A DNA stretch of 64,000 nucleotides from Aestuariimicrobium kwangyangense DSM 21549 (lineage in GTDB: Bacteria > Actinomycetota > Actinomycetes > Propionibacteriales > Propionibacteriaceae). This document shows positions 1-64,000 of this stretch, piece after piece. The stretch's first letter is position 1; each line of letters opens with the position of its first letter. The translations under genes were made by a program, and so were the position numbers. Location of the stretch: assembly GCF_000421525.1 (NCBI RefSeq), contig NZ_ATXE01000001.1:248001-312000 (forward strand). Reading direction: 5' to 3'. The notes under the pieces were generated by a model. It saw only the letters and a list, made by a program, of their open reading frames with translations, was not told the origin of the DNA and made no database searches.

Positions 1-77
1 GACGAGCGCTGCTGCGGGCCTCGTCCGGGCGAGTCGTCGAAGAGGTCGACGCCACCACGGAGCCGATCCGCCCATGA
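1..77 (+). CDS. C-terminal end of an unknown protein (partial)
   Basis: An open frame enters from the left edge and ends at a TGA that overlaps the next ATG (ATGA). The last residues read RVVEEVDATTEPIRP. The coupling overlap is the main support that this is a real gene end co-translated with the downstream membrane protein. Only about 24 residues are visible, so no family can be named. Confidence 0.5.
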   Translation, partial: RALLRASSGRVVEEVDATTEPIRP

Positions 78-661
78 GCCATTTCCCGCCCCCGGACCAG
101 TTCCCGCCCCCCGAGCAGGTCTCGTCGTGGGCGCCGCCGGCCCCACTCCCCGCGGTGCGCCGGTTCCGGGACTGGTGCTTCGCCGTTGCCGTGCTGACCG
201 TGGCTGCCGTGCTGTGCACCGGCTGGGCGGTCTGGGTCGAGACCCGCACGGGCACCTATCCGGTCGGCGTGCAGCAGGGCGGCACCTTCACCGACCAGAC
301 CACAGGCATGGAGTTGTCGGTGCTGTCCTGGCGGGTCAGCCGATGGCTGCCGGACGGCGACAAGGTGCAGGTGGCACCGCAGGGCATGGTCTACCTGACG
401 GTCGTGGCCCGGTGGCGTTCGGTGGGGGGCGAGGGTGGCTGTTCACTCGATGTGGTCGGTCGAGGGCAGGAGACCTGGGACGAGACCGAGTACGTCGACG
501 ACCTTCCCTACTCGTGCACCAGCGAGGAACGGGCGCTCGGTTCGGGTGTCGTCTACCAGAACTTCGTGCTGCCCGAGGCGAAGCTGGGTGAGGTGCGCGG
601 AGTGCGGGCGCCGCAGTCGATGCGCGGGAACCAGGGTCCGCTGCTTCGTCCCCCCGCCTGA
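74..661 (+). CDS. Membrane-anchored protein of unknown function
   Basis: 195 residues. A proline-rich cytoplasmic head (about residues 1-30) is followed by one hydrophobic segment (about 35-54, FAVAVLTVAAVLCTGWAVWV) and then a soluble part that would lie outside the membrane. The soluble part has a two-cysteine pair (GGCSLDV and LPYSCTS), which could form a disulfide. It starts at an ATG overlapping the stop of the upstream gene, which suggests translational coupling. I do not recognise the family. It faces a second single-pass membrane protein of similar architecture on the opposite strand, and the two genes converge across a short repeat array. No catalytic motif is visible. Confidence 0.65.
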   Translation: MSHFPPPDQFPPPEQVSSWAPPAPLPAVRRFRDWCFAVAVLTVAAVLCTGWAVWVETRTGTYPVGVQQGGTFTDQTTGMELSVLSWRVSRWLPDGDKVQVAPQGMVYLTVVARWRSVGGEGGCSLDVVGRGQETWDETEYVDDLPYSCTSEERALGSGVVYQNFVLPEAKLGEVRGVRAPQSMRGNQGPLLRPPA

Positions 662-730
662 GATTCCTCCGGCTGAGATTCCCCCGCCTGGCAGTCCACC
701 GAACTGAGAGTCCCCGGCCTGTAAGTCCCC
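654..730 (+). repeat. Degenerate 15-16 bp tandem repeat
   Basis: About five imperfect units of the form CCGCCTGAGATTCCC run head to tail, starting inside the last codons of the upstream gene and covering its stop. Units drift (CTGAGATT, CTGGCAGT, CTGAGAGT, CTGTAAGT). It lies between two convergent genes. No hairpin with a T run was seen, so a terminator role is not supported. Confidence 0.55.
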
Positions 731-884
731 TACAGCGGCGCTTGCTGCAGTCGTCCGATCCGAAGCCGTGCGCTGGCGCAGGATCTGGCTCGCCACGGGC
801 CACAATCGGCGTGGAGGAACGGTTCTGGATCGCGAGGGTCCCGCGACGACAGCCGTCGACCACGCGCGAGGTGGCCCGGACGGG

Positions 885-3852
<2,968 letters not shown>

Positions 3853-3899
3853 GGCCTGTTCAGCAGCCGCCAACGCGGCCGGCTGTGCTTTGCGAGCTG

Positions 3900-3929
3900 A
3901 CAACCCCGGACGCCATCGTCCGGGGTTGT
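3900..3929 (+). terminator. Strong hairpin after gyrB
   Basis: A perfect 13-base-pair stem, ACAACCCCGGACG paired with CGTCCGGGGTTGT, encloses a CCAT loop 47 bases after the gyrB stop. The T tract is poor (CCGTCTCGTTGT), as is common in high-GC actinobacteria. Confidence 0.75.
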
Positions 3930-4031
3930 CCGTCTCGTTGTCGAATGTTGCCCGAACCGGTCACATGGACGACGAATTCGGCCGAAGATGGGGGTGCGTC
4001 CAACGAGGGGCGCACACCTGAAAGGTCTTCG

Positions 4032-4343
4032 ATGGACTACCTGGCAGACATCAAGAAGTACTCCGCGCAGGCGAACGAGGCAGTGGTGGCGAAGATGGCG
4101 CGCACCTACGCCCTGGCGCTGCAGAAGCAGGACTCCCGCACGGTGTCGTTCTCCGACCCGGCCGAGCTCGAGCGGGTGCGCACCAACTACGTCAAGAAGA
4201 AGTTGGGAGTCGCCGACTCGGACGAGTCCATCGATGCCGCCATCAAGAAGGTCGGGGCGGGCATCCATGGCCAGAAGAACCGGCTGACGGTGTACTACCT
4301 GCTGGCCGAGCACTACGGGAAGCTGTCGGTCTTCGGGGGCTGA
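4032..4343 (+). CDS. DUF2853 family protein
   Basis: A 103-residue soluble protein, rich in lysine and helix-forming residues, that matches the DUF2853 family by its length and by the central YVKKKLGVADSDE and C-terminal YYLLAEHYGKL segments. No function is established for the family to my knowledge. The start is supported by GAAAGG about seven bases upstream of the ATG. It lies alone between the gyrB terminator and the gyrA promoter region and is probably monocistronic. No catalytic motif or membrane segment is visible. Confidence 0.8.
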   Translation: MDYLADIKKYSAQANEAVVAKMARTYALALQKQDSRTVSFSDPAELERVRTNYVKKKLGVADSDESIDAAIKKVGAGIHGQKNRLTVYYLLAEHYGKLSVFGG

Positions 4344-4722
4344 GGCTCGTCCGGGGCTGCCCGCGTTCGTCCCAGTTGCCCTCATCAGGCGCACCTGCCC
4401 TACCCCTGAACGGGGGCAACGGCGCCGAACGAGGGCAGCTGGTCGCTTGCGGGGGGCAACCGGACGACGGTGGCCGCCAGCACCGCGCCGGACGTGGGCA
4501 GCTGGCCCGGTATGGGAGCAACGCCATGAGTGGCCAGCCGGCACAGGCGGCACCCACGGCCAGCGCTGACCATCGTCCGACCACACCCCCTACTACGCGC
4601 GGGCGCGCGCGGAACAAGGTGTCGTCACGGGGGGTGCGGTAGGCTGGACGAGATCAGCGCGCCCGGGCCTTTCGCCATTGGTGGGCGCGCATTCGTCCAA
4701 CACGTGAGGACCTCCCACCCAC
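4344..4722. other. Repeat-rich gap upstream of gyrA
   Basis: No gene is supported here. The stretch holds several copies of GGGCAAC or GGGCAGCTGG in both orientations, for example CCAGTTGCCCTC (4372-4383) and GAGGGCAGCTGG (4431-4442), which could form a long hairpin with one G-T pair. The right end contains the gyrA promoter and an untranslated leader of about 70 bases. Confidence 0.45.
4638..4652 (+). promoter_or_regulatory. Probable gyrA promoter -10 region
   Basis: TAGGCT lies 78 bases before the gyrA start within GGTAGGCTGGACGAG. This block repeats the gyrB promoter block at nearly the same distance from the start codon. The -10 match is weaker than that of gyrB and no clear -35 is seen. 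Confidence 0.4.
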
Positions 4723-7470
4723 ATGACTGACACTCCCGACGAGCCCACCCCCGGCACCGACGACATCCGCGACGAGGCGTCAGGCACCGCACCGGGGCAG
4801 GCAGCCGAGACGCAGTCCTTGGTCGATGACATCGAGGCCCCCAACCACGGCCGCATCGAGCCGATCGACCTGCGCGACGAGATCCAGAAGAGCTACCTCG
4901 ACTACGCGATGAGCGTGATCGTGGGACGAGCGCTGCCCGACGTCCGCGACGGTCTCAAGCCCGTGCACCGCCGCGTGCTCTACGCGATGTACGACGGCGG
5001 CTACCGTCCCGACCGCGGGTGGAACAAGTGCTCCCGCGTCGTCGGTGAGGTGATGGGTCTCTACCACCCCCACGGTGACTCGGCGATCTACGACACCTTG
5101 GTGCGCCTGGCGCAGCCGTGGGTGATGCGCGCGCCGCTGGTCTCGGGGCAGGGCAACTTCGGTTCGCCCGGCAACGACAAGGCCGCCGCCATGCGGTACA
5201 CCGAGTGCAAGATGGCTCCGCTCGCCATGGAGATGGTGCGCGACATCGACCAGCAGACGGTCGACTTCAAGCCCAACTACGACAACCGCGAGCAGGAACC
5301 CACCGTGCTCCCGGCACGGTTCCCCAACCTGCTGGTCAACGGGTCGACGGGCATCGCGGTCGGCATGGCCACGAACATCCCCACCCACAACCTGCGTGAG
5401 GTGTCCGAGGCCGTGCTCTGGTCGCTGGCCCACCCCGAGGCCAGCGAGGAGGAACTGCTCGAGGCCGCCATGGCCCGCATCCAGGGCCCCGACTTCCCCC
5501 AGGGCGCCCTGATCGTCGGCCGCAAGGGCATCGAGGACGCCTACCGCACCGGCCGGGGCCTGGTCACCATGCGCGCGGTGATCAAGGTCGAGGAGGACAA
5601 GAACGGACGACAGCTCCTGGTCGTCACCGAGCTGCCCTACATGTGCAACCCCGACAACCTGGCGCTGAAGATCGCCGAGCTGGTCAACGCCGGCAAGCTG
5701 TCGGGCATCGCCAACCTGGTGGACGAGACCTCCGCTCGCACCGGCCAGCGGCTCGTGATCGTGCTCAAGCGGGACGCCCAGCCCCGCGTGGTGATGAACA
5801 ACCTGTTCAAGCACACCCAGCTGCAGGACACCTTCGGCTGCAACATGCTGGCCCTGGTCGACGACGTGCCCCGCACGCTGCGGCTCGACCAGTTCATCAG
5901 CCACTGGGTGACCCACCAGCTCGAGGTCATCCGCCGCCGCACCGCCTTCCAGCTGCAGGAGGCCGAGGCTCGCGCCCACATCCAGCGCGGTCTGGTGAAG
6001 GCGCTCGACAAGCTGGACGACGTCATCGCCCTGATCCGGGCGTCCCGCACCACCGAGGCCGCCCGTGAGGGCCTGAAGGACCTGCTCGACATCGACGATG
6101 ACCAGGCCAACGCCATCCTCGAGATGCAGCTGCGCCGCCTGGCCGCCCTGGAGCGGGAGCGCATCGTCTCCCGCCTGGCCGAGCTCGAGGCCCAGATCGC
6201 CGACCTGGCCGACATCCTCGCCCGCGAGGAGCGCCAGCGCGAGATCATCTCGACCGAGCTGACCGAGATCGTCGACAAGTACGGCGACGAGCGCCGCACC
6301 CAGATCGTCGCGGCCGACGGCGACTTCTCCGACGAGGACTTCATCCCCGACGAGGACGTGGTCATCACCCTCACCCGCGGCGGCTACATCAAGCGCACCA
6401 ACACCGACCAGTACCGCGTGCAGCGTCGCGGTGGCAAGGGAGTCCGCGGAGCGAAGCTGCGCGCCGAGGACGAGGTCGACGCCGTCTTCACCACCACCAA
6501 CCACCACTGGATCCTGTTCTTCACCACCATGGGTCGGGTCTACCGGATCAAGGCGTGGCAGGTGCCCGAGGGTGGCCGTGACGCCAAGGGCGGACACGTC
6601 GCAGGACTGCTGAGCTTCCTGCCCGACGAGCGGATCGCCCAGGGCATCCAGATCCGCACCTACGACGACGCCCAGTACCTGCTGCTGGCCACCCGGAAGG
6701 GTCTGGTCAAGAAGACCGAACTGGCCGCGTACGACACCCCGCGCCAGGCCGGCGTCATCGCCATCAACTTCCGCGACGAGGACGACGAACTGATCGGTGC
6801 CGACATCGTCGGCCCTGAGGACGACGTGCTGCTCATCTCGAAGAAGGGCCAGGCGATCCGTTTCTCGGCGGCGGACGACCAGGTTCGTCCGATGGGGCGT
6901 GCGACCTCCGGCGTGACCGGCATGAAGTTCCGCTCCGACGACGAGTTGTTGTCGATGGCGGTGATCCGCTCCGACGCCGACGAGGACTCGCTGTTCGTCT
7001 TCACGGTCACCGACGGTGGCTTCGCCAAGCGGACCGCTGTCTCGGAGTATCGCCGCCAAGGTCGCGGCGGCCTGGGCATCAAGGCCATGCGCCTCAACGA
7101 GGACCGCGGGTCGCTGGTCGGTGGCCTGGTGCTGGGTGAGACCGACGAGGTGATCGCCATCAAGCAGTCCGGGCAGATCACCCGGTCGTCGGTCAGCGAG
7201 GTCGCGGCGAAGGGCCGCGACACCATGGGCGTGAAGTTCGTCGGTGTGCGGGGCGAGGATTCCGTCATCGCGATCGCGCTCAACCCGGAGGCACGCGCCA
7301 ACCAGGCGTTGGGTGTCACCGAGGTCGACGATTCGGACGAGGGTCTGACCGAGGATGGCGGAGAGTCGGAGTCCACGGAGGCTGTGGACGACGATGCTGC
7401 CGGTAGCGTGGGCACGACGGAGACCGCTGACCCGGAGCCCGAGGGCGCCGACCAGGAGGATGAGCAGTGA
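4723..7470 (+). CDS. gyrA: DNA gyrase subunit A
   Basis: Breakage-reunion subunit of gyrase, 915 residues. A disordered acidic head (about 1-40) precedes the winged-helix and tower domains. The catalytic tyrosine is Tyr159 in AAAMRYTE. The quinolone-resistance region reads [10 protein letters not shown], with Ser120 and Asp124 at the positions of E. coli Ser83 and Asp87, so the common target residues are of the sensitive type. The GyrA box QRRGGKG begins near residue 567 and opens the DNA-wrapping C-terminal blades. The tail (about 855-915) is strongly acidic, as in many actinobacteria. The stop overlaps the GTG of the next gene, so the two are co-translated. Confidence 0.97.
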
Positions 7471-8228
7471 GCGACAACACCCGCCCCGGCGGCCAGCCGC
7501 CCTCCTTCGGTCAACCCCCGGCCCAGCCCGCCCGACGGGGCGGCGCCAGCGTCCCGGGGACGAACGCGGACGGCCGGCCCGGCTTCTCGGCCCCCGTCCA
7601 GGGGAGCACCGTGACCCCGGGTGGCCGAGCATCGGCGGACCCGGGTGAGCCCAGCTTCGGCGAACGGGCTGCTGACCGGGCCAAGGATGTGTTCGGCTCG
7701 GCCCGTGGTGCCATGTCGAGCGCCGCCACCTCGGTGTCATCGGCCGCCTCGACCGCGGTGTCGTCAGTCGCCTCGACCGTCAGTGGTGACACCGACCGGG
7801 CCAAGGACGCGGTGCCAGGTGCACCGGCGGTCGCGGCCCGTGCTGGGTCGTCGCGGCGGACCCGCAAGGCGCGCCTTCGGTTGTCGCGGATCGATCCGTG
7901 GTCGGTGATGAAGACCGCGTTCCTGTTCGGGATCGCCGGCGGCATCATCTTCTTCATCAGCATCTGGGTGCTGTGGGGCGTCATCGTGGCCTCAGGGGTG
8001 TTCGAGAGCGTCAACCGAGCGGTGAACGACCTGCTCAACACTCCTGGTGCTGCCGACCGCTTCCACCTCGAGGACTACCTGAACGGCAACCGGGTGCTCG
8101 GCTTCGCGGCCATGATCGGTGCGGCCGACGTGGTGATCTTCACGGCTCTGGCCACGCTGTTCTCGTTCCTGTACAACCTTGCCGCCACCGTGATGGGTGG
8201 CCTCGAGGTCACCCTCGCCGAGGACTGA
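7467..8228 (+). CDS. DUF3566 membrane protein
   Basis: 253 residues. A long disordered N-terminal region rich in Pro, Gly and Ser (about 1-130) precedes the DUF3566 domain, which has two membrane helices (about 149-170, [20 protein letters not shown], and about 212-240). This family commonly sits directly after gyrA in actinobacteria; its function is not established. The GTG start overlaps the gyrA TGA (GTGA), which indicates translational coupling to gyrase. Repeated Ser-Ala segments ([17 protein letters not shown]) lie in the linker. A membrane role is the only inference the sequence allows. Confidence 0.88.
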
Positions 8229-8303
8229 CGGGCTGCTCCCGACGTCGGTTGAGTTGGGCGAGGGACGAGCCCAGGGCGAAACCCCTCCGACGTGCTCCTG
8301 GAT

Positions 8304-8333
8304 TTGGGCCGACGCCGACGGATCCGCTAGAGT
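8304..8333 (+). promoter_or_regulatory. Probable tRNA-Ile promoter
   Basis: TTGGGC, an 18-base spacer and TAGAGT form a plausible housekeeping promoter whose -10 ends 30 bases before the mature tRNA. Confidence 0.5.
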
Positions 8334-8363
8334 TTCCACTTGCGTGACCGCCTTGGCGGTGAC

Positions 8364-8437
8364 GGGCCTATAGCTCAGTCGGTTAGAGCGCTGCCCTGAT
8401 AAGGCAGAGGTCACTGGTTCAAGTCCAGTTAGGCCCA
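8364..8437 (+). tRNA. tRNA-Ile (anticodon GAT)
   Basis: A complete cloverleaf. The acceptor arms GGGCCTA and TAGGCCC pair perfectly. The D arm contains AGCTCAGTCGGTTAGAGC, the anticodon stem CTGCC/GGCAG encloses GAT (8398-8400), and the T arm contains GGTTCAAGTCC. The discriminator is A; the CCA end is not fully encoded (ACCC follows). It is separate from any rRNA genes in this window. Confidence 0.97.
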
Positions 8438-8445
8438 CCCTTTGC

Positions 8446-8477
8446 AACCCGCCCCTGACAAGGGGCGTTGTTGTTTC
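8446..8477 (+). terminator. Terminator after tRNA-Ile
   Basis: GCCCCT and AGGGGC pair around a GACA loop, followed by GTTGTTGTTT. It is a conventional rho-independent signal placed directly behind the tRNA. Confidence 0.75.
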
Positions 8478-8541
8478 TGGGGGCGACGGGGTCTCCTAGG
8501 GGTCTTAGGTCTCGGTTCTCTCGCTGGAGACCGGAGTCACC

Positions 8542-8742
8542 ATGCCCACTACCCTTCACCTCACCCTCGAGCGGCTGTTGGCCGTCGAGGTTCTTCCTAC
8601 CCTTGACGGGGTCGACGTCGACCACGACCGGCTCGTGACCGCGCTCGCAGAGGTGGAGCCAGACGAGGTCGCGAACCTTGATCTCGCCTGCCAGGCACTG
8701 GCACATGTCGGACTCTCGGTCGAGGGGGTCGAGCTGGTGTGA
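8542..8742 (+). CDS. Small protein of unknown function
   Basis: 66 residues, acidic and leucine-rich, with no cysteines other than one and no membrane segment. A GGAG-type ribosome site lies upstream of the ATG (CCGGAGTCACC). The stop is two bases before a GTG that could open the next frame, which is typical of compact accessory gene strings. I do not recognise the family. Location directly after a tRNA gene suggests it is left over from an integrated element; this is inference. Confidence 0.4.
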   Translation: MPTTLHLTLERLLAVEVLPTLDGVDVDHDRLVTALAEVEPDEVANLDLACQALAHVGLSVEGVELV

Positions 8743-8743
8743 C

Positions 8744-9214
8744 GTGGCTGGGCCGTGCGACGTGACGGACGGTGGCACCGTCCTTCACGCCCGGATCGTC
8801 GCGCGCGCCGAGCGGTTCGACGTTGAGTTGCACGCCTGCGACAAACCGACCGGTGAGCGCACCGATGTCGGCGTCTACGCGTGGCCCGACATCGACACGC
8901 CCATGACGGCGACCGAGGCACGGGCCTTGGCGGCTGCACCCATCGAGGCTGCCGACCTGCTCGAGGGGTCCGGGCATGAGCACCAGCGCAGCGGCCAGCA
9001 CGGCCCGGACGGTCGCCCCAGCTTCACCCAGGAGCGCGACGGCGAAAGGGCGGCGGGTCAAGCACCTGTACTGGGTCGAGGACAGGCGGGTGGCCCTCGA
9101 GATGGGGGTGACGGAGGTTCCCTGTTGCGTCATGGGCGGGGAGCTCTCGCCCGCCGTATCGGGTCGCAGGCACGGTGTTCGGCGCTCTTTCCCCCAGATT
9201 TCTTTCCACCCTGA
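8744..9214 (+). CDS. Possible small accessory gene, C-terminal part doubtful
   Basis: The first 75 or so residues look coding (TVLHARIVARAERFDVEL, then TEARALAAAPIEAADLLEG, a motif seen in small helical accessory proteins). After about residue 78 the translation becomes low-complexity Gly, Arg and Gln, and a different frame, beginning with the ATG at 8976, looks more protein-like. The simplest reading is that the gene has lost its own end through a frameshift near 8975. Function is unknown. Confidence 0.3.
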   Translation: MAGPCDVTDGGTVLHARIVARAERFDVELHACDKPTGERTDVGVYAWPDIDTPMTATEARALAAAPIEAADLLEGSGHEHQRSGQHGPDGRPSFTQERDGERAAGQAPVLGRGQAGGPRDGGDGGSLLRHGRGALARRIGSQARCSALFPPDFFPP

Positions 9215-9479
9215 ACCGAGGGTGCCCGATGGCCACGGCCCCTCGCCAAGATTTCAGGTCTGCGGACTGCGAGTCACCTCCACAAGGCAGGTCAGGCAGG
9301 GTGCTCCTTGGGCTCCCCCCTCTCCCTCAAAGGGGGTGGGCCTATCCCCAACCGACCCCCTCCTGACCAGCGTTGGTGAGGTGAAAAAAGCCCGGGGAGG
9401 GTTCAAAGATTTGAGGATCGCCAGAGGGCGCAGAACCCAACAGACCCCGCCCGGGGTTGTGCCCGGTCGGGGTCTCTGA
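8976..9479 (+). CDS. Possible small accessory gene, start and end doubtful
   Basis: The first 70 residues have a believable composition and codon pattern (KGRRVKHLYWVEDRRVALEM, GVTEVPCCVMGGEL). Beyond about residue 75 the translation is proline-rich and looks noncoding. It overlaps the previous frame, so both cannot be entirely real. A CC pair in VPCCVMGG might bind metal, but that is not testable here. It belongs to the same degenerate patch beside tRNA-Ile. Confidence 0.28.
   Translation: MSTSAAASTARTVAPASPRSATAKGRRVKHLYWVEDRRVALEMGVTEVPCCVMGGELSPAVSGRRHGVRRSFPQISFHPEPRVPDGHGPSPRFQVCGLRVTSTRQVRQGAPWAPPSPSKGVGLSPTDPLLTSVGEVKKARGGFKDLRIARGRRTQQTPPGVVPGRGL
9442..9475 (-). terminator. Hairpin downstream of the small minus-strand genes
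   Basis: AGACCCCG pairs with CGGGGTCT, and an inner CCGGG/CCCGG extends the stem. On the minus strand a CCCGGGCTTTTTT run follows about 60 bases further on. It would end transcription of the small genes at 9520-9952, or of cobN read-through. Confidence 0.45.
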
Positions 9480-9519
9480 TGGCGTTCACCAAACGCTGGT
9501 TCCAGTCTAGCCGGGTCGG

Positions 9520-9666
9520 TTACTTCGCGGCTGGTGCCTTGGTGCGGGACTGTTCCTGCTGGGCCTCGATCGCAGCCCAAGTGGGAGCCCAGGACTCGCG
9601 CGCTGCTTCGGCTCGGGCGGCCTGTCGGGCGGCGTTGACGTCGACGGCGCTCCCACGGACGGTCAC
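9520..9666 (-). CDS. Small alanine-rich protein of unknown function
   Basis: 48 residues if started at the GTG that overlaps the stop of the upstream reading frame (GTGA). The sequence is helical and rich in Ala, Arg and Gln (AARQAARAEAARESWAPTW). The overlapping start argues for a real two-gene string. A longer version reading back to 9762 in the same frame is less protein-like. Family unknown. It lies just downstream of cobN but shows no link to B12. Confidence 0.4.
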   Translation of the reverse strand: MTVRGSAVDVNAARQAARAEAARESWAPTWAAIEAQQEQSRTKAPAAK

Positions 9667-9952
9667 GGCCTCGGCGGGGGGTTCAGCTTGAGCTTGAACC
9701 CGGCACGGGCGAGGTTGGCCAGTGCCTTGCCCGTGCCCAGTGCGCGCCTTGCGCGTCGGCAAGGTTCGCAGTCCAGGTGGCGGCCTCCCGCTCGGACTCC
9801 CCCAGGTACTGCCCCAAGGTGACCCGGGCGACCCGGATCGGGTCGAGGGTGTGCAGGGCGTCGGTCAGTCGCTCGCTGGCAGCGACCACAGCTGAGCCGG
9901 CCCGGGCGAGCTGTTCAAGGTTTGGCGTCTCGGGTCGACCAGAGGAGCGCAC
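9663..9952 (-). pseudogene. Frameshifted small helical protein gene
   Basis: One frame gives NLEQLARAGSAVVAASERL through TWTANLADAQGA. The sequence then continues sensibly only in a second frame (ALGTGKALANLARAGF then KLKLN), ending with a stop that overlaps the start of the next small gene. The switch falls at a GGCGCGC stretch near 9745, where two extra bases (or one missing) would explain it. Unknown family. The possible GTG start lies four bases after the cobN stop. Confidence 0.45.
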
Positions 9953-9955
9953 CTC

Positions 9956-12900
9956 TCAGCCCCGGTCCTCGAGGTCGCCTTCGATGTCCAGGTAAAGCTG
10001 CCGCATCGTGGCAAGCGTGTGGGGGTCTGGCTCTTCCCAGAGGCCACGCTCGGCCGCCTCGTGCAGTCGTTCGACTATCCCGCGGAGCGCCCATGGATTG
10101 GACTGGCGCATGAACTGCTGCGTGGTCTCGTCAAGGACGTATTCGCGGGCGAGCTTTTCGTACATCCAGTCATGGAGAACGCCTACGGTGGCGTCGAAGC
10201 CGAAGAGGTAGTCGACGGTCGCCGCGAGTTCGAAGGCACCCTTGTAGCCGTGGCGTCGCATGGCGGCGATCCAGCGGGGGTTGACCACGCGTGAGCGGAA
10301 GACTCGGGCGGTTTCCTCGGCGAGGCTGCGGGTGCGGATTGCGTCCGGGGCGGTGGAATCACCGACATATGCCTTCGGCTCAGAGCCGGTGAGCGCACGG
10401 ACCGTGGCGATCATTCCGCCGTGATACTGGAAATAGTCGTCGGAGTCGGCGATGTCGTGCTCGGCGGAGTCCAAGTTCTTGGCTGCCACGGCGATCCGTC
10501 GATAGTTGGCACGCATGTCGTCAGCCGCCTGGACGCCATCGAGGCCCCGCCCGTAGGCGAAGCCTCCCCAGACGGTGTAGACCTCGGCGAGGTCGGCGTC
10601 GTTGCGCCACGAGCCGGACTCGATGACCTCCAGCATGCCGGCCCCGTACGCGCCAGGCTTGGACCCGAAGATGCGGGTGGTGGCCCGCCGTAGGTCGCCG
10701 TGTGCGGCGAGGTCGGCCTGCGTATGCGCGCGGACGAAGTTCCTGTCGACCGGCTCGTCCAGGCCCGCCACCATCGCGACCGCGTCGTCCAGCATCGCGA
10801 CCACGTGCGGGAAAGCGTCTCGGAAGAACCCGGAGATGCGCACGGTGACGTCGATGCGCGGGCGCCCCAACTCCTCCAGTGAAACGACAGAGAGTTTGAA
10901 CACGCGTCGGGACTGCTCGTCCCATTCGGGACGGACGCCAAGGAGAGCGAGCACCTCGGCCACGTCATCCCCGCCGGTACGCATCGCGCTGGTGCCCCAC
11001 ACCGACAGGCCGACGGACGCCGGATGGGCGCCAGTCTCGGCGAGGTATCTCTCGATGAGGGAGTCCGCCATGGCCTGGCCCGTCTGCCACGCGAGGCGCG
11101 AGGGCACGGCCCGGGGGTCGACCGTGTAGAAGTTGCGACCGGTGGGCAGCACGTTGACCAGGCCCCGCAGCGGTGAGCCGGACGGACCGGCTGGGACGAA
11201 GCCTCCGTCGAGCGCGTGGATGATGGCGTCCAGCTCGTCGCTGGTGCGGGCGAGGCGGGGTACGACCTGCTCGGCAGCGAAGGCGAGCACCTCCTGAACC
11301 TCAGGATCCTGGTGAAGATCCGGAATCATCGCCGTCTCCCAGCCGGCCGCTTCCATCCGCTCGACGAGCCCGCGGGCGCGGGCCTCCGCGTCGTCGATCG
11401 CCTTGAGGTCGGCGTCTTCGGTCAGGCCCAGTGCGGTGCGCAGGCCGGGGACGGCGTTGCCGACCCCTCCCCACACCTGGGTCGCACGGAGGATCGCCAG
11501 CACCAGGTTGACCCGCGCCTCACCCGTGGGTGGGGCACCGAGGACGTGGAGCCCGTCGCGGATCTGGGCGTCCTTGATCTCGCACAGCCAGCCGTCGACG
11601 TGGAGCAGGAAGTCATCGAATTCGGCGTCCTCGGGTCGTTCGTCGAGTCCGAGGTCTCGGTGCATCTCGGCCGAACGCATGAGCTGCCAGATCTCTCCAC
11701 GGATTGCGGGCAGCTTGGCCGGGTCCATGGACGCGACGTTCGCGTGCTCGTCGAGCAGCTGCTCGAGTCGGGCGATGTCGCCGTACGACTCTGCACGAGC
11801 CATCGGCGGCACGAGGTGGTCGACGATCGTGGCGTGAGCCCGACGCTTGGCCTGAGCGCCCTCTCCCGGATCGTTCACGAGGAACGGGTAGATCATCGGC
11901 AGGCTGCCGATGGCGGCGTCCGGGCCGCATGAGGCCGACATCGCCGCCCTCTTGCCCGGCAGCCACTCCATCGAGCCGTGCTTTCCGAGGTGGAGGACCG
12001 CGTCCGCCTCGAAGCCCCGCTCGATCCAGCGGTAGGCGGCCAGGTAGTGGTGGCTGGGAGGCAGGTCGGGGTCATGGTAGATCGCCACCGGGTTCTCGCC
12101 GAAGCCGCGCGGAGGCTGGATCAGCAGTACGACATTCCCGGCGCGCAGGGTCGCGAGGACCAATTCCTGGTCGTCGTTCACGAACAGCCGCCCGGGAGAC
12201 TCTCCCCAGGCTGCGATCACCGCCGCACGGAGTCCGTCGGTCAGGTCGGCAGTCCAGGCGTCATAGTCCGGCTTCGAAATCCGCACGTGCGCCTCGGTCA
12301 GCTGGCCCGAGGTGAGCCATTCCTCGTCCTGTCCTCCCGCCGCGATGAGCGCGTGAATCAGGGCGTCACCCGCGGCGGTCTGGTCCTCCATGTCGAGCAG
12401 GGCATGGATCGAAAAGTCCGAGACGCGATCGTCGGGTCCGAGATCGTAGCCCTCCTCGCGCAACCGGCGCAGCAGCCGAATGGCCGACAGGGGGGTGTCG
12501 AGCCCCACCGCGTTGCCGATCCTGGCGTGCTTGGTTGGGTAGGCCGACAGGACGAGGGCGAGGCGCTTGTCATGATTGGGCTTGCGTCGCAGGCGAGCGT
12601 GGTTGACCGCGATGGTCGCGACGCGAGCGGCGCGTTCAGGATCGGCCACGTAGGTGGGCAGCCCGTCCTCGTCGATCTCCTTGAAGGAGAACGGCACGGT
12701 GATGATCCGCCCGTCGAACTCGGGGATGGCGATCTGGTTGGCGGAATCGAGGGGAACCACTCCGTCCTCGGAGGCCTCCCACTCGGCCCGGCTCGTGGTC
12801 AGACAGAGGCCCTGCAGCACAGGGATGTCGAGGGAGGACATGCGCTCCACATCCCACGCCTCGTCGTCACCCCCGGCGCCGGCGGACGCGGGCACGGAAC

Positions 12901-13570
12901 CGCCCGCGGCGAGCACCGTCACCACGACGGCGTCCAGGCTACCGAGCGCGGCGTACAGCTCATCTGGGGCGGAGCGGAGCGATCCGGCGTAGATCGGCAC
13001 GCCCCGCGCCTGTCCGGTCGCATCGATCGCGTCGGCCAGGGCATGTGCGAACCCGTTGTTCCCGCTCGTCTCGTGAGCCCGGTAGTAGAGGACTCCGACG
13101 CGGGGAAGCCGGTGGTCGGCGCGCCTCGGCCGCTCGGCGTACCCCCACGACGGGATGACCGTGGGAGGCTCGAAGCCCGCGCCGGTCAACAGGACGAGGT
13201 CGGACAGGAAAGCGTGCAGTTGTGCGAGGTTGGCCGGCCCGCCCTCCGCCAGGTACCGATGTGCCTGCGCTGCGACACCGATCGGGACAGTGGAAAGGCC
13301 CATCAACTCCGCGCTCGGCTGCTGCTCGCCGCTCAGGATGACCAGTGGCGTGCCCCGCTCGCGCACGGCAGCGAGCCCGGGCCAGAGGTCGTGGCGACTG
13401 CCGAGGACGCGCACGATCACGAGCTCCGCATCGGCGAGCGTTGCGGCGAGTTCAGCGTCACGGGCCCGGCTCGGGTTCGCCCACGTGTACGCCGACCCGC
13501 TCGAGCGGGCGGTGAGCAGGTCGGTGTCGGATGTGGACAGGAGCGCGATCCGCGCGGACGACTCCACCAT
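9956..13570 (-). CDS. cobN: Cobaltochelatase large subunit CobN
   Basis: Large catalytic subunit of the ATP-dependent, oxygen-pathway cobaltochelatase, which inserts cobalt into hydrogenobyrinic acid a,c-diamide. 1204 residues, within the usual range for CobN/BchH proteins. Typical segments are ETSGNNGFAHALADAIDATG, IQPPRGFGENPVAIYHDPDLP, LGKHGSMEWLPGKRAAMS and the TVDYLFGFDATVGVLHDWMYE region near the end. The ATPase partner is probably the ChlI/ChlD fusion at 19.2 kb. The ATG is preceded by GGAGGAGG and by a cobalamin riboswitch, so it should be shut off by B12. It is transcribed away from the divergent cobG operon. Confidence 0.95.
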   Translation of the reverse strand: MVESSARIALLSTSDTDLLTARSSGSAYTWANPSRARDAELAATLADAELVIVRVLGSRHDLWPGLAAVRERGTPLVILSGEQQPSAELMGLSTVPIGVAAQAHRYLAEGGPANLAQLHAFLSDLVLLTGAGFEPPTVIPSWGYAERPRRADHRLPRVGVLYYRAHETSGNNGFAHALADAIDATGQARGVPIYAGSLRSAPDELYAALGSLDAVVVTVLAAGGSVPASAGAGGDDEAWDVERMSSLDIPVLQGLCLTTSRAEWEASEDGVVPLDSANQIAIPEFDGRIITVPFSFKEIDEDGLPTYVADPERAARVATIAVNHARLRRKPNHDKRLALVLSAYPTKHARIGNAVGLDTPLSAIRLLRRLREEGYDLGPDDRVSDFSIHALLDMEDQTAAGDALIHALIAAGGQDEEWLTSGQLTEAHVRISKPDYDAWTADLTDGLRAAVIAAWGESPGRLFVNDDQELVLATLRAGNVVLLIQPPRGFGENPVAIYHDPDLPPSHHYLAAYRWIERGFEADAVLHLGKHGSMEWLPGKRAAMSASCGPDAAIGSLPMIYPFLVNDPGEGAQAKRRAHATIVDHLVPPMARAESYGDIARLEQLLDEHANVASMDPAKLPAIRGEIWQLMRSAEMHRDLGLDERPEDAEFDDFLLHVDGWLCEIKDAQIRDGLHVLGAPPTGEARVNLVLAILRATQVWGGVGNAVPGLRTALGLTEDADLKAIDDAEARARGLVERMEAAGWETAMIPDLHQDPEVQEVLAFAAEQVVPRLARTSDELDAIIHALDGGFVPAGPSGSPLRGLVNVLPTGRNFYTVDPRAVPSRLAWQTGQAMADSLIERYLAETGAHPASVGLSVWGTSAMRTGGDDVAEVLALLGVRPEWDEQSRRVFKLSVVSLEELGRPRIDVTVRISGFFRDAFPHVVAMLDDAVAMVAGLDEPVDRNFVRAHTQADLAAHGDLRRATTRIFGSKPGAYGAGMLEVIESGSWRNDADLAEVYTVWGGFAYGRGLDGVQAADDMRANYRRIAVAAKNLDSAEHDIADSDDYFQYHGGMIATVRALTGSEPKAYVGDSTAPDAIRTRSLAEETARVFRSRVVNPRWIAAMRRHGYKGAFELAATVDYLFGFDATVGVLHDWMYEKLAREYVLDETTQQFMRQSNPWALRGIVERLHEAAERGLWEEPDPHTLATMRQLYLDIEGDLEDRG

Positions 13571-13589
13571 CGGGTTTCCTCCTCCGGGG

Positions 13590-13740
13590 TTCTCGCCCCG
13601 TCGATCGGTACGGAAACCCGTGGCCAGTGTCTGGCTGCGTCATCGACATGACTCACAGTGGCGGAACCGCCCCGGATTCACACCGGGTTCCCGAACCACG
13701 GGCACGGCCTGAGCCTACGGCACCACACGCGGTGCCGGGC
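13590..13740 (-). promoter_or_regulatory. Cobalamin riboswitch upstream of cobN
   Basis: On the minus strand the core reads GGGAACCCGGTGTGAATCC, then GGGGCGGTTCCGCCACTGTGA, followed by a B12-box segment GCAGCCAGACACTGGCC. CCCGTGG and CCACGGG close the lower stem. A small hairpin (GGGGCGAGAACCCC) abuts the GGAGGAGG ribosome site, which fits control of translation of cobN. Confidence 0.92.
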
Positions 13741-13814
13741 GGACCTGGCTGTGCCGCCGAGATGTGCACGGTCTGTGTCGGTGGCGCGCGGTAGTCTGTC
13801 CGCTGCCAGTCGTA

Positions 13815-13970
13815 CTCCACGTGTGGGGTCAGGGAACCCGGTGGAAGTCCGGGGCTGACGCGCAGCGGTGAGGGTGACGGGCGAGGCAAGCCACCACGCA
13901 GCCACTGGACCCCGGTCCGGGAAGGCGCCTCGTCCCGGGTGATCCCGAGTCCGAAGACCTGCTGGCCCTC
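13815..13970 (+). promoter_or_regulatory. Cobalamin riboswitch upstream of cobG
   Basis: The plus strand carries GGGAACCCGGTGGAAGTCC, GGGGCTGACGCGCAGCGGTGA and a B12 box AGTCCGAAGACCTGC at about 13948. The GGAAGTCC variant and the GCAGCGGTGA end differ slightly from the cobN copy. It lies back to back with that copy, with less than about 80 bases between the two aptamers. Confidence 0.9.
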
Positions 13971-14035
13971 GCGGCAACCGCTGCCAGGTCCCACCCGGAC
14001 CCCGCGTAAGGGTCTCAGACCGTGAAGGCTCGTCC

Positions 14036-14890
14036 GTGACAATCATCCGTGATCGCCGGGACCGGTGCCCCGGCGCGCTGCGCCCCTGGCCGGCCGAGGA
14101 CGGTCTGCTGGTGCGTCTCCGGCTCATCGGCGGCCGGGTCAGCGCTCGCTCGCTCAGGTCCTTGGCCGAGGTGTCGGAGCGGTTCGGGGACGGACACGTG
14201 CACGTCACCAGCCGGGCGAACCTCCAGCTGCGCGCACTCCCGGGGGTCGACGGCGGCTGGCTCACCGACGACGTGCTGGCCGCCCTGGAGGCCACAGGGC
14301 TGCTGCCGAACCGGAGCCATGAGCTGGTCCGCAACGTGATGGTCTCGCCCCTGAGCGGATTGTCCGGAGGGCGCTCCGACCTTCGGCTCGTGGCCACCGA
14401 GCTGGACGGTCTTCTCTGCGCGAGCCCGGCCCTGGCCGGGCTCCCGGCGCGATTCCTGTTCGTGCTCGACGACGGCCGGGGGGACCTTCTCGACCGCTCC
14501 TGCGACCTGGGCCTCGTGGCACTGGACGGGCTGCTGGGCCAACTGCGCGTCGGGGACGCGTGGGGTGAGGTGATTCCGCTGGCGTCGGCGGCGTCCCGCC
14601 TCGCCCGCCTCGCCGAGACGTTCCTGAGCGTTCGGGGCGACGGGCCGACAGCACCGTGGCACGTCGTCGAACTCGCCGACCCGCTCGCGTCCGTCCGGGT
14701 CCCCGACCCACGTCTGCCCGCGCCGACCGCGGCCGTGCCCTTCGGAGTGGTTCCCGGGGGCGAGCACCTCCGGGTGCCCGAGGCCGGCCTGGATCTCGGC
14801 ACGGTCACCGCCCTCACCGCGAGGGCCGACACCCTGGTGGTGACGCCGTGGCGCGGCATCCTCATCCCAGACGAAGGAAGACATGTCTGA
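14036..14890 (+). CDS. cobG: CobG-like precorrin-3B synthase, C-terminally short
   Basis: CobG is a nitrite/sulfite-reductase-like iron-sulfur enzyme that uses O2 to convert precorrin-3A to precorrin-3B before ring contraction. The N-terminal ferredoxin-like half is clear (DRCPGALRPW, VTSRANLQLRAL, HELVRNVMVSPLSGLSGG), as is the second half-domain up to VVTPWRGILIP. The protein then stops at 284 residues. Family members I know continue for roughly 80 or more residues that contain the C-x5-C and C-x3-C cluster ligands; neither motif is present here. The GTG start has GAAGG upstream. The end overlaps cobH by eight bases. Activity is therefore doubtful. Confidence 0.82.
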   Translation: MTIIRDRRDRCPGALRPWPAEDGLLVRLRLIGGRVSARSLRSLAEVSERFGDGHVHVTSRANLQLRALPGVDGGWLTDDVLAALEATGLLPNRSHELVRNVMVSPLSGLSGGRSDLRLVATELDGLLCASPALAGLPARFLFVLDDGRGDLLDRSCDLGLVALDGLLGQLRVGDAWGEVIPLASAASRLARLAETFLSVRGDGPTAPWHVVELADPLASVRVPDPRLPAPTAAVPFGVVPGGEHLRVPEAGLDLGTVTALTARADTLVVTPWRGILIPDEGRHV

Positions 14891-15548
14891 GCCGTCGCGT
14901 CCCACCCGGCGCTTTCAGTACATCGACCAGGGCGACGCCATCTACGTCGAGTCGTTCGCGACGATCAGACGCGAGGCCGACCTGAGCGCGCTTCCCGTGG
15001 ACGCGGACAGGCTCGCGGTCCGCATGATCCACGGCAGCGGTCAGGTCGACCTCGCCCGGGACCTCGTCGTCCACCCGAGGATGGTCGCCGCGTCTCGCGC
15101 CGCCCTCGAGGCCGGTGCCCCGATCCTGTGCGACACGACCATGGTTGCCACCGGCGTCAGTCGTGGCCGTCTGCCCCACGACAACGAGGTCCGCTGCTTG
15201 CTCACCGACGAGCGGGTGCCTTCCCTGGCCGCGGCGTGGGGCACCACCCGCGCGGCAGCCGCGGTGTCGCTGTGGGAACCCGTCCTCGGTGGCTCGGTGG
15301 TGGCTATCGGAAACGCCCCGACCGCCCTGTTCCACTTGCTGGAGCTGATCCTCGACGGCGCTCCCCGGCCGGCCGCCATCGTCGGCTGCCCGGTCGGCTT
15401 CATCGGCGCCTCCGAATCGAAGGAGGCCCTCATCGGGTTCAACGCCGAGTACGGGATCGACATCCCCTACGTCACCGTCAAGGGACGCCGCGGCGGCTCG
15501 GCGATGACGTCGTCGGCACTCAACGCACTCGCGCAGGAGAACGAATGA
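14883..15548 (+). CDS. cobH: Precorrin-8X methylmutase (set 1)
   Basis: Moves the C11 methyl group to C12, giving hydrogenobyrinate. 221 residues, normal length. The catalytic histidine is in RMIHGSGQVD (His50), and the C-terminal KGRRGGSAMTSSALNALA is characteristic. It overlaps cobG at its start and the cobI-cobJ fusion at its end (ATGA), so it belongs to the riboswitch-led operon. A second copy of this enzyme is encoded at 35.1-35.8 kb. The duplication is one of four in the locus. Confidence 0.95.
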   Translation: MSEPSRPTRRFQYIDQGDAIYVESFATIRREADLSALPVDADRLAVRMIHGSGQVDLARDLVVHPRMVAASRAALEAGAPILCDTTMVATGVSRGRLPHDNEVRCLLTDERVPSLAAAWGTTRAAAAVSLWEPVLGGSVVAIGNAPTALFHLLELILDGAPRPAAIVGCPVGFIGASESKEALIGFNAEYGIDIPYVTVKGRRGGSAMTSSALNALAQENE

Positions 15549-17044
15549 CCGGCCGCTTCTACGGCGTCGGCGTCGGCCCCGGCGACCCGGAACTGATCAC
15601 GCGGAAGGCTGCGCGACTGATCGGATCGGCCGACGTCGTTGCCTACCACGCGGCCGGGGGCAAGGAATCCAACGCGCGTCGAATCGCCGCCGACCTCGTG
15701 CCCGACACCGCGATCGACGAGGAGCTCACCTATCCGGTGACCACGGGCAGCACCGATCACCCGGGTGGCTACGCCGGGGCGATCGCCGACTTCTACGAGG
15801 AGGCCGCGGCCCGTCTTGCGGCGCACCTCGACGCCGGGCTCGATGTGGTCCTCCTCGCCGAAGGCGATCCCCTCTTCTACGGCTCGTACATGTACATGCA
15901 CGACCGGCTGTCGCAGCGCTACGTGACCGAGGTGGTGCCAGGGGTTCCGGCGTTCGCGGCGGCGGCAGCCGCAGTCGCCAGCCCGCTCGTGCGGCAGACC
16001 GACGTGCTCACGGTCCTCCCGGGCACCCTGCCCGAGCCGGAGTTGGCCCGTCGTCTCGCCGACACCGACGGTGCGATCATCATGAAACTCGGGCGCACCT
16101 TCCCGGCCGTGCGCCGGGCCCTGGAGGCGGCCGGCCGGCTCGATCATGCTCTGTACGTCGAGCGCGCCTCGATGCCCGAGCAGCGGTGGCTGACCGTCGA
16201 CCAGGTTGACGCCGACACGGTGCCCTACTTCTCCTTGATCGTGGTTACCGGCGACTCCCTCAACGGAGACCGCACCCGCGACCCGCAGCCGGCCACGCCG
16301 GCCAAACCGGCCGCGGGGCCCGAAGTACTCGTCATCGGCCTGGGCCCCGGCCCCGATGCCTGGCTGACACCCGAGGCGTCCGACGCCCTCGCCGACGTCA
16401 GCCACGTCGTCGGCTACGGTCCTTACGTCGAGCGGGTACCCCAGCGAGCGGGTCTCACCCGCCACGCGTCGGGCAACACCGTGGAGGTCGAGCGGGCGCG
16501 GTTCGCCCTGGAGCTGGCCACGGCGGGCGAGAAGGTCGCGGTCGTCTCCGGCGGGGACGCGGGCATCTTCGGCATGGCGGCGGCCGTGTTCGAGGCCGCC
16601 GAGGACCCCGCCTACGCCGGCGTGAGGATCCGAGTGCTGCCGGGGATCAGTGCGGTGCAGGCCGTGGCCGCGCGCGCCGGCGCGCCGATCGGCGCGGACT
16701 TCGCGGTCGTCAGCCTCTCCGACCGGTTGAAGCCCTGGGCGGTGGTGGAGCGGCGGCTGCGTGCGATCGCCGAGGCGGACCTCGTCCTCGCCATCTACAA
16801 CCCCGCCTCGCGAACCCGCACCGAGCAGGTCGGCCTGGCCCAGCGGATCCTCCTCGAGCACCGCAGGGCCGACACCGTGGTGATCGTCGGCCGCGACGTC
16901 GGGCGCCCCGGGGAGAGCCTGACGGTCACCACCTTGGCAGAGCTCACCCCCGAGACGATCGACATGAAGTGCCTCCTCATCGTCGGAGCCGACGGCACCC
17001 GCCGCGGCGCGGGAGGCGTGTGGACACCGAGGTTCGTGCGATGA
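15545..17044 (+). CDS. cobIJ: CobI-CobJ fusion: precorrin-2 C20- and precorrin-3B C17-methyltransferase
   Basis: 499 residues with two tetrapyrrole methylase domains. The first (about 1-235, FYGVGVGPGDPELITRKA, LLAEGDPLFYGS, VVPGVPAFAAAAA) is CobI. A linker rich in Pro and Ala follows, then CobJ (about 255-490, VLVIGLGPGPDAWLTPEA, VVSGGDAGIFGMA, IYNPASRTRTEQ), the ring-contraction methylase. The same fusion is known from mycobacteria and other oxygen-pathway actinobacteria. The ATG overlaps the cobH stop, and its own stop overlaps the cobM start. Set 2 of this window instead carries CbiL alone and CbiH fused to CbiG. Confidence 0.94.
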   Translation: MTGRFYGVGVGPGDPELITRKAARLIGSADVVAYHAAGGKESNARRIAADLVPDTAIDEELTYPVTTGSTDHPGGYAGAIADFYEEAAARLAAHLDAGLDVVLLAEGDPLFYGSYMYMHDRLSQRYVTEVVPGVPAFAAAAAAVASPLVRQTDVLTVLPGTLPEPELARRLADTDGAIIMKLGRTFPAVRRALEAAGRLDHALYVERASMPEQRWLTVDQVDADTVPYFSLIVVTGDSLNGDRTRDPQPATPAKPAAGPEVLVIGLGPGPDAWLTPEASDALADVSHVVGYGPYVERVPQRAGLTRHASGNTVEVERARFALELATAGEKVAVVSGGDAGIFGMAAAVFEAAEDPAYAGVRIRVLPGISAVQAVAARAGAPIGADFAVVSLSDRLKPWAVVERRLRAIAEADLVLAIYNPASRTRTEQVGLAQRILLEHRRADTVVIVGRDVGRPGESLTVTTLAELTPETIDMKCLLIVGADGTRRGAGGVWTPRFVR

Positions 17045-17799
17045 CGGTCCATTTCGTCGGCGCCGGCCCGGGGGCGGCCGATCTCCTCACCGTGCGCGCC
17101 ACCCGCCTGTTGGCCCAAGCCGACGTCGTCCTCTATCCGGGCACCTACATCGACCCCGGCATGCTGACTCACGTCAGCCCCTCGGCAACCCTCGTGGACA
17201 CCCAGGACCTCGACCTCGAGCAGATCGTCGAACGTCTCGAGGCGGCGCACCGCGACGGCCAGGACGTCGTCCGCCTCGCCTCGGGCGACCTGTCGATCTA
17301 CTCCGCCCTGTTCGAGCAGACCCGACGCCTGGACGCCGCAGGGGTCCCGTGGGATGTCACCCCGGGCGTGCCCGCGTACGCGGCCGCGGCGGCACTCATC
17401 GGGCGCGAACTGACGGTTCCCGAGGTGGCGCAGTCGGTCGTCCTCACCCGCACCCGGACGCGGTCAACCAGGATGCCAGAGTCGGAGTCCCTCGCCGCCT
17501 TCGCGGCCACAACGGCGAGCCTCGTCCTCCATCTCGCCATCACCAGGACCCGGACCCTGATGGCCGAACTCGAACCCCACTACGGTGCGGACTGCCCCGT
17601 CGTGGTGGTCTACCGGGCCAGTCAACCGGGCGAACTCGTGGTCCGCGGAACGGTCGGATCGATCGCCGACGCGGTCGAGCAAGCCGGCCTCAGACAGGCC
17701 GCCGTCATCCTCGTCGGGCGGGCCCTCGCGCCGGAGAACGGTGGAGAGTCGTACCTCTACGACGCCGGCAGGGATCGCTCGGTCAAACGTCCAGGGTGA
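17041..17799 (+). CDS. cobM: Precorrin-4 C11-methyltransferase (set 1)
   Basis: 252 residues, one tetrapyrrole methylase domain with VHFVGAGPGAADLLTVRATR, RLASGDLSIYSA, TPGVPAYAAAAA and RELTVPEVAQSVVLTR. It methylates precorrin-4 at C11 on the way to precorrin-5. The ATG overlaps the preceding stop (ATGA). It is the last gene of the cobG-cobH-cobIJ-cobM operon. Its final 17 bases overlap the end of the opposite-strand cobL, so the two transcripts converge. Its paralogue is CbiF at 38.9-39.7 kb. Confidence 0.94.
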   Translation: MTVHFVGAGPGAADLLTVRATRLLAQADVVLYPGTYIDPGMLTHVSPSATLVDTQDLDLEQIVERLEAAHRDGQDVVRLASGDLSIYSALFEQTRRLDAAGVPWDVTPGVPAYAAAAALIGRELTVPEVAQSVVLTRTRTRSTRMPESESLAAFAATTASLVLHLAITRTRTLMAELEPHYGADCPVVVVYRASQPGELVVRGTVGSIADAVEQAGLRQAAVILVGRALAPENGGESYLYDAGRDRSVKRPG

Positions 17800-19006
17800 A
17801 CGCCCACTGAGTGACGGCGCGCGCGGGCTTCCAGCCCGTGTACGAGCCGATCGGTGACGCCGTCTCCACCGAGATACGGGTCAGCTCCCCACCGTGAACG
17901 GAGTGCAACTCACCCAGAAGCCGTTCGGTCTCCAGGGTGACCCCGTGGACGACCAGCCGGCCGGACGTCCCCAGGGCCGCCATGCACGCGTCGACGACTC
18001 CGGGGGTGGCCCCGCCGCCGACGAACACGGCGTCCGGACGCCGGAGGCCCTGGAGCGCCTCGGGGGCCGCTTGCCCCACGACCCGAAGACCAGGCACCCC
18101 CAGGCGAAGGGCGTTGCGCCCGATCCGCTCGGCCCGCTCCCGCTGGGCCTCGATCGCTGTCGCCGTGCACGAGGGGTGCGCCCTCATCCACTCGATCCCG
18201 ATCGAGCCCGCACCGGCACCAACGTCCCACAGATGCTCCCCCGGCGTGGGGGCAAGCCGCGCCAGGGCGGACGCGCGCAGGTCCCGTTTGGTGAGTTGCC
18301 CGTCATGCTCGAACAGCCTGTCGGGCAGCCCAGCCACCCAGCCACCCAGACGCGGCCCGCTGAGCTCGATGGCCATGATATTGAGCCGCGGCGCCACCTC
18401 GGACCACCTGTCGGCACTCGCATCGGTCCGCGAGAAGTCCTCCCCGCCCAGGTTGCCCAGCACATGTATCACGCTCTCGCCATACCCAGCTTGGGACAGC
18501 AGTTCCGCCACCTCCTGGGGCGTCGTCTCGTCCGCCGACAACGCGATGACGCGACGACCAGGAGCCAGTTCCCGAAGAATGCGCGAAGCCTCCCGGCTGA
18601 CAAGACTGACCACGGCGCACGACTCCGCCGGCCACCCCATCTCCGCGCGGGCCAGCGCGACCGAGGACACCGACGGGTGGATCCGGACGCGATCCGGACC
18701 CAGGACGCTGATGAGCGTCGAGCCGATACCCGACACGAGCGGGTCCCCTGAGGCGAGCGCGACCACCGGTCCCTCCACCTGACTGTTGACCAGGTCAGCG
18801 AGCTGCGGACGCAGAGGCGTGGGCCAGGTGATCCGCCGTTGCGCGGGCCGGACGGGCACCAGGCCGAGGTGCCGCTCGCCGCCGAGCACGACACGTGCTT
18901 TGAGAACCACCTCCCGCAGGTGCGCCGGCAGTCCCCGCCACCCATCCGCGCCGATCCCCACGACGGTGACTGTCGGCAGGCCACGGGACGGATGAGGGCT
19001 GGACAC
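17783..19006 (-). CDS. cobL: Precorrin-6Y C5,15-methyltransferase, decarboxylating (CbiE-CbiT fusion)
   Basis: Methylates C5 and C15 and removes the C12 acetate carboxyl. 407 residues. The N-terminal CbiE-type methylase (about 12-200: TVVGIGADGWRGLPA, LASGDPLVSGIGSTL, HPSVSSVALARAEMGWP) is fused to a CbiT-type Rossmann methyltransferase (about 225-400: LWDVGAGAGSIGIEWMR, AVFVGGGATPGV). It is the only copy in the window, so both pathways would have to share it. It is transcribed opposite to its neighbours and starts close to the plus-strand riboswitch. I saw no riboswitch of its own. Confidence 0.95.
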   Translation of the reverse strand: MSSPHPSRGLPTVTVVGIGADGWRGLPAHLREVVLKARVVLGGERHLGLVPVRPAQRRITWPTPLRPQLADLVNSQVEGPVVALASGDPLVSGIGSTLISVLGPDRVRIHPSVSSVALARAEMGWPAESCAVVSLVSREASRILRELAPGRRVIALSADETTPQEVAELLSQAGYGESVIHVLGNLGGEDFSRTDASADRWSEVAPRLNIMAIELSGPRLGGWVAGLPDRLFEHDGQLTKRDLRASALARLAPTPGEHLWDVGAGAGSIGIEWMRAHPSCTATAIEAQRERAERIGRNALRLGVPGLRVVGQAAPEALQGLRRPDAVFVGGGATPGVVDACMAALGTSGRLVVHGVTLETERLLGELHSVHGGELTRISVETASPIGSYTGWKPARAVTQWAFTLDV

Positions 19007-19029
19007 GAGGCCTCACGCTATCGTGACAC

Positions 19030-19185
19030 CAGGCACGAGGTGCCTCGGGGGCCCAGCGATCGGAACGGTGGTCGGGGCCGATGAGGAGAATCAGGGAAGC
19101 CGGTGAGACTCCGGCACAGGCCCGCTGCGGTGAATCCGGCCCCTTGGGGGGACCCGACAAGTCCGAGGACCGGCCTCGCGCCCGT
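19030..19185 (+). promoter_or_regulatory. Cobalamin riboswitch upstream of the chelatase ATPase gene
   Basis: The core AGGGAAGCCGGTGAGACTCC and GGCACAGGCCCGCTGCGGTGA is followed by a near-consensus B12 box AAGTCCGAGGACCGGCC (19159-19175). It leads the chlID-cobO operon. Confidence 0.93.
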
Positions 19186-19217
19186 CCATATCGATGGCGA
19201 ACGAGCGGGAGCCTCAC

Positions 19218-21245
19218 ATGCCACTGCACTACCCCTTTTCCGCCGTCGTCGGCTGCGAGCCCGACCTGATGGACAACATGGGTCTCGCACTCGTGCTGGC
19301 CACCATCTCCCCCGAGATCGGCGGCGTCTTGGTGCGTGGCGAGAAGGGAACCGCGAAATCGACAACCGTGCGCGCCCTCACCGCCGTGCTGCCGGCGATT
19401 GACGTGTACGCCGACGACCGCTTTTCGGTTGACCCCGCCGACCCCACGACGACGTCTCCCGACGGCCCCTTCGACGCGCGGGCGCAGACGCTGAGCCGCC
19501 CCGTGCGCCTGGTTGAGCTTCCCGTGGGTGCGACCGAGGACCGCGTGATGGGGTCCATCCACCTCGAACGCGCCCTGTCACAGGGCAAGGTAGAATACGA
19601 GCCGGGACTCTTGGCGCGCGCCCACCGCGGCGTCCTGTACGTCGACGAGGTCAACCTGCTGCACGACCACCTGGTCGACCTGCTGCTCGACGCCGCCGCC
19701 ATGGGCCGGGCCACCGTCGAGCGCGACGGGGTCTCCCTCGAACACCCGGCCCGGTTCGTTCTCATCGGCACGATGAATCCCGAGGAGGGAGAGCTCCGGC
19801 CACAGTTCCTCGACCGGTTCGGACTTGCCGTCGAGGTCGCCGCACCGCGCGACCCCAACCTGCGCGCAGAGGTCGTGCGCCGCCGGATGGCCCACGACGC
19901 GGACCCGGCAGCCTTCGCCGAACGCCACCGCGATGCCGAGCTCGTCCTCACCGAACGGATCCGGACGGCCCAGGAGCGACTGGACGTCGTTCGGCTCAGC
20001 GACGTGGCACTTCTCAAGATCGCCACGATCTGCGCCGCGTTCGAGGTGGACGGCCTGCGAGCGGACCTGGTGACTGCCCGCACCGCGGTCGCCCACGCTG
20101 CCTGGCAGGGCCGCGACCAGGTCACCAGGGCCGACATCCGCCGAGCAGCCCTCCTCGCCCTGCCACACCGCCGCCGCCGCAACCCCTTCGACGCCCCGGG
20201 CCTGGACGAGGACCTGCTCGATCAGCTCCTGGGAGACGACGAACTACCTCCCGAGCCGCCACCCGCCCCCGACGACGGGACGCCGGCCCCCCCGGAGCCG
20301 AGCGACGACGGCGTCCCCGAGGGCGAACCCGACCGGTCGAACGAGAACGACCCCGGTCAGCCCGAGGCCGGGGGCGCGTCGTCGCCAGCCCCCCCGGCTG
20401 GACAGGGCGGAGCGGGCGAATCCCAAGTGAGCGCGGGGGACCCGTACCGCTCGAGGCTGTTCACCGTCCACGGGCTTGGCGAGGGCACCGAGGGCCGTCG
20501 CAGCCGCGCGGTCGCCAGCAGGGGGCACCGCGTCGGCGCACGCCGCCCCGCCAGCGGTGGCGGGCCACTACACCTGGTCGAAACCCTCCTCGCCGCGGCG
20601 AGTCAACAGCCGGCTCGGGGACGCCGAGGAGGCCGGCTTGACGTGCGTCCGGAGGACATCCGGATGGCCGTTCGCGAGGGGCGCGAGGCCAATCTGATCC
20701 TGTTCTGCGTCGACGCGTCCGGGTCGATGGCAGCCCGCAAGCGGATGGCCCAGGTGAAGACCGCGATTCTCTCCCTGCTGCTGGATGCCTACCGACGCCG
20801 CGACAAGGTTGCTCTGATCACCTTCCGCGGCACCACCGCGGAACTGACCCTGCCGCCCACGCGCTCGGTGGATATCGCCGCGACTCGCCTCAACAACCTC
20901 CCTGCGGGCGGGAGGACACCGCTGGCAGATGGCCTGCTGGAAGTGGCGAGGGTGGTCCAACGCCATCGGGTGAGCGATCCCCGTCTTCGCCCGCTGCTGA
21001 TCCTCGTCACGGACGGCCGTGCCACGGGCGGCGAGAACGCTGTCGCCCGCTCCCAGGAGGCCGCCGCCCACCTCGCCGGCATGGGCGTGGCCACGGTGGT
21101 CGTCGACGGCGAGACCGGTCCACTGAGGCTCGGGCTCGCCTGGAGACTCGCGGTGCTGCTCCGCGGCCAGCATGTGCCCGTCGCGGAGATCACGGCCGAA
21201 GCGCTCACCACAAGCGTCCGCACTCACGTGAAGGGTGTCGCCTGA
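19218..21245 (+). CDS. Fused ChlI/ChlD-type AAA+ ATPase, probable CobN partner
   Basis: Expected to supply the ATP-driven motor of cobalt insertion by CobN, in place of CobS and CobT; the partner choice is inferred from context. 675 residues. The AAA+ domain has Walker A GEKGTAKST (41-49) and Walker B VLYVDEVNLL. A Pro, Asp and Glu-rich linker follows (about 340-410). A von Willebrand A domain at the C-terminus has a MIDAS motif DASGSM (from about residue 499). I chose the ATG at 19218 because GGGAG lies six bases upstream; an ATG eight codons earlier lacks a site. It overlaps cobO (TGATG). A magnesium-chelatase role is unlikely because no chlorophyll genes are present. Confidence 0.9.
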   Translation: MPLHYPFSAVVGCEPDLMDNMGLALVLATISPEIGGVLVRGEKGTAKSTTVRALTAVLPAIDVYADDRFSVDPADPTTTSPDGPFDARAQTLSRPVRLVELPVGATEDRVMGSIHLERALSQGKVEYEPGLLARAHRGVLYVDEVNLLHDHLVDLLLDAAAMGRATVERDGVSLEHPARFVLIGTMNPEEGELRPQFLDRFGLAVEVAAPRDPNLRAEVVRRRMAHDADPAAFAERHRDAELVLTERIRTAQERLDVVRLSDVALLKIATICAAFEVDGLRADLVTARTAVAHAAWQGRDQVTRADIRRAALLALPHRRRRNPFDAPGLDEDLLDQLLGDDELPPEPPPAPDDGTPAPPEPSDDGVPEGEPDRSNENDPGQPEAGGASSPAPPAGQGGAGESQVSAGDPYRSRLFTVHGLGEGTEGRRSRAVASRGHRVGARRPASGGGPLHLVETLLAAASQQPARGRRGGRLDVRPEDIRMAVREGREANLILFCVDASGSMAARKRMAQVKTAILSLLLDAYRRRDKVALITFRGTTAELTLPPTRSVDIAATRLNNLPAGGRTPLADGLLEVARVVQRHRVSDPRLRPLLILVTDGRATGGENAVARSQEAAAHLAGMGVATVVVDGETGPLRLGLAWRLAVLLRGQHVPVAEITAEALTTSVRTHVKGVA

Positions 21246-21859
21246 TGCCGAAGGGGCTGCCAGCTTCCGTCCCCGACGACGGCCTCAGCACCAGACAGCG
21301 GCGGAACCGGCCGCTCGTCATGGTGCACACGGGTGACGGCAAGGGGAAGTCGACCGCCGCTTTCGGCCTGGCCCTGCGCGGGTGGAACCAGGGGTGGAAC
21401 ATCGGCGTCTTCCAGTTCGTGAAGTCGGCCAAGTGGCGGATCGGCGAACAGGAGGTACTGGAACGCCTTGGCCGTCTGCACCGCCAGACGGGCGAGGGCG
21501 GCCCGGTGGAGTGGCACAAAATGGGGTCCGGGTGGTCGTGGAGTCGCAAGCAGGGCGACGTCGACGACCACGCCGCGGCGGCCCGTGAGGGCTGGAACGA
21601 GGTCGCTCGGCGGCTCATGGCGCAAACCCACGATCTTGTGATCCTCGACGAGTTCACCTACCCGATGAAGTGGGGCTGGGTCGACGTGGACGAGGTCGTG
21701 ACCGCCCTCGCCGACCGTCCGGGCTACCAGCACGTGGTCATCACCGGACGCGACGCCGACCCCAAGTTGATCGCGGTCGCCGACCTGGTCACCGAGATGA
21801 CCAAGGTGAAGCACCCGATGGATGCGGGTCAGAAGGGTCAGAAGGGCATCGAGTGGTGA
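21245..21859 (+). CDS. cobO: Cob(I)yrinic acid a,c-diamide adenosyltransferase
   Basis: Attaches the 5'-deoxyadenosyl ligand to cobalt(I) corrinoids, an ATP-dependent step. 204 residues, CobA/CobO/BtuR family, with the P-loop GDGKGKST (30-37), the FQFVKSAKWRIGE segment and DLVILDEFTYPMKWGW. The end KGIEW is typical. The start overlaps the stop of the ATPase gene, so both follow the same riboswitch. It converges with bluB-cobT across a hairpin. Confidence 0.95.
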   Translation: MPKGLPASVPDDGLSTRQRRNRPLVMVHTGDGKGKSTAAFGLALRGWNQGWNIGVFQFVKSAKWRIGEQEVLERLGRLHRQTGEGGPVEWHKMGSGWSWSRKQGDVDDHAAAAREGWNEVARRLMAQTHDLVILDEFTYPMKWGWVDVDEVVTALADRPGYQHVVITGRDADPKLIAVADLVTEMTKVKHPMDAGQKGQKGIEW

Positions 21860-21888
21860 GCCCCCGTGTTCGCCGTCTTGGGGCCACT
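21852..21888. terminator. Hairpin between convergent cobO and bluB-cobT
   Basis: AGTGG-TGA-GCCCC pairs with GGGGC-CACT around a 15-base loop in the 28-base gap, and could serve both strands. The T tract is weak. Confidence 0.4.
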
Positions 21889-23657
21889 TACTCCTTCTCT
21901 GACACCCCCGCCGTGTCGAAGGTTGCCACGTCGCGGAGGACCTGAGCGGCCGCAACCACAATCGGGTGGGCGAGCACGGCGCCAGACCCCTCACCGAGCC
22001 GCATCCCGAGGTCAAGCAGGGGGACCAGGCCGAGGTGGTCCAAGGCCACCCGGGCGCCCGGCTCCTCAGAGAGGTGCCCGGCGAATAGCCAGTCGACGGA
22101 CTCCGGGGCCAGAGCCGCCGCGACAAGCGCGGCTGCTGCCGAGATCACCCCGTCGAGGACGACCGGAATGTGCAGTGCGGCGCTCCCGAGGATCAGCCCG
22201 ACAGTGGCGGCGTGCTCCAGGCCGCCCACCGCGGTGAGAACTCCGACGGGGTCGGCCGAGTCGGGACGATGCAGGGCGAGGGCTCTGTCGATGACGGCCA
22301 CCTTGCGCGTCCATGTCTCCTCATCGATGCCCGTCCCGTGACCCGTCACCGCCGCGGGTTCACCTCCGGTGAACACCGAGATGAGGGCCGCCGACGCGGT
22401 CGTGTTGGCGATCCCCATGTCGCCGGCGAGCAGGCAGCGGTTGCCGGCGCCGACCATGTCTCGCGCCAGTTCGATCCCCGTTTCAACGGCGCGGATCGCG
22501 TCACCCCTCGTCATGGAGGGTTCGACCGTCATGTCGGCGGTGCCGAGCCGCACCTTACGGGACAGCAGGCCGGGGGCTGGCGGCACGTCGGCCGCGACAC
22601 CTATGTCGACAAAACAGACCTCGACCCCGGCCCGAGAGGCCAGCGTGTTGACCACGGCACCGCCGGTGAGGAAGTTGCCGACCATCTGCGCCGTGACCTC
22701 CTGCGGCCACGGGCTCACGCCCTGGGCATGAACACCGTGATCGGCCGCGAACACCAGCACAACCGCCGGTTCTGGCAGAGGCGGCGGGCACGACCCTGCC
22801 ATCCCGGCCAGTTTGACGGACACCTCCTCGAGCACGCCGAGCGAGCCCGGCGGCTTGGTGAGCAGCCGTTGACGCTCCCGTGCCGCGTCCGCAGCCTGGC
22901 TGTCCAGGGGTCCGATCGCCCGCAGGGTCTCCTCGAGAAGGCTGCTGTGCTCGTCACCCGGCATGCCTCGCTGCCCCCAGACTTCGTGGTGAATCGCCCA
23001 ACTCAAGGGCCTCCGCCTGGCCCAACCGGTCGTCTCCAGCCCTGGAGCGTCCGGGAAGCTCGTCACGTAGCCCAAGCACAGGTAGGCGACAAGATCGAGA
23101 TGGGCCGGCAGACCCAGCAGGCCGGAGATCTCGCACTCGTCGAAGAAACTGACCCAACCCACTCCCACCCCCTCCGCCCGGGCGGCAAGCCACAGGTTCT
23201 GCACCGCGCACGCAGTCGAGAACGCGGACATCTGCGGGGCACCATGCCGGCCGATGACGTGACGTCCCCCGCGGGTCCGGTCGGAGGTGACAGCGATGTT
23301 GATCGGGGTGTCGAGGATCGCCTCGATCTTCAAGTCCCGGAACGCCCTACCCCGCGCTCCGGGAAGCTGGCTCGCGAAGCGTCCCCTCTGCAGGTAGGCG
23401 AGATCGCGGACCTTGGCCCTGGTCTCCGGGTCACGGAGCAACAGGAAGTCCCACGGCTGGGAGAATCCCACGCTAGGACCTGCATGCGCGGCCTCGAGAA
23501 GCCGGGTCAGGACGTCCTCGGGGATCTGATCGGGGAGAAAGCCGCTTCGCAGGTCACGCCGCTCGCGAATGACCCGATGCACTGCAGACCGCTCATCTTG
23601 GGGGAACGGGCGGGCCGCTGCGAGCGGCCGCCCCGAGTGGGAGTCGTCAGTCGGCAT
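21888..23657 (-). CDS. bluB-cobT: BluB-CobT fusion: dimethylbenzimidazole synthase and its phosphoribosyltransferase
   Basis: About 589 residues. The N-terminal nitroreductase-like BluB domain (about 15-215; GPSVGFSQPWDFLLLRD, TSDRTRGGRHVIGRHG, GVGVGWVSFFDE) breaks down FMNH2 with O2 to make 5,6-dimethylbenzimidazole. The CobT domain (about 235-585; TKPPGSLGVLEE, VFAADHGVHAQGVSPWPQEV, GDMGIANTT, GGLEHAATVG with the likely catalytic Glu) makes alpha-ribazole phosphate. This fusion is known from Propionibacterium freudenreichii. I chose the ATG at 23657; a GTG ten codons upstream is also possible. A cobalamin riboswitch precedes it. Confidence 0.93.
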   Translation of the reverse strand: MPTDDSHSGRPLAAARPFPQDERSAVHRVIRERRDLRSGFLPDQIPEDVLTRLLEAAHAGPSVGFSQPWDFLLLRDPETRAKVRDLAYLQRGRFASQLPGARGRAFRDLKIEAILDTPINIAVTSDRTRGGRHVIGRHGAPQMSAFSTACAVQNLWLAARAEGVGVGWVSFFDECEISGLLGLPAHLDLVAYLCLGYVTSFPDAPGLETTGWARRRPLSWAIHHEVWGQRGMPGDEHSSLLEETLRAIGPLDSQAADAARERQRLLTKPPGSLGVLEEVSVKLAGMAGSCPPPLPEPAVVLVFAADHGVHAQGVSPWPQEVTAQMVGNFLTGGAVVNTLASRAGVEVCFVDIGVAADVPPAPGLLSRKVRLGTADMTVEPSMTRGDAIRAVETGIELARDMVGAGNRCLLAGDMGIANTTASAALISVFTGGEPAAVTGHGTGIDEETWTRKVAVIDRALALHRPDSADPVGVLTAVGGLEHAATVGLILGSAALHIPVVLDGVISAAAALVAAALAPESVDWLFAGHLSEEPGARVALDHLGLVPLLDLGMRLGEGSGAVLAHPIVVAAAQVLRDVATFDTAGVSEKE

Positions 23658-23709
23658 GGAGGACCAAGCCTTCCTCGGGGTGTCCACGCCCCGCGTCGAA
23701 GGGACGACG

Positions 23710-23850
23710 GCGTGAGTGTCCTGACTCCCGGATCAACGTCGCCCCGGCCTTCCCACCGCGCAGCGGTCGTGGCCCCGTCAGGGTCTCTCCCCGGTCACAG
23801 TGGCGGGACCGTGCCGGATTCCCACCGGCTTCCTCCACTGCCGTCGAAGT
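23710..23850 (-). promoter_or_regulatory. Cobalamin riboswitch upstream of bluB-cobT
   Basis: The minus strand reads GGAAGCCGGTGGGAATCC, GGCACGGTCCCGCCACTGTGA, then a B12-box-like GAGTCAGGACACTCACG at 23711-23727. It sits just before the fusion gene. Confidence 0.92.
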
Positions 23851-23923
23851 GCACAGCCAGTAAATCACAGCGCCCCGGATACTGCGGTACTGCCCCCGCA
23901 GAAGACCCTCTGCCTGCAACTAC

Positions 23924-23980
23924 CGAGCCGAACGTGTCACCGGTCAGACCAACAACGAGTCGGGCGAGGTGGACCCGCCG
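23924..23980 (-). pseudogene. Possible remnant of a cobS 3' end
   Basis: A minus-strand frame encodes LARLVVGLTGDTFGSVV. The nine residues GLTGDTFGS are identical to the C-terminal signature of the intact CobS at 26.0 kb, and the DNA there is also similar over about 25 bases. The surrounding translation is not CobS-like and other frames hold stops. The fragment lies at the 5' edge of the bluB-cobT riboswitch. Chance similarity is not excluded. Confidence 0.35.
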
Positions 23981-24401
23981 TCCCCACCCACGCCGGCGAG
24001 GACCACCAGGGTGGTCGTGAAGGCGACGCTCCCACGCGGGCCCTGCGTGAGGGATCCGCCGGTTGAAGCCACTCCGGTCAACGCGGGGGGGGGGGGGGGG
24101 GGTGGACGCCAGGCGCCGCGACCCCTGACGTCGGCGACTGGAGCTCCCTACCACCCCGGACAGCCGGTCCCTCACCCACCAGTGCCAAAAGCCTGCGAGA
24201 TCACACCCTGGAGCGAGCCCCGCCACGCCTCCCACCAGTGATGTTCCTATGAACTCAGATCTACCGGAAGAGCCCTGCCGGTGGGCCAAGGGCCCACGTC
24301 CTGGGGTCCCGGTGATCACCACATTCGCTGGTCCTGCTGGGGGCGGTGGCTGCCCCGGCTGACGTCACCGACCTGGCGGCCGCCGACCCGGGCCGTGGGC
24401 T
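23981..24401. other. Gap with no supported gene
   Basis: Both strands show only short, low-quality frames. On the minus strand HHWWEAWRGSLQGVISQAFG looks protein-like but is cut by a stop 24 residues in. The stretch holds the G18 run and probably decayed DNA between the permease pseudogene and the bluB-cobT riboswitch. Confidence 0.4.
24085..24102 (+). repeat. Run of 18 G
   Basis: Eighteen consecutive G on the plus strand, far longer than any other homopolymer in the window. It lies in a stretch without a supported gene. It could vary in length during replication or be miscounted in sequencing. Confidence 0.9.
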
Positions 24402-25882
24402 CACTCATCGACGAGCCCCTGCTCTGCGGACTCCAAAGGTTCACCGACCTGACGCGCCGCACCCGGACCCAGGATTCCCAGGGCCCAGAACATGCCGGCG
24501 GCACTCGTTCCGGCGATCAGCCAACCGAGGGCGTTCTGACGCGAACCACGTGCCGGACAGTGCCCCCGAGAACCACACCACGTCGCCGACCTGCACCCGG
24601 GTGAACTGAAGGGCGACCACGATCGCCACGATCCATGCCGTCAGGGCCGTCCAGCGGACGCCGCCCTGATACCAGTATGTGCTACCGGCGCGGGTGTCGA
24701 CGATGCCGGCCTGATCGAAGTGTCGGCGGTGGGTCATGTCGACAAGGACGACGCCTGCCCACGCCGTGAGCGGGACGGCGAGCAACGTGAGGAACGTCAT
24801 GAATGGCCCGTAGAAGTCGTGGGTGATGACGGTCATGTACAGCCCGCCCACGGTGATCAGGACGGCGTCGACCGCGAGGGCCGTCGCGCGACGCACCTTG
24901 ATGCCCCCCGTGATGAGATTCAGACCGGAGGAATACATGGACAGGTCCGCCGCCGCGACGAGGCCGAACACGGCGGTGATGAGATACGGAATGACCATCC
25001 AGCCGGGAAGCGAAGCACCGATGGCGCCCACGGGATCACTCGCCGACGCCAGATCCTTCTTAGTCAGGGCCATGAGCGCGCCCAGGCTGATGAGCGCGAC
25101 GAGGGGCAGGGAGGCCCCGGCCACAGTCGCAGCGACCACGTTGCGCGACGGCACACGCCTGGGCAGGTAGCGAACGTAATCGGCCCCGGCCGACAACCAC
25201 CCCAGGCCCGTTCCAGCAGCGATGAACCCCAGCCCGCCCATCACCGCAGGGAATGGGGCGGCAGGAGTGGCGAGAACTGCCGACCAGTGGACCTTGACGG
25301 CGAGGAAGACCCCGATGGTCAAGGTCAGGGCCCCGAACACCCAGGTGAGCCATTTCTGGATCCACATGATGGTGGCATGGCCGAACACCCCGATACCCGC
25401 GGACACCGCAACCACAGCGAGCAGGCAGATCACCGTCGCGATCGGGCCGGTGGATAGGCCGAGGAGGTGGATCGTGGCCAAGAGCGCATAGGCGGCCGTG
25501 GTGCACATGATCGTTTCCCAGCCGACGAAGGACAACCACGAGACCAGCGTCGGCGCCCAGTTACCTCGGACGCCGAACACGGCGCGGGACAGGGTGAGGG
25601 CGGGCGCACCGCCGGTCTTCCCCACCGTGCCGAGGAGCCCGACCAGAAGAAACGACCCGACCGACCGACCACCGCGACCACGATCGACTGGAGCACGCTC
25701 AACCCGGTGAAGGTCACGAGCACGGCACCCAGGGTGATGCCGAGGACTCCCATGTTGGCCCCGAACCAGGTCCAGAAGAGTTCGAGCGCTCCGCCGTATC
25801 GTTCGCAGTCGGGCACAGGCTCGATTCCTCGCGTCTCGACCACCCCGACTCGGGGAAGTTCGTTCGTCATCGATTCACTCAT
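24402..25882 (-). pseudogene. NCS1 family (cytosine/purine/thiamine type) permease, two frameshifts
   Basis: The product would be a 12-helix cation symporter of the NCS1 family (ELFWTWFGANMGVLGITLGA, SFVGWETIMCTTAAYALLA, GADYVRYLPRRV). A single protein can be read only across three frames. The first break is in a (GACC)3 tandem repeat at 25659-25670. The second is near the 3' end, around 24537, after GALSGTWFAS; the true C-terminus continues in another frame as NALGWLIAGTSAAGMFWAL and stops at 24402. The ATG has AAGGAG six bases upstream. It follows cobS on the same strand, so a base or precursor transporter for lower-ligand synthesis is conceivable. Substrate cannot be told from sequence. 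Confidence 0.75.
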
Positions 25883-26017
25883 CGGTTCTCCTTGATCCAT
25901 CGGGCTCCGGCCCGCTTCCTCGTCGATGTCACACTCGTTGGCCGTCCCTCACACCCTGCGGCTGGGGACCGCCACCCCGCGCTCAGCACTGACCGCGTGC
26001 CGCGTCCTACTCCACGC

Positions 26018-26788
26018 CTACAGCAGTGCGGCCATGACCCAGAACACCGCTTGGGTCGTTTCGATCAGGGAGCCGAAGGTGTCTCCCGTAAGACCGCCCA
26101 GACGCCGGGTCAGATGGGATCGCCACCCGCCCGAGACCGCCAGCGCGATCACTGATGCGGACCCGTACCCCAGCGCCCCGTGAACGCCGCCCACCAGCCA
26201 TCCGCCGCCCGTCGCGACAGCGGTGACGGCCAGCGCGGAGAACAGAGCCGCGAATGCCCCGGTCACGCCCACGAACAGGGCGCCGAATCCGCCCTCTCGG
26301 GCCCCGGGCACACCTCGACGGGTCGCGATCACCACGGCGCAGCGCCCGACGGCGGGTCCGACCATCAGGGCGACCGCAGGTCCCCCGGGACCATGCGTCG
26401 ACGCCAGCGCCGCGACGTCGAGCAACAGCGCGGCCACGATGCTCGCGACACCCATCGGGCCGATGTCAGACCTGCGCATGATCGCGAGTGCCTCGGACGC
26501 CGGGCGGCGCGATCCGAGCCCGTCCGCGGTGTCCGCCAGCCCGTCCAGGTGCATGGCGCCGGTGAGCCTCTGCAGCACCAGCAACCCGCAGACCGCCGCG
26601 AAAGCGTCAGACCCGGTGCGCCACCGGACACCGAACCCGAGCGCGCCGGCGATCACGCCCAAGCCGAGTCCAAGGAGGGGGAACACCCGGATCGCCCTAG
26701 CGGCCAGCCCTCGGTCGATCCGCGCGGTGAACGGGGCGGGGACGATCGTGAACAGGCCCAAGGCGGCGGTCAGCCCCCGCTCAGACAT
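26018..26788 (-). CDS. cobS: Adenosylcobinamide-GDP ribazoletransferase (cobalamin synthase)
   Basis: Joins adenosylcobinamide-GDP with alpha-ribazole (or its phosphate) to finish the nucleotide loop; an integral membrane enzyme. 256 residues with several hydrophobic segments, the signature MHLDGLADTADGLGSRR, the MRRSDIGPMG motif and the C-terminal LGGLTGDTFGSLIE. The ATG overlaps the end of the cobU frame by eight bases, so it is co-translated with it. It appears intact, unlike its upstream neighbour cobU and downstream neighbour permease. Confidence 0.94.
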   Translation of the reverse strand: MSERGLTAALGLFTIVPAPFTARIDRGLAARAIRVFPLLGLGLGVIAGALGFGVRWRTGSDAFAAVCGLLVLQRLTGAMHLDGLADTADGLGSRRPASEALAIMRRSDIGPMGVASIVAALLLDVAALASTHGPGGPAVALMVGPAVGRCAVVIATRRGVPGAREGGFGALFVGVTGAFAALFSALAVTAVATGGGWLVGGVHGALGYGSASVIALAVSGGWRSHLTRRLGGLTGDTFGSLIETTQAVFWVMAALL

Positions 26789-27220
26789 CGCGGCTCCCGC
26801 CCTTGACCAGGACGGGGATGCCGCTCACGCACAAGCACATCTCGTCGCATTCGGCCGCGACCCGCGCGTTGAGCAGTCCCAGCATGTCCCTGAAGACCCC
26901 CCGGATCTGTGGTCGGGGACAACTCCCCAGCCGACCTCGTTGGTCACGAGGACGACGTCGCGCGCTGTCGTCCGCACGGCTGCAACCAGGCCGTCGATGT
27001 CCCCGCCCAGCCGCGGGGTCGGGCCGACCCAGGCGCCGTGCCGGTCCATCACCCGGGTCAGCCACAGCGAGAGGCAGTCGACCAGGACGGCCCACTCGGG
27101 ATCCTCCGGCGAGGGCGGAAAACCGGTCGCGACATAGTCGGTGTCTCGGCCGCCGAGCAGGGATTCGGCGGCGCGTGACTTGCCGGACCGGCTGCTCCCG
27201 GTGACCAGGACGCGGGTCAT
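26781..27220 (-). pseudogene. cobU: Adenosylcobinamide kinase/guanylyltransferase, internal gap plus frameshift
   Basis: CobU phosphorylates and guanylylates adenosylcobinamide. The P-loop VTGSSRSGKSRAAE, the VDCLSLWLTRVMD segment and VLVTNEVGWGVVP are clear. Two defects show. First, DPEWA runs straight into VLVDCL, whereas CobU proteins have about 30 residues between, including the guanylylated histidine and the RRP segment. Second, after DHRSG the frame changes at a C6 run (26897-26902; G6 on the coding strand). One more G would restore VFRDMLGLLNARVAAECDE up to the stop that overlaps cobS. The start overlaps the preceding small gene (ATGA). Function is probably lost unless the indels are errors. 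Confidence 0.8.
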
Positions 27221-27384
27221 TCCCCGGACTGCCCGTCGGTGCGATCGCGCGTCCCGGCCTCGTAGACGGTCGCCATGCCGCGCCGGATGGCGGCGGATCT
27301 GCTGGCCGGGCGGCCAGCTGAGGCCGGGCCCGGGGCGGTCTCGTCGACGGGTTCGATAGCGGATATCAACTCCGTGGTCGTCAT
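27217..27384 (-). CDS. 55-residue protein of unknown function in the cob operon
   Basis: Its ATG overlaps the cobB-cobC stop (ATGA) and its stop overlaps the cobU start (ATGA), which is strong positional support for translation. The N-terminal half is acidic and Ala/Pro-rich; the C-terminal half, RSAAIRRGMATVYEAGTRD, is basic. No cysteine or membrane segment is present. I do not recognise it. A small helper or linker protein of the late corrinoid steps is possible but not shown. Confidence 0.6.
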   Translation of the reverse strand: MTTTELISAIEPVDETAPGPASAGRPASRSAAIRRGMATVYEAGTRDRTDGQSGE

Positions 27385-29906
27385 CGGGTCTCCTCGTGGT
27401 CGGATGATCCGTGGGTGGAGGCCGTGGATCCGGTGGGGGCGGGGTCCGGAGGTCGGCCGGATAAGAGGACGTCCCGGATGGCACTGACAAAGGCCTTGGA
27501 GGTGTCGGGGTCTCGCACCGCGACGCGGATCCAGCCATCGCCGAGCCCGGGGAACGTGTCGCCGCGCCTGACGGCGAATCCACGCGTGACCAGCCGGTCG
27601 CGGATGCCGACACCGGTGTTCACCAGCACGAACGGTGCCTGAGACGGGACGACTCTCAGCCCCGCCTCCTCCAGCAGTCCCACGAGCTCGGATCGATCGG
27701 ACGCCGTCCGCCGCGCGAGGTCGGCCGCATCGGCCCGGGCCTCGGGACTGAGGCAGGCGGTGATCGCATCCAATGCCGGCGTCGAGACACCCCAGTGGGC
27801 CTGCTGCGCCCTGAGCCGGGCGATGAGCTCGGGGTCGCCCACGACATACCCGGCTCGGATCCCCGCGAGCCCCCACGTCTTGGTGATCGACCGCAGGACA
27901 AGGGTCCGGGTAAGGTCCACGCCGGGGGCGAGCAGACTCTCCCCGGCACCCGGCACAGCGTCCATGAATGCTTCGTCGACCACCAGAACCGCGCCCGGAT
28001 TCCGGATCACCTGCAGGCGCGATGCGGGATGCAGCACCCCGCTCGGATTGGTCGGGTTTCCAACGAAGACGGCCTGCGTGTCCGCGCTCGCCAGCCGGGT
28101 GGCTGCCCGGTGGTCCAGGACGAACGGGGCGGGAAGGATGAGGTGTCGGACGGGCGCCCCGACGGCCCGCAGCGCCTCGTCGGGTCCGGAGAACTGTGGG
28201 TGCACGACGATCGAACGGGGTTGGAGCGCCCTGGCGATCAGAGTGAAGGCCTCCATCCCGCCGGCCGACGGCAAGACGGCCTCGAGCGGGACTCCGTGTG
28301 CCGCGGCGATGGCCTCCCGGGCCGGGGTGTCGTCAGGGTAGTGGAGCCAGCGCGCGGGGTTGGCGACGAGCCGGTCGACCAGCCACGCAGGTGCCTCCCG
28401 ACGTACGTTCACCGCGAGGTCGATGAGCCCGGGCACCGCGTCGAGGTCGCCGTGATGCAGGAATGCGGTGCCGCTGCCGGGAGCGACGAGGACTGGTTCG
28501 GGTTCAGGTTCAGTCCGCTCCCATCCCCGCCCGGAGGCCGCGAACGCCGCGGCCGCGTCCGCGAGCCGTTGAGCGAACAGCGGGAAGCCCGCCCAGTGCA
28601 CGTGCTGGTAGCTGGCGAGCAGGCTCGGGACGCCGCTGGTGGACCGGGTGAAGCCGTCGCCGCGCTCCCCCACCCGCCAGGCCGGCTGATTCGGCGCCGA
28701 CAACAGGCGGGTGTGGTGGAACTCGTGGGCGTGCACCCGCTCCCCGGCCCGAGCGACCAGCGAGTCGGCCGTGGCCACCACTTCGTGGTAGCCCAGTGTC
28801 AGGCGCGGGGACATCACGGCGTCCACCGGCAGTGCGCCGGCCATCGGAGCTCCATCGAGGCTGCGGGACAGGTAAAGCAGCCCAGCGCACTCGGCTACGG
28901 TCGGAACGCCGGCCGCAACCGCGGCGGCCACATCGGCCCTGAGACGGGCGTTGGCGCTGAGCCGGTCGGTGAACACCTCGGGGAACCCGCCCCCGATGTA
29001 GATCCCTGTCGTACCGGCCGGCAGCCCCGGGTCGCTCAAGGGGTCGAACGTCACAACCCGGCAGCCTGCGGCCGCGAGCAACTCCGCATGTTCCGGATAG
29101 CCGAACGTGAAGGCCCGCCCGGTGGCGACGGCGATCACCGGGGTCCCGGACACCGGGCGGACCTCAGCCGCGGGGCACCAGTCCGTGTCGCCCAGGGGTG
29201 GCGCGGACTCCGCAACCTCGCGCAGCAGGTCGAGGTCGACGTGGGCACCGACCAGGTCGACAGCCGCGGCGACCATGTGCTGGGCCGAGTCCAACTCGGC
29301 CGCGGGCACCAGTCCGAGGTGGCGTGAGGGAACCTCCACCCCGGTGGCGCGCGGGATGGACCCGAGGACCGGCACCCCGAGGCCTTCGATGCTGGCTCTC
29401 AGCTCGGTGAGGGTGCGACCGCCGTACGACCGGTTGAGGATCACCCCCGCGACCCGCACGTCCGGGTCGAAGCGGGTGAGCCCCAGCACGGTCGCGGCCA
29501 CCGTGGTGCTCGCCCGGGACACGTCGACGACAAGCACCACCGGGGTCCCGGTGAGCCGGGCGACGTGCGCGCTGGACCCGAGGCCGTTGCTGCATGTTCG
29601 CCCGTCGAACAGGCCCATGACCCCCTCGATGAGGGCCAGGTCGGCGGGGCGCGGGGCATGGAACCCGTGCCGCAGCAGGGGGACGATGCGCTGCTCGCCG
29701 CACAAATGAGGGTCGAGGTTACGGCACACCCGGCCGGCCGCCACGGCGTGGAAGCCGGGATCGATATAGTCCGGCCCCACCTTGAACGGCGCGACCTCGC
29801 GGCCCTGGCCCCGGAGGGCCCCGATGAGTCCCATGGTCACGGTCGTCTTGCCCTGGCCCGAGGAGGGCGCCGCGATCAACACCCGCGGGATCGGCGTAGG
29901 GCTCAC
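27381..29906 (-). CDS. cobBC: CobB-CobC fusion: cobyrinate a,c-diamide synthase and threonine-phosphate decarboxylase-like enzyme
   Basis: 841 residues. The first part (about 1-465) is CobB/CbiA: a dethiobiotin-synthetase-like P-loop APSSGQGKTT, then a glutamine amidotransferase with nucleophile Cys340 in ECAGLLYLS. It amidates the a and c side chains. The second part (about 470-815) is a PLP aminotransferase-fold enzyme of the CobC/CobD type, with the PLP lysine in SITKTWGLAG (Lys676), which makes or handles the aminopropanol arm. The GTG start overlaps the cobQ stop (GTGA). A linker rich in Glu and Pro (RTEPEPEPVL) separates the halves. It is the only amidating a,c enzyme seen, so both pathways would use it. 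Confidence 0.92.
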   Translation of the reverse strand: MSPTPIPRVLIAAPSSGQGKTTVTMGLIGALRGQGREVAPFKVGPDYIDPGFHAVAAGRVCRNLDPHLCGEQRIVPLLRHGFHAPRPADLALIEGVMGLFDGRTCSNGLGSSAHVARLTGTPVVLVVDVSRASTTVAATVLGLTRFDPDVRVAGVILNRSYGGRTLTELRASIEGLGVPVLGSIPRATGVEVPSRHLGLVPAAELDSAQHMVAAAVDLVGAHVDLDLLREVAESAPPLGDTDWCPAAEVRPVSGTPVIAVATGRAFTFGYPEHAELLAAAGCRVVTFDPLSDPGLPAGTTGIYIGGGFPEVFTDRLSANARLRADVAAAVAAGVPTVAECAGLLYLSRSLDGAPMAGALPVDAVMSPRLTLGYHEVVATADSLVARAGERVHAHEFHHTRLLSAPNQPAWRVGERGDGFTRSTSGVPSLLASYQHVHWAGFPLFAQRLADAAAAFAASGRGWERTEPEPEPVLVAPGSGTAFLHHGDLDAVPGLIDLAVNVRREAPAWLVDRLVANPARWLHYPDDTPAREAIAAAHGVPLEAVLPSAGGMEAFTLIARALQPRSIVVHPQFSGPDEALRAVGAPVRHLILPAPFVLDHRAATRLASADTQAVFVGNPTNPSGVLHPASRLQVIRNPGAVLVVDEAFMDAVPGAGESLLAPGVDLTRTLVLRSITKTWGLAGIRAGYVVGDPELIARLRAQQAHWGVSTPALDAITACLSPEARADAADLARRTASDRSELVGLLEEAGLRVVPSQAPFVLVNTGVGIRDRLVTRGFAVRRGDTFPGLGDGWIRVAVRDPDTSKAFVSAIRDVLLSGRPPDPAPTGSTASTHGSSDHEETR

Positions 29907-31375
29907 CGGTCGCTGCCTGCGATCGCGATGATCCGGTTCAGGTCGAGGTGCGTCTCAACGGCGTCGGCGAGCGTGTCGATCATCCGCTCCCGGCGTTCCG
30001 CGAAACCGGGCGAGGCGGGGTCAGGACGCCACCGGCGTCCGGTATGACGTGCGGCGTGGGTGAGCCACGCCCTGCGGAAGCGGTCGTTCTCGAAGATCCC
30101 GTGCCACAGCGTTCCCCAGGTCGCTCCCACCCGGCATCCGTCCAGGAACTCCTCGGCCGCCGACTGCACGTCGCAGCGCCCGTGGTGGATCTCGTAGCCG
30201 ACCACCGGCAGGCCCTCCCACTCGCCCCCAGGGGTGGCAAGCACCTTCTCGGCGGCGAACACGACCTCCACCGGCAGCAACCCGAGGCCCGCGACTTCAC
30301 CCGGCGCTCCCTCCACTCCCGTCGCGTCGACGATCCGGGTCGCCAGCATCTGGTATCCGCCGCAGATGCCGATCGTGGTGCGCCCCGCCGCGTGCCGCGA
30401 GGTGAGAGCACGGGCCAGACCGGTCCGGCGGAGCCACTCGAGGTCGGCCATGGTGGAGCGGGTGCCCGGCACCACCACGACGTCGGCGTCCTGCACCACG
30501 GCAGCGTCATGGGTCACGGAGACGACGACGCCCGGCTCGTGGGCCAACGCGTCGACGTCGGTGGCGTTGGACACCCTGGGCAGGGCGATCACCGCCACCC
30601 TGAGGACGTCCCTGGATTGGCTCGGAGCCAGGCCCCACCTCCCGAGATCGAGCGAGTCCTCACCATCGAGAGCGACGCCGTGCAGCCAGGGCAGCACCCC
30701 CAGACACGGCATGCCCGTGCGGGCGGTGAGCTCGACGAGCCCCGGCTCCAGGACATCGGGGTCGCCGCGGAACTTGTTGATGACGTAACCGGCCAGGCGC
30801 GCCCGGTCGGCGGCGTCAACGATGCCCCAGGTGCCGTAGAGCGAGGCGAGGACGCCGCCCCGGTCGATGTCACCCACAACGATGACCGGCAGGTCGAAGC
30901 GGGCCGCCAGGCCGAGGTTGACGTAGTCGCGGGCGCGCAGATTGATCTCAGCGGGGGAGCCGGCCCCCTCACAGACCACCAGATCGTGGGCGTCGGCGAG
31001 GTCCTCGAAGGCTGCGAAGGCCGACGCCGCGAGCTCCCCCCGCCCAGTGGCGTACTCCCCCGACCGGAGCGTGCCGAACGGGAGCCCCCGCAGCACGACA
31101 TGACTGGTGCGATCACCGCCCGGTTTGAGCAGCACCGGGTTCATCGCGGTCGTCGGAGTCAGCCCGGCGGCCTGTGCCTGCAGGACCTGGGCTCGTCCGA
31201 TCTCTCCGGCCGGCCCTGAACCGTCGGGCGGTACGACCCAGGAATTGTTCGACATGTTCTGGGCCTTGAACGGTGCGACGTCCAAGCCGCGGCGGTGCAG
31301 CGCGCGACACAGCCCCGTCACGACCAGCGACTTCCCGGCGTCCGAGCTCGTGCCCGCGACGAGCAGCCCGGTCAC
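29903..31375 (-). CDS. cobQ: Adenosylcobyric acid synthase
   Basis: Amidates side chains b, d, e and g of adenosylcobyrinate diamide with glutamine and ATP. 490 residues. The P-loop-like VAGTSSDAGKSLVV is followed by FKAQNMSNNSWV, CEGAGSPAEINLRARDYVN and GDIDRGGVLASLYG, then the amidotransferase half with GICGGYQML and the His-containing YEIHHGRCD. The GTG start overlaps the stop of cbiB. It heads into the chain cobQ, cobBC, small ORF, cobU, cobS, all joined by 4- to 8-base overlaps. Confidence 0.95.
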   Translation of the reverse strand: MTGLLVAGTSSDAGKSLVVTGLCRALHRRGLDVAPFKAQNMSNNSWVVPPDGSGPAGEIGRAQVLQAQAAGLTPTTAMNPVLLKPGGDRTSHVVLRGLPFGTLRSGEYATGRGELAASAFAAFEDLADAHDLVVCEGAGSPAEINLRARDYVNLGLAARFDLPVIVVGDIDRGGVLASLYGTWGIVDAADRARLAGYVINKFRGDPDVLEPGLVELTARTGMPCLGVLPWLHGVALDGEDSLDLGRWGLAPSQSRDVLRVAVIALPRVSNATDVDALAHEPGVVVSVTHDAAVVQDADVVVVPGTRSTMADLEWLRRTGLARALTSRHAAGRTTIGICGGYQMLATRIVDATGVEGAPGEVAGLGLLPVEVVFAAEKVLATPGGEWEGLPVVGYEIHHGRCDVQSAAEEFLDGCRVGATWGTLWHGIFENDRFRRAWLTHAARHTGRRWRPDPASPGFAERRERMIDTLADAVETHLDLNRIIAIAGSDR

Positions 31376-32361
31376 CGGCGTCGCCCGACCAACAGGGCGG
31401 CGACGACGGCCGTGGCCGTCAGCGTCGCGGCGTCGACCAGTCGAGCCGCCCGTCGCACGTCGGTCGTGGTGCACGCCCGGTTCTCCCTGCCCATAACTGG
31501 ACGATCCTCCACCCTGCCACCCGGGTAGACGTTCCGCCCGCCCAGTCGCACGCCGAGCGCACCCGCCATCGCCGCCTCACACCATCCCCCATTGGGACTC
31601 GGGTGGCGTGAATGGTCTCGAACAAGAACCCGCCAGGCGACGCAAGCGTTCCCACCCACAAGGGGTGCCAGACCCGCGAACAGGACGCCGGTGGCCCGCG
31701 CCGGCAGCAGGTTCAGGAGGTCGTCGAGCCGCGCCGAGGAGGTCCCGAACCTGGCGTAGCGGGCGCTACGGTGCCCGACCATCGCGTCCAAGGTGTTCGC
31801 GCCACGGTGCAGCACCAACCCGGGGATGCCGAGGACGCCACCCCAGACCAGGGATCCGGTGACGGCGTCACTGGTGTTCTCGGCCAGGGACTCGACCGTC
31901 GCGCGCGCCAGCTCAGATGCGTCCAGCCCTTGAGGAAGCCGACCGCACAGGTGCGGGAGCAGGGCGCGGGCCCCGTCCAGATCCCCCACCTCGAGCAGAT
32001 CGGCCATCTGCCGGCCGGTCTCAGCGAGTTGACGGCCTCCCACCACGGTCCACGCCACCAGAGCGACTGGTACCGCGGCAATCAGCCCACGGGAAAGGCC
32101 CCCGCGCGTCATCCGGCTCGACGCCCGTTCCGCGCCAGCAGCGACACCCACGACCGGGGCGAGGGCGGCCACGGCGAACACTGTGCCGGCCAGGCGCGAG
32201 TCACGCCACGCCCTGCCCTCCAGCCATGCGGCCCAATGACCGAAGCCGGCGACTGGATGCCAGCGCTGCGGATCGCTCAGTGTCCGGTCGAGCATGATCC
32301 CGACGCTCAGTCCCACGGCGCGCGCGATTAGGTTGGGCCCGTGCTGTTCTTGGTCCGTCAT
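31372..32361 (-). CDS. cbiB: Adenosylcobinamide-phosphate synthase, CbiB
   Basis: Couples aminopropanol (phosphate) to adenosylcobyric acid; an integral membrane protein. About 329 residues, with WHPVAGFGHWAAWLEG, the ATVESLAENTSDAVTGSL motif, HRGANTLDAMVGHRSARYARFG and a hydrophobic C-terminal helix. AGGTGG lies seven bases before the chosen ATG. That ATG lies inside the first codons of the divergent phosphatase gene, so the two 5' ends overlap by 21 bases. It is the first gene of the late-step operon. Confidence 0.93.
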   Translation of the reverse strand: MTDQEQHGPNLIARAVGLSVGIMLDRTLSDPQRWHPVAGFGHWAAWLEGRAWRDSRLAGTVFAVAALAPVVGVAAGAERASSRMTRGGLSRGLIAAVPVALVAWTVVGGRQLAETGRQMADLLEVGDLDGARALLPHLCGRLPQGLDASELARATVESLAENTSDAVTGSLVWGGVLGIPGLVLHRGANTLDAMVGHRSARYARFGTSSARLDDLLNLLPARATGVLFAGLAPLVGGNACVAWRVLVRDHSRHPSPNGGWCEAAMAGALGVRLGGRNVYPGGRVEDRPVMGRENRACTTTDVRRAARLVDAATLTATAVVAALLVGRRR

Positions 32362-32916
32362 GGTGAATCCACCTGGAATGTTGAGGGTCGTCTGCAGGGA
32401 CAGACCATGGGCGTGCCCCTGACTGTTCGGGGGCGCCGGCAGGCGCGCGAAGCCGCCGACCTGCTGGTTCGGGCGGGGATGCGTCGCCCCGTCCGGTTGT
32501 TCTCCAGTGACCAGGCACGGGCAGCCGAGACGGCCGCCATCATCGCCGCCCGGGTCGCAGTCCCCGTCGCCTTCACACCGGAACTGCGCGAGCAGTCCCT
32601 GGGGAGCCTGGAGGGCCGGCTGGCCCGGGGCCTCAGCGCGCAACCGATCCCAGAGGGCGCCCACGTGTCGGAGATCGCCTGGGGAGGTGGTGAGACGATC
32701 GAACAGGTGTGGGTGCGGATTGCGAGCTTCACGCAAACCCACCTCCTGCCCTGCCCGGACGACGATGTCATCCTCGTCACGCATGGCACGCTGCTCCAGG
32801 TGTTCCTGTCGTACCTCGAGGGACGCAGCCACCGCGACGTCGACTGGGACGTCCTGCCCCGGAATGGGCAGGTGATCATCCGAGCTCTTCCCGCGTTCCC
32901 GGTTCCTCGGCCCTGA
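32341..32916 (+). CDS. Histidine phosphatase, probable alpha-ribazole phosphatase
   Basis: 191 residues, phosphoglycerate-mutase fold. The RHG catalytic motif is in LVRHGESTWN (His7), the acidic partner in REQSLGSLEG, and the second histidine in VTHGTLLQV. In a B12 locus the most likely job is removing phosphate from alpha-ribazole-5-phosphate or adenosylcobalamin-5-phosphate (CobC/CobZ type). Family members also act elsewhere, so no symbol is given. The GTG start is fixed by the closeness of RHG to the N-terminus. Divergent to cbiB with overlapping starts. Confidence 0.82.
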   Translation: MLFLVRHGESTWNVEGRLQGQTMGVPLTVRGRRQAREAADLLVRAGMRRPVRLFSSDQARAAETAAIIAARVAVPVAFTPELREQSLGSLEGRLARGLSAQPIPEGAHVSEIAWGGGETIEQVWVRIASFTQTHLLPCPDDDVILVTHGTLLQVFLSYLEGRSHRDVDWDVLPRNGQVIIRALPAFPVPRP

Positions 32917-32930
32917 TCGGAACGAGATCC

Positions 32931-32954
32931 TGCCCGGGCCACCGCCGGGGGGCA
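32931..32954. terminator. Hairpin between convergent phosphatase and NiCoT genes
   Basis: TGCCCGG and a CCGGG/GGGCA arm pair across the 53-base gap. There is no strong T tract; assigned mainly by position. Confidence 0.3.
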
Positions 32955-32969
32955 TCAGGCAGCGCGCCA

Positions 32970-34109
32970 TCATCCTGATCCGTCCACGTCGGAAAGCTGG
33001 TTTGCAGTCCAGCGTTCTTCGACCCGCAGCAGTCGCCACGAGACCACGGCGAGCGCCCACGTGACCGCGAAGAGACCGGCGATGATGAAGCCCACCTCGT
33101 TCATCCGGATGCCGCTGATCCAGTCGCTCACCGGGTTGCGCCAGCCGCCTTGATCGTGCAGCACGGCGACGAACTCGATGGACCCGATCACCAAGGCGAC
33201 GGCGACCGAGAGGCCGGTGATAGACAGGTTGTAGTAGATCTTGCGCACCGGGTTGAGGAATGCCCAGTCGTAGGCGACGCTCATGAACATGCCGTCGAGG
33301 CTGTCGAGCAGGCTCATCCCCGCCGCGAACAGCAGGGGAAGAGTCATGACTGCGATCCACGGAAGCCGCTGCGCCGCCCCGCTTCCCGCGAGAACCAGCA
33401 GGCTGACTTCGGTGGCAGTGTCGAAGCCCAGCCCGAACAGCAGCCCGACAAGGTACATCTGCCAGGGTCTGGTCACTGTGCGGTTCAGACGTGCCAGCAG
33501 GCGTGTGACCAGGCCGGCCGCTGTCAGTCCGGCCTCGAGCTCCTGTTCGGACAGGGCGCCGGTGCCAACCCTCCGAAGCATTCGGGCGACTCGCGCCAAT
33601 GCCACCAGGTTGAGCACGCCGATGAGATAGAGGAAGCCGCCTGACAGGCTTCTGCTGACCAGTCCGAGCACATGGTCGACCGAACTTCTGCCCCCGGTGA
33701 GCGTCGCCGCCAGCCCGGCTCCACTCGCGACCAGCGCGGCCAGGACCCCCACGATCGTCGAGTGCCCCATGGCGAACCAGAAACCTACCGAGGTGGCCCG
33801 GCCACCGTCGCCCCGCAACCTCCGCGTGGTGTTGTCGATCGCGGCGATGTGATCCGCGTCGAAGGCGTGACGCAATCCGTAGGTGTAGGCCGTCAGGCCC
33901 AGCCCGACTCCGAACACCCCGTCTCCGACCCGGTGGTGGAGGGGCACATCGACCCCGATCAGGAGACCGAAGGCGGCCACGTGCAGGAGGAGCACGATCG
34001 TCAGCACGCCCGACGCGTCGAGCCAGTCCGCGCGGTGCCACGCTGCCAAGCGCACGCGGAACCGGCCATTCCGGGACCCTGGCGCTCTGCTGACAGGGGC
34101 GGGTCGCAT
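32970..34109 (-). CDS. NiCoT family cobalt/nickel transporter
   Basis: High-affinity uptake permease, here almost certainly for cobalt because a cobalamin riboswitch precedes it. About 379 residues with eight or so membrane helices, the family signature RHAFDADHIAAIDNTTR, the FWFAMGHSTIV motif, and LFGLGFDTATEVSLL. I chose the ATG at 34109, which has AGGAGG five bases upstream. Cobalt delivery before early insertion by CbiX and late insertion by CobN would both depend on it. Nickel transport cannot be excluded from sequence. Confidence 0.92.
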   Translation of the reverse strand: MRPAPVSRAPGSRNGRFRVRLAAWHRADWLDASGVLTIVLLLHVAAFGLLIGVDVPLHHRVGDGVFGVGLGLTAYTYGLRHAFDADHIAAIDNTTRRLRGDGGRATSVGFWFAMGHSTIVGVLAALVASGAGLAATLTGGRSSVDHVLGLVSRSLSGGFLYLIGVLNLVALARVARMLRRVGTGALSEQELEAGLTAAGLVTRLLARLNRTVTRPWQMYLVGLLFGLGFDTATEVSLLVLAGSGAAQRLPWIAVMTLPLLFAAGMSLLDSLDGMFMSVAYDWAFLNPVRKIYYNLSITGLSVAVALVIGSIEFVAVLHDQGGWRNPVSDWISGIRMNEVGFIIAGLFAVTWALAVVSWRLLRVEERWTANQLSDVDGSG

Positions 34110-34139
34110 GGACACCTCCTGTGGGATCTCGCGTCCCGA

Positions 34140-34256
34140 TCAGTGGGGGTTCCCGGGGCGTCAGGGTCTGGCTTCCAGTCCGAGGACTGGTCACAGTGGC
34201 GCGACCGCGCCGGGTTCTCACCGGCTTCCTGTCCGCCCGGGAGGGGCGGGTGCAAC
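34140..34256 (-). promoter_or_regulatory. Cobalamin riboswitch upstream of the cobalt transporter
   Basis: The minus strand reads GGAAGCCGGTGAGAACCC, GGCGCGGTCGCGCCACTGTGA and a B12-box-like GGAAGCCAGACCCTGACGCC. It lies between the transporter and the 3' end of cobA, so it resets expression inside the strand-wise cluster. Confidence 0.9.
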
Positions 34257-34314
34257 ACTATCCCCTCGGCCACGGCGGACGCGCTGGTGGTCATGAGGTC
34301 CACGGCTGACGGCG

Positions 34315-35145
34315 TCATAGCTCGTCGACGGGCGAACTCGGGCTAGTCGGAGTGGTTCCCGACGTACCCGGGGTCAGTGATCCGAGGTCCATCCCGGCGA
34401 CGTGCCCGATCACGGTGAGCGCGGGCTGTCGGAGTTGATGTTCCAGGGACATGGCGGCGATGGTGGCCGCGGTTCCCCGCACCATGCGTTGCTCACTGGT
34501 GGTCGCCTTACTGACGACCGCAGCGGGGACGTCGGGGTCGAGCCCTCGAACGATGAGGCCGTCGCAGATCTCGGCGAGGTGGGTCAGGCCCATCATGATC
34601 ACGATCGTGCCTGACTGCTGAGCAAGGGCGTCCCAGTTCACGCTGGATGCTGGATGGTTGGGTCCGACGTGTCCCGACACCACCGTGAACCCCTGGCTGA
34701 CGCCGCGGTGCGTCACCGGGATCCCGGCGAGTTCCGGCCCCGCGATGGCCGAGGACACACCGGGGATGATCCGCACGGGTATGCCGGCCTCGGCGCAAGC
34801 TAGCCACTCCTCGCCGCCTCGCCCGAACACGAACGGGTCGCCTCCCTTGAATCGCACCACCCGGGCGCCGGAACGGGCGTAGTCGATCAACAACTCGTTG
34901 ATCGTCTCCTGCCCGGTCTGAGGCCCGTGAGGAATCTTGCCCACGTCGACGAGGACCGCGTCGGGACGGACCTCCACGAGGCAGGCCAGTGGTGCGAGGT
35001 GGTCGTACAGCACCACGTCGGCCTGCCGTAGCGCGCGGAGACCTCCCACGGTGAGCAGGTCGGGGTCCCCTGGACCAGCTCCGACCAGAACCACCTCGCC
35101 CGCTGTCCTGTCGGACTTCTCGTCCTCAGCCACCTGTCGCTCCAT
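34315..35145 (-). CDS. cobA: Uroporphyrinogen-III C-methyltransferase
   Basis: Methylates uroporphyrinogen III at C2 and C7 to precorrin-2, the entry to both B12 and siroheme. 276 residues, with VVLVGAGPGDPDLLTVGGL, KGGDPFVFGRGGEE, PGVSSAIAGPELAGIPVTHR and IMMGLTHL. It is the only copy in the window. Its start lies inside the last codons of cbiC (20-base overlap). The Ser/Thr/Pro-rich tail is not conserved. Downstream of it the transporter has its own riboswitch. Confidence 0.95.
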   Translation of the reverse strand: MERQVAEDEKSDRTAGEVVLVGAGPGDPDLLTVGGLRALRQADVVLYDHLAPLACLVEVRPDAVLVDVGKIPHGPQTGQETINELLIDYARSGARVVRFKGGDPFVFGRGGEEWLACAEAGIPVRIIPGVSSAIAGPELAGIPVTHRGVSQGFTVVSGHVGPNHPASSVNWDALAQQSGTIVIMMGLTHLAEICDGLIVRGLDPDVPAAVVSKATTSEQRMVRGTAATIAAMSLEHQLRQPALTVIGHVAGMDLGSLTPGTSGTTPTSPSSPVDEL

Positions 35146-35773
35146 CCCTTCCGCACAGTGCGTTGACCGCCGCTGCTGTGACGGCGCTCCCCCCGCGACG
35201 GCCGTGGACCACCAGATAGTCCAGGCCGAGATCGTTGCCGGCCAGCGCCCGCTTGGACTCCGCGGCGCCGACGAATCCCACGGGGATGCCTACGACGGCG
35301 GCCGGCAGCAGCGATGGGTCACCGGCCAGGACCTCGAGCAGGTGGAACACGGCGGTGGGAGAGTTGCCGATCGCGATCACCGCACCCTTCAGGTCGGGTG
35401 CCCACAAGTCGACTGCGGCGGCGGTCTTGGTGGTTCCCAGGCTGGCCGCCAATCCGGGTAGGCGCGGATCGTCGAGGCTGCAGATGATCCGGTTGTCACG
35501 GGGAAGCCGGGACCGGATGATGCCGCTGGCGACCATTCGCGAATCACACAGGATCGGAGCGCCCCGGCGCAGCGCGTTCGAGGCCGCCTCGACGAATCCG
35601 GTGGACCAGGCCATGTCGTCGGCCAGGTCGACCTGGCCGCTGGCATGGATCATCCGGGTCACGACAGGCCGGAGCGCTTCCGGGCAACGGGTGAGGTCGG
35701 CCTCGGCCTCGATGGTGGCGAAGGATTGCCGATAGATCTCCGCGGCGTTCTTCTCGTAGTCAAATCGACTCAT
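35126..35773 (-). CDS. cbiC: Precorrin-8X/cobalt-precorrin-8 methylmutase (set 2)
   Basis: 215 residues, same family as CobH at 14.9 kb but clearly divergent. The catalytic histidine is His43 in RMIHASGQVD, and the tail GRRGGSAVTAAAVNAL matches. The N-terminus FDYEKNAAEIYRQSF is of the CbiC type. It overlaps the cbiX-sirC gene by 14 bases and cobA by 20. In this neighbourhood, its substrate is inferred to be cobalt-precorrin-8; substrate form cannot be read from the sequence. Confidence 0.93.
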   Translation of the reverse strand: MSRFDYEKNAAEIYRQSFATIEAEADLTRCPEALRPVVTRMIHASGQVDLADDMAWSTGFVEAASNALRRGAPILCDSRMVASGIIRSRLPRDNRIICSLDDPRLPGLAASLGTTKTAAAVDLWAPDLKGAVIAIGNSPTAVFHLLEVLAGDPSLLPAAVVGIPVGFVGAAESKRALAGNDLGLDYLVVHGRRGGSAVTAAAVNALCGRDGATGG

Positions 35774-37025
35774 CGGCCACCCCCAGGCACTTGATGATCT
35801 GATCGCGAAGGCTTGCCGACCGTTTCGGATCCCGGTCGGACAGGACGGCGATGGTCGCTCCGCCGATCGCTCCGGTCGCGGGCGTCCACGCCGATCCGAG
35901 GGTCGCGCGGTCGGCGCGGACGCAGAACGTGTGCAGCTTGTCCGCGGACGCGGCCACGGCAGCGTTGAGTTCGTGGTCGTCGGTAGCTGCCAGGACGTAC
36001 CACGCGTCCTCCACGTCCGAGGCCCGGAACCCCCGGGGATGCCACCTGATCCGCCGGTCCGTGACCAGCGGCTGCAGGGCCGGGTGCAGGTCGGGTGCCA
36101 CGAGTGTCACGTCGGCGCCGGCTGCCAGCAGGGCGGGGATTCGGCGGTGGGCGACCGTCCCGCCACCGACGACGACCACCGGCCGTCCTCGCAGCAACAG
36201 GCCAGCGAGATAGGCGGGCGCCGGTGGTAGTGGCTCGAGCGTTCGAGCACTCTCCCGGTAGCGGGTGACGACCAGGTCGGCCAGTTCGGGACTGTCACCG
36301 ATCGGGTCCGCCACGCGCACGTGAGCGTGGGGGTGATCGAGGGCCCATTCGGAGGCGGCGTCCCGCACCCAGGTGGTGAGGCGGCCCGGGAAGAGGTAGT
36401 GCGGCATGACGACGAGTTTGCGGTGGCCGACGGCGTGCGCCATGTCCAGGGCCTCGGCCACGCTGGGCAGGGTGACCTGAATGAATGCCGGCGTGGCGTG
36501 GGCGTATCCGCCGGACTCCTGCAGCAGCCGGGTCAGCCGCACGTGGTCGGCGTTGGCGTCGGTGACGCTGCAGCCACGGCCCACGACGACAAGACCGACT
36601 TCGCTCACGTCCCAGTCGCCCCGCGCACGCTCGATCCGCTGGAGTGCCGCGGAGACCAGGGGCGCCGGTGCTCCCAGGTGCCGGGAACACACCACCCGGG
36701 CCTGCCCGTGGCCGCGACGACCGGCCTCGATCGCCTCGGGAATGTCGGCACGGACGTGGCCCCCCGCGCCGATCATCAACGGCACGACGACGACTCCGTC
36801 GGCGCCGTCGTCGAGCACGGAGGCGAGGGCGCTTTCGATGGTGGGTGGGGTGAGTTCGACGAAGGCCGCCTCGACCCGCACCCCGGGCAACAGCGATCGA
36901 ACTCTGTCGGCCAAGGCCAGGCACTCGACGACGCCTGCCCGGTCACGGGTCCCATGCCCGGCGAGGACCAGCGGGATCGATGGCGACTCGGGAGGGGTGG
37001 CCGGGTCCGTGGGGTCGAGGGTCAC
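35760..37025 (-). CDS. CbiX-type chelatase fused to SirC-type precorrin-2 dehydrogenase
   Basis: 421 residues. The first 265 form a tandem CbiX/SirB-like chelatase: half one has LAGHGTRDRAGVVE with metal-site His24, half two has LVVVGRGCSVTDANADH and VVMPHYLFPGRLT. From about residue 280 a NAD-binding dehydrogenase begins (VVVVGGGTVAHRRIPALLAAG) that resembles SirC/CysG-N. Together they would oxidise precorrin-2 to sirohydrochlorin and insert cobalt (anaerobic B12) or iron (siroheme). The B12 neighbours favour cobalt. The GTG start overlaps the cbiGH stop. Confidence 0.87.
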   Translation of the reverse strand: MTLDPTDPATPPESPSIPLVLAGHGTRDRAGVVECLALADRVRSLLPGVRVEAAFVELTPPTIESALASVLDDGADGVVVVPLMIGAGGHVRADIPEAIEAGRRGHGQARVVCSRHLGAPAPLVSAALQRIERARGDWDVSEVGLVVVGRGCSVTDANADHVRLTRLLQESGGYAHATPAFIQVTLPSVAEALDMAHAVGHRKLVVMPHYLFPGRLTTWVRDAASEWALDHPHAHVRVADPIGDSPELADLVVTRYRESARTLEPLPPAPAYLAGLLLRGRPVVVVGGGTVAHRRIPALLAAGADVTLVAPDLHPALQPLVTDRRIRWHPRGFRASDVEDAWYVLAATDDHELNAAVAASADKLHTFCVRADRATLGSAWTPATGAIGGATIAVLSDRDPKRSASLRDQIIKCLGVADESI

Positions 37026-38740
37026 TTCGGCATCCAGTGGTAGTCGCGGGGGGTCACCATCACGGTTCGCCCGTCACCCGCGGGAAGATAGCGAGTGGTC
37101 GACGAGCCGACGATCACCAACGAGTTCATGTTCACGACCTCCGGATTGAAATCGCGCAGCGTGGCCAAGGTCACTGCCTGATCGGGACGATCGGCCTCCT
37201 CGACGACCGCGACCGGTGTCGAGAGCGGGCGATGCTGGGCGAAGATGGCCAACGCGTCCGGGAGATGATGCAGGCGGGTGCGGCTACGCGGGTTGTACAG
37301 CACGGTCACAAGGTCCGCCTCAGCAGCCGCGCGGATGCGGGTGAGGATCGTGTCCCAGTCAGTGTGCAAGTCGGATAGCGAGATGGTGGCGTGGTCGTGA
37401 CCCAGGGGCGCGCCCAGGATCGCGGACGCCGCGAGGCTGGCGGTGACACCGGGGATGACCTCGACCTCGATCCCGTCGGTCCCCTGTTCCAACGTGGGCG
37501 AGGCCATCGCGTAGATGGCCGGGTCACCCGAGCAGACCAGTGCCACGTTGTGGCCTTGGCGCGCGAGGGCGATTGCGCTCGCAGTGCGTTCCTCTTCCTT
37601 CCCCATGGGCGTGCTGACGATCCGGGCTCCCGGGCGGATGAGGTCGCTCACCTGAGCGATGTAGGGGCGATAGCCCACCACGATCGACGACGCGCTGATC
37701 GCCCGCTGCGCCCGGGGGGTGGTGAGATCACGCGCCCCGGGCCCTAGGCCGACGATGACCAGACGTCCTCGCGGGGGGATGCGTCCGATCGCGCAGGTGG
37801 CCTCCCGCGTCCGCTGTTTGTCCACCACGAGGTGGGCGCCGTGCGCGAGCACCGACGCTTCGGCGACGCTGGACGTGCCGACGACCGCTAGCGGCGCGTC
37901 GCTGGGATTGGGGACCTTCTGGACACCGAGGACTTCGGCCGGGTAGGTGATCAAGGGCACGCCCAACTCCGCGGCCAGATCCAGCAGCCCTGGTTCGTCG
38001 GCCTTGGCGTCCACTGACGTGATCGCGGCGACGGACGCTGAGGCGAGACCGGCCCCGCCCAGTGACTGGTCGAGCAGGGCCCGCAGGCTCGACCCCGACG
38101 TCCCCCTGTTGCAGCCCATCCCGACAACCAGGCTCTGCGGGTTGAGAACAACCATCGGGACATCCCCCGGGTCGGCGACGATCCGATCGGACACCAGGAC
38201 GCGGGCCAGGGCGCCCGGGTGGAGGGCGTCCCCAGGCTCGAGCACGGCGACATTGTGCGGGAGGGGCGGCAACGGCCAGCGGCTCGTCCGAACGAGGTCG
38301 ACGGGTTCCCCGTCGAGGATGCAGCGCGACACCGCGGCCACGTCGCCGGTCCAACGCCAGCCGAGTGTGTCGAGCGCGGGGACGCCCAGGGAGTCCGTGG
38401 CAGTGGTCACCACCGCGACCGCCCCGAGACCCTCCGCCACCCGTCGAGCCAGCTCGTTTGCCCCCCGCCCGTGCCCACCGACGAGGGGAACGACGAACCT
38501 GCCGGCATCGTCGACGACCACCACGCCCGGGTCGGTTCGCTTCGACTGAAGCAGAGGGGCGATGATCCGGGTCGTAGCACCCACAGCGAGGTGGCTGATG
38601 ATGACATCGCACTCAGTCCAGGCGCGCGGGAGGCCGGCGACGGCGCCGTCACCATAGCGGCGGCTGGGTTCGCCGAGGATCCGATCGATGTCATCGGCAC
38701 GGGCCCTGCTGGCCGAGCCGTTGGTCACTTGACCGATCAT
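37022..38740 (-). CDS. cbiGH: CbiG-CbiH fusion: cobalt-precorrin-5A hydrolase and C17-methyltransferase
   Basis: About 572 residues. CbiG (about 1-320) opens the delta-lactone formed in oxygen-independent ring contraction; it shows VIISHLAVGATTRIIAPLL, VPLVGGHGRGANELARR, TTATDSLGVPA and the C-terminal LVVGMGCNRGTSGSSLRALL. CbiH (about 328-560) is the ring-contraction methylase (VIVGLGPGARDLTTPRAQ, VCSGDPAIYAMASP, YNPRSRTRLHHL). CbiG has no role in the oxygen pathway, so this gene is the best single mark of an anaerobic-type route. GGGAG precedes the ATG. Its end overlaps the cbiX-sirC start. Confidence 0.93.
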   Translation of the reverse strand: MIGQVTNGSASRARADDIDRILGEPSRRYGDGAVAGLPRAWTECDVIISHLAVGATTRIIAPLLQSKRTDPGVVVVDDAGRFVVPLVGGHGRGANELARRVAEGLGAVAVVTTATDSLGVPALDTLGWRWTGDVAAVSRCILDGEPVDLVRTSRWPLPPLPHNVAVLEPGDALHPGALARVLVSDRIVADPGDVPMVVLNPQSLVVGMGCNRGTSGSSLRALLDQSLGGAGLASASVAAITSVDAKADEPGLLDLAAELGVPLITYPAEVLGVQKVPNPSDAPLAVVGTSSVAEASVLAHGAHLVVDKQRTREATCAIGRIPPRGRLVIVGLGPGARDLTTPRAQRAISASSIVVGYRPYIAQVSDLIRPGARIVSTPMGKEEERTASAIALARQGHNVALVCSGDPAIYAMASPTLEQGTDGIEVEVIPGVTASLAASAILGAPLGHDHATISLSDLHTDWDTILTRIRAAAEADLVTVLYNPRSRTRLHHLPDALAIFAQHRPLSTPVAVVEEADRPDQAVTLATLRDFNPEVVNMNSLVIVGSSTTRYLPAGDGRTVMVTPRDYHWMPK

Positions 38741-38880
38741 GCGGAGACTCCCGTCATCAGGTCGAGGGACGCGGCCTCTGCTCTCAGCCGCCCCTCCCCC
38801 AGCCATTCGTCGGGGCTCGGGTGCCCGGCCACCGTGCAGACGCGGCCGGCGAGGGCCACCAACACGGGGGCTGCGATCAT
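38737..38880 (-). CDS. 47-residue protein of unknown function between cbiF and cbiGH
   Basis: The ATG overlaps the cbiF stop (ATGA) and the TGA overlaps the cbiGH ATG (ATGA), so the small frame fits exactly into the translational chain. The protein starts MIAAPVLVALAGRVCTV and has one cysteine; the rest is helical (PDEWLGEGRLRAEAASL). I do not recognise it. It could be a separate small protein, or a split-off N-terminal piece of CbiG; the first is favoured by the exact overlaps. Confidence 0.55.
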   Translation of the reverse strand: MIAAPVLVALAGRVCTVAGHPSPDEWLGEGRLRAEAASLDLMTGVSA

Positions 38881-39689
38881 GGCTCACCTCGGGTACTGAG
38901 GGGCGTTCCGTCGGACCCGCGGAACGCGTGCCGGAAGCCGGGATGGTAAAGGTGACTGCGCGTCGTGCCCTGCTCGGCCAATGCGGGGCCGACAAGGACG
39001 ACGGTGTGCTTCCAGAGCTTGCGGGCCTTCATGCTCGCGGACAACTCGTCGAGCCGACACCGCAGCATCACCTCGTCGGGCCAGCTGACCCGAAAACCCA
39101 CGATGCAGGGAGTCTCCGGCGGATACCCCCCGGCCAACAACTCCTCCTGCAGCATCCTGTTGCGGGCCGCGGACAGGTAGAGGGCCATCGTCACCCCGTG
39201 TGCCGCGAATCCCCGGACAGTCTCCCGGGAGGGCATCGGCGTGCGGCCGCCCTCGAGACGGGTGAGGATCATTGTCTGACTCACCTCGGGAACGGTGACC
39301 TCCGCATCCATCCGGGCAGTGGCCGCGGAGAAGGCCGACACCCCGGGAATGGTCCGGTGGCCGATGCCGAGGCGGTCGCACAGCCTCCGCTGTTCCGCGA
39401 TGGCGCCGTAGATCGAGGGGTCACCGGTGTGAATGCGCGCGACGAGCAGGCCCTCATCCCTCGCCCGCTCGTAAAGCGGTGCCAGGTCCTCCAAGGACGC
39501 TGAGGCCGAGTCGATCACCAGCGCGTCGGGACGCACCCCGGCGATGACGGCGGGGTCGACGAGGCTGGACGCCCAGATCACGATGTCAGCCTCCGCGATC
39601 ACCCGAGCACCGCGGAGCGTGATCAGATCGGGGGCGCCCGGGCCGGCGCCGACGAAAACCACCTCACCCAGCGCGGCCGTCGAGCTCAC
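38877..39689 (-). CDS. cbiF: Cobalt-precorrin-4 C11-methyltransferase (set 2)
   Basis: 270 residues, one tetrapyrrole methylase domain: VVFVGAGPGAPDLITLRGAR, WASSLVDPAVIAG, IHTGDPSIYGAIAEQ, IPGVSAFSAATA and EVTVPEVSQTMILTRLEGG. The second paralogue of CobM (17.0 kb); the two differ in many family positions, for example TGDPSIYGA here and SGDLSIYSA there. It starts at a GTG overlapping the cbiL stop. Assigned to the early-cobalt route from its neighbours. Confidence 0.93.
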   Translation of the reverse strand: MSSTAALGEVVFVGAGPGAPDLITLRGARVIAEADIVIWASSLVDPAVIAGVRPDALVIDSASASLEDLAPLYERARDEGLLVARIHTGDPSIYGAIAEQRRLCDRLGIGHRTIPGVSAFSAATARMDAEVTVPEVSQTMILTRLEGGRTPMPSRETVRGFAAHGVTMALYLSAARNRMLQEELLAGGYPPETPCIVGFRVSWPDEVMLRCRLDELSASMKARKLWKHTVVLVGPALAEQGTTRSHLYHPGFRHAFRGSDGTPLSTRGEP

Positions 39690-40444
39690 AGTCGACCTCC
39701 GGTCGCCGTCCGCCGCGGTGTGACCAGCAACGTTGAGAAGTAGGGCGCTTGGTCGGCGTCCACCTGGGACACGGGGGTGATCATCTGCCCCTCCAGGCCG
39801 ATGTTCACCCCGAGCACCCCGTCGCGCCCATGGCGCTTGATCAGGGCGACCAAGTCAGCGAGTCGGCGTCCACCCTTGTAATACACGACCGCATCGGACG
39901 CATCCAGCGCCGCTGCGACCACCTCGTCGCCGGCGGTGGCCGGGATCAACGCCAACGTCTCCTGGCCCTCCACGAGAGGAATCAGACTTTCAGCGGCAAG
40001 TGCCTGCATAGCGGTAATTCCCGGCACCACCTCAAAGGCGATGCCCGGCACCGCGGCTCGCACGTGATCGGCGAGGTAGGAGAACGTCGAGTACACGCTG
40101 GGGTCCCCGACTGTTGCGAAGACCACCAGGCCGGCGCCAGCTTGGAAGGCGTCGATCGTCGCCTGGGCGGACGCGGCCCAGGACTTGCGGCGTTCGGCGC
40201 CGACCCCCCGCCGCTCCGCCATGCTGAACGGGATCCGCCGGATCCTTCCGACCACCGCGGGACACCCGGCCACGACGATGCGCTCCGCATGCCCGGGCCC
40301 ATCACCACTCGACTCGGTCGCGGGAACGAGGATCACGTCTGCACACTCCAAGACGTGAACCGCCTTACGGGTGAGCAGTTCAGGGTCACCGGGACCCACG
40401 CCGACCCCGATCAGGGTCGGCATCGTTCGGGCAGGGCAAATCAC
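39686..40444 (-). CDS. cbiL: Cobalt-factor II/precorrin-2 C20-methyltransferase (set 2)
   Basis: 252 residues, with IGVGVGPGDPELLTRKAVHV, FATVGDPSVYSTFSYLA, VPGITAMQALAA and YYKGGRRLADLV. Paralogue of the CobI half of the fusion at 15.5 kb. I keep the GTG at 40444 because GAGGAGG lies four bases upstream; the ATG seven codons later lacks a site. First gene of the set 2 operon (cbiL, cbiF, 47-residue ORF, cbiGH, cbiX-sirC, cbiC, cobA), all on short overlaps and behind one riboswitch. Confidence 0.93.
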   Translation of the reverse strand: MICPARTMPTLIGVGVGPGDPELLTRKAVHVLECADVILVPATESSGDGPGHAERIVVAGCPAVVGRIRRIPFSMAERRGVGAERRKSWAASAQATIDAFQAGAGLVVFATVGDPSVYSTFSYLADHVRAAVPGIAFEVVPGITAMQALAAESLIPLVEGQETLALIPATAGDEVVAAALDASDAVVYYKGGRRLADLVALIKRHGRDGVLGVNIGLEGQMITPVSQVDADQAPYFSTLLVTPRRTATGGRL

Positions 40445-40487
40445 GGAGCCTCCTCAGGTGTCCACGCCTGACGCACAACGCTCTGCA

Positions 40488-40595
40488 GCGAGGCGAGTTC
40501 CTGGCTCCCGGAAAACCGGTCACAGTGGCGGGACCGCCCCGGATTCACCTCTCGGCTCACCGGAGTTCCTCGACCTCTCGCTGCCCCGCCAGTCT
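40488..40595 (-). promoter_or_regulatory. Cobalamin riboswitch upstream of cbiL
   Basis: The minus strand carries GGAACTCCGGTGAGCCGAGA then GGTGAATCCGGGGCGGTCCC and GCCACTGTGA, so the CCGGTG...AATCC loop holds about ten extra bases compared with the other copies. A B12-box-like GGGAGCCAGGAACTCGCC follows. It controls the whole set 2 operon. Confidence 0.88.
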
Positions 40596-40636
40596 GGCAC
40601 ACTCGGTTCCAGGCCCTGACCCCGGGAGGGACAAAC

Positions 40637-41419
40637 GTGGATCGCACGACGACGGGCCCCGCCGACCACGGGCCTGTTCTCGTTCTCGGGGGCACCACCG
40701 ACGGCCGGGAACTCGCCACACTGCTGGTGGCTGCCGGTATCCCCGTCACCTCATCGCTCGCCGGCCGGGTGACCCAGCCGAACCTGCCGCCAGGCGGCGT
40801 CCGAATCGGAGGGTTCGGTGGCACCACCGGCCTGATAGACTTCCTCCGGAGCCACGCGATCACGGCCGTCGTGGACGCCACCCACCCGTTCGCCGAACAC
40901 ATCACCGCGCACGCGGCGCTCGCCTGCAACCACACCGGGACACCCCTGCTGCGGCTGGCCCGCCCCAGTTGGTCAACGCGCGCCCAAGCAGCCACATGGC
41001 ACTGGGCCGACGGCCTCACCGAGGCTCGCATCGTCGCCGAGGGCCTCGGCTCCCGCATCTTCCTCGCGATCGGTCGACAAGACCTCCACCGGTTCGCGTC
41101 CTGGGAACACCGGTACGTGCTGACCCGCGTCATCACCGCACCCGAGTCAGCCCTGCCCGAGTCATGGGAAGTGATCTCGGCTCGCGGGCCCTTCCGTTGT
41201 GACGACGAGCAGGACCTGATGCGGAGCCGGAACATCCAGGTGCTCGTCACGAAGGACTCCGGCGGACCCACTACGGCCAAACTCGATGCCGCGACCGTGC
41301 TCAACATTCCAGTCGTGATCGTCCGGCGACCTGCCCTTCCGGCGGGTCTCGCGACCGTGTCCTCGCCACGAGAGGCGTTCTCGTGGGCGGCCCGCATTCG
41401 TGGCAACGCCCGACGCTGA
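40637..41419 (+). CDS. cobK: Precorrin-6A/cobalt-precorrin-6A reductase
   Basis: NADPH-dependent reductase of the corrin ring. 260 residues with VLVLGGTTDGRELATLL, DATHPFAEHITAHAA, FLAIGRQDLHRF and TKDSGGPTTAKLDAA. GGGAGG lies about eight bases before the GTG. It is the only copy in the window and could serve either route. It runs away from the cbiL riboswitch and converges with cobF, and carries no riboswitch of its own that I can see. Confidence 0.93.
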   Translation: MDRTTTGPADHGPVLVLGGTTDGRELATLLVAAGIPVTSSLAGRVTQPNLPPGGVRIGGFGGTTGLIDFLRSHAITAVVDATHPFAEHITAHAALACNHTGTPLLRLARPSWSTRAQAATWHWADGLTEARIVAEGLGSRIFLAIGRQDLHRFASWEHRYVLTRVITAPESALPESWEVISARGPFRCDDEQDLMRSRNIQVLVTKDSGGPTTAKLDAATVLNIPVVIVRRPALPAGLATVSSPREAFSWAARIRGNARR

Positions 41420-41453
41420 CCCGGACGCGACCCCGGCCCGGAAGTGGCTCAGA

Positions 41454-42221
41454 TCAGCGCCGCCTGAGCAGATACGTGTCGAACACCCAGCCCTTGCGGG
41501 CGACAGCCTCGGCCCTCGCCCGCACGATGTCGTCCCTCACCTGCGCCAGAGGCCCACGGATGAGGATCTCGTCGTCAGTACCGAGGTAGGCCCCCCAATA
41601 AATGTCGACGCCGGCGGGGTCGATCTCGGTGAACGTCTGGTGCGCGTCGAGCATCACAACAACGTCATCGACCCCATCCGGCAACCCGTCACGGACCAGG
41701 CGCGCCGGAGTGATCTCGACGGAACGGCCCTGCCTGTTCAGAGGAATGCCATGGCGCGCCGTGAGCGCGGACACGCTGCTGATTCCCGGGATCACTCGAA
41801 GCCTGATCGGCGACTCGCTGTCGGCGGCCTCGTCCGCCAGTTCCCGCGCGATGGTCACGGTGCTGTCATACAGACCAGGATCGCCCCACACCAGGAATCC
41901 CCCGCACTGGCCATCGTCCAAGTGGGCATCGATCGCCGCGCCCCACTGGACGAGGCGTTCGGCCCGCCATTCAGCCACCGCCACGTCATAGTCCGAGGCG
42001 CTGCGCCACGGACGGGGCGGGTCCCTCAATTCGACCGTTCGAAGCGGTGTCTGGCGATGCCGAGCGATCACGGCACGTCGCGCCTCCACCAGATCGTCGA
42101 GCGACTCCTCCTTACGGACCACGAACAGCACGTCCAGAGACGTGATCAGCCGAGCCGCTTCCACCGTGACCCAGTCTGGGTCTCCGGCTCCGATACCGAT
42201 CAGAGCAAGTTCACGGCTCAC
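41454..42221 (-). CDS. cobF: Precorrin-6A synthase (deacetylating)
   Basis: Methylates C1 and removes the acetyl group in the oxygen pathway. 255 residues, tetrapyrrole methylase family, with LALIGIGAGDPDWVTVEAARL, FLVWGDPGLYDSTV, VIPGISSVSALTARHGIPLN and YWGAYLGTDDEIL. I chose the GTG at 42221, which places the GIGAGDP motif near the N-terminus. The anaerobic equivalent CbiD is not in the window, so this is the only C1 methylase seen although it lies in set 2 territory. No riboswitch was seen upstream. Confidence 0.93.
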   Translation of the reverse strand: MSRELALIGIGAGDPDWVTVEAARLITSLDVLFVVRKEESLDDLVEARRAVIARHRQTPLRTVELRDPPRPWRSASDYDVAVAEWRAERLVQWGAAIDAHLDDGQCGGFLVWGDPGLYDSTVTIARELADEAADSESPIRLRVIPGISSVSALTARHGIPLNRQGRSVEITPARLVRDGLPDGVDDVVVMLDAHQTFTEIDPAGVDIYWGAYLGTDDEILIRGPLAQVRDDIVRARAEAVARKGWVFDTYLLRRR

Positions 42222-42402
42222 GATGCCCGCACCGAATCGTTGCCCGAGTCGACCACATACCCACCATGGCGGGACCTCCCCCATCGATTGACGCTTCACA
42301 CTACGGGTCGTCCCGTCCTCACCGCATCCAGCCACCAGCCCCGCGCCATCCTCACGGGGTTCGCCAAGGCCAGAGGTGGGAGAGTGGGGGCCCCATCACC
42401 AC

Positions 42403-43212
42403 TCAGCGCCGAGCCCTGAGGCGGACGCCGTGATCGAGAGGCCCGTTACCGTTCCCCACGTTCAGATCGTCGGCGCCACGGATGGTGTCCGTCAGCCACG
42501 TCTTGGCGTCCCTCACCGCCTCTTTCCAGCTGGGACGCTGTGGCCGAAGGGCCGCGATGGCGGAACTGAGCGTGCAGCCCGTCCCGTGGGTGTGTCGGGT
42601 GGGGATCCGCGGCGACTCGAGCAGTCGGGGTGCGGACTCGTCCCACCACACGTCGACGGCGGCCGACTCCTGGGACAGGTGGCCGCCTTTGACCAGCACC
42701 CGACGGGCTCCCAGGGCGGCCACCTGCTCGGCCTGGTTGATCATCTCGGACACGGTGCGCGCCACTGGTGTCCCGGTGAGGGCGGCGGCCTCGTCCAGGT
42801 TCGGTGTTACGACATCGACGAGTGGGAGCAACTCGCGCATGGCGCTGACCGGGTCGGTCAGCAGCCGCGCTCCCGAGCTCGAGACCATCACCGGGTCGAA
42901 GACGCTCGGCGTCCCGGCCAGAGGTCCGGCGAGGCGCTCGGCAACCATGGACGCCGTCTCTTCCGATCCCAGCATGCCCACCTTCACGGCGTCCGGGCAG
43001 ATGTCGACGAGCAGCGTGTCGAGTTGCTCGGCCACGAGCCCGGTGTCCAGCGGGTGGGAGGCGGCGACCCCCCGGGTCGACTGGGCGGTGATGGCGGTGA
43101 TGACCGCCATGCCGTAGGTGTCGAGCGCGAGGAACGTCTTCAGATCGGCCTGGATCCCGGCTCCCCCGGAGGGGTCGGAACCGGCGATGGTCAGCAGGCG
43201 GGGGATGCTCAT
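42403..43212 (-). CDS. thiD: Hydroxymethylpyrimidine/phosphomethylpyrimidine kinase
   Basis: Phosphorylates HMP and HMP-P for thiamine synthesis. 269 residues of the ribokinase fold: TIAGSDPSGGAGIQADLKT, ITAQSTRGV, VKVGMLGSEET, VFDPVMVSSSGARLL and the anion-hole motif HTHGTGCTLSSAI. Divergent from the riboswitch-led thiC operon. It is a single-domain protein, whereas some actinobacteria fuse ThiD to ThiE or TenA. Confidence 0.95.
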   Translation of the reverse strand: MSIPRLLTIAGSDPSGGAGIQADLKTFLALDTYGMAVITAITAQSTRGVAASHPLDTGLVAEQLDTLLVDICPDAVKVGMLGSEETASMVAERLAGPLAGTPSVFDPVMVSSSGARLLTDPVSAMRELLPLVDVVTPNLDEAAALTGTPVARTVSEMINQAEQVAALGARRVLVKGGHLSQESAAVDVWWDESAPRLLESPRIPTRHTHGTGCTLSSAIAALRPQRPSWKEAVRDAKTWLTDTIRGADDLNVGNGNGPLDHGVRLRARR

Positions 43213-43302
43213 CCACCGATTGTCGCGCCCGGTCCGCCCCCTTCCACAGTCGAGCTCGGGACTTGGCCGGCGCCCAGGCGAGGGCTTAGGCTGAAGTCGA
43301 TC

Positions 43303-46460
<3,158 letters not shown>

Positions 46461-46464
<4 letters not shown>

Positions 46465-47243
46465 CCGAGTTCGCGGACGTCGTCGACCGGGTCCGTGACC
46501 AGTCTCCACTGGTGCACTGCATCACCGGGAGCGCGTCGATCAACTACGTCGCCAATGCACTCCTGGCGGCGGGAGCGCGCCCAATGATGACCGATACCGG
46601 TGACGATGCGCCCCACGCGGTCAGGTCGGCGGCGGCACTGCTCGTGAACCTGGGCACCCTTTCCTCGGACGCCGCAACGGCGATTCTGCCGACCCTCGAG
46701 GCCGCGCACGCCCTGGCCCTGCCGTGGGTGCTCGACCCGGTGGGCATCGGGAGTCTCCCGACGCGCACGGCCCTCGCCCGGCAGCTGGCGTCACTGCGCC
46801 CCACGGCCATCCGCTGCAATCCGTCGGAGGCCCTGGTCCTCGCCGGAGACGGGCAGGGTGGTTCCGGCCCCGACAACACTGCTCCCTTCGAGGACGCAGT
46901 GCGGGCGGCTCGGCCACTGGCGAGTCGCCTGGGTGCTGTGCTCGCGATCTCGGGGCCCGGCGACCTGGTCACGGACGGGTGCCGTAGTCAGCAGATCTCC
47001 TCAGGACATGCCCTGCTGCAGCGGGTCACGGGCACCGGCTGCGCCCTCGGGGCGCTCGTCGCCGCCTGCTGCGCCGTCGCCGACCCGTTCCTCGCGACAG
47101 TCACCGCACACGCGTGGCTCGGGTCGGCCGCCGAACTCGCCGCCGCCGAGGCGTCCGGCCCCGGCGACTTCGCCTGGCGCCTGCTCAACGCGCTCGACTC
47201 CGTCCTACCCGAAGCGGTCGCGGCCACCGCCTCCCGTCGATGA
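46461..47243 (+). CDS. thiM: Hydroxyethylthiazole kinase
   Basis: Salvage kinase for the thiazole alcohol. 260 residues, ribokinase-like fold: VHCITGSASINYVANALLAAGARPMM, then VLDPVGIGSLPTRT, IRCNPSEALVLAG and VTGTGCALGALVAA. ATGA overlaps on both sides link it to the transporter and thiE. Presence of ThiM without ThiG, ThiS or ThiO here points to salvage of thiazole, at least for this operon. Confidence 0.94.
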
Positions 47244-47917
47244 CCGCCGTGGGCGTCGACTTCCGGCTGTACGCACTGACCTCGGGTACCGACCGGCGCG
47301 CGGTTCAGGTTGCCGCACAGGTGGCTGCGGGCGGCGCCGGGGTCGTCCAGGTGCGAGCGAAGGATGCCACCACCAGACAACTACTCAGCCTCACCATCGA
47401 GGTGGCGCGGGCGGTGGCCTCCGCCAACCCTCGGACTCGGGTGCTGGTCAACGACCGCGCCGACGTCGCCTGGGCCGCGCGCCGGGCCGGAGCAACGGTG
47501 CACGGCGTCCATCTCGGAGCCGACGACCTGCCGCCCCCCGACGCACGGGCCCTTCTCGGACCCGAGGCCCTCATCGGCGCCACTGCGGGGTCGCTGTCGG
47601 CCGTCGCCGCCGCGAACAGCCTGGCCGGGGTCGTCGACTACCTGGGGTGCGGTCCGCTGCGTCACACACCCACCAAGGACACCGGCCGGACTCCCCTCGG
47701 CATCGAGGGATACTTCCACCTGGTGGGTGCGACCGAACTACCAATCATCGCCATAGGGGACGTCCAGAGCGACGACATCTCGTTACTCGCCGCAGCAGGC
47801 GTCAAAGGAGTCGCCATGCTCCGGGCCCTCAACGACGCACCGGACCCGGGGGCCGTCGCGCGCTCGGTGCTGGCCGCCTGGAGCGCGCAGGCCCGTGAAA
47901 TTGCTCGTGGCGTTTGA
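47240..47917 (+). CDS. thiE: Thiamine-phosphate synthase
   Basis: Condenses HMP-PP with thiazole phosphate. 225 residues, TIM barrel: FRLYALTSGTD, GAGVVQVRAKDAT, VLVNDRADVAW, GVHLGADDLPP, IGATAGSLSA and CGPLRHTPTKDTG. The usual R-x-K of the phosphate site is seen in VRAKDA. Last gene of the operon; nothing recognisable follows on this strand except remnants. Confidence 0.94.
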   Translation: MTAVGVDFRLYALTSGTDRRAVQVAAQVAAGGAGVVQVRAKDATTRQLLSLTIEVARAVASANPRTRVLVNDRADVAWAARRAGATVHGVHLGADDLPPPDARALLGPEALIGATAGSLSAVAAANSLAGVVDYLGCGPLRHTPTKDTGRTPLGIEGYFHLVGATELPIIAIGDVQSDDISLLAAAGVKGVAMLRALNDAPDPGAVARSVLAAWSAQAREIARGV

Positions 47918-48141
47918 AGTACCCAGCTTGCGCCGGATCGCGGTACGGCCGCTCCCGGGTCAGCATGTCACAGGTGATCCCGGCCACTGCCTGCAGCCCG
48001 GTGCGAGTGCATCGCTAGGCCGTCGGCCGAAGTCGATTTCGCCGACGGGGGCGAACTCGACCGAAGGTCTCATCCCCAGCGAGACGTCAGACTGCGACAC
48101 CCCCGCAGGTGACCTGCCTGGGGAGGACGACGTAACCCAGG
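47918..48141. other. Gap after thiE, no gene seen
   Basis: Neither strand shows a supportable gene. The stretch is imperfectly palindromic in parts (GGCCGTCGGCCGAAGTCGAT). It leads into remnants of two unrelated genes and was probably reshaped by insertion or deletion. Confidence 0.4.
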
Positions 48142-48258
48142 CTAGGTAGCCCCCGGACCTCGTGCCAGCGCTTGACGGCCGGCCTTGTACAACAGCGAGC
48201 GACTGATGCCGGTGGCGTTCGCACAAGCCACTGACCTCGCCATGCTCAGCATCATCAG
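48142..48258 (-). pseudogene. Remnant with a helix-turn-helix-like end
   Basis: A 37-residue frame ends in VACANATGISRSLLYKAGRQALA, which resembles the recognition helix region of a recombinase or transposase. A stop lies immediately upstream in frame. Too short for a family assignment. Confidence 0.35.
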
Positions 48259-48269
48259 CCCAGTTCGTG

Positions 48270-48480
48270 ATCACTGTCCGCCCGGTCGGGACCGCGCTGA
48301 TGGGCAAACTCGATGACCCGACCACGGTCGTCGACCCCTCACTGCGCGTCAAGGGCATCGAAGGTCGCCGACGCCTCGGTCATGCCCAGCCTCATCCGAG
48401 GACACACGATGGCCCCATCAGTGTTCATCGGCTACCGCGGCCCAGCTCATCGCGAAGGAGACCACGCCGAGCGGAGGCTG
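48270..48480 (+). pseudogene. C-terminal remnant of a GMC oxidoreductase
   Basis: RPVGTALMGKLDDP and TVVDPSLRVKGIEG in one frame continue as VADASVMPSLIRGHTM and APSVFIG in the next, and AAQLIAKE in the third. This is the FAD-binding C-terminus of choline-dehydrogenase-type enzymes, with at least two frameshifts. The N-terminal 400 or so residues are absent. It is a clear relic, not a working gene. Confidence 0.75.
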
Positions 48481-49114
48481 CACATCGCGTCCGCTGACGC
48501 TCGAGTACGAGAGAACCCGACGATCAGAGCGCCGAGGACTAGCGTCACCTGCCCGTCGCCAAACCCCCCACCCCCGAGGCTCACCGGCTTGGCGAGCCAG
48601 TCCGCGACCGACGCACCCAAGGGACGGTGCCAATGTAGGCGAACCAGAACGAAAACACCGGTTTCCAGCCGTAGCGCGTGTAACCCACGGCGGGCACGAG
48701 GATCAGCGCGGCGAGCAGGACGACCGACGCGAAGAAGCCCAGGTGTGCGGTGTACGCGGTGAACTCGCCCAGTGCGGTGCCCATGGCGAACGTCGCCGCG
48801 ACAGCCGCCCAATAGAACAGTTTTCGGCGCACAGTGTCGACGAGGTGGATGGACAGGGTCCCCCCAACCCGGCGCCAGGGGAGGAATACCGCGGCCAGCC
48901 CCACGGCGTACAACCCGGACGAGACCGTGTAGGGGACGCCGAACCCGACGTGCAGCACGTCCGCGGCCATCGTCCCGAACATGCCGACCATGACCACGGC
49001 CAGCCAGTAGGCCCACGCGACGTAGCGTCCCCGACGGACCTGCACGATCAACGCCACGCAGAAGCTGAGTGGCGCGGCACTAAGCTCGCTAGCGCGGCCG
49101 CTATTGTCGCCCAT
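48447..49114 (-). pseudogene. COG4705-type membrane protein, frameshifted
   Basis: Several membrane helices (AYWLAVVMVGMFGTMAADVLH, then LFYWAAVAATFAMGTALGEF) and the family ending FWFAYI-RPLGASVADWLAKP can be read only across two frames. The break is near 48627, where one added base turns TVPWVRR into TRPLGAS. The protein seems shorter at the N-terminus than usual members, which carry a duplicated four-helix unit. Function of the family is unknown to me. Confidence 0.6.
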
Positions 49115-49131
49115 TCACGCCCGGAGGCAGG

Positions 49132-49718
49132 GTGAGGCAACACGGTGTCGTGACCCGCTGGAATGACGAGCGGGGCTTTGGCTTCATCACCCCTACCGCA
49201 GGTGGTTCCCAGGTCTTCGTCCACGTCAGCGAACTACCCACGGGTCCTCGTCCGGTGGTGGGAACAGCCGTCACCTACAGCGCCCAGACCGAGGATCGTG
49301 GGCGGCTTCGGGCCACGCAGGTCGACTGCGGAGGACGTCCGGGCCAAGCCCGCCGAGGAAGACATGGCGTGGGCGCTGCCGCGGCCCTGTCCGTCACCTT
49401 CCTGGCCGTGGTGGGCGCTCTCGCCGCCGTGAAGGTGCTCCCGATCGCAGCCTTGCTCGCCACTTTGCTGATGAGCCTCGTCGCCGTCGTCCTGTACCGC
49501 CGGGACAAGTCGGCTGCACTTCGAGGCGCGTGGAGAACGCCCGAGTCGACGCTGCACGTGGTTTCTGTACTGGGCGGATGGCCCGCGCGCTGATCGCCCA
49601 GAGGCTCTACCGACACAAGACCAGCAAGAGACCGTTCCAGATCGTGTTCTGGTGCACGGTCGTGGCCAACGGCGCATTGCTGGCCTGGCTTGCCTTCCCG
49701 CCGCCCGTCGACCTCTGA
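49132..49718 (+). pseudogene. Cold-shock domain plus DUF1294 membrane protein, frameshifted
   Basis: The cold-shock domain (about 1-67) has the RNA-binding motifs RGFGFITP and VFVHVSEL. DUF1294 follows with helices from about 80 to 120. The first frame stops after VLGGWPAR. The family pattern continues in the next frame as ALIAQRLYRHKTSKRPFQIV with the last helix, to 49718. One extra G near 49582 would restore a protein of about 195 residues. A sequencing error is as likely as a real mutation. Confidence 0.75.
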
Positions 49719-49730
49719 GCAGTCGAACAA

Positions 49731-50294
49731 TCAGTCCGAGCGGACCGCGTACCGCACGTAGACGACCCCGTTGTCGAACCGCCGCTCGTCCAAGAGGGCG
49801 AGGTTGAGTCGCAGACCGCGCGGTAGGGCCGGCTTCCCACCACCCACCGCCACCGGGCAGAGCAGCAGTACGCACTCGTCGACCAGGCCGTGCCGGAAAG
49901 CCTCCGCGGCAATCCCCGCGCCACCGATGCTCAGATCCGAATCGCTGCGTTCCTTGAGAAGCCGCACGCCCTCCGGGTCGAAGTGATTCTCGATGAGGGT
50001 CCGCGCGGTCGACACCTCGGTCAGGGTCGAGGAGTAGACGACCTTGTCGGAGGCACGCCAAATCTGCGCGTATTCACGCACGACCTCTGGCTCGTCCGCC
50101 AGCCAGTCGTCGTCCTCCCAGACGCGCATCGTCTCGTACATGCGCCGTCCGTAGAGGGACGTTCCGATACGGCGTTCGTGGTCGTTCCAGAACGCGTGCA
50201 CCTGCTCATCCGGCACCGACCAGTCGAAGGCTCCGTTCTCGTCCTCGAGGTACCCGTCGAGTGAGACGTTGGCCGCATAGATCAACTTGCCCAT
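49731..50294 (-). CDS. Dihydrofolate reductase-fold (RibD C-terminal type) protein
   Basis: 187 residues. The start GKLIYAANVSLDGYLEDENG, the TSLYGRRMYETMRVWED segment and SIGGAGIAAEAFRHGLVDE match the family of NADPH-binding proteins related to the RibD reductase domain. Substrate is unknown; the family is widespread in actinobacteria as singletons. It is complete, with its own flanking gaps. A second, distantly related member is encoded at 59.35 kb. Confidence 0.85.
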   Translation of the reverse strand: MGKLIYAANVSLDGYLEDENGAFDWSVPDEQVHAFWNDHERRIGTSLYGRRMYETMRVWEDDDWLADEPEVVREYAQIWRASDKVVYSSTLTEVSTARTLIENHFDPEGVRLLKERSDSDLSIGGAGIAAEAFRHGLVDECVLLLCPVAVGGGKPALPRGLRLNLALLDERRFDNGVVYVRYAVRSD

Positions 50295-50407
50295 GACACC
50301 TCCGCGAGATCAGGGCTCAAGCTTGCAGCGTTCAGCGTCCCCCGACAAGGGCGACCACGACAGCCACCCCCGGCGGCACACATGTCCCCAGTGGTCCGCC
50401 GTTGCGG

Positions 50408-51400
<993 letters not shown>

Positions 51401-51582
51401 GAGGTCATTCCTTCGTTGTTGTCAGCACATCCCGAGCCACTGCTCGGTGCTCCTTGCTGCCCACCGTAGGTCGCGGCTTGGCCCTGAGGCAGTCCCTGCC
51501 AGTACACCCCTGCCAGGACACCCTTGGCGGTAGGCATGGTGGTGACAGACTCCGTGACAGGCCACAGCGAAGGGAAGCCACC

Positions 51583-51993
51583 ATGCAGATCACTCCCAGC
51601 TCCATCGACACGGTCAAGGGACCGGACGACTGGTTCACCGGCGACGTCTACATCGACACCGTCGCCGATGCGCCCGCCCCGTCACGGCTCTCGGCAAAGC
51701 TCGTCCACTTCACGCCCTCGGCCCGCACCCACTGGCATCGTCACCCCCTGAGCCAAACCGTCTTCGTCACCGAGGGTGTGGGCCTGTGCCAACGTCGCGG
51801 GGGGCCGATCGAGGTGATCCGGCCCGGTGACAGGGTGCTGTTCGAGGCGGACGAAGAGCATTGGCATGGCGCTGCTCCCAACCGGTTCATGGTTCATCTC
51901 GCCATCAACGAGGCGGACGCCGACCATGCCGTCGTCCACTGGCTCGAACCCGTCACCGATGCTGAATACGGCGCAGCGCCGCCCATCCGCTGA
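51583..51993 (+). CDS. Cupin domain protein
   Basis: 136 residues. The metal-binding cupin motif 1 is TPSARTHWHRHPLSQTVFVTEG and motif 2 is RPGDRVLFEADEEHWHGA. AAGGGAAG lies seven bases before the ATG. Members of this small-cupin type are often next to aldo/keto reductases or carboxymuconolactone decarboxylases; here it is divergent from the aldo/keto reductase, and the two may share a regulated promoter region. Activity unknown. Confidence 0.88.
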   Translation: MQITPSSIDTVKGPDDWFTGDVYIDTVADAPAPSRLSAKLVHFTPSARTHWHRHPLSQTVFVTEGVGLCQRRGGPIEVIRPGDRVLFEADEEHWHGAAPNRFMVHLAINEADADHAVVHWLEPVTDAEYGAAPPIR

Positions 51994-52003
51994 GCCTCAG
52001 GTC

Positions 52004-52552
52004 TCAACCGCCCGTCGACGTGCCCGTGCGTTCGAAGAGCGCGGCCACGTCGATGTCGACGAGGCGGCCGATGATGAAGGTCGGCACCCGCATACCCAGT
52101 CCCGTGCGATCGAGCCGGGCGGTCACGTGTACCTGCGCGTGGTCCTGGTCGGTGGTCGTCCCGCTCACGTGCAATTCGAGCGGGCAGGACGCCCCACGCG
52201 CCGACAGAGTCGCCGGCACCGTCCACTGCGTCACCTGGGGTGTCGTCGGGCCGGTGTGCACGCTGATGACCGGATGGCCCACGCCATCGAGCAACGATGG
52301 CTTCTGCAGGTCGCGGTCACGGTGGGCATTGCCGGTGTCCACCCTCGTCAGGTCGAGGTCGACCCGGGATGACACCACGGATCCATCCGCGTCGGTGACG
52401 ACCCGACCAGCGGTGATCGGTAGGGTGCCCCGGGTGGTGGCGACCAGCTTGTCCCGCACCGAGAAGGTGGCCGTCGAGGACTCGGGCACGACCGTCCACC
52501 TGGAGTTCTCGCTCGGCACCGACGTCAGGTCGGGCCCGGACGGGGCGTTCAT
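52004..52552 (-). CDS. YceI family protein
   Basis: 182 residues. The YceI lipocalin-like barrel is marked by WTVVPESSTATFSVRDKL, VVSSRVDLDLTRVDTGNAHRD, the FLxP-like PSLLDGVGHPVISV, and GRLVDIDVAALFERT. The family binds polyisoprenoid or amide lipids. No signal peptide is visible, so it is probably cytoplasmic. The ATG overlaps the stop of the upstream gene (ATGA), so the two are co-translated. Confidence 0.9.
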   Translation of the reverse strand: MNAPSGPDLTSVPSENSRWTVVPESSTATFSVRDKLVATTRGTLPITAGRVVTDADGSVVSSRVDLDLTRVDTGNAHRDRDLQKPSLLDGVGHPVISVHTGPTTPQVTQWTVPATLSARGASCPLELHVSGTTTDQDHAQVHVTARLDRTGLGMRVPTFIIGRLVDIDVAALFERTGTSTGG

Positions 52553-52884
52553 CGCGCGCCAGCCCGATCAGCGACGAACGCCTCGGCAACGGTGTATCGC
52601 TCCACCCGGGAGGGTCCCGGCAGCAGCGCAGGGTCCTCACCGGGCACCAGCTGCGAGGTCATCACCACCTCGGCGAGCAGGTCGAGTGTCGACTCCGAAC
52701 CGGTGACCAGCAGGATCGCCCGGCCACCGTCGGCCTGGCGCAGGTCGTAGCGAGCCACGATGTCGTCACGCAGTCGCTGGTTCGCATCGATCAGCGGTCT
52801 GATGCGTTGGGTGTCGGCGAGTTCGGCGGCCGCGAGCAGCTCGGGCGATTGCGGTCCATCGAAGATCATGAGTTGGGCGTGCAT
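52549..52884 (-). CDS. Protein of unknown function, coupled to YceI gene
   Basis: 111 residues. It starts MHAQLMIFDGPQSPELLAAAE and has a hydrophobic core segment GRAILLVTGSESTLDLLAE. Its size and pattern suggest a ferredoxin-like antibiotic-monooxygenase (ABM) fold, but this is only an impression. Its stop overlaps the YceI start. Not recognised with confidence. Confidence 0.7.
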   Translation of the reverse strand: MHAQLMIFDGPQSPELLAAAELADTQRIRPLIDANQRLRDDIVARYDLRQADGGRAILLVTGSESTLDLLAEVVMTSQLVPGEDPALLPGPSRVERYTVAEAFVADRAGAR

Positions 52885-53082
52885 GGCGACTCCTTCGGGT
52901 TCACCGGTGGTGGGAATGCCTCCACGGTGCGCCGCGAACGCCCCGCACGCCTCAGTGCTGCCACCGAATTCGCCACTGAGATCTCCGCCCCGCCCTGGTC
53001 ATCAGGGATGGGACACGTGATCGGGTCCCGGGACGAATGAATTCGGGCGTCGCCCGGCATCCCGCGGCGTGACAATGGTCAC

Positions 53083-55896
53083 GTGGTCGCGATGGTGGGT
53101 CGCTCCGCCCAGCTTGCTGTCATCGACGACGCGGTCGCCGCCGCGTCGGCCGGTCGAGGCGGGCTCGTGCTGGTCACCGGAGAGGCCGGGATCGGCAAGA
53201 CGATGCTGGGCCTGGCGGGCATCGAGAGGGCCGCCGCCGTGGGTCTGCGCACCGCCCATGGCTTCGCCGTGGACGACACGGGGGCCCCGGCTCTGTGGCC
53301 GTGGAGTCGGCTCGCGCGACAACTGCCCGAACTCGACACGGTGGTCGCCGCCGTGAAGCAGGCCGATCTCGACAACGACGCCGGACGCTTCGGGGTGGCA
53401 GAGGCGGTCGTCGATGCCCTGACCCATGCCGCCGAGCCGTCCGGTCTGCTGGTGCTGCTCGAGGATCTGCACTGGGCGGACTCCCTGTCGGTGGCGGTCC
53501 TTCGTCACGTCGCCTTCGACCTGCCCCATTCGCGGGTTGTCGTGCTGGCCACCGCCCGGGATGACGCGGCGACCGCGTTCGGGCGCGCCCTTCCCGATCT
53601 GCTGCGTGGTGGCGGATCGGTGCTCGTCCGGTTGACGGGACTCGACCCCGGGGCCGTGGCCCAGTGGCTGTCGAGCGACCCGTCGCTGACGGGCTGGGGT
53701 GCTCTGGTCCACGAACTGGTGCGCCGTTCGGACGGGAATCCCTTCTTCATCCACGCCGTCACCTCCCAGGCGCCGCCCGCGTCGGGTGACCTCGACGACG
53801 TGCTGGCTGAGCGGCAGGACATCAGGGGCCTGCTCGCGGCGCCGCTGCTGCAGCTCACCGACGAGGCGCGTGACACCCTGATCACCGCTGCCCTGATGTC
53901 GGAGCGGCTCTCACCGACCCTGCTCGCCGCGGCGTGCGGGCGCACGGTCGCACAGGTCACCGACCACATCGCCCAAGGTTGTCGGGCCGGACTGTTGCAG
54001 CACCGCGCCACCGGACTGTCGTTCACCCACGCGCTGGTGCGTGACGCCGTCATCGCCGACACCGAAGCCCACCATCGCTCTGCCAGGGAGGCCTCGATAG
54101 CGGCGGCCATGCAGTCCAGTGGGGACGAGCTGTTGGTGGGTCCCAGCGCGGTTCACTGGGATCGGGCCGAGGGACATGCAGCCTCGGTCAACTGCCGCGA
54201 CGCCGCCCGAGCGGCCGCCGCCCGGGCCGCGGCCGTCCACGCCCACGAGGAGGCGGTGGCGTTCTCGCGGATGTGCGTCCGACACACCCGTCGACTCGAC
54301 CACGACGACGCCGAGCTTGCCGAGTGTCTGGTGGAGTTGGCCGGTTACGAATGGCTGGCGAACCAGGTCCCGGCAGCCGTCGACTCCTGTGTGGAGGCTG
54401 TCGACGTGGCGGAGGCGGCCGATCGTCCCGACCTGATGGCGCGCGCCGCCCTCGTCCCGCAGGGCATCGGCTCGCGTGAGGTGGCGCGTGTCGTCGCCGG
54501 TCTGTGTCGGCGAGCCCTGTCCCGGGTGCCTCCGGAGGACCTCACGACCAGGGCCCGGCTGAGCAGTCAGATGGCCGTCGCTGCGGCCGAGGACGCCGTC
54601 GATGCGAGTGCCGACGCCTTGTCTGTCGCGGCACTGACCTTGGCTCGCCGTTCGTATTCGCCCACCGCAGAGCTGGAGGCCATCGCGGCTCGGCATCTCG
54701 TGCTCTCCTACCCCCAGGCCATCGACGAACGAGTGCCGCTGGCCGAACGAGCCGTCGAACTGGGGCGCTCGTCCACGACGGCGATGGGAACCCTCTGGGG
54801 CCACCTGTGGCAGGCCGACATCGCGTTGCAGCGGGGCGACCTGGTCGCTCTCGACGACGCCATCGTGCAGATCGCACGCGTCGCCGCCCGACGTTCCTCA
54901 CCGGTGGCCCGCTGGCACGAGCATCGGTTGAGGGGGTTGGTCGCTGCCGTGTTGGGAGACTTCGACGGGGCCAGAACCCAGGCCGGGGCCGGCCTCCGGA
55001 TCGCCGATCGAACCGGGGATCGGTCCCTGATCGGGATGTACCACATCGTCTGCGTCCAACTGGCCCTGCTCCGGGGTGACCCGGGCGAGATCACCGAGCC
55101 GGGGCTGCGCGTGCTCGAGGAGGCCACGGGCATCCCGCTGGTGCGCGCCAGTCTGGCCCGCGCCCTCGCCCTGGCAGGCGATCGCGGCCGGGCGGTCGCA
55201 CTGCTGGCCACCCTGGCGGACCTTCCCGAGCGTGTTCCGGTGGGGCCGCGGTGGATGGGCACCTTGGGGCAGATCGGTCTGGCCGCCGCTGCGCTGGACG
55301 ACCCTGACCTGGCCCGCAGGTGCCACGCCCTGCTCGCCCCCACCGCGCCTTGGTACGGCGCTGATGGTGGTGGGACACCGTTCTACTCGGGATCGAACGA
55401 GTTCCCGCTCGGGGTGATCGCGGTGGCTGCGGGTCAGCGGGACGTCGCCGCCGACCACTTCACACGAGCCATCACCGCGAACCAGCGGATCGGGGCTCGT
55501 CCCTATGTCGCACTGGCCCGGCTCGGGCTCGCGGAATGCCTGGAACACGATCCCGCACCGTCCGCCGGACATCGGTCGGGGACACCGACCGTGCGGGAGC
55601 TGGCCGCGGCCGCCGCTGAGGAGTTCCGGCTGCTCGACATGCCCGGCCCCCTCCTGGGCGCGGAGCGGCTGCTGGCCCGTCCCGCTCCGACCGACGCTCC
55701 CGTGCTCACCACGCGGGAACTCCAGGTGGCGCGGTTGGTGGGCCAGGCGCGCACCAACCGGCAGATCGCCGACCAACTCGTCGTGTCGGTGCGCACCGTC
55801 GAGTCCCATGTGCGCAGCGCGCTGGCGAAACTGGGGTTCAGTACGCGCACCGAACTCGCCCTGTGGGTGCGAGCGCGATCGGACGGCCGACCCTGA
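53083..55896 (+). CDS. LAL-type (large ATP-binding LuxR) transcriptional regulator
   Basis: 937 residues if read from the GTG; an ATG three codons later (53092) is also possible. An AAA-like ATPase has Walker A GEAGIGKT (33-40) and Walker B LLVLLEDLHWADS. A long helical repeat region follows (about 330-840). The C-terminus is a LuxR helix-turn-helix (LTTRELQVARLVGQARTNRQ, SVRTVESHVRSALAKLGF, about 870-930). No ribosome site is seen; a GACAAT hexamer close upstream would suit a leaderless transcript. It ends 20 bases before the YdeI gene. Target and ligand unknown. Confidence 0.92.
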   Translation: MVAMVGRSAQLAVIDDAVAAASAGRGGLVLVTGEAGIGKTMLGLAGIERAAAVGLRTAHGFAVDDTGAPALWPWSRLARQLPELDTVVAAVKQADLDNDAGRFGVAEAVVDALTHAAEPSGLLVLLEDLHWADSLSVAVLRHVAFDLPHSRVVVLATARDDAATAFGRALPDLLRGGGSVLVRLTGLDPGAVAQWLSSDPSLTGWGALVHELVRRSDGNPFFIHAVTSQAPPASGDLDDVLAERQDIRGLLAAPLLQLTDEARDTLITAALMSERLSPTLLAAACGRTVAQVTDHIAQGCRAGLLQHRATGLSFTHALVRDAVIADTEAHHRSAREASIAAAMQSSGDELLVGPSAVHWDRAEGHAASVNCRDAARAAAARAAAVHAHEEAVAFSRMCVRHTRRLDHDDAELAECLVELAGYEWLANQVPAAVDSCVEAVDVAEAADRPDLMARAALVPQGIGSREVARVVAGLCRRALSRVPPEDLTTRARLSSQMAVAAAEDAVDASADALSVAALTLARRSYSPTAELEAIAARHLVLSYPQAIDERVPLAERAVELGRSSTTAMGTLWGHLWQADIALQRGDLVALDDAIVQIARVAARRSSPVARWHEHRLRGLVAAVLGDFDGARTQAGAGLRIADRTGDRSLIGMYHIVCVQLALLRGDPGEITEPGLRVLEEATGIPLVRASLARALALAGDRGRAVALLATLADLPERVPVGPRWMGTLGQIGLAAAALDDPDLARRCHALLAPTAPWYGADGGGTPFYSGSNEFPLGVIAVAAGQRDVAADHFTRAITANQRIGARPYVALARLGLAECLEHDPAPSAGHRSGTPTVRELAAAAAEEFRLLDMPGPLLGAERLLARPAPTDAPVLTTRELQVARLVGQARTNRQIADQLVVSVRTVESHVRSALAKLGFSTRTELALWVRARSDGRP

Positions 55897-55916
55897 ACTC
55901 CGGTTAGCCTGCCGCC

Positions 55917-56510
55917 ATGGCTGAACTGGAGGAGCTGGTGCTCGCCGATTCCGAGGAGCTCCACGCCTGGCTGCTCGCCCACCACGACACGTCCCCGGGC
56001 GTCTGGCTGGCGTTGACCCGGAAGGGCGGCACCGTCACGACCCTGACCTGGCAGCTCGCCGTGGACGAGGCGCTCTGCTTCGGCTGGATCGACGGGCAGG
56101 CCCGCAGCCGCGACCAGGAGAGTTCCTGGATTCGGTTCACGCCTCGCCGACCACGAAGCATCTGGTCGCGTCGCAACGTCGAACACGTCGCCCGGCTCGA
56201 GGCTGAGGGAAGGATGCTCCCCGCCGGCCGCGCCGCCGTCGAGGCCGCGAAGGCCGATGGCAGGTGGGCAGCCGCGTACCCACCACCCTCGGAAGCGGAG
56301 GTGCCGGACGACCTACTGGCCGCCATCGAGGCGGTGCCTGAAGCCCGGGCCATGTTCGAGGTGCTCACCAAGTCCAACCGCTTCTCGATCATCCATCGCG
56401 TGAATGCGGTCAAGCGGGCCGAGACCCGTGAGCGAAAGATCAGGGAGTTCGTGGCCATGCTCGCCCGCCACGAGACGCCCTACCCCCAGAAGGCCAAGCC
56501 GGCGGAGTAG
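55917..56510 (+). CDS. YdeI/OmpD-associated family protein
   Basis: 197 residues. Recognised by the W-rich N-terminal half (ELHAWLLAHHDTSPGVWLAL, LCFGWIDGQARSRD, SWIRFTPRRPRSIWSRRN) and the C-terminal VLTKSNRFSIIHRV and REFVAMLARHETPYP. Described members are linked to bacteriocin or polymyxin tolerance; a role here is not shown. It may be co-transcribed with the LuxR-type regulator upstream. Confidence 0.88.
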   Translation: MAELEELVLADSEELHAWLLAHHDTSPGVWLALTRKGGTVTTLTWQLAVDEALCFGWIDGQARSRDQESSWIRFTPRRPRSIWSRRNVEHVARLEAEGRMLPAGRAAVEAAKADGRWAAAYPPPSEAEVPDDLLAAIEAVPEARAMFEVLTKSNRFSIIHRVNAVKRAETRERKIREFVAMLARHETPYPQKAKPAE

Positions 56511-56614
56511 TGGCGCGCCATTCATCGGCCAACGCGCCCGTCCCTCGCCCGGACCCGTGGGGTTCGTCCGGACGAGGGCGGGGGGCTGCGGGCCACGCAT
56601 CGCAGGTTCTGGGA

Positions 56615-57112
56615 TCAGCGACCTCCCCACACCAGGGTGGCGCCCGAGTGGCCGACCAGGGTGACCAGCACCAGCGAGGCCAGCGCACTCACCACGACGA
56701 CCACCGTCGAGGCCAGACGGAGCGTCCGGCGATCCTGCGGTGGTCCGACGCCAAGGGTTCGTCGTCCCGACCGTCCGCCGGCGATCGCGGTGCCGCTGTC
56801 GGACCACACCAGAGCGGCGAGCGAGAGGGCCAACACCAAGGCGGGCCACGGTGCCCACAGGCCCCACATGCGGTGCGTCGCGAACTGGGGGCTCGAGCCG
56901 ATCCCGATCTGGGACGCGAGCGCTGGACCGGTGAGCCTGGCCGCCAGCGCCCCTGCCGCGCCCGCCGCCGCGAAGGCCACCGTCAGCCAACCGAACCGGG
57001 CGCGGAGCCCCGGACGCCAGCTCAGGACCAACCCTCCCAACGCCGACAGCGGCACCAGCACCACCGCGACGTGCACGATCAGCGGGTGCAGCGGAAGTCC
57101 ACCGATGTTCAT
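56615..57112 (-). CDS. DUF2231 membrane protein
   Basis: 165 residues with four hydrophobic segments. The start GGLPLHPLIVHVAVVLVPLS carries the conserved His pair region of DUF2231. Members often sit beside haem- or redox-related membrane proteins. It is separated from the upstream lipoprotein gene on the same strand by only three bases, so the two probably form an operon. Function unknown. Confidence 0.82.
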   Translation of the reverse strand: MNIGGLPLHPLIVHVAVVLVPLSALGGLVLSWRPGLRARFGWLTVAFAAAGAAGALAARLTGPALASQIGIGSSPQFATHRMWGLWAPWPALVLALSLAALVWSDSGTAIAGGRSGRRTLGVGPPQDRRTLRLASTVVVVVSALASLVLVTLVGHSGATLVWGGR

Positions 57113-57115
57113 CGT

Positions 57116-57700
57116 CTACTTCTTGATCGGGTTGCCGTCGCGGTCGAGCACGAACCAGACCGAGCCGACATTCTGCCCGGTGGTGTCGCCCTTGGCCTTG
57201 TCGTTGAACCAGTAGTAGAGCGGCCAGCCGTTGTAGGTGGCCTGCTCACGACCGTCCTTGCGGGTGAACGAGCCCAACTTGGAGTCGTCGACCCCGGCCC
57301 CGGCCTTCGGCTTGCCCAGCAGGGGCGGCCACTTGACCAGGCAGTCGCCCTCGCAGGCGCTGGTGTTGGAGGCGTCCTTGGTGAACATGTAGAGCGTCAT
57401 CCCGGCACCGTCGACCACGATCGAGCCCAGCGGGGTGTCTGACATGGCGAGCGTCAGCCTGTCACCCATGGGAGCCGACGAGCTGGGAGCCGAAGAACTG
57501 GGGGCCGAACTGCTCGACCCGTACTGACCGTCAGCGGCGGCGCTCGACGACTGCATCGACGAACTCGAGCTGGGCACCGTGTTTCCTGCGGACGGGGTCG
57601 CTGCCGGTGAACTGCAGGCCGCCATCGCGAGCACGACGACGGCACTTCCGGCGAGCACCCGGATGCGGGACGCTGTGCTCGTGGGGAACGGACGCCCCAT
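57116..57700 (-). CDS. COG4315-type lipoprotein
   Basis: About 194 residues. Signal peptide with a lipobox-like LAMAAC (lipid-bearing Cys29), a Ser/Ala/Pro linker with SSSAP repeats (about 40-78), and the domain with the Y-x-[FWY]-x-x-D motifs (YMFTKD and YYWFND). Cysteines in TSACEGDCLVKWPP are conserved in the family. The outer-surface location is predicted; function is unknown. I chose the ATG at 57700 for the signal peptide; a longer version exists upstream. It is divergent from the ECF sigma gene and leads into DUF2231. Confidence 0.88.
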   Translation of the reverse strand: MGRPFPTSTASRIRVLAGSAVVVLAMAACSSPAATPSAGNTVPSSSSSMQSSSAAADGQYGSSSSAPSSSAPSSSAPMGDRLTLAMSDTPLGSIVVDGAGMTLYMFTKDASNTSACEGDCLVKWPPLLGKPKAGAGVDDSKLGSFTRKDGREQATYNGWPLYYWFNDKAKGDTTGQNVGSVWFVLDRDGNPIKK

Positions 57701-57868
57701 CACGCGAGGCGCCCGGTGTGGACCAGCGGCCCGGATGAGGGGTGACTCTGTGGGAGCTGAGTGGGTGAGAGGTGAGTGGGTGGAGCGATTTGTTCGGGTG
57801 AAGAGAGCGGACACCATTCCTCCTGAGAATCGTCGGCCCGGTGTTCACCGTGGCCGCTGCCGTTCCCA

Positions 57869-58543
57869 GTGATACGGATGCAGCGTCCGCAGGGATTGCG
57901 CCGACGACAGATTGGTCTCCGCGCAATCCCTGGGACGGGTTCATCCGTAGATCAGCATGTGACCCTCTTCTCGCTCGCCGATCGGGCGCCGGACGCTGCC
58001 CTCGTGGCTGGTCTGGTGGTCAACGACGACGCGGCCGCGGCAGCATTCGTCCGACGGTTCGAGGGACGCGTGTTCGGACTGGCGCTGTCGATCACCCGCG
58101 ACCGGGGGCTGGCCGAGGAGGTCAGCCAGGAGGCCTTCCTGCGGGCCTGGCGGGCGGCCGCAGTGTATGACCAGCGGCGGGCCTCGGTGCTCACCTGGTT
58201 GTTGGCGATCACCCGCAACGCCGCGATCGACACGATCCGAACCCAACGCTCGACCCCGATCGACGGCGAGGTGATGGAGCGTCTGATCTCGACCACGCTG
58301 AGCGGCAACCCCGACCAGTCCGGTGCTCGGGTGGAGCACCTGGACGCCGCCGAGCGGCTGCGGGCCCTCCCGCCGGAGCAGGCACGAGCGGTGGTGCTGG
58401 CGGTCATCGCCGGACACACGGCCCAGCAGGTGGCCGACCTGGAGGGGATCCCCTTGGGCACCGCGAAGACGAGGATCCGCACCGGACTACGGCGTATGCG
58501 TGCCACCGTGGTGGCTGAACATTCTGAGGTGGACGATGACTGA
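57869..58543 (+). CDS. ECF-type RNA polymerase sigma factor
   Basis: 224 residues from the first GTG; a GTG at 57959 would shorten it by 30 residues and is also reasonable, because the first segment is not conserved. Region 2 (about 55-120: FEGRVFGLALSITRDRGLAE, SQEAFLRAWR, SVLTWLLAITRNAAIDTI) and region 4 (LPPEQARAVVLAVIAGHTAQ, GIPLGTAKTRIRTGLRRMR) are clear. The anti-sigma gene follows with an eight-base overlap. The divergent lipoprotein gene is a likely target by analogy with SigK-type loci; this is inference. Confidence 0.92.
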   Translation: MIRMQRPQGLRRRQIGLRAIPGTGSSVDQHVTLFSLADRAPDAALVAGLVVNDDAAAAAFVRRFEGRVFGLALSITRDRGLAEEVSQEAFLRAWRAAAVYDQRRASVLTWLLAITRNAAIDTIRTQRSTPIDGEVMERLISTTLSGNPDQSGARVEHLDAAERLRALPPEQARAVVLAVIAGHTAQQVADLEGIPLGTAKTRIRTGLRRMRATVVAEHSEVDDD

Positions 58544-59240
58544 GCGGCATCCCGACGACGACGCGCTGGTCGATCTGGTTCTGCAGACCCCGGAGCCGGA
58601 CGAACGCGCCCGGCTGAGCGCCCACCTGGCTTCCTGTGACGCCTGCCGCTCCCGCTACGCCGAGATCTCGGACGGAGCCCAGCAGGTGCTGGCCGCCGTT
58701 CCCTCGATCGCACCCCCGGCGGGATTCTCCGGACGAGTGCTGCAGGCCATGCAGTTGGGCGAGGAACCCGTTGCAGCGGTCGCCCCAACCCGCGCCCTTC
58801 GGGTAACGCGACCTCGCTGGACGAGGGGGGTGCTCGCGGTGGCTGCCGCCCTCGTGGTCGGCCTGGGGGTCGGGATCGGCGGCACGATCGTCGTCCACGA
58901 CCGGCAGCAGCCGGCTGCCGTCAGTCCCACAGCGGTGCGGTCAGCGGCGGCGTTGGTGACGGCCGATGGCACCAGCGTCGGCACGGTGGGACTGACCACC
59001 ATTGCGGGACGACAGGTGCTGGTGGTGACCGTCACCCGCGCGAAGCCCGGCAAGAGCTACGACTGCGTGGTGGTCGGTGGCGATGGCAGGCGCCGCACCG
59101 TCGGGTCGTGGACGCTGACCTCGACCTACGGGTCGGAGACGGCCGCTGGCACCTGGGCGGTGGATGTTCCGGCTGGTGGGGTGCAGGGCGTGGAGTTGGT
59201 GACCAGTGAGGGCAGGGTGTGGTCGCAGGCGGCCTTCTAG
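58536..59240 (+). CDS. Zinc-type anti-sigma factor
   Basis: 234 residues. The zinc anti-sigma motif H-x3-C-x2-C is His30, Cys34, Cys37 in HLASCDACRSRY. One membrane helix lies at about 99-119 (GVLAVAAALVVGLGVGIGGTI), then an extracytoplasmic domain of about 110 residues resembling the RskA type. It overlaps the sigma gene by eight bases. It would hold the ECF factor at the membrane until cleaved or inactivated. Confidence 0.92.
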   Translation: MTERHPDDDALVDLVLQTPEPDERARLSAHLASCDACRSRYAEISDGAQQVLAAVPSIAPPAGFSGRVLQAMQLGEEPVAAVAPTRALRVTRPRWTRGVLAVAAALVVGLGVGIGGTIVVHDRQQPAAVSPTAVRSAAALVTADGTSVGTVGLTTIAGRQVLVVTVTRAKPGKSYDCVVVGGDGRRRTVGSWTLTSTYGSETAAGTWAVDVPAGGVQGVELVTSEGRVWSQAAF

Positions 59241-59353
59241 ACCGTCAATCCCCGAGTGGCTGGGACGACAACCCGGCAGGCTCGGCGAGCGCCGCGTGGT
59301 TGTTCGTCTACGGCATGATCACCGCTGCACCACCTGAGGTGTAGGAACTTCCC

Positions 59354-59995
59354 ATGGCCATCACCAGGATCCACAACTTCTCCATCTCACTCGATGGCTT
59401 CGCCACCGGCGAGCCCCAGTCGCTGGAGGCTCCGTTCGGGCACGCCGGGCACAAACTGCACGAGTGGATGTTCGCGACCCGGTCGTGGTCCCCGAAGGGA
59501 GCCATGGGCGCCGACAACGCGTTCGCCGAGCGCCACGGTCCGGGGATCGGCGCCGAGATCATGGGCGCCAACAAGTTCGGCCCGCCCGGATGGCAGGACG
59601 ACCCGGAGTGGCGCGGATGGTGGGGCGAGAACCCGCCCTTCCACACGCCGACCTTCGTGCTCACGCACCGGCCGCTGCCGCCCATGCCCATGGAGGGTGG
59701 CACCACCTTCCACTTCCTCGAAGCGTCACCGCAGGAGGCGCTGGCGGTTGCCATGGATGCCGCTGAGGGTCAGGACGTGCGCATCGGGGGCGGGGCGAGC
59801 GTGGTGAAGGACTTCCTTGCTGCAGGCCTGGTCGACCACATGCACCTCGTTCAGGTGCCGATCACTCTGGGACGAGGCGTTCGGCTCTGGGACGGTCTGG
59901 AGGGGCTGGAGCAGGACTACTCGATCGAGGCGGTCTCCACTCCGAGCGGGGTCACCCACTTCACCTTCTCCAGGAAGGCGCCTGTCGCTGACTGA
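59354..59995 (+). CDS. Dihydrofolate reductase-fold protein
   Basis: 213 residues, with RIHNFSISLDGFATGE, EIMGANKFGPPGWQDD, THRPLPPMPMEGGTTFHFL and GQDVRIGGGASVVKDFLAAG. Belongs to the RibD-C/DHFR-like family; substrate unknown. A GGAAC site lies before the ATG. Complete and apparently monocistronic. Only weakly similar to the family member at 49.7 kb. Confidence 0.87.
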   Translation: MAITRIHNFSISLDGFATGEPQSLEAPFGHAGHKLHEWMFATRSWSPKGAMGADNAFAERHGPGIGAEIMGANKFGPPGWQDDPEWRGWWGENPPFHTPTFVLTHRPLPPMPMEGGTTFHFLEASPQEALAVAMDAAEGQDVRIGGGASVVKDFLAAGLVDHMHLVQVPITLGRGVRLWDGLEGLEQDYSIEAVSTPSGVTHFTFSRKAPVAD

Positions 59996-60013
59996 CGAGC
60001 ACCTGCCGGCGGC

Positions 60014-60087
60014 GCAGCAGGTTGCGCCAAGACAGATCAAGACCCGCGAGGTGCGTCGCCAATGCCGATCTTGAGGCAACCTGCTGC
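60014..60087. repeat. 12-bp inverted repeat, large stem-loop
   Basis: GCAGCAGGTTGC (60014-60025) and GCAACCTGCTGC (60076-60087) are perfect inverted copies with a 50-base interval. A smaller palindrome, GGCGCAGCAGGTTGCGCC, overlaps the left arm. The remainder of the 280-base gap up to the next gene contains more GGCGCCTCG-like repeats but no gene. Confidence 0.55.
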
Positions 60088-60278
60088 GGAATCGGCCGCC
60101 TCGGGCGCCTCGCAGGAGGAATGGCCACCGAGAAGCAGGGTCAGATGGGGCGCCTCGCCGATCAGTGCGCCGGTCCACAGGACCGCTGGCGCCGGCCATC
60201 AACAGTCGCGCCGAGGCGCCGCTTCCTGATCTTCAGGCGTCACCCGGAATGCTCGATCACCACCGCGGTTGACCAGAC

Positions 60279-60926
60279 ATGACAACAATCGGATTGATCG
60301 GTGCCGGACACATCGGCTCACAGGTGGCACGACTCGCAGTGGCCAGCGGCTACGACGTGGTGATCAGCAACTCCAGGGGTCCCGAGACCCTCGCGGATCT
60401 GGTCGCCGAACTCGGACCCCAGGCACGCGCCGCCACCCCCGTCGAGGCCGCGAAGGCTGCCGACATCGCCGTCGTGACGGTGCCGCTGAAGGTGATCGAC
60501 ACCATTCCCGTCGACGAGCTGGCCGGCAAGATCGTCATCGACACCAACAACTACTACCCGCAGCGTGACGGGCAGATCGCCGAGCTCGACGACGAGTCCA
60601 CCACCACGGCAGAGCTGCTGCAGAGGCACCTGCCGACCTCGAAGGTCGTCAAGGCGTTCAACCACATCTACTCCGCCGAACTGACCACGCACGGTCTGCC
60701 CGCGGGCACTCCTGATCGACGGGCGCTCGCCCTGTTCGGGGACGACGCCGAAGCAGTCGCCACGGTCGGCAAGCTGCTCGACCAGTTCGGCTTCGACGCC
60801 GTCGAGGTCACGCCGCTCTCGGAGGGATGGCGCATTCAGCGCGACACCCCTGGTTACGGACCCCGCCTCAACCGCGAGGGACTGACCGAGGCCTTGGCGC
60901 AGGCACGCCGCTACCGCGACATGTGA
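60279..60926 (+). CDS. NADPH-binding F420-dependent oxidoreductase-like protein
   Basis: 215 residues, Rossmann fold with TTIGLIGAGHIGSQVARLAV at the start, NSRGPETLADLV, and KVVKAFNHIYSAELTTHG. The family (F420:NADP+ oxidoreductase and YrrK-like reductases) reduces or senses NADP-linked substrates; which applies is unknown. The GAGHIGS motif suits NADP binding together with the NSR segment. Complete, monocistronic. Confidence 0.87.
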   Translation: MTTIGLIGAGHIGSQVARLAVASGYDVVISNSRGPETLADLVAELGPQARAATPVEAAKAADIAVVTVPLKVIDTIPVDELAGKIVIDTNNYYPQRDGQIAELDDESTTTAELLQRHLPTSKVVKAFNHIYSAELTTHGLPAGTPDRRALALFGDDAEAVATVGKLLDQFGFDAVEVTPLSEGWRIQRDTPGYGPRLNREGLTEALAQARRYRDM

Positions 60927-61010
60927 GCGGACGGGTTCGTCCCGGGCGGGCGCCGGGTTCTCGACACGGCGCTCGTCCCCCTCGCTCCTACTCGACCGAG
61001 GGCACGCAGT

Positions 61011-62081
61011 TCAGGCCGGAGTGAGCCGGGCCACCGTGCAGGAGTTCGCCCTCACCTTGGCCGGCAGGTCGGCGAAGGTCTGCTCACACCACGAGGTGAC
61101 CTCCGCTGAGCTGGTGAAGCCGCCGTCGAAGACCGTGACGTAGTAGGGCCGTCCGTCACGGGTGGTGATGCCGCGCCCGAAGCTGGTCGACAACACCAGG
61201 CGCACGCTGCCGCTGAACCGTAGGTCGTCACGCAGCTGCATGTGCTGGTCGTAGATGTCGGGCCAGGTCCAGGCTGCCGCCCCACTCGGCGGGGGATCCA
61301 GCGGGTCGACCGTGCCCAAGGCCTTCGACGCCAACTGCGCCACGTAGTGACCGTCGAACGAGACCTCCGGCGCGTCACTGCGCACCAGGTCGTCCAGACC
61401 CTGCTTGGCCAACTGATCGGCGCTCAGGGTCGGCGTCGGAGTCGGGGTGGGAGGCGGTGCGGACGAGGCCGCCTCGGTGGGTGTGGGTGTGACCACGGCT
61501 GAGGTCTCTTGCGCGGTCGCGGGCGAGGCCTCGGTGGCCACCGCGCTCGTGACCACGGGACTCTGGCTCGCCGCCGCCACCGAGGGCCTGCTCGCCCCCC
61601 CACGCCTGAGGAAGATGATCACACCGATGGACGCGATCAGCGCCACGGCGAGTACCGCGGCCACCACCACGAGCAGGGGAGTGGCCCGTCCACGAGACGG
61701 TGGTGCGGAGGCGTACCCGACCCCCGGGCCCGGCTGCCTCGGCCCGAAACCTGACGGTTGCGGGTAGCCCGGGCCGGGCGCCGGGTAATGCTGGGCAGAC
61801 CCCGGTTGGCCGGGTCCGTAGCCCTGGGGACCAGGGCCGTACCCCTGCGGCGGCGGGGGATAGCCGTGTTGGCCCCCGTATCCCGGTTGGCTCCCGTATC
61901 CCGGTTGGCCCCCGTGTCCCGGTTGGGCCCCGTATCCCGGTTGACTTCCCTGTCCCGGCTGACCGTAGCCCTGACCAGGTCCGGCGGGCGGACCCTGGGG
62001 ACGAGTGGGATCGCCCCAGGCCTGGCGGTTCGGATCCGCGGGCCATCCGGCCCCTTCGTTCTGATTGCCCTCGTTGCTCAC
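61011..62081 (-). CDS. Gly/Tyr/Pro-rich membrane protein of unknown function
   Basis: About 356 residues from the GTG at 62081. The first 130 residues are disordered, with repeated QPGYG and QGYGPG units. One membrane helix follows (about 135-158, LLVVVAAVLAVALIASIGVII), then a Ser/Thr/Pro linker (about 165-220) and a C-terminal soluble domain of 135 residues with two cysteines (SWCEQTF and ANSCTVA). This layout is common in actinobacterial surface proteins. Family unknown. A tandem DNA repeat codes for part of the N-terminal tail. Confidence 0.8.
   Translation of the reverse strand: MSNEGNQNEGAGWPADPNRQAWGDPTRPQGPPAGPGQGYGQPGQGSQPGYGAQPGHGGQPGYGSQPGYGGQHGYPPPPQGYGPGPQGYGPGQPGSAQHYPAPGPGYPQPSGFGPRQPGPGVGYASAPPSRGRATPLLVVVAAVLAVALIASIGVIIFLRRGGASRPSVAAASQSPVVTSAVATEASPATAQETSAVVTPTPTEAASSAPPPTPTPTPTLSADQLAKQGLDDLVRSDAPEVSFDGHYVAQLASKALGTVDPLDPPPSGAAAWTWPDIYDQHMQLRDDLRFSGSVRLVLSTSFGRGITTRDGRPYYVTVFDGGFTSSAEVTSWCEQTFADLPAKVRANSCTVARLTPA
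61876..61965 (-). repeat. 18-bp coding tandem repeat
   Basis: Five units of the form CCGTATCCCGGTTGGCCC on the plus strand, each encoding Gly-Gln-Pro-Gly-Tyr-Gly-like residues on the minus strand. Four units are nearly identical, the fifth more diverged. The unit length keeps the frame, so copy number can change without a frameshift. Confidence 0.85.
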
Positions 62082-62247
62082 GGACAGACCCCTAACGGCC
62101 CCGTCGGCCTCGATCGGCGCCCTCAGCGCCGAGCCGAACGCCACGATGCTAGCGCCGGGCGCTGCGGCGGGAACCAGCCACCCCGGCCCGCGAACCAACA
62201 CGCGCGGGAATAGCCTGAATGGGCCCGAACAGCCGAGGAGAGGGCCC

Positions 62248-63612
62248 GTGAGCACCGCCGCCACACCCGTTCCACCACCAGTTCCGCGACCACCCGCTCT
62301 TCAGGGACCACGCGCTCTTCTGCGACCAGACCTCGCTCCACGAGCGTCCACCAGCGGGATGCCGATCCCGACCGAGTCGCGTCGGCGTCGTCCGTTCTCG
62401 TTGCTGGCCAAACCGACCGGGGCGGCGTGCAACCTCGATTGTTCGTACTGCTTCTTCCTCTCCAAGGAGGTGCTGTGGGCGGGCTCCGACCAGCGGATGT
62501 CCCACGAAACCCTGCTCACCTACCTCTCGGCCTACCTCGACTCCCAACCGGACGGCCCGGTGACCGTGGCCTGGCAAGGAGGGGAGCCGACGCTGCGCGG
62601 ACTGGGCTTCTTCCGTGAGGCGGTGCGCCTGACCGAGGAGTTGGCCCGTCCGGGGCAGCGGGTGGAGCACGCGCTTCAGACCAACGGCACCCTGCTCGAC
62701 GACGAGTGGGGCGAGTTCCTCGCCGAGCACCGCGTGCTGGTCGGCATCAGCATCGACGGGCCCGAGCACCTGCACGACACCTACCGGGTCAACAAGGCCG
62801 CCCGCGGAACCCACGCCCAGGTCGTCCGTGGCTGGCGGGTGCTGCAGCGCCACGGCGTCGACACCAACGTGTTGTGCACGGTGAACTCGGCCAACGCTGA
62901 CCACCCGCTCGACGTGTACCGCCACTTCCGTGACGAACTGGGAGCGCGGTTCCTGCAGTTCATCCCGATCGTCGAGCGGGTCGCCCAGGGAGAGGACGAG
63001 GTGGCCGAGGCCGGGTGGCGCGACTCCTCGGGCGAGCACGTGCTCTACCGCCAGCACGGCGAGGGCGTCACCTCGCGCAGCGTGCGTCCGGTGCAGTGGG
63101 GCACCTTCATGTGCACGATCTTCGACGAGTGGCTGAGCCGCGACGTGGGTGAGGTGTTCGTGCAACACGTCGACGCCGCGCTGGGAGCCATGTTCGGGCG
63201 CTACTCCCTGTGCGTGCACGCTCCCGAGTGCGGGGGAGCGCTCGCCGTCGAGCACACCGGCGACGTGTACTCCTGCGACCACTACGTCGAACCCGAGCAC
63301 CTGCTGGGCAACGTGCACCGCGACCGCCTCGTCGACCTGGTCACCTCGCCCCGGCAGCGAGACTTCGGACGATCCAAGCGCACCGCCCTACCCCAGCAGT
63401 GCCTGGACTGCCGGGTGCGGTGGGCCTGCCACGGAGGATGTCCCAAGGACAGGTTCGACCTCACCCACGACGGGGAACCCGGCCTCAACCACCTGTGCGA
63501 GGGCTACCGGATGTTCTTCGGGCATACCGAACCCCACCTGCAGGTGATGGCACGGCTGATCCAGCGCGGACGACCTGCCGCCGACGTGATGGCGGGGCCG
63601 ATGCCGCGGTGA
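62248..63612 (+). CDS. Anaerobic sulfatase-maturating type radical SAM/SPASM enzyme
   Basis: 454 residues. The radical-SAM cluster motif is Cys61, Cys65, Cys68 (CNLDCSYC), followed by AWQGGEPTLRGLGFFREAV, LQTNGTLLDDEW and GISIDGPEHLHDTYRV. The C-terminal SPASM part has CVHAPECGGALAVEHTGDVY, SCDHYVEP and CLDCRVRWACHGGCPKDRF. Known members oxidise a Cys or Ser of sulfatases to formylglycine. No sulfatase is in the window. GAGGAG lies seven bases before the GTG. The Pro-rich first 37 residues are unusual; an ATG at codon 38 is an alternative start. Confidence 0.92.
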   Translation: MSTAATPVPPPVPRPPALQGPRALLRPDLAPRASTSGMPIPTESRRRRPFSLLAKPTGAACNLDCSYCFFLSKEVLWAGSDQRMSHETLLTYLSAYLDSQPDGPVTVAWQGGEPTLRGLGFFREAVRLTEELARPGQRVEHALQTNGTLLDDEWGEFLAEHRVLVGISIDGPEHLHDTYRVNKAARGTHAQVVRGWRVLQRHGVDTNVLCTVNSANADHPLDVYRHFRDELGARFLQFIPIVERVAQGEDEVAEAGWRDSSGEHVLYRQHGEGVTSRSVRPVQWGTFMCTIFDEWLSRDVGEVFVQHVDAALGAMFGRYSLCVHAPECGGALAVEHTGDVYSCDHYVEPEHLLGNVHRDRLVDLVTSPRQRDFGRSKRTALPQQCLDCRVRWACHGGCPKDRFDLTHDGEPGLNHLCEGYRMFFGHTEPHLQVMARLIQRGRPAADVMAGPMPR

Positions 63613-63622
63613 TCGGGCCGCC

Positions 63623-64000
63623 TCAGCGCGCCAGGAACCAGACCAAGCTGCCGAGACCGGCGACCAGGCAGTAGAAACCGAACGGACGAAGCGATCGCTT
63701 CGAGACGTAGCGCGTGAAGAAGGCAACGGCCACGTAGGCGCCGATGCCGGCCAGTACCGCGCCCAGCAGGGCTTGCCAGCGGATGCCGTCCCCCAGCGGG
63801 CTGAACAGGTCGGGCAGCTTGAGCACACCGGCGGCGAGGATGACCGGGGTGGCCAGCAGGAACGAGAAGCGGGCCGCATCCTCCTTCTTGAGCCCTTTCA
63901 GCAGCCCCGCGCACAGGGCCGCCCCGGAGCGCGAGATGCCGGGAGCCAGCGCCAGGATCTGCGAGGAACCGATCAGCAGGGTCTGCCCCCACGTGAGGTT
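63623..64000 (-). CDS. uppP: Undecaprenyl-diphosphate phosphatase UppP/BacA (partial)
   Basis: The last 125 residues are visible; the start lies beyond the right edge. The signature PGISRSG is in LALAPGISRSGAALCAGLL, with LKKEDAARFSFLLATPVI and several membrane helices up to the end. The enzyme recycles the lipid carrier of cell-wall synthesis and confers bacitracin tolerance. It converges with the radical-SAM gene across a ten-base gap. Confidence 0.93.
   Translation of the reverse strand, partial: NLTWGQTLLIGSSQILALAPGISRSGAALCAGLLKGLKKEDAARFSFLLATPVILAAGVLKLPDLFSPLGDGIRWQALLGAVLAGIGAYVAVAFFTRYVSKRSLRPFGFYCLVAGLGSLVWFLAR

Follow-up and report, generated by a model that had tools for sequence, protein, structure and literature searches.

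The cob cluster of Aestuariimicrobium kwangyangense DSM 21549 contains a cobU that appears broken, raising the question of whether this gene has been inactivated and which enzyme would then carry out its steps in B12 synthesis. CobU/CobP is a bifunctional AdoCbi kinase and AdoCbi-P guanylyltransferase, with Salmonella CobU represented by PDB 1c9k and 1cbu. We analysed a window of 64,000 nucleotides (the whole stretch of DNA under study) together with the host genome (G000), an assembly of 2,990,149 bases in 5 contigs with completeness 100 and contamination 0.53.

Organization of the cob cluster

On the minus strand, the order of genes is cobQ (31474-29903), an intact cobBC fusion (27381-29906; NF053748, 1045.9 bits against a cut-off of 950), the cobU relic (26781-27220), an open cobS (26018-26788; PF02654, 140.8 bits against a cut-off of 23.2), a broken NCS1-type permease (24441-25900; PF02133), a cobalamin riboswitch (23867-23698) and a bluB-cobT fusion (23687-21888). 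Against the NCBIfam cobS models, this cobS does not reach the curated cut-offs. Further B12 genes around the relic encode a cobaltochelatase-type subunit, corrinoid adenosyltransferase, CbiB, SUMT (CobA), precorrin-8X methylmutase, CobM, CobI and precorrin-6A reductase, and the window contains five cobalamin riboswitches in all (Rfam). A short frame lies between cobBC and cobU (27217-27384; MTTTELISAIEP...). Its start is common to a frame in the reference contig described below (MTITELITAIEP...), and the window version is ~80 nt longer.

The closest relative found is contig DAIESZ010000313.1 (hereafter L037), 9578 nt long and labelled as a Propionibacteriaceae metagenome-assembled genome (MAG). 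In the corresponding position, flanked by cobBC and cobS, it carries an open cobU of 180 residues (2906-3448, ~90% identical DNA). The window locus is known from one strain of the species and our comparison rests on this contig. The matching contig of the MAG is listed under another GTDB genus (G046, g26; G197). Since the ~90% identity exceeds the 84% seen in the rpoB region between the host genome and another g26 member, L037 may be misbinned or transferred; the comparison of the cobU genes is independent of either. Close to its cob genes, L037 also carries an IS21-type transposase pair (IstA-like and IstB; 7182-9271). Elsewhere in the cluster, on the cobK to cobI side (42160-39846), a g26 MAG (L145, G026:C208) is 95-100% identical to ~2.2-2.3 kb of the window, with flanks mostly 77-89% identical, as would be seen after recent recombinational exchange or in a chimeric contig.

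Lesions of the cobU relic

Three-frame translation, PF02283 matches in pieces and alignment to the intact L037 orthologue delimited the relic, which is read in two frames. The first (26903-27220) opens with an ATG at 27220 and runs from the start and P-loop (MTRVLVTGSSRSGKS...) through PEDPEWA, joined directly to VLVDCL, and NEVG to VVPDHRSGG, up to a run of six G. Beyond it the open frame continues out of register and ends with a stop at 26825. A different frame encodes the C-terminal part (26781-26896; VFRDMLGLLNARVAAECDE...KGGSRDV), which ends over the cobS start, with its stop at 26781. Pfam CobU accordingly matches the window copy in three pieces over two frames (positions 1-40, 74-136 and 128-166 of 168), and no single open reading frame spans the whole domain.

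Compared with L037, the relic has three gaps, of 99, 3 and 1 nt. The 99-nt gap is in frame, removes 33 codons and falls between 27091 and 27090; a CCG triplet at both edges of the segment in L037 leaves the exact deletion point ambiguous by ~3 nt. The 3-nt gap is near 27018. The 1-nt gap is near 26899, at the site of the frame change, a G6 run on the coding strand that corresponds to a C run on the plus strand (26897-26902) and is 1 nt shorter than in L037. None of the disabling lesions occurs in this intact orthologue at the same place, the mark of a pseudogene. Both defects thus lie where the preliminary description had placed them, at the in-frame join of DPEWA to VLVDCL and at the G6 run after DHRSG, and its argument that the first cannot be a single-base read error is borne out by the 99 absent nucleotides.

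Among the missing 33 codons is the one for the residue that aligns with His46 of Salmonella CobU (PDB 1c9k; numbering counted along the aligned chain), a chain that the intact L037 CobU matches over residues 4-174. The title of a reference listed in PMC8749415 identifies His46 as the site of guanylylation. The following R-P and W also lie within the missing segment, so the relic has lost the guanylyl-acceptor His together with these residues, in agreement with the earlier reading that the stretch with this His and RRP is absent. All 41 intact CobU rows compared (39 distinct) keep His, R, P and W; the set comprises the best-scoring of the matching loci, covering part of the 142 matching genomes, and both copies from this genus. 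We therefore rejected the possibility, raised in the same description, that related CobU proteins lack the segment too. The relic still fits the P-loop pattern GxxxxGKS (GSSRSGKS, with the first G and the K present), and one P-loop Gly of L037 is replaced by Ser. Measured against Salmonella CobU and the CobU-CobP family (PF02283), it retains the P-loop, VDC and NEVG segments but is missing 33 residues, the guanylyl-acceptor His among them, and its C-terminal part has fallen out of frame.

Decay of neighbouring genes and age of the loss

The permease, which is open in L037, has two frameshifts relative to that copy, near 25664 and 24541. In L037 it is followed by a PfkB kinase gene. The permease-kinase region extends over 4342-6712 in L037 and over 24381-25900 in the window, where two alignments to L037 meet at 24384 (minus strand) and ~840 nt (L037 5850-6690) are absent, including most of the kinase gene. 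A search of the window for PfkB kinase (PF00294) gave no match below E 0.7. With the permease frameshifted and the kinase gone, cobU sits in a stretch that is losing genes, in which cobS is still open. No relatives of the permease or the kinase were found in the other fetched loci (E 1e-15). As a speculation, this pair between cobS and bluB-cobT might help the cell to take up a nucleobase or nucleoside such as a lower-ligand precursor. cobU and cobS overlap in L037, and the first frame of the relic ends 36 nt before the cobS start; loss of this overlap could lower cobS translation.

We scanned 54,623 predicted coding nucleotides of the window for frameshifts with a purpose-written codon-usage hidden Markov model (HMM). 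Of 21 same-strand frame changes, five were marked as possible frameshifts. Gene overlaps account for two of these (SUMT with the methylmutase, and cobM with cobI); of the remaining three, cobU has one and the permease two. The same scan marked two frameshifts in L037, none in the 18,096 nt surrounding the second cobU described below (L035) and none in 17,264 nt of another genome (G001, L036).

These results bear on whether the locus is really intact and the gaps, or at least the 1-nt change, are errors of sequencing or assembly. The 1-nt change does fall on a homopolymer run, three 1-nt indels occur within 2.4 kb, and the remaining cobU codons look constrained. Similar splits in relatives include one that comes from two N in the assembly: G042 seemed to lack the same region as the relic, likely owing to an assembly gap. 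However, absences of 99 nt and ~840 nt are not base-call errors, and once the two gene overlaps are set aside the scan marks frameshifts only in cobU and the permease. This clustering makes assembly noise unlikely as the main cause. cobBC and cobS are, moreover, free of indels relative to L037. A seven-G run is absent at the matching L037 position (GGGGAGAG), so the relative gives no support to a homopolymer miscounted from seven to six. Taken together, an artefact is improbable.

We then estimated dN/dS between the window and L037. cobU gave 0.17 (bootstrap 0.08-0.33) over 143 comparable codons, 37 codons touched by gaps having been left out; the values for cobBC, cobS and the permease were 0.29, 0.10 and 0.24. 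The raised ratio that relaxed selection leaves in a relic was not seen, the cobU value not standing above those of its intact neighbours. Because it is not raised, we take the break of cobU, from these sequence comparisons, to be recent.

The low dN/dS could also be read as the sign of a shortened but working protein, in which slippage on the G6 run restores the C-terminal frame and a CobU without the guanylyl-acceptor segment keeps a kinase or structural role. The run lies exactly at the frame change, where a -1 shift would join both frames as we read the sequence, and the P-loop Lys and NEVG are retained. Such a protein would nevertheless lack 33 residues, including some found in all 41 rows, and would carry the Gly to Ser change in its P-loop; the adjoining permease and kinase genes are decaying as well, and a recent loss accounts equally well for the low dN/dS. 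We consider this very unlikely.

A second, full-length cobU in the same genome

A profile search of the host's own genome, a check proposed in the preliminary description, identified a second, full-length cobU at C1:91178-91756. It shares a contig with the relic, lying ~183 kb from it and ~156 kb ahead of the window, and comprises 193 codons with no internal stop. The match to PF02283 covers positions 1-167 of 168 with 168.2 bits (cut-off 27). The whole domain lies in one frame, with P-loop, His, R-P, W, NEVG and SGR. All 12 checked motif positions are present, and the protein aligns with PDB CobU chains over its length. Its score against NCBIfam NF004469, 156.2 bits, is just below the equivalog cut-off of 161.

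The gene has cobS and SUMT directly upstream, forming a cobA-cobS-cobU cluster at C1:89.5-91.8 kb (L035 8031-10257). This second cobS passes the Pfam cut-off and is below the curated NCBIfam cut-offs. Three B12 functions are thus duplicated in the genome: cobA (SUMT), cobS and cobU. No riboswitch was found at the Rfam gathering threshold in the 20 kb examined near the second cobU, and its regulation may therefore differ from that of the window cluster.

In a tree of 42 rows, the relic groups with L037 (support 100/98). The second CobU is placed with a sequence from a Micrococcales MAG (97/94); its branch is long (1.06) and its exact position unsure. Its best matches in the order (293 genomes, 251 with a match) are 57-60% identical; three of the first four belong to family f3 and one (G038, 58%) to the window's own family. 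In the one other genome of the genus, the match is 47% identical. A recent duplication of the window copy was rejected because the best matches reach 57-60% and are mostly outside the family, with 47% in the genus.

One further arrangement would divide the two-step enzyme between two genes, the slippage product keeping AdoCbi kinase activity (or a structural role beside CobS) and the guanylyltransferase step having moved to the second CobU; this we regard as barely credible.

cobU in the family

PF02283 matched in 142 of 197 family genomes, in 141 of them above the cut-off. Besides the host, four genomes (G031, G076, G137 and G169) have two near-full-length cobU places. In G076 the scores and spans of the two are equal, which may reflect a single sequence that was assembled twice. 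Within the family sample a second cobU is thus unusual without being unique.

Split or weak matches occur as well. In a one-contig genome of the family (G075), the only cobU match is split over two frames (L151, G075:C1:1029500-1032800), and in two genomes (G011 and G151) the matches are partial and lie on different contigs. Genus g22 gave weak CobU-like matches of ~65-71 bits; of two genomes fetched, one had a short N-terminal match and one had none.

The cited passages of PMC3534718 report 32 recent single-lesion pseudogenes in P. acidipropionici and note that the organization of cobT, cobU and bluB differs between propionibacteria. As far as those passages describe the P. acidipropionici pseudogenes, the relic resembles them in having decayed recently and in keeping most of the gene conserved. 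It differs in combining a deletion with a frameshift and in being accompanied by an intact CobU of another lineage.

Discussion

We conclude with high confidence that the window cobU is a recently inactivated pseudogene whose loss is probably tolerated owing to a full-length second CobU of another lineage. In the sequence of events that we propose, an in-frame deletion of 99 nt, possibly between short repeats such as the CCG triplets at its edges, would have removed the segment with the guanylyl-accepting His, and the loss of 1 nt would have shifted the reading frame of its final part. The second CobU, which is probably expressed and active, would perform both the AdoCbi kinase and the AdoCbi-P guanylyltransferase step, and its presence may have relaxed selection on the window copy. 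Counting against redundancy as the cause of tolerance, cobS is likewise duplicated, yet intact at both places. Counting against the second CobU as the working copy are its NCBIfam score below the cut-off and its long branch.

The preliminary description had argued that the host would need another enzyme, for example CobY, or depend on others for complete B12. This was right in form; the enzyme in question is the host's own second full-length CobU, and neither CobY nor dependence on an outside source need be assumed.

The relic probably reflects ordinary gene decay, harmless given the intact second copy. For pathway annotation it is a caution: a broken late-step B12 gene within a cob cluster does not mean that the step is missing until the rest of the genome has been searched. 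The locus offers a small, clean case of recent gene loss, with a dissimilar copy of the enzyme apparently covering the step.
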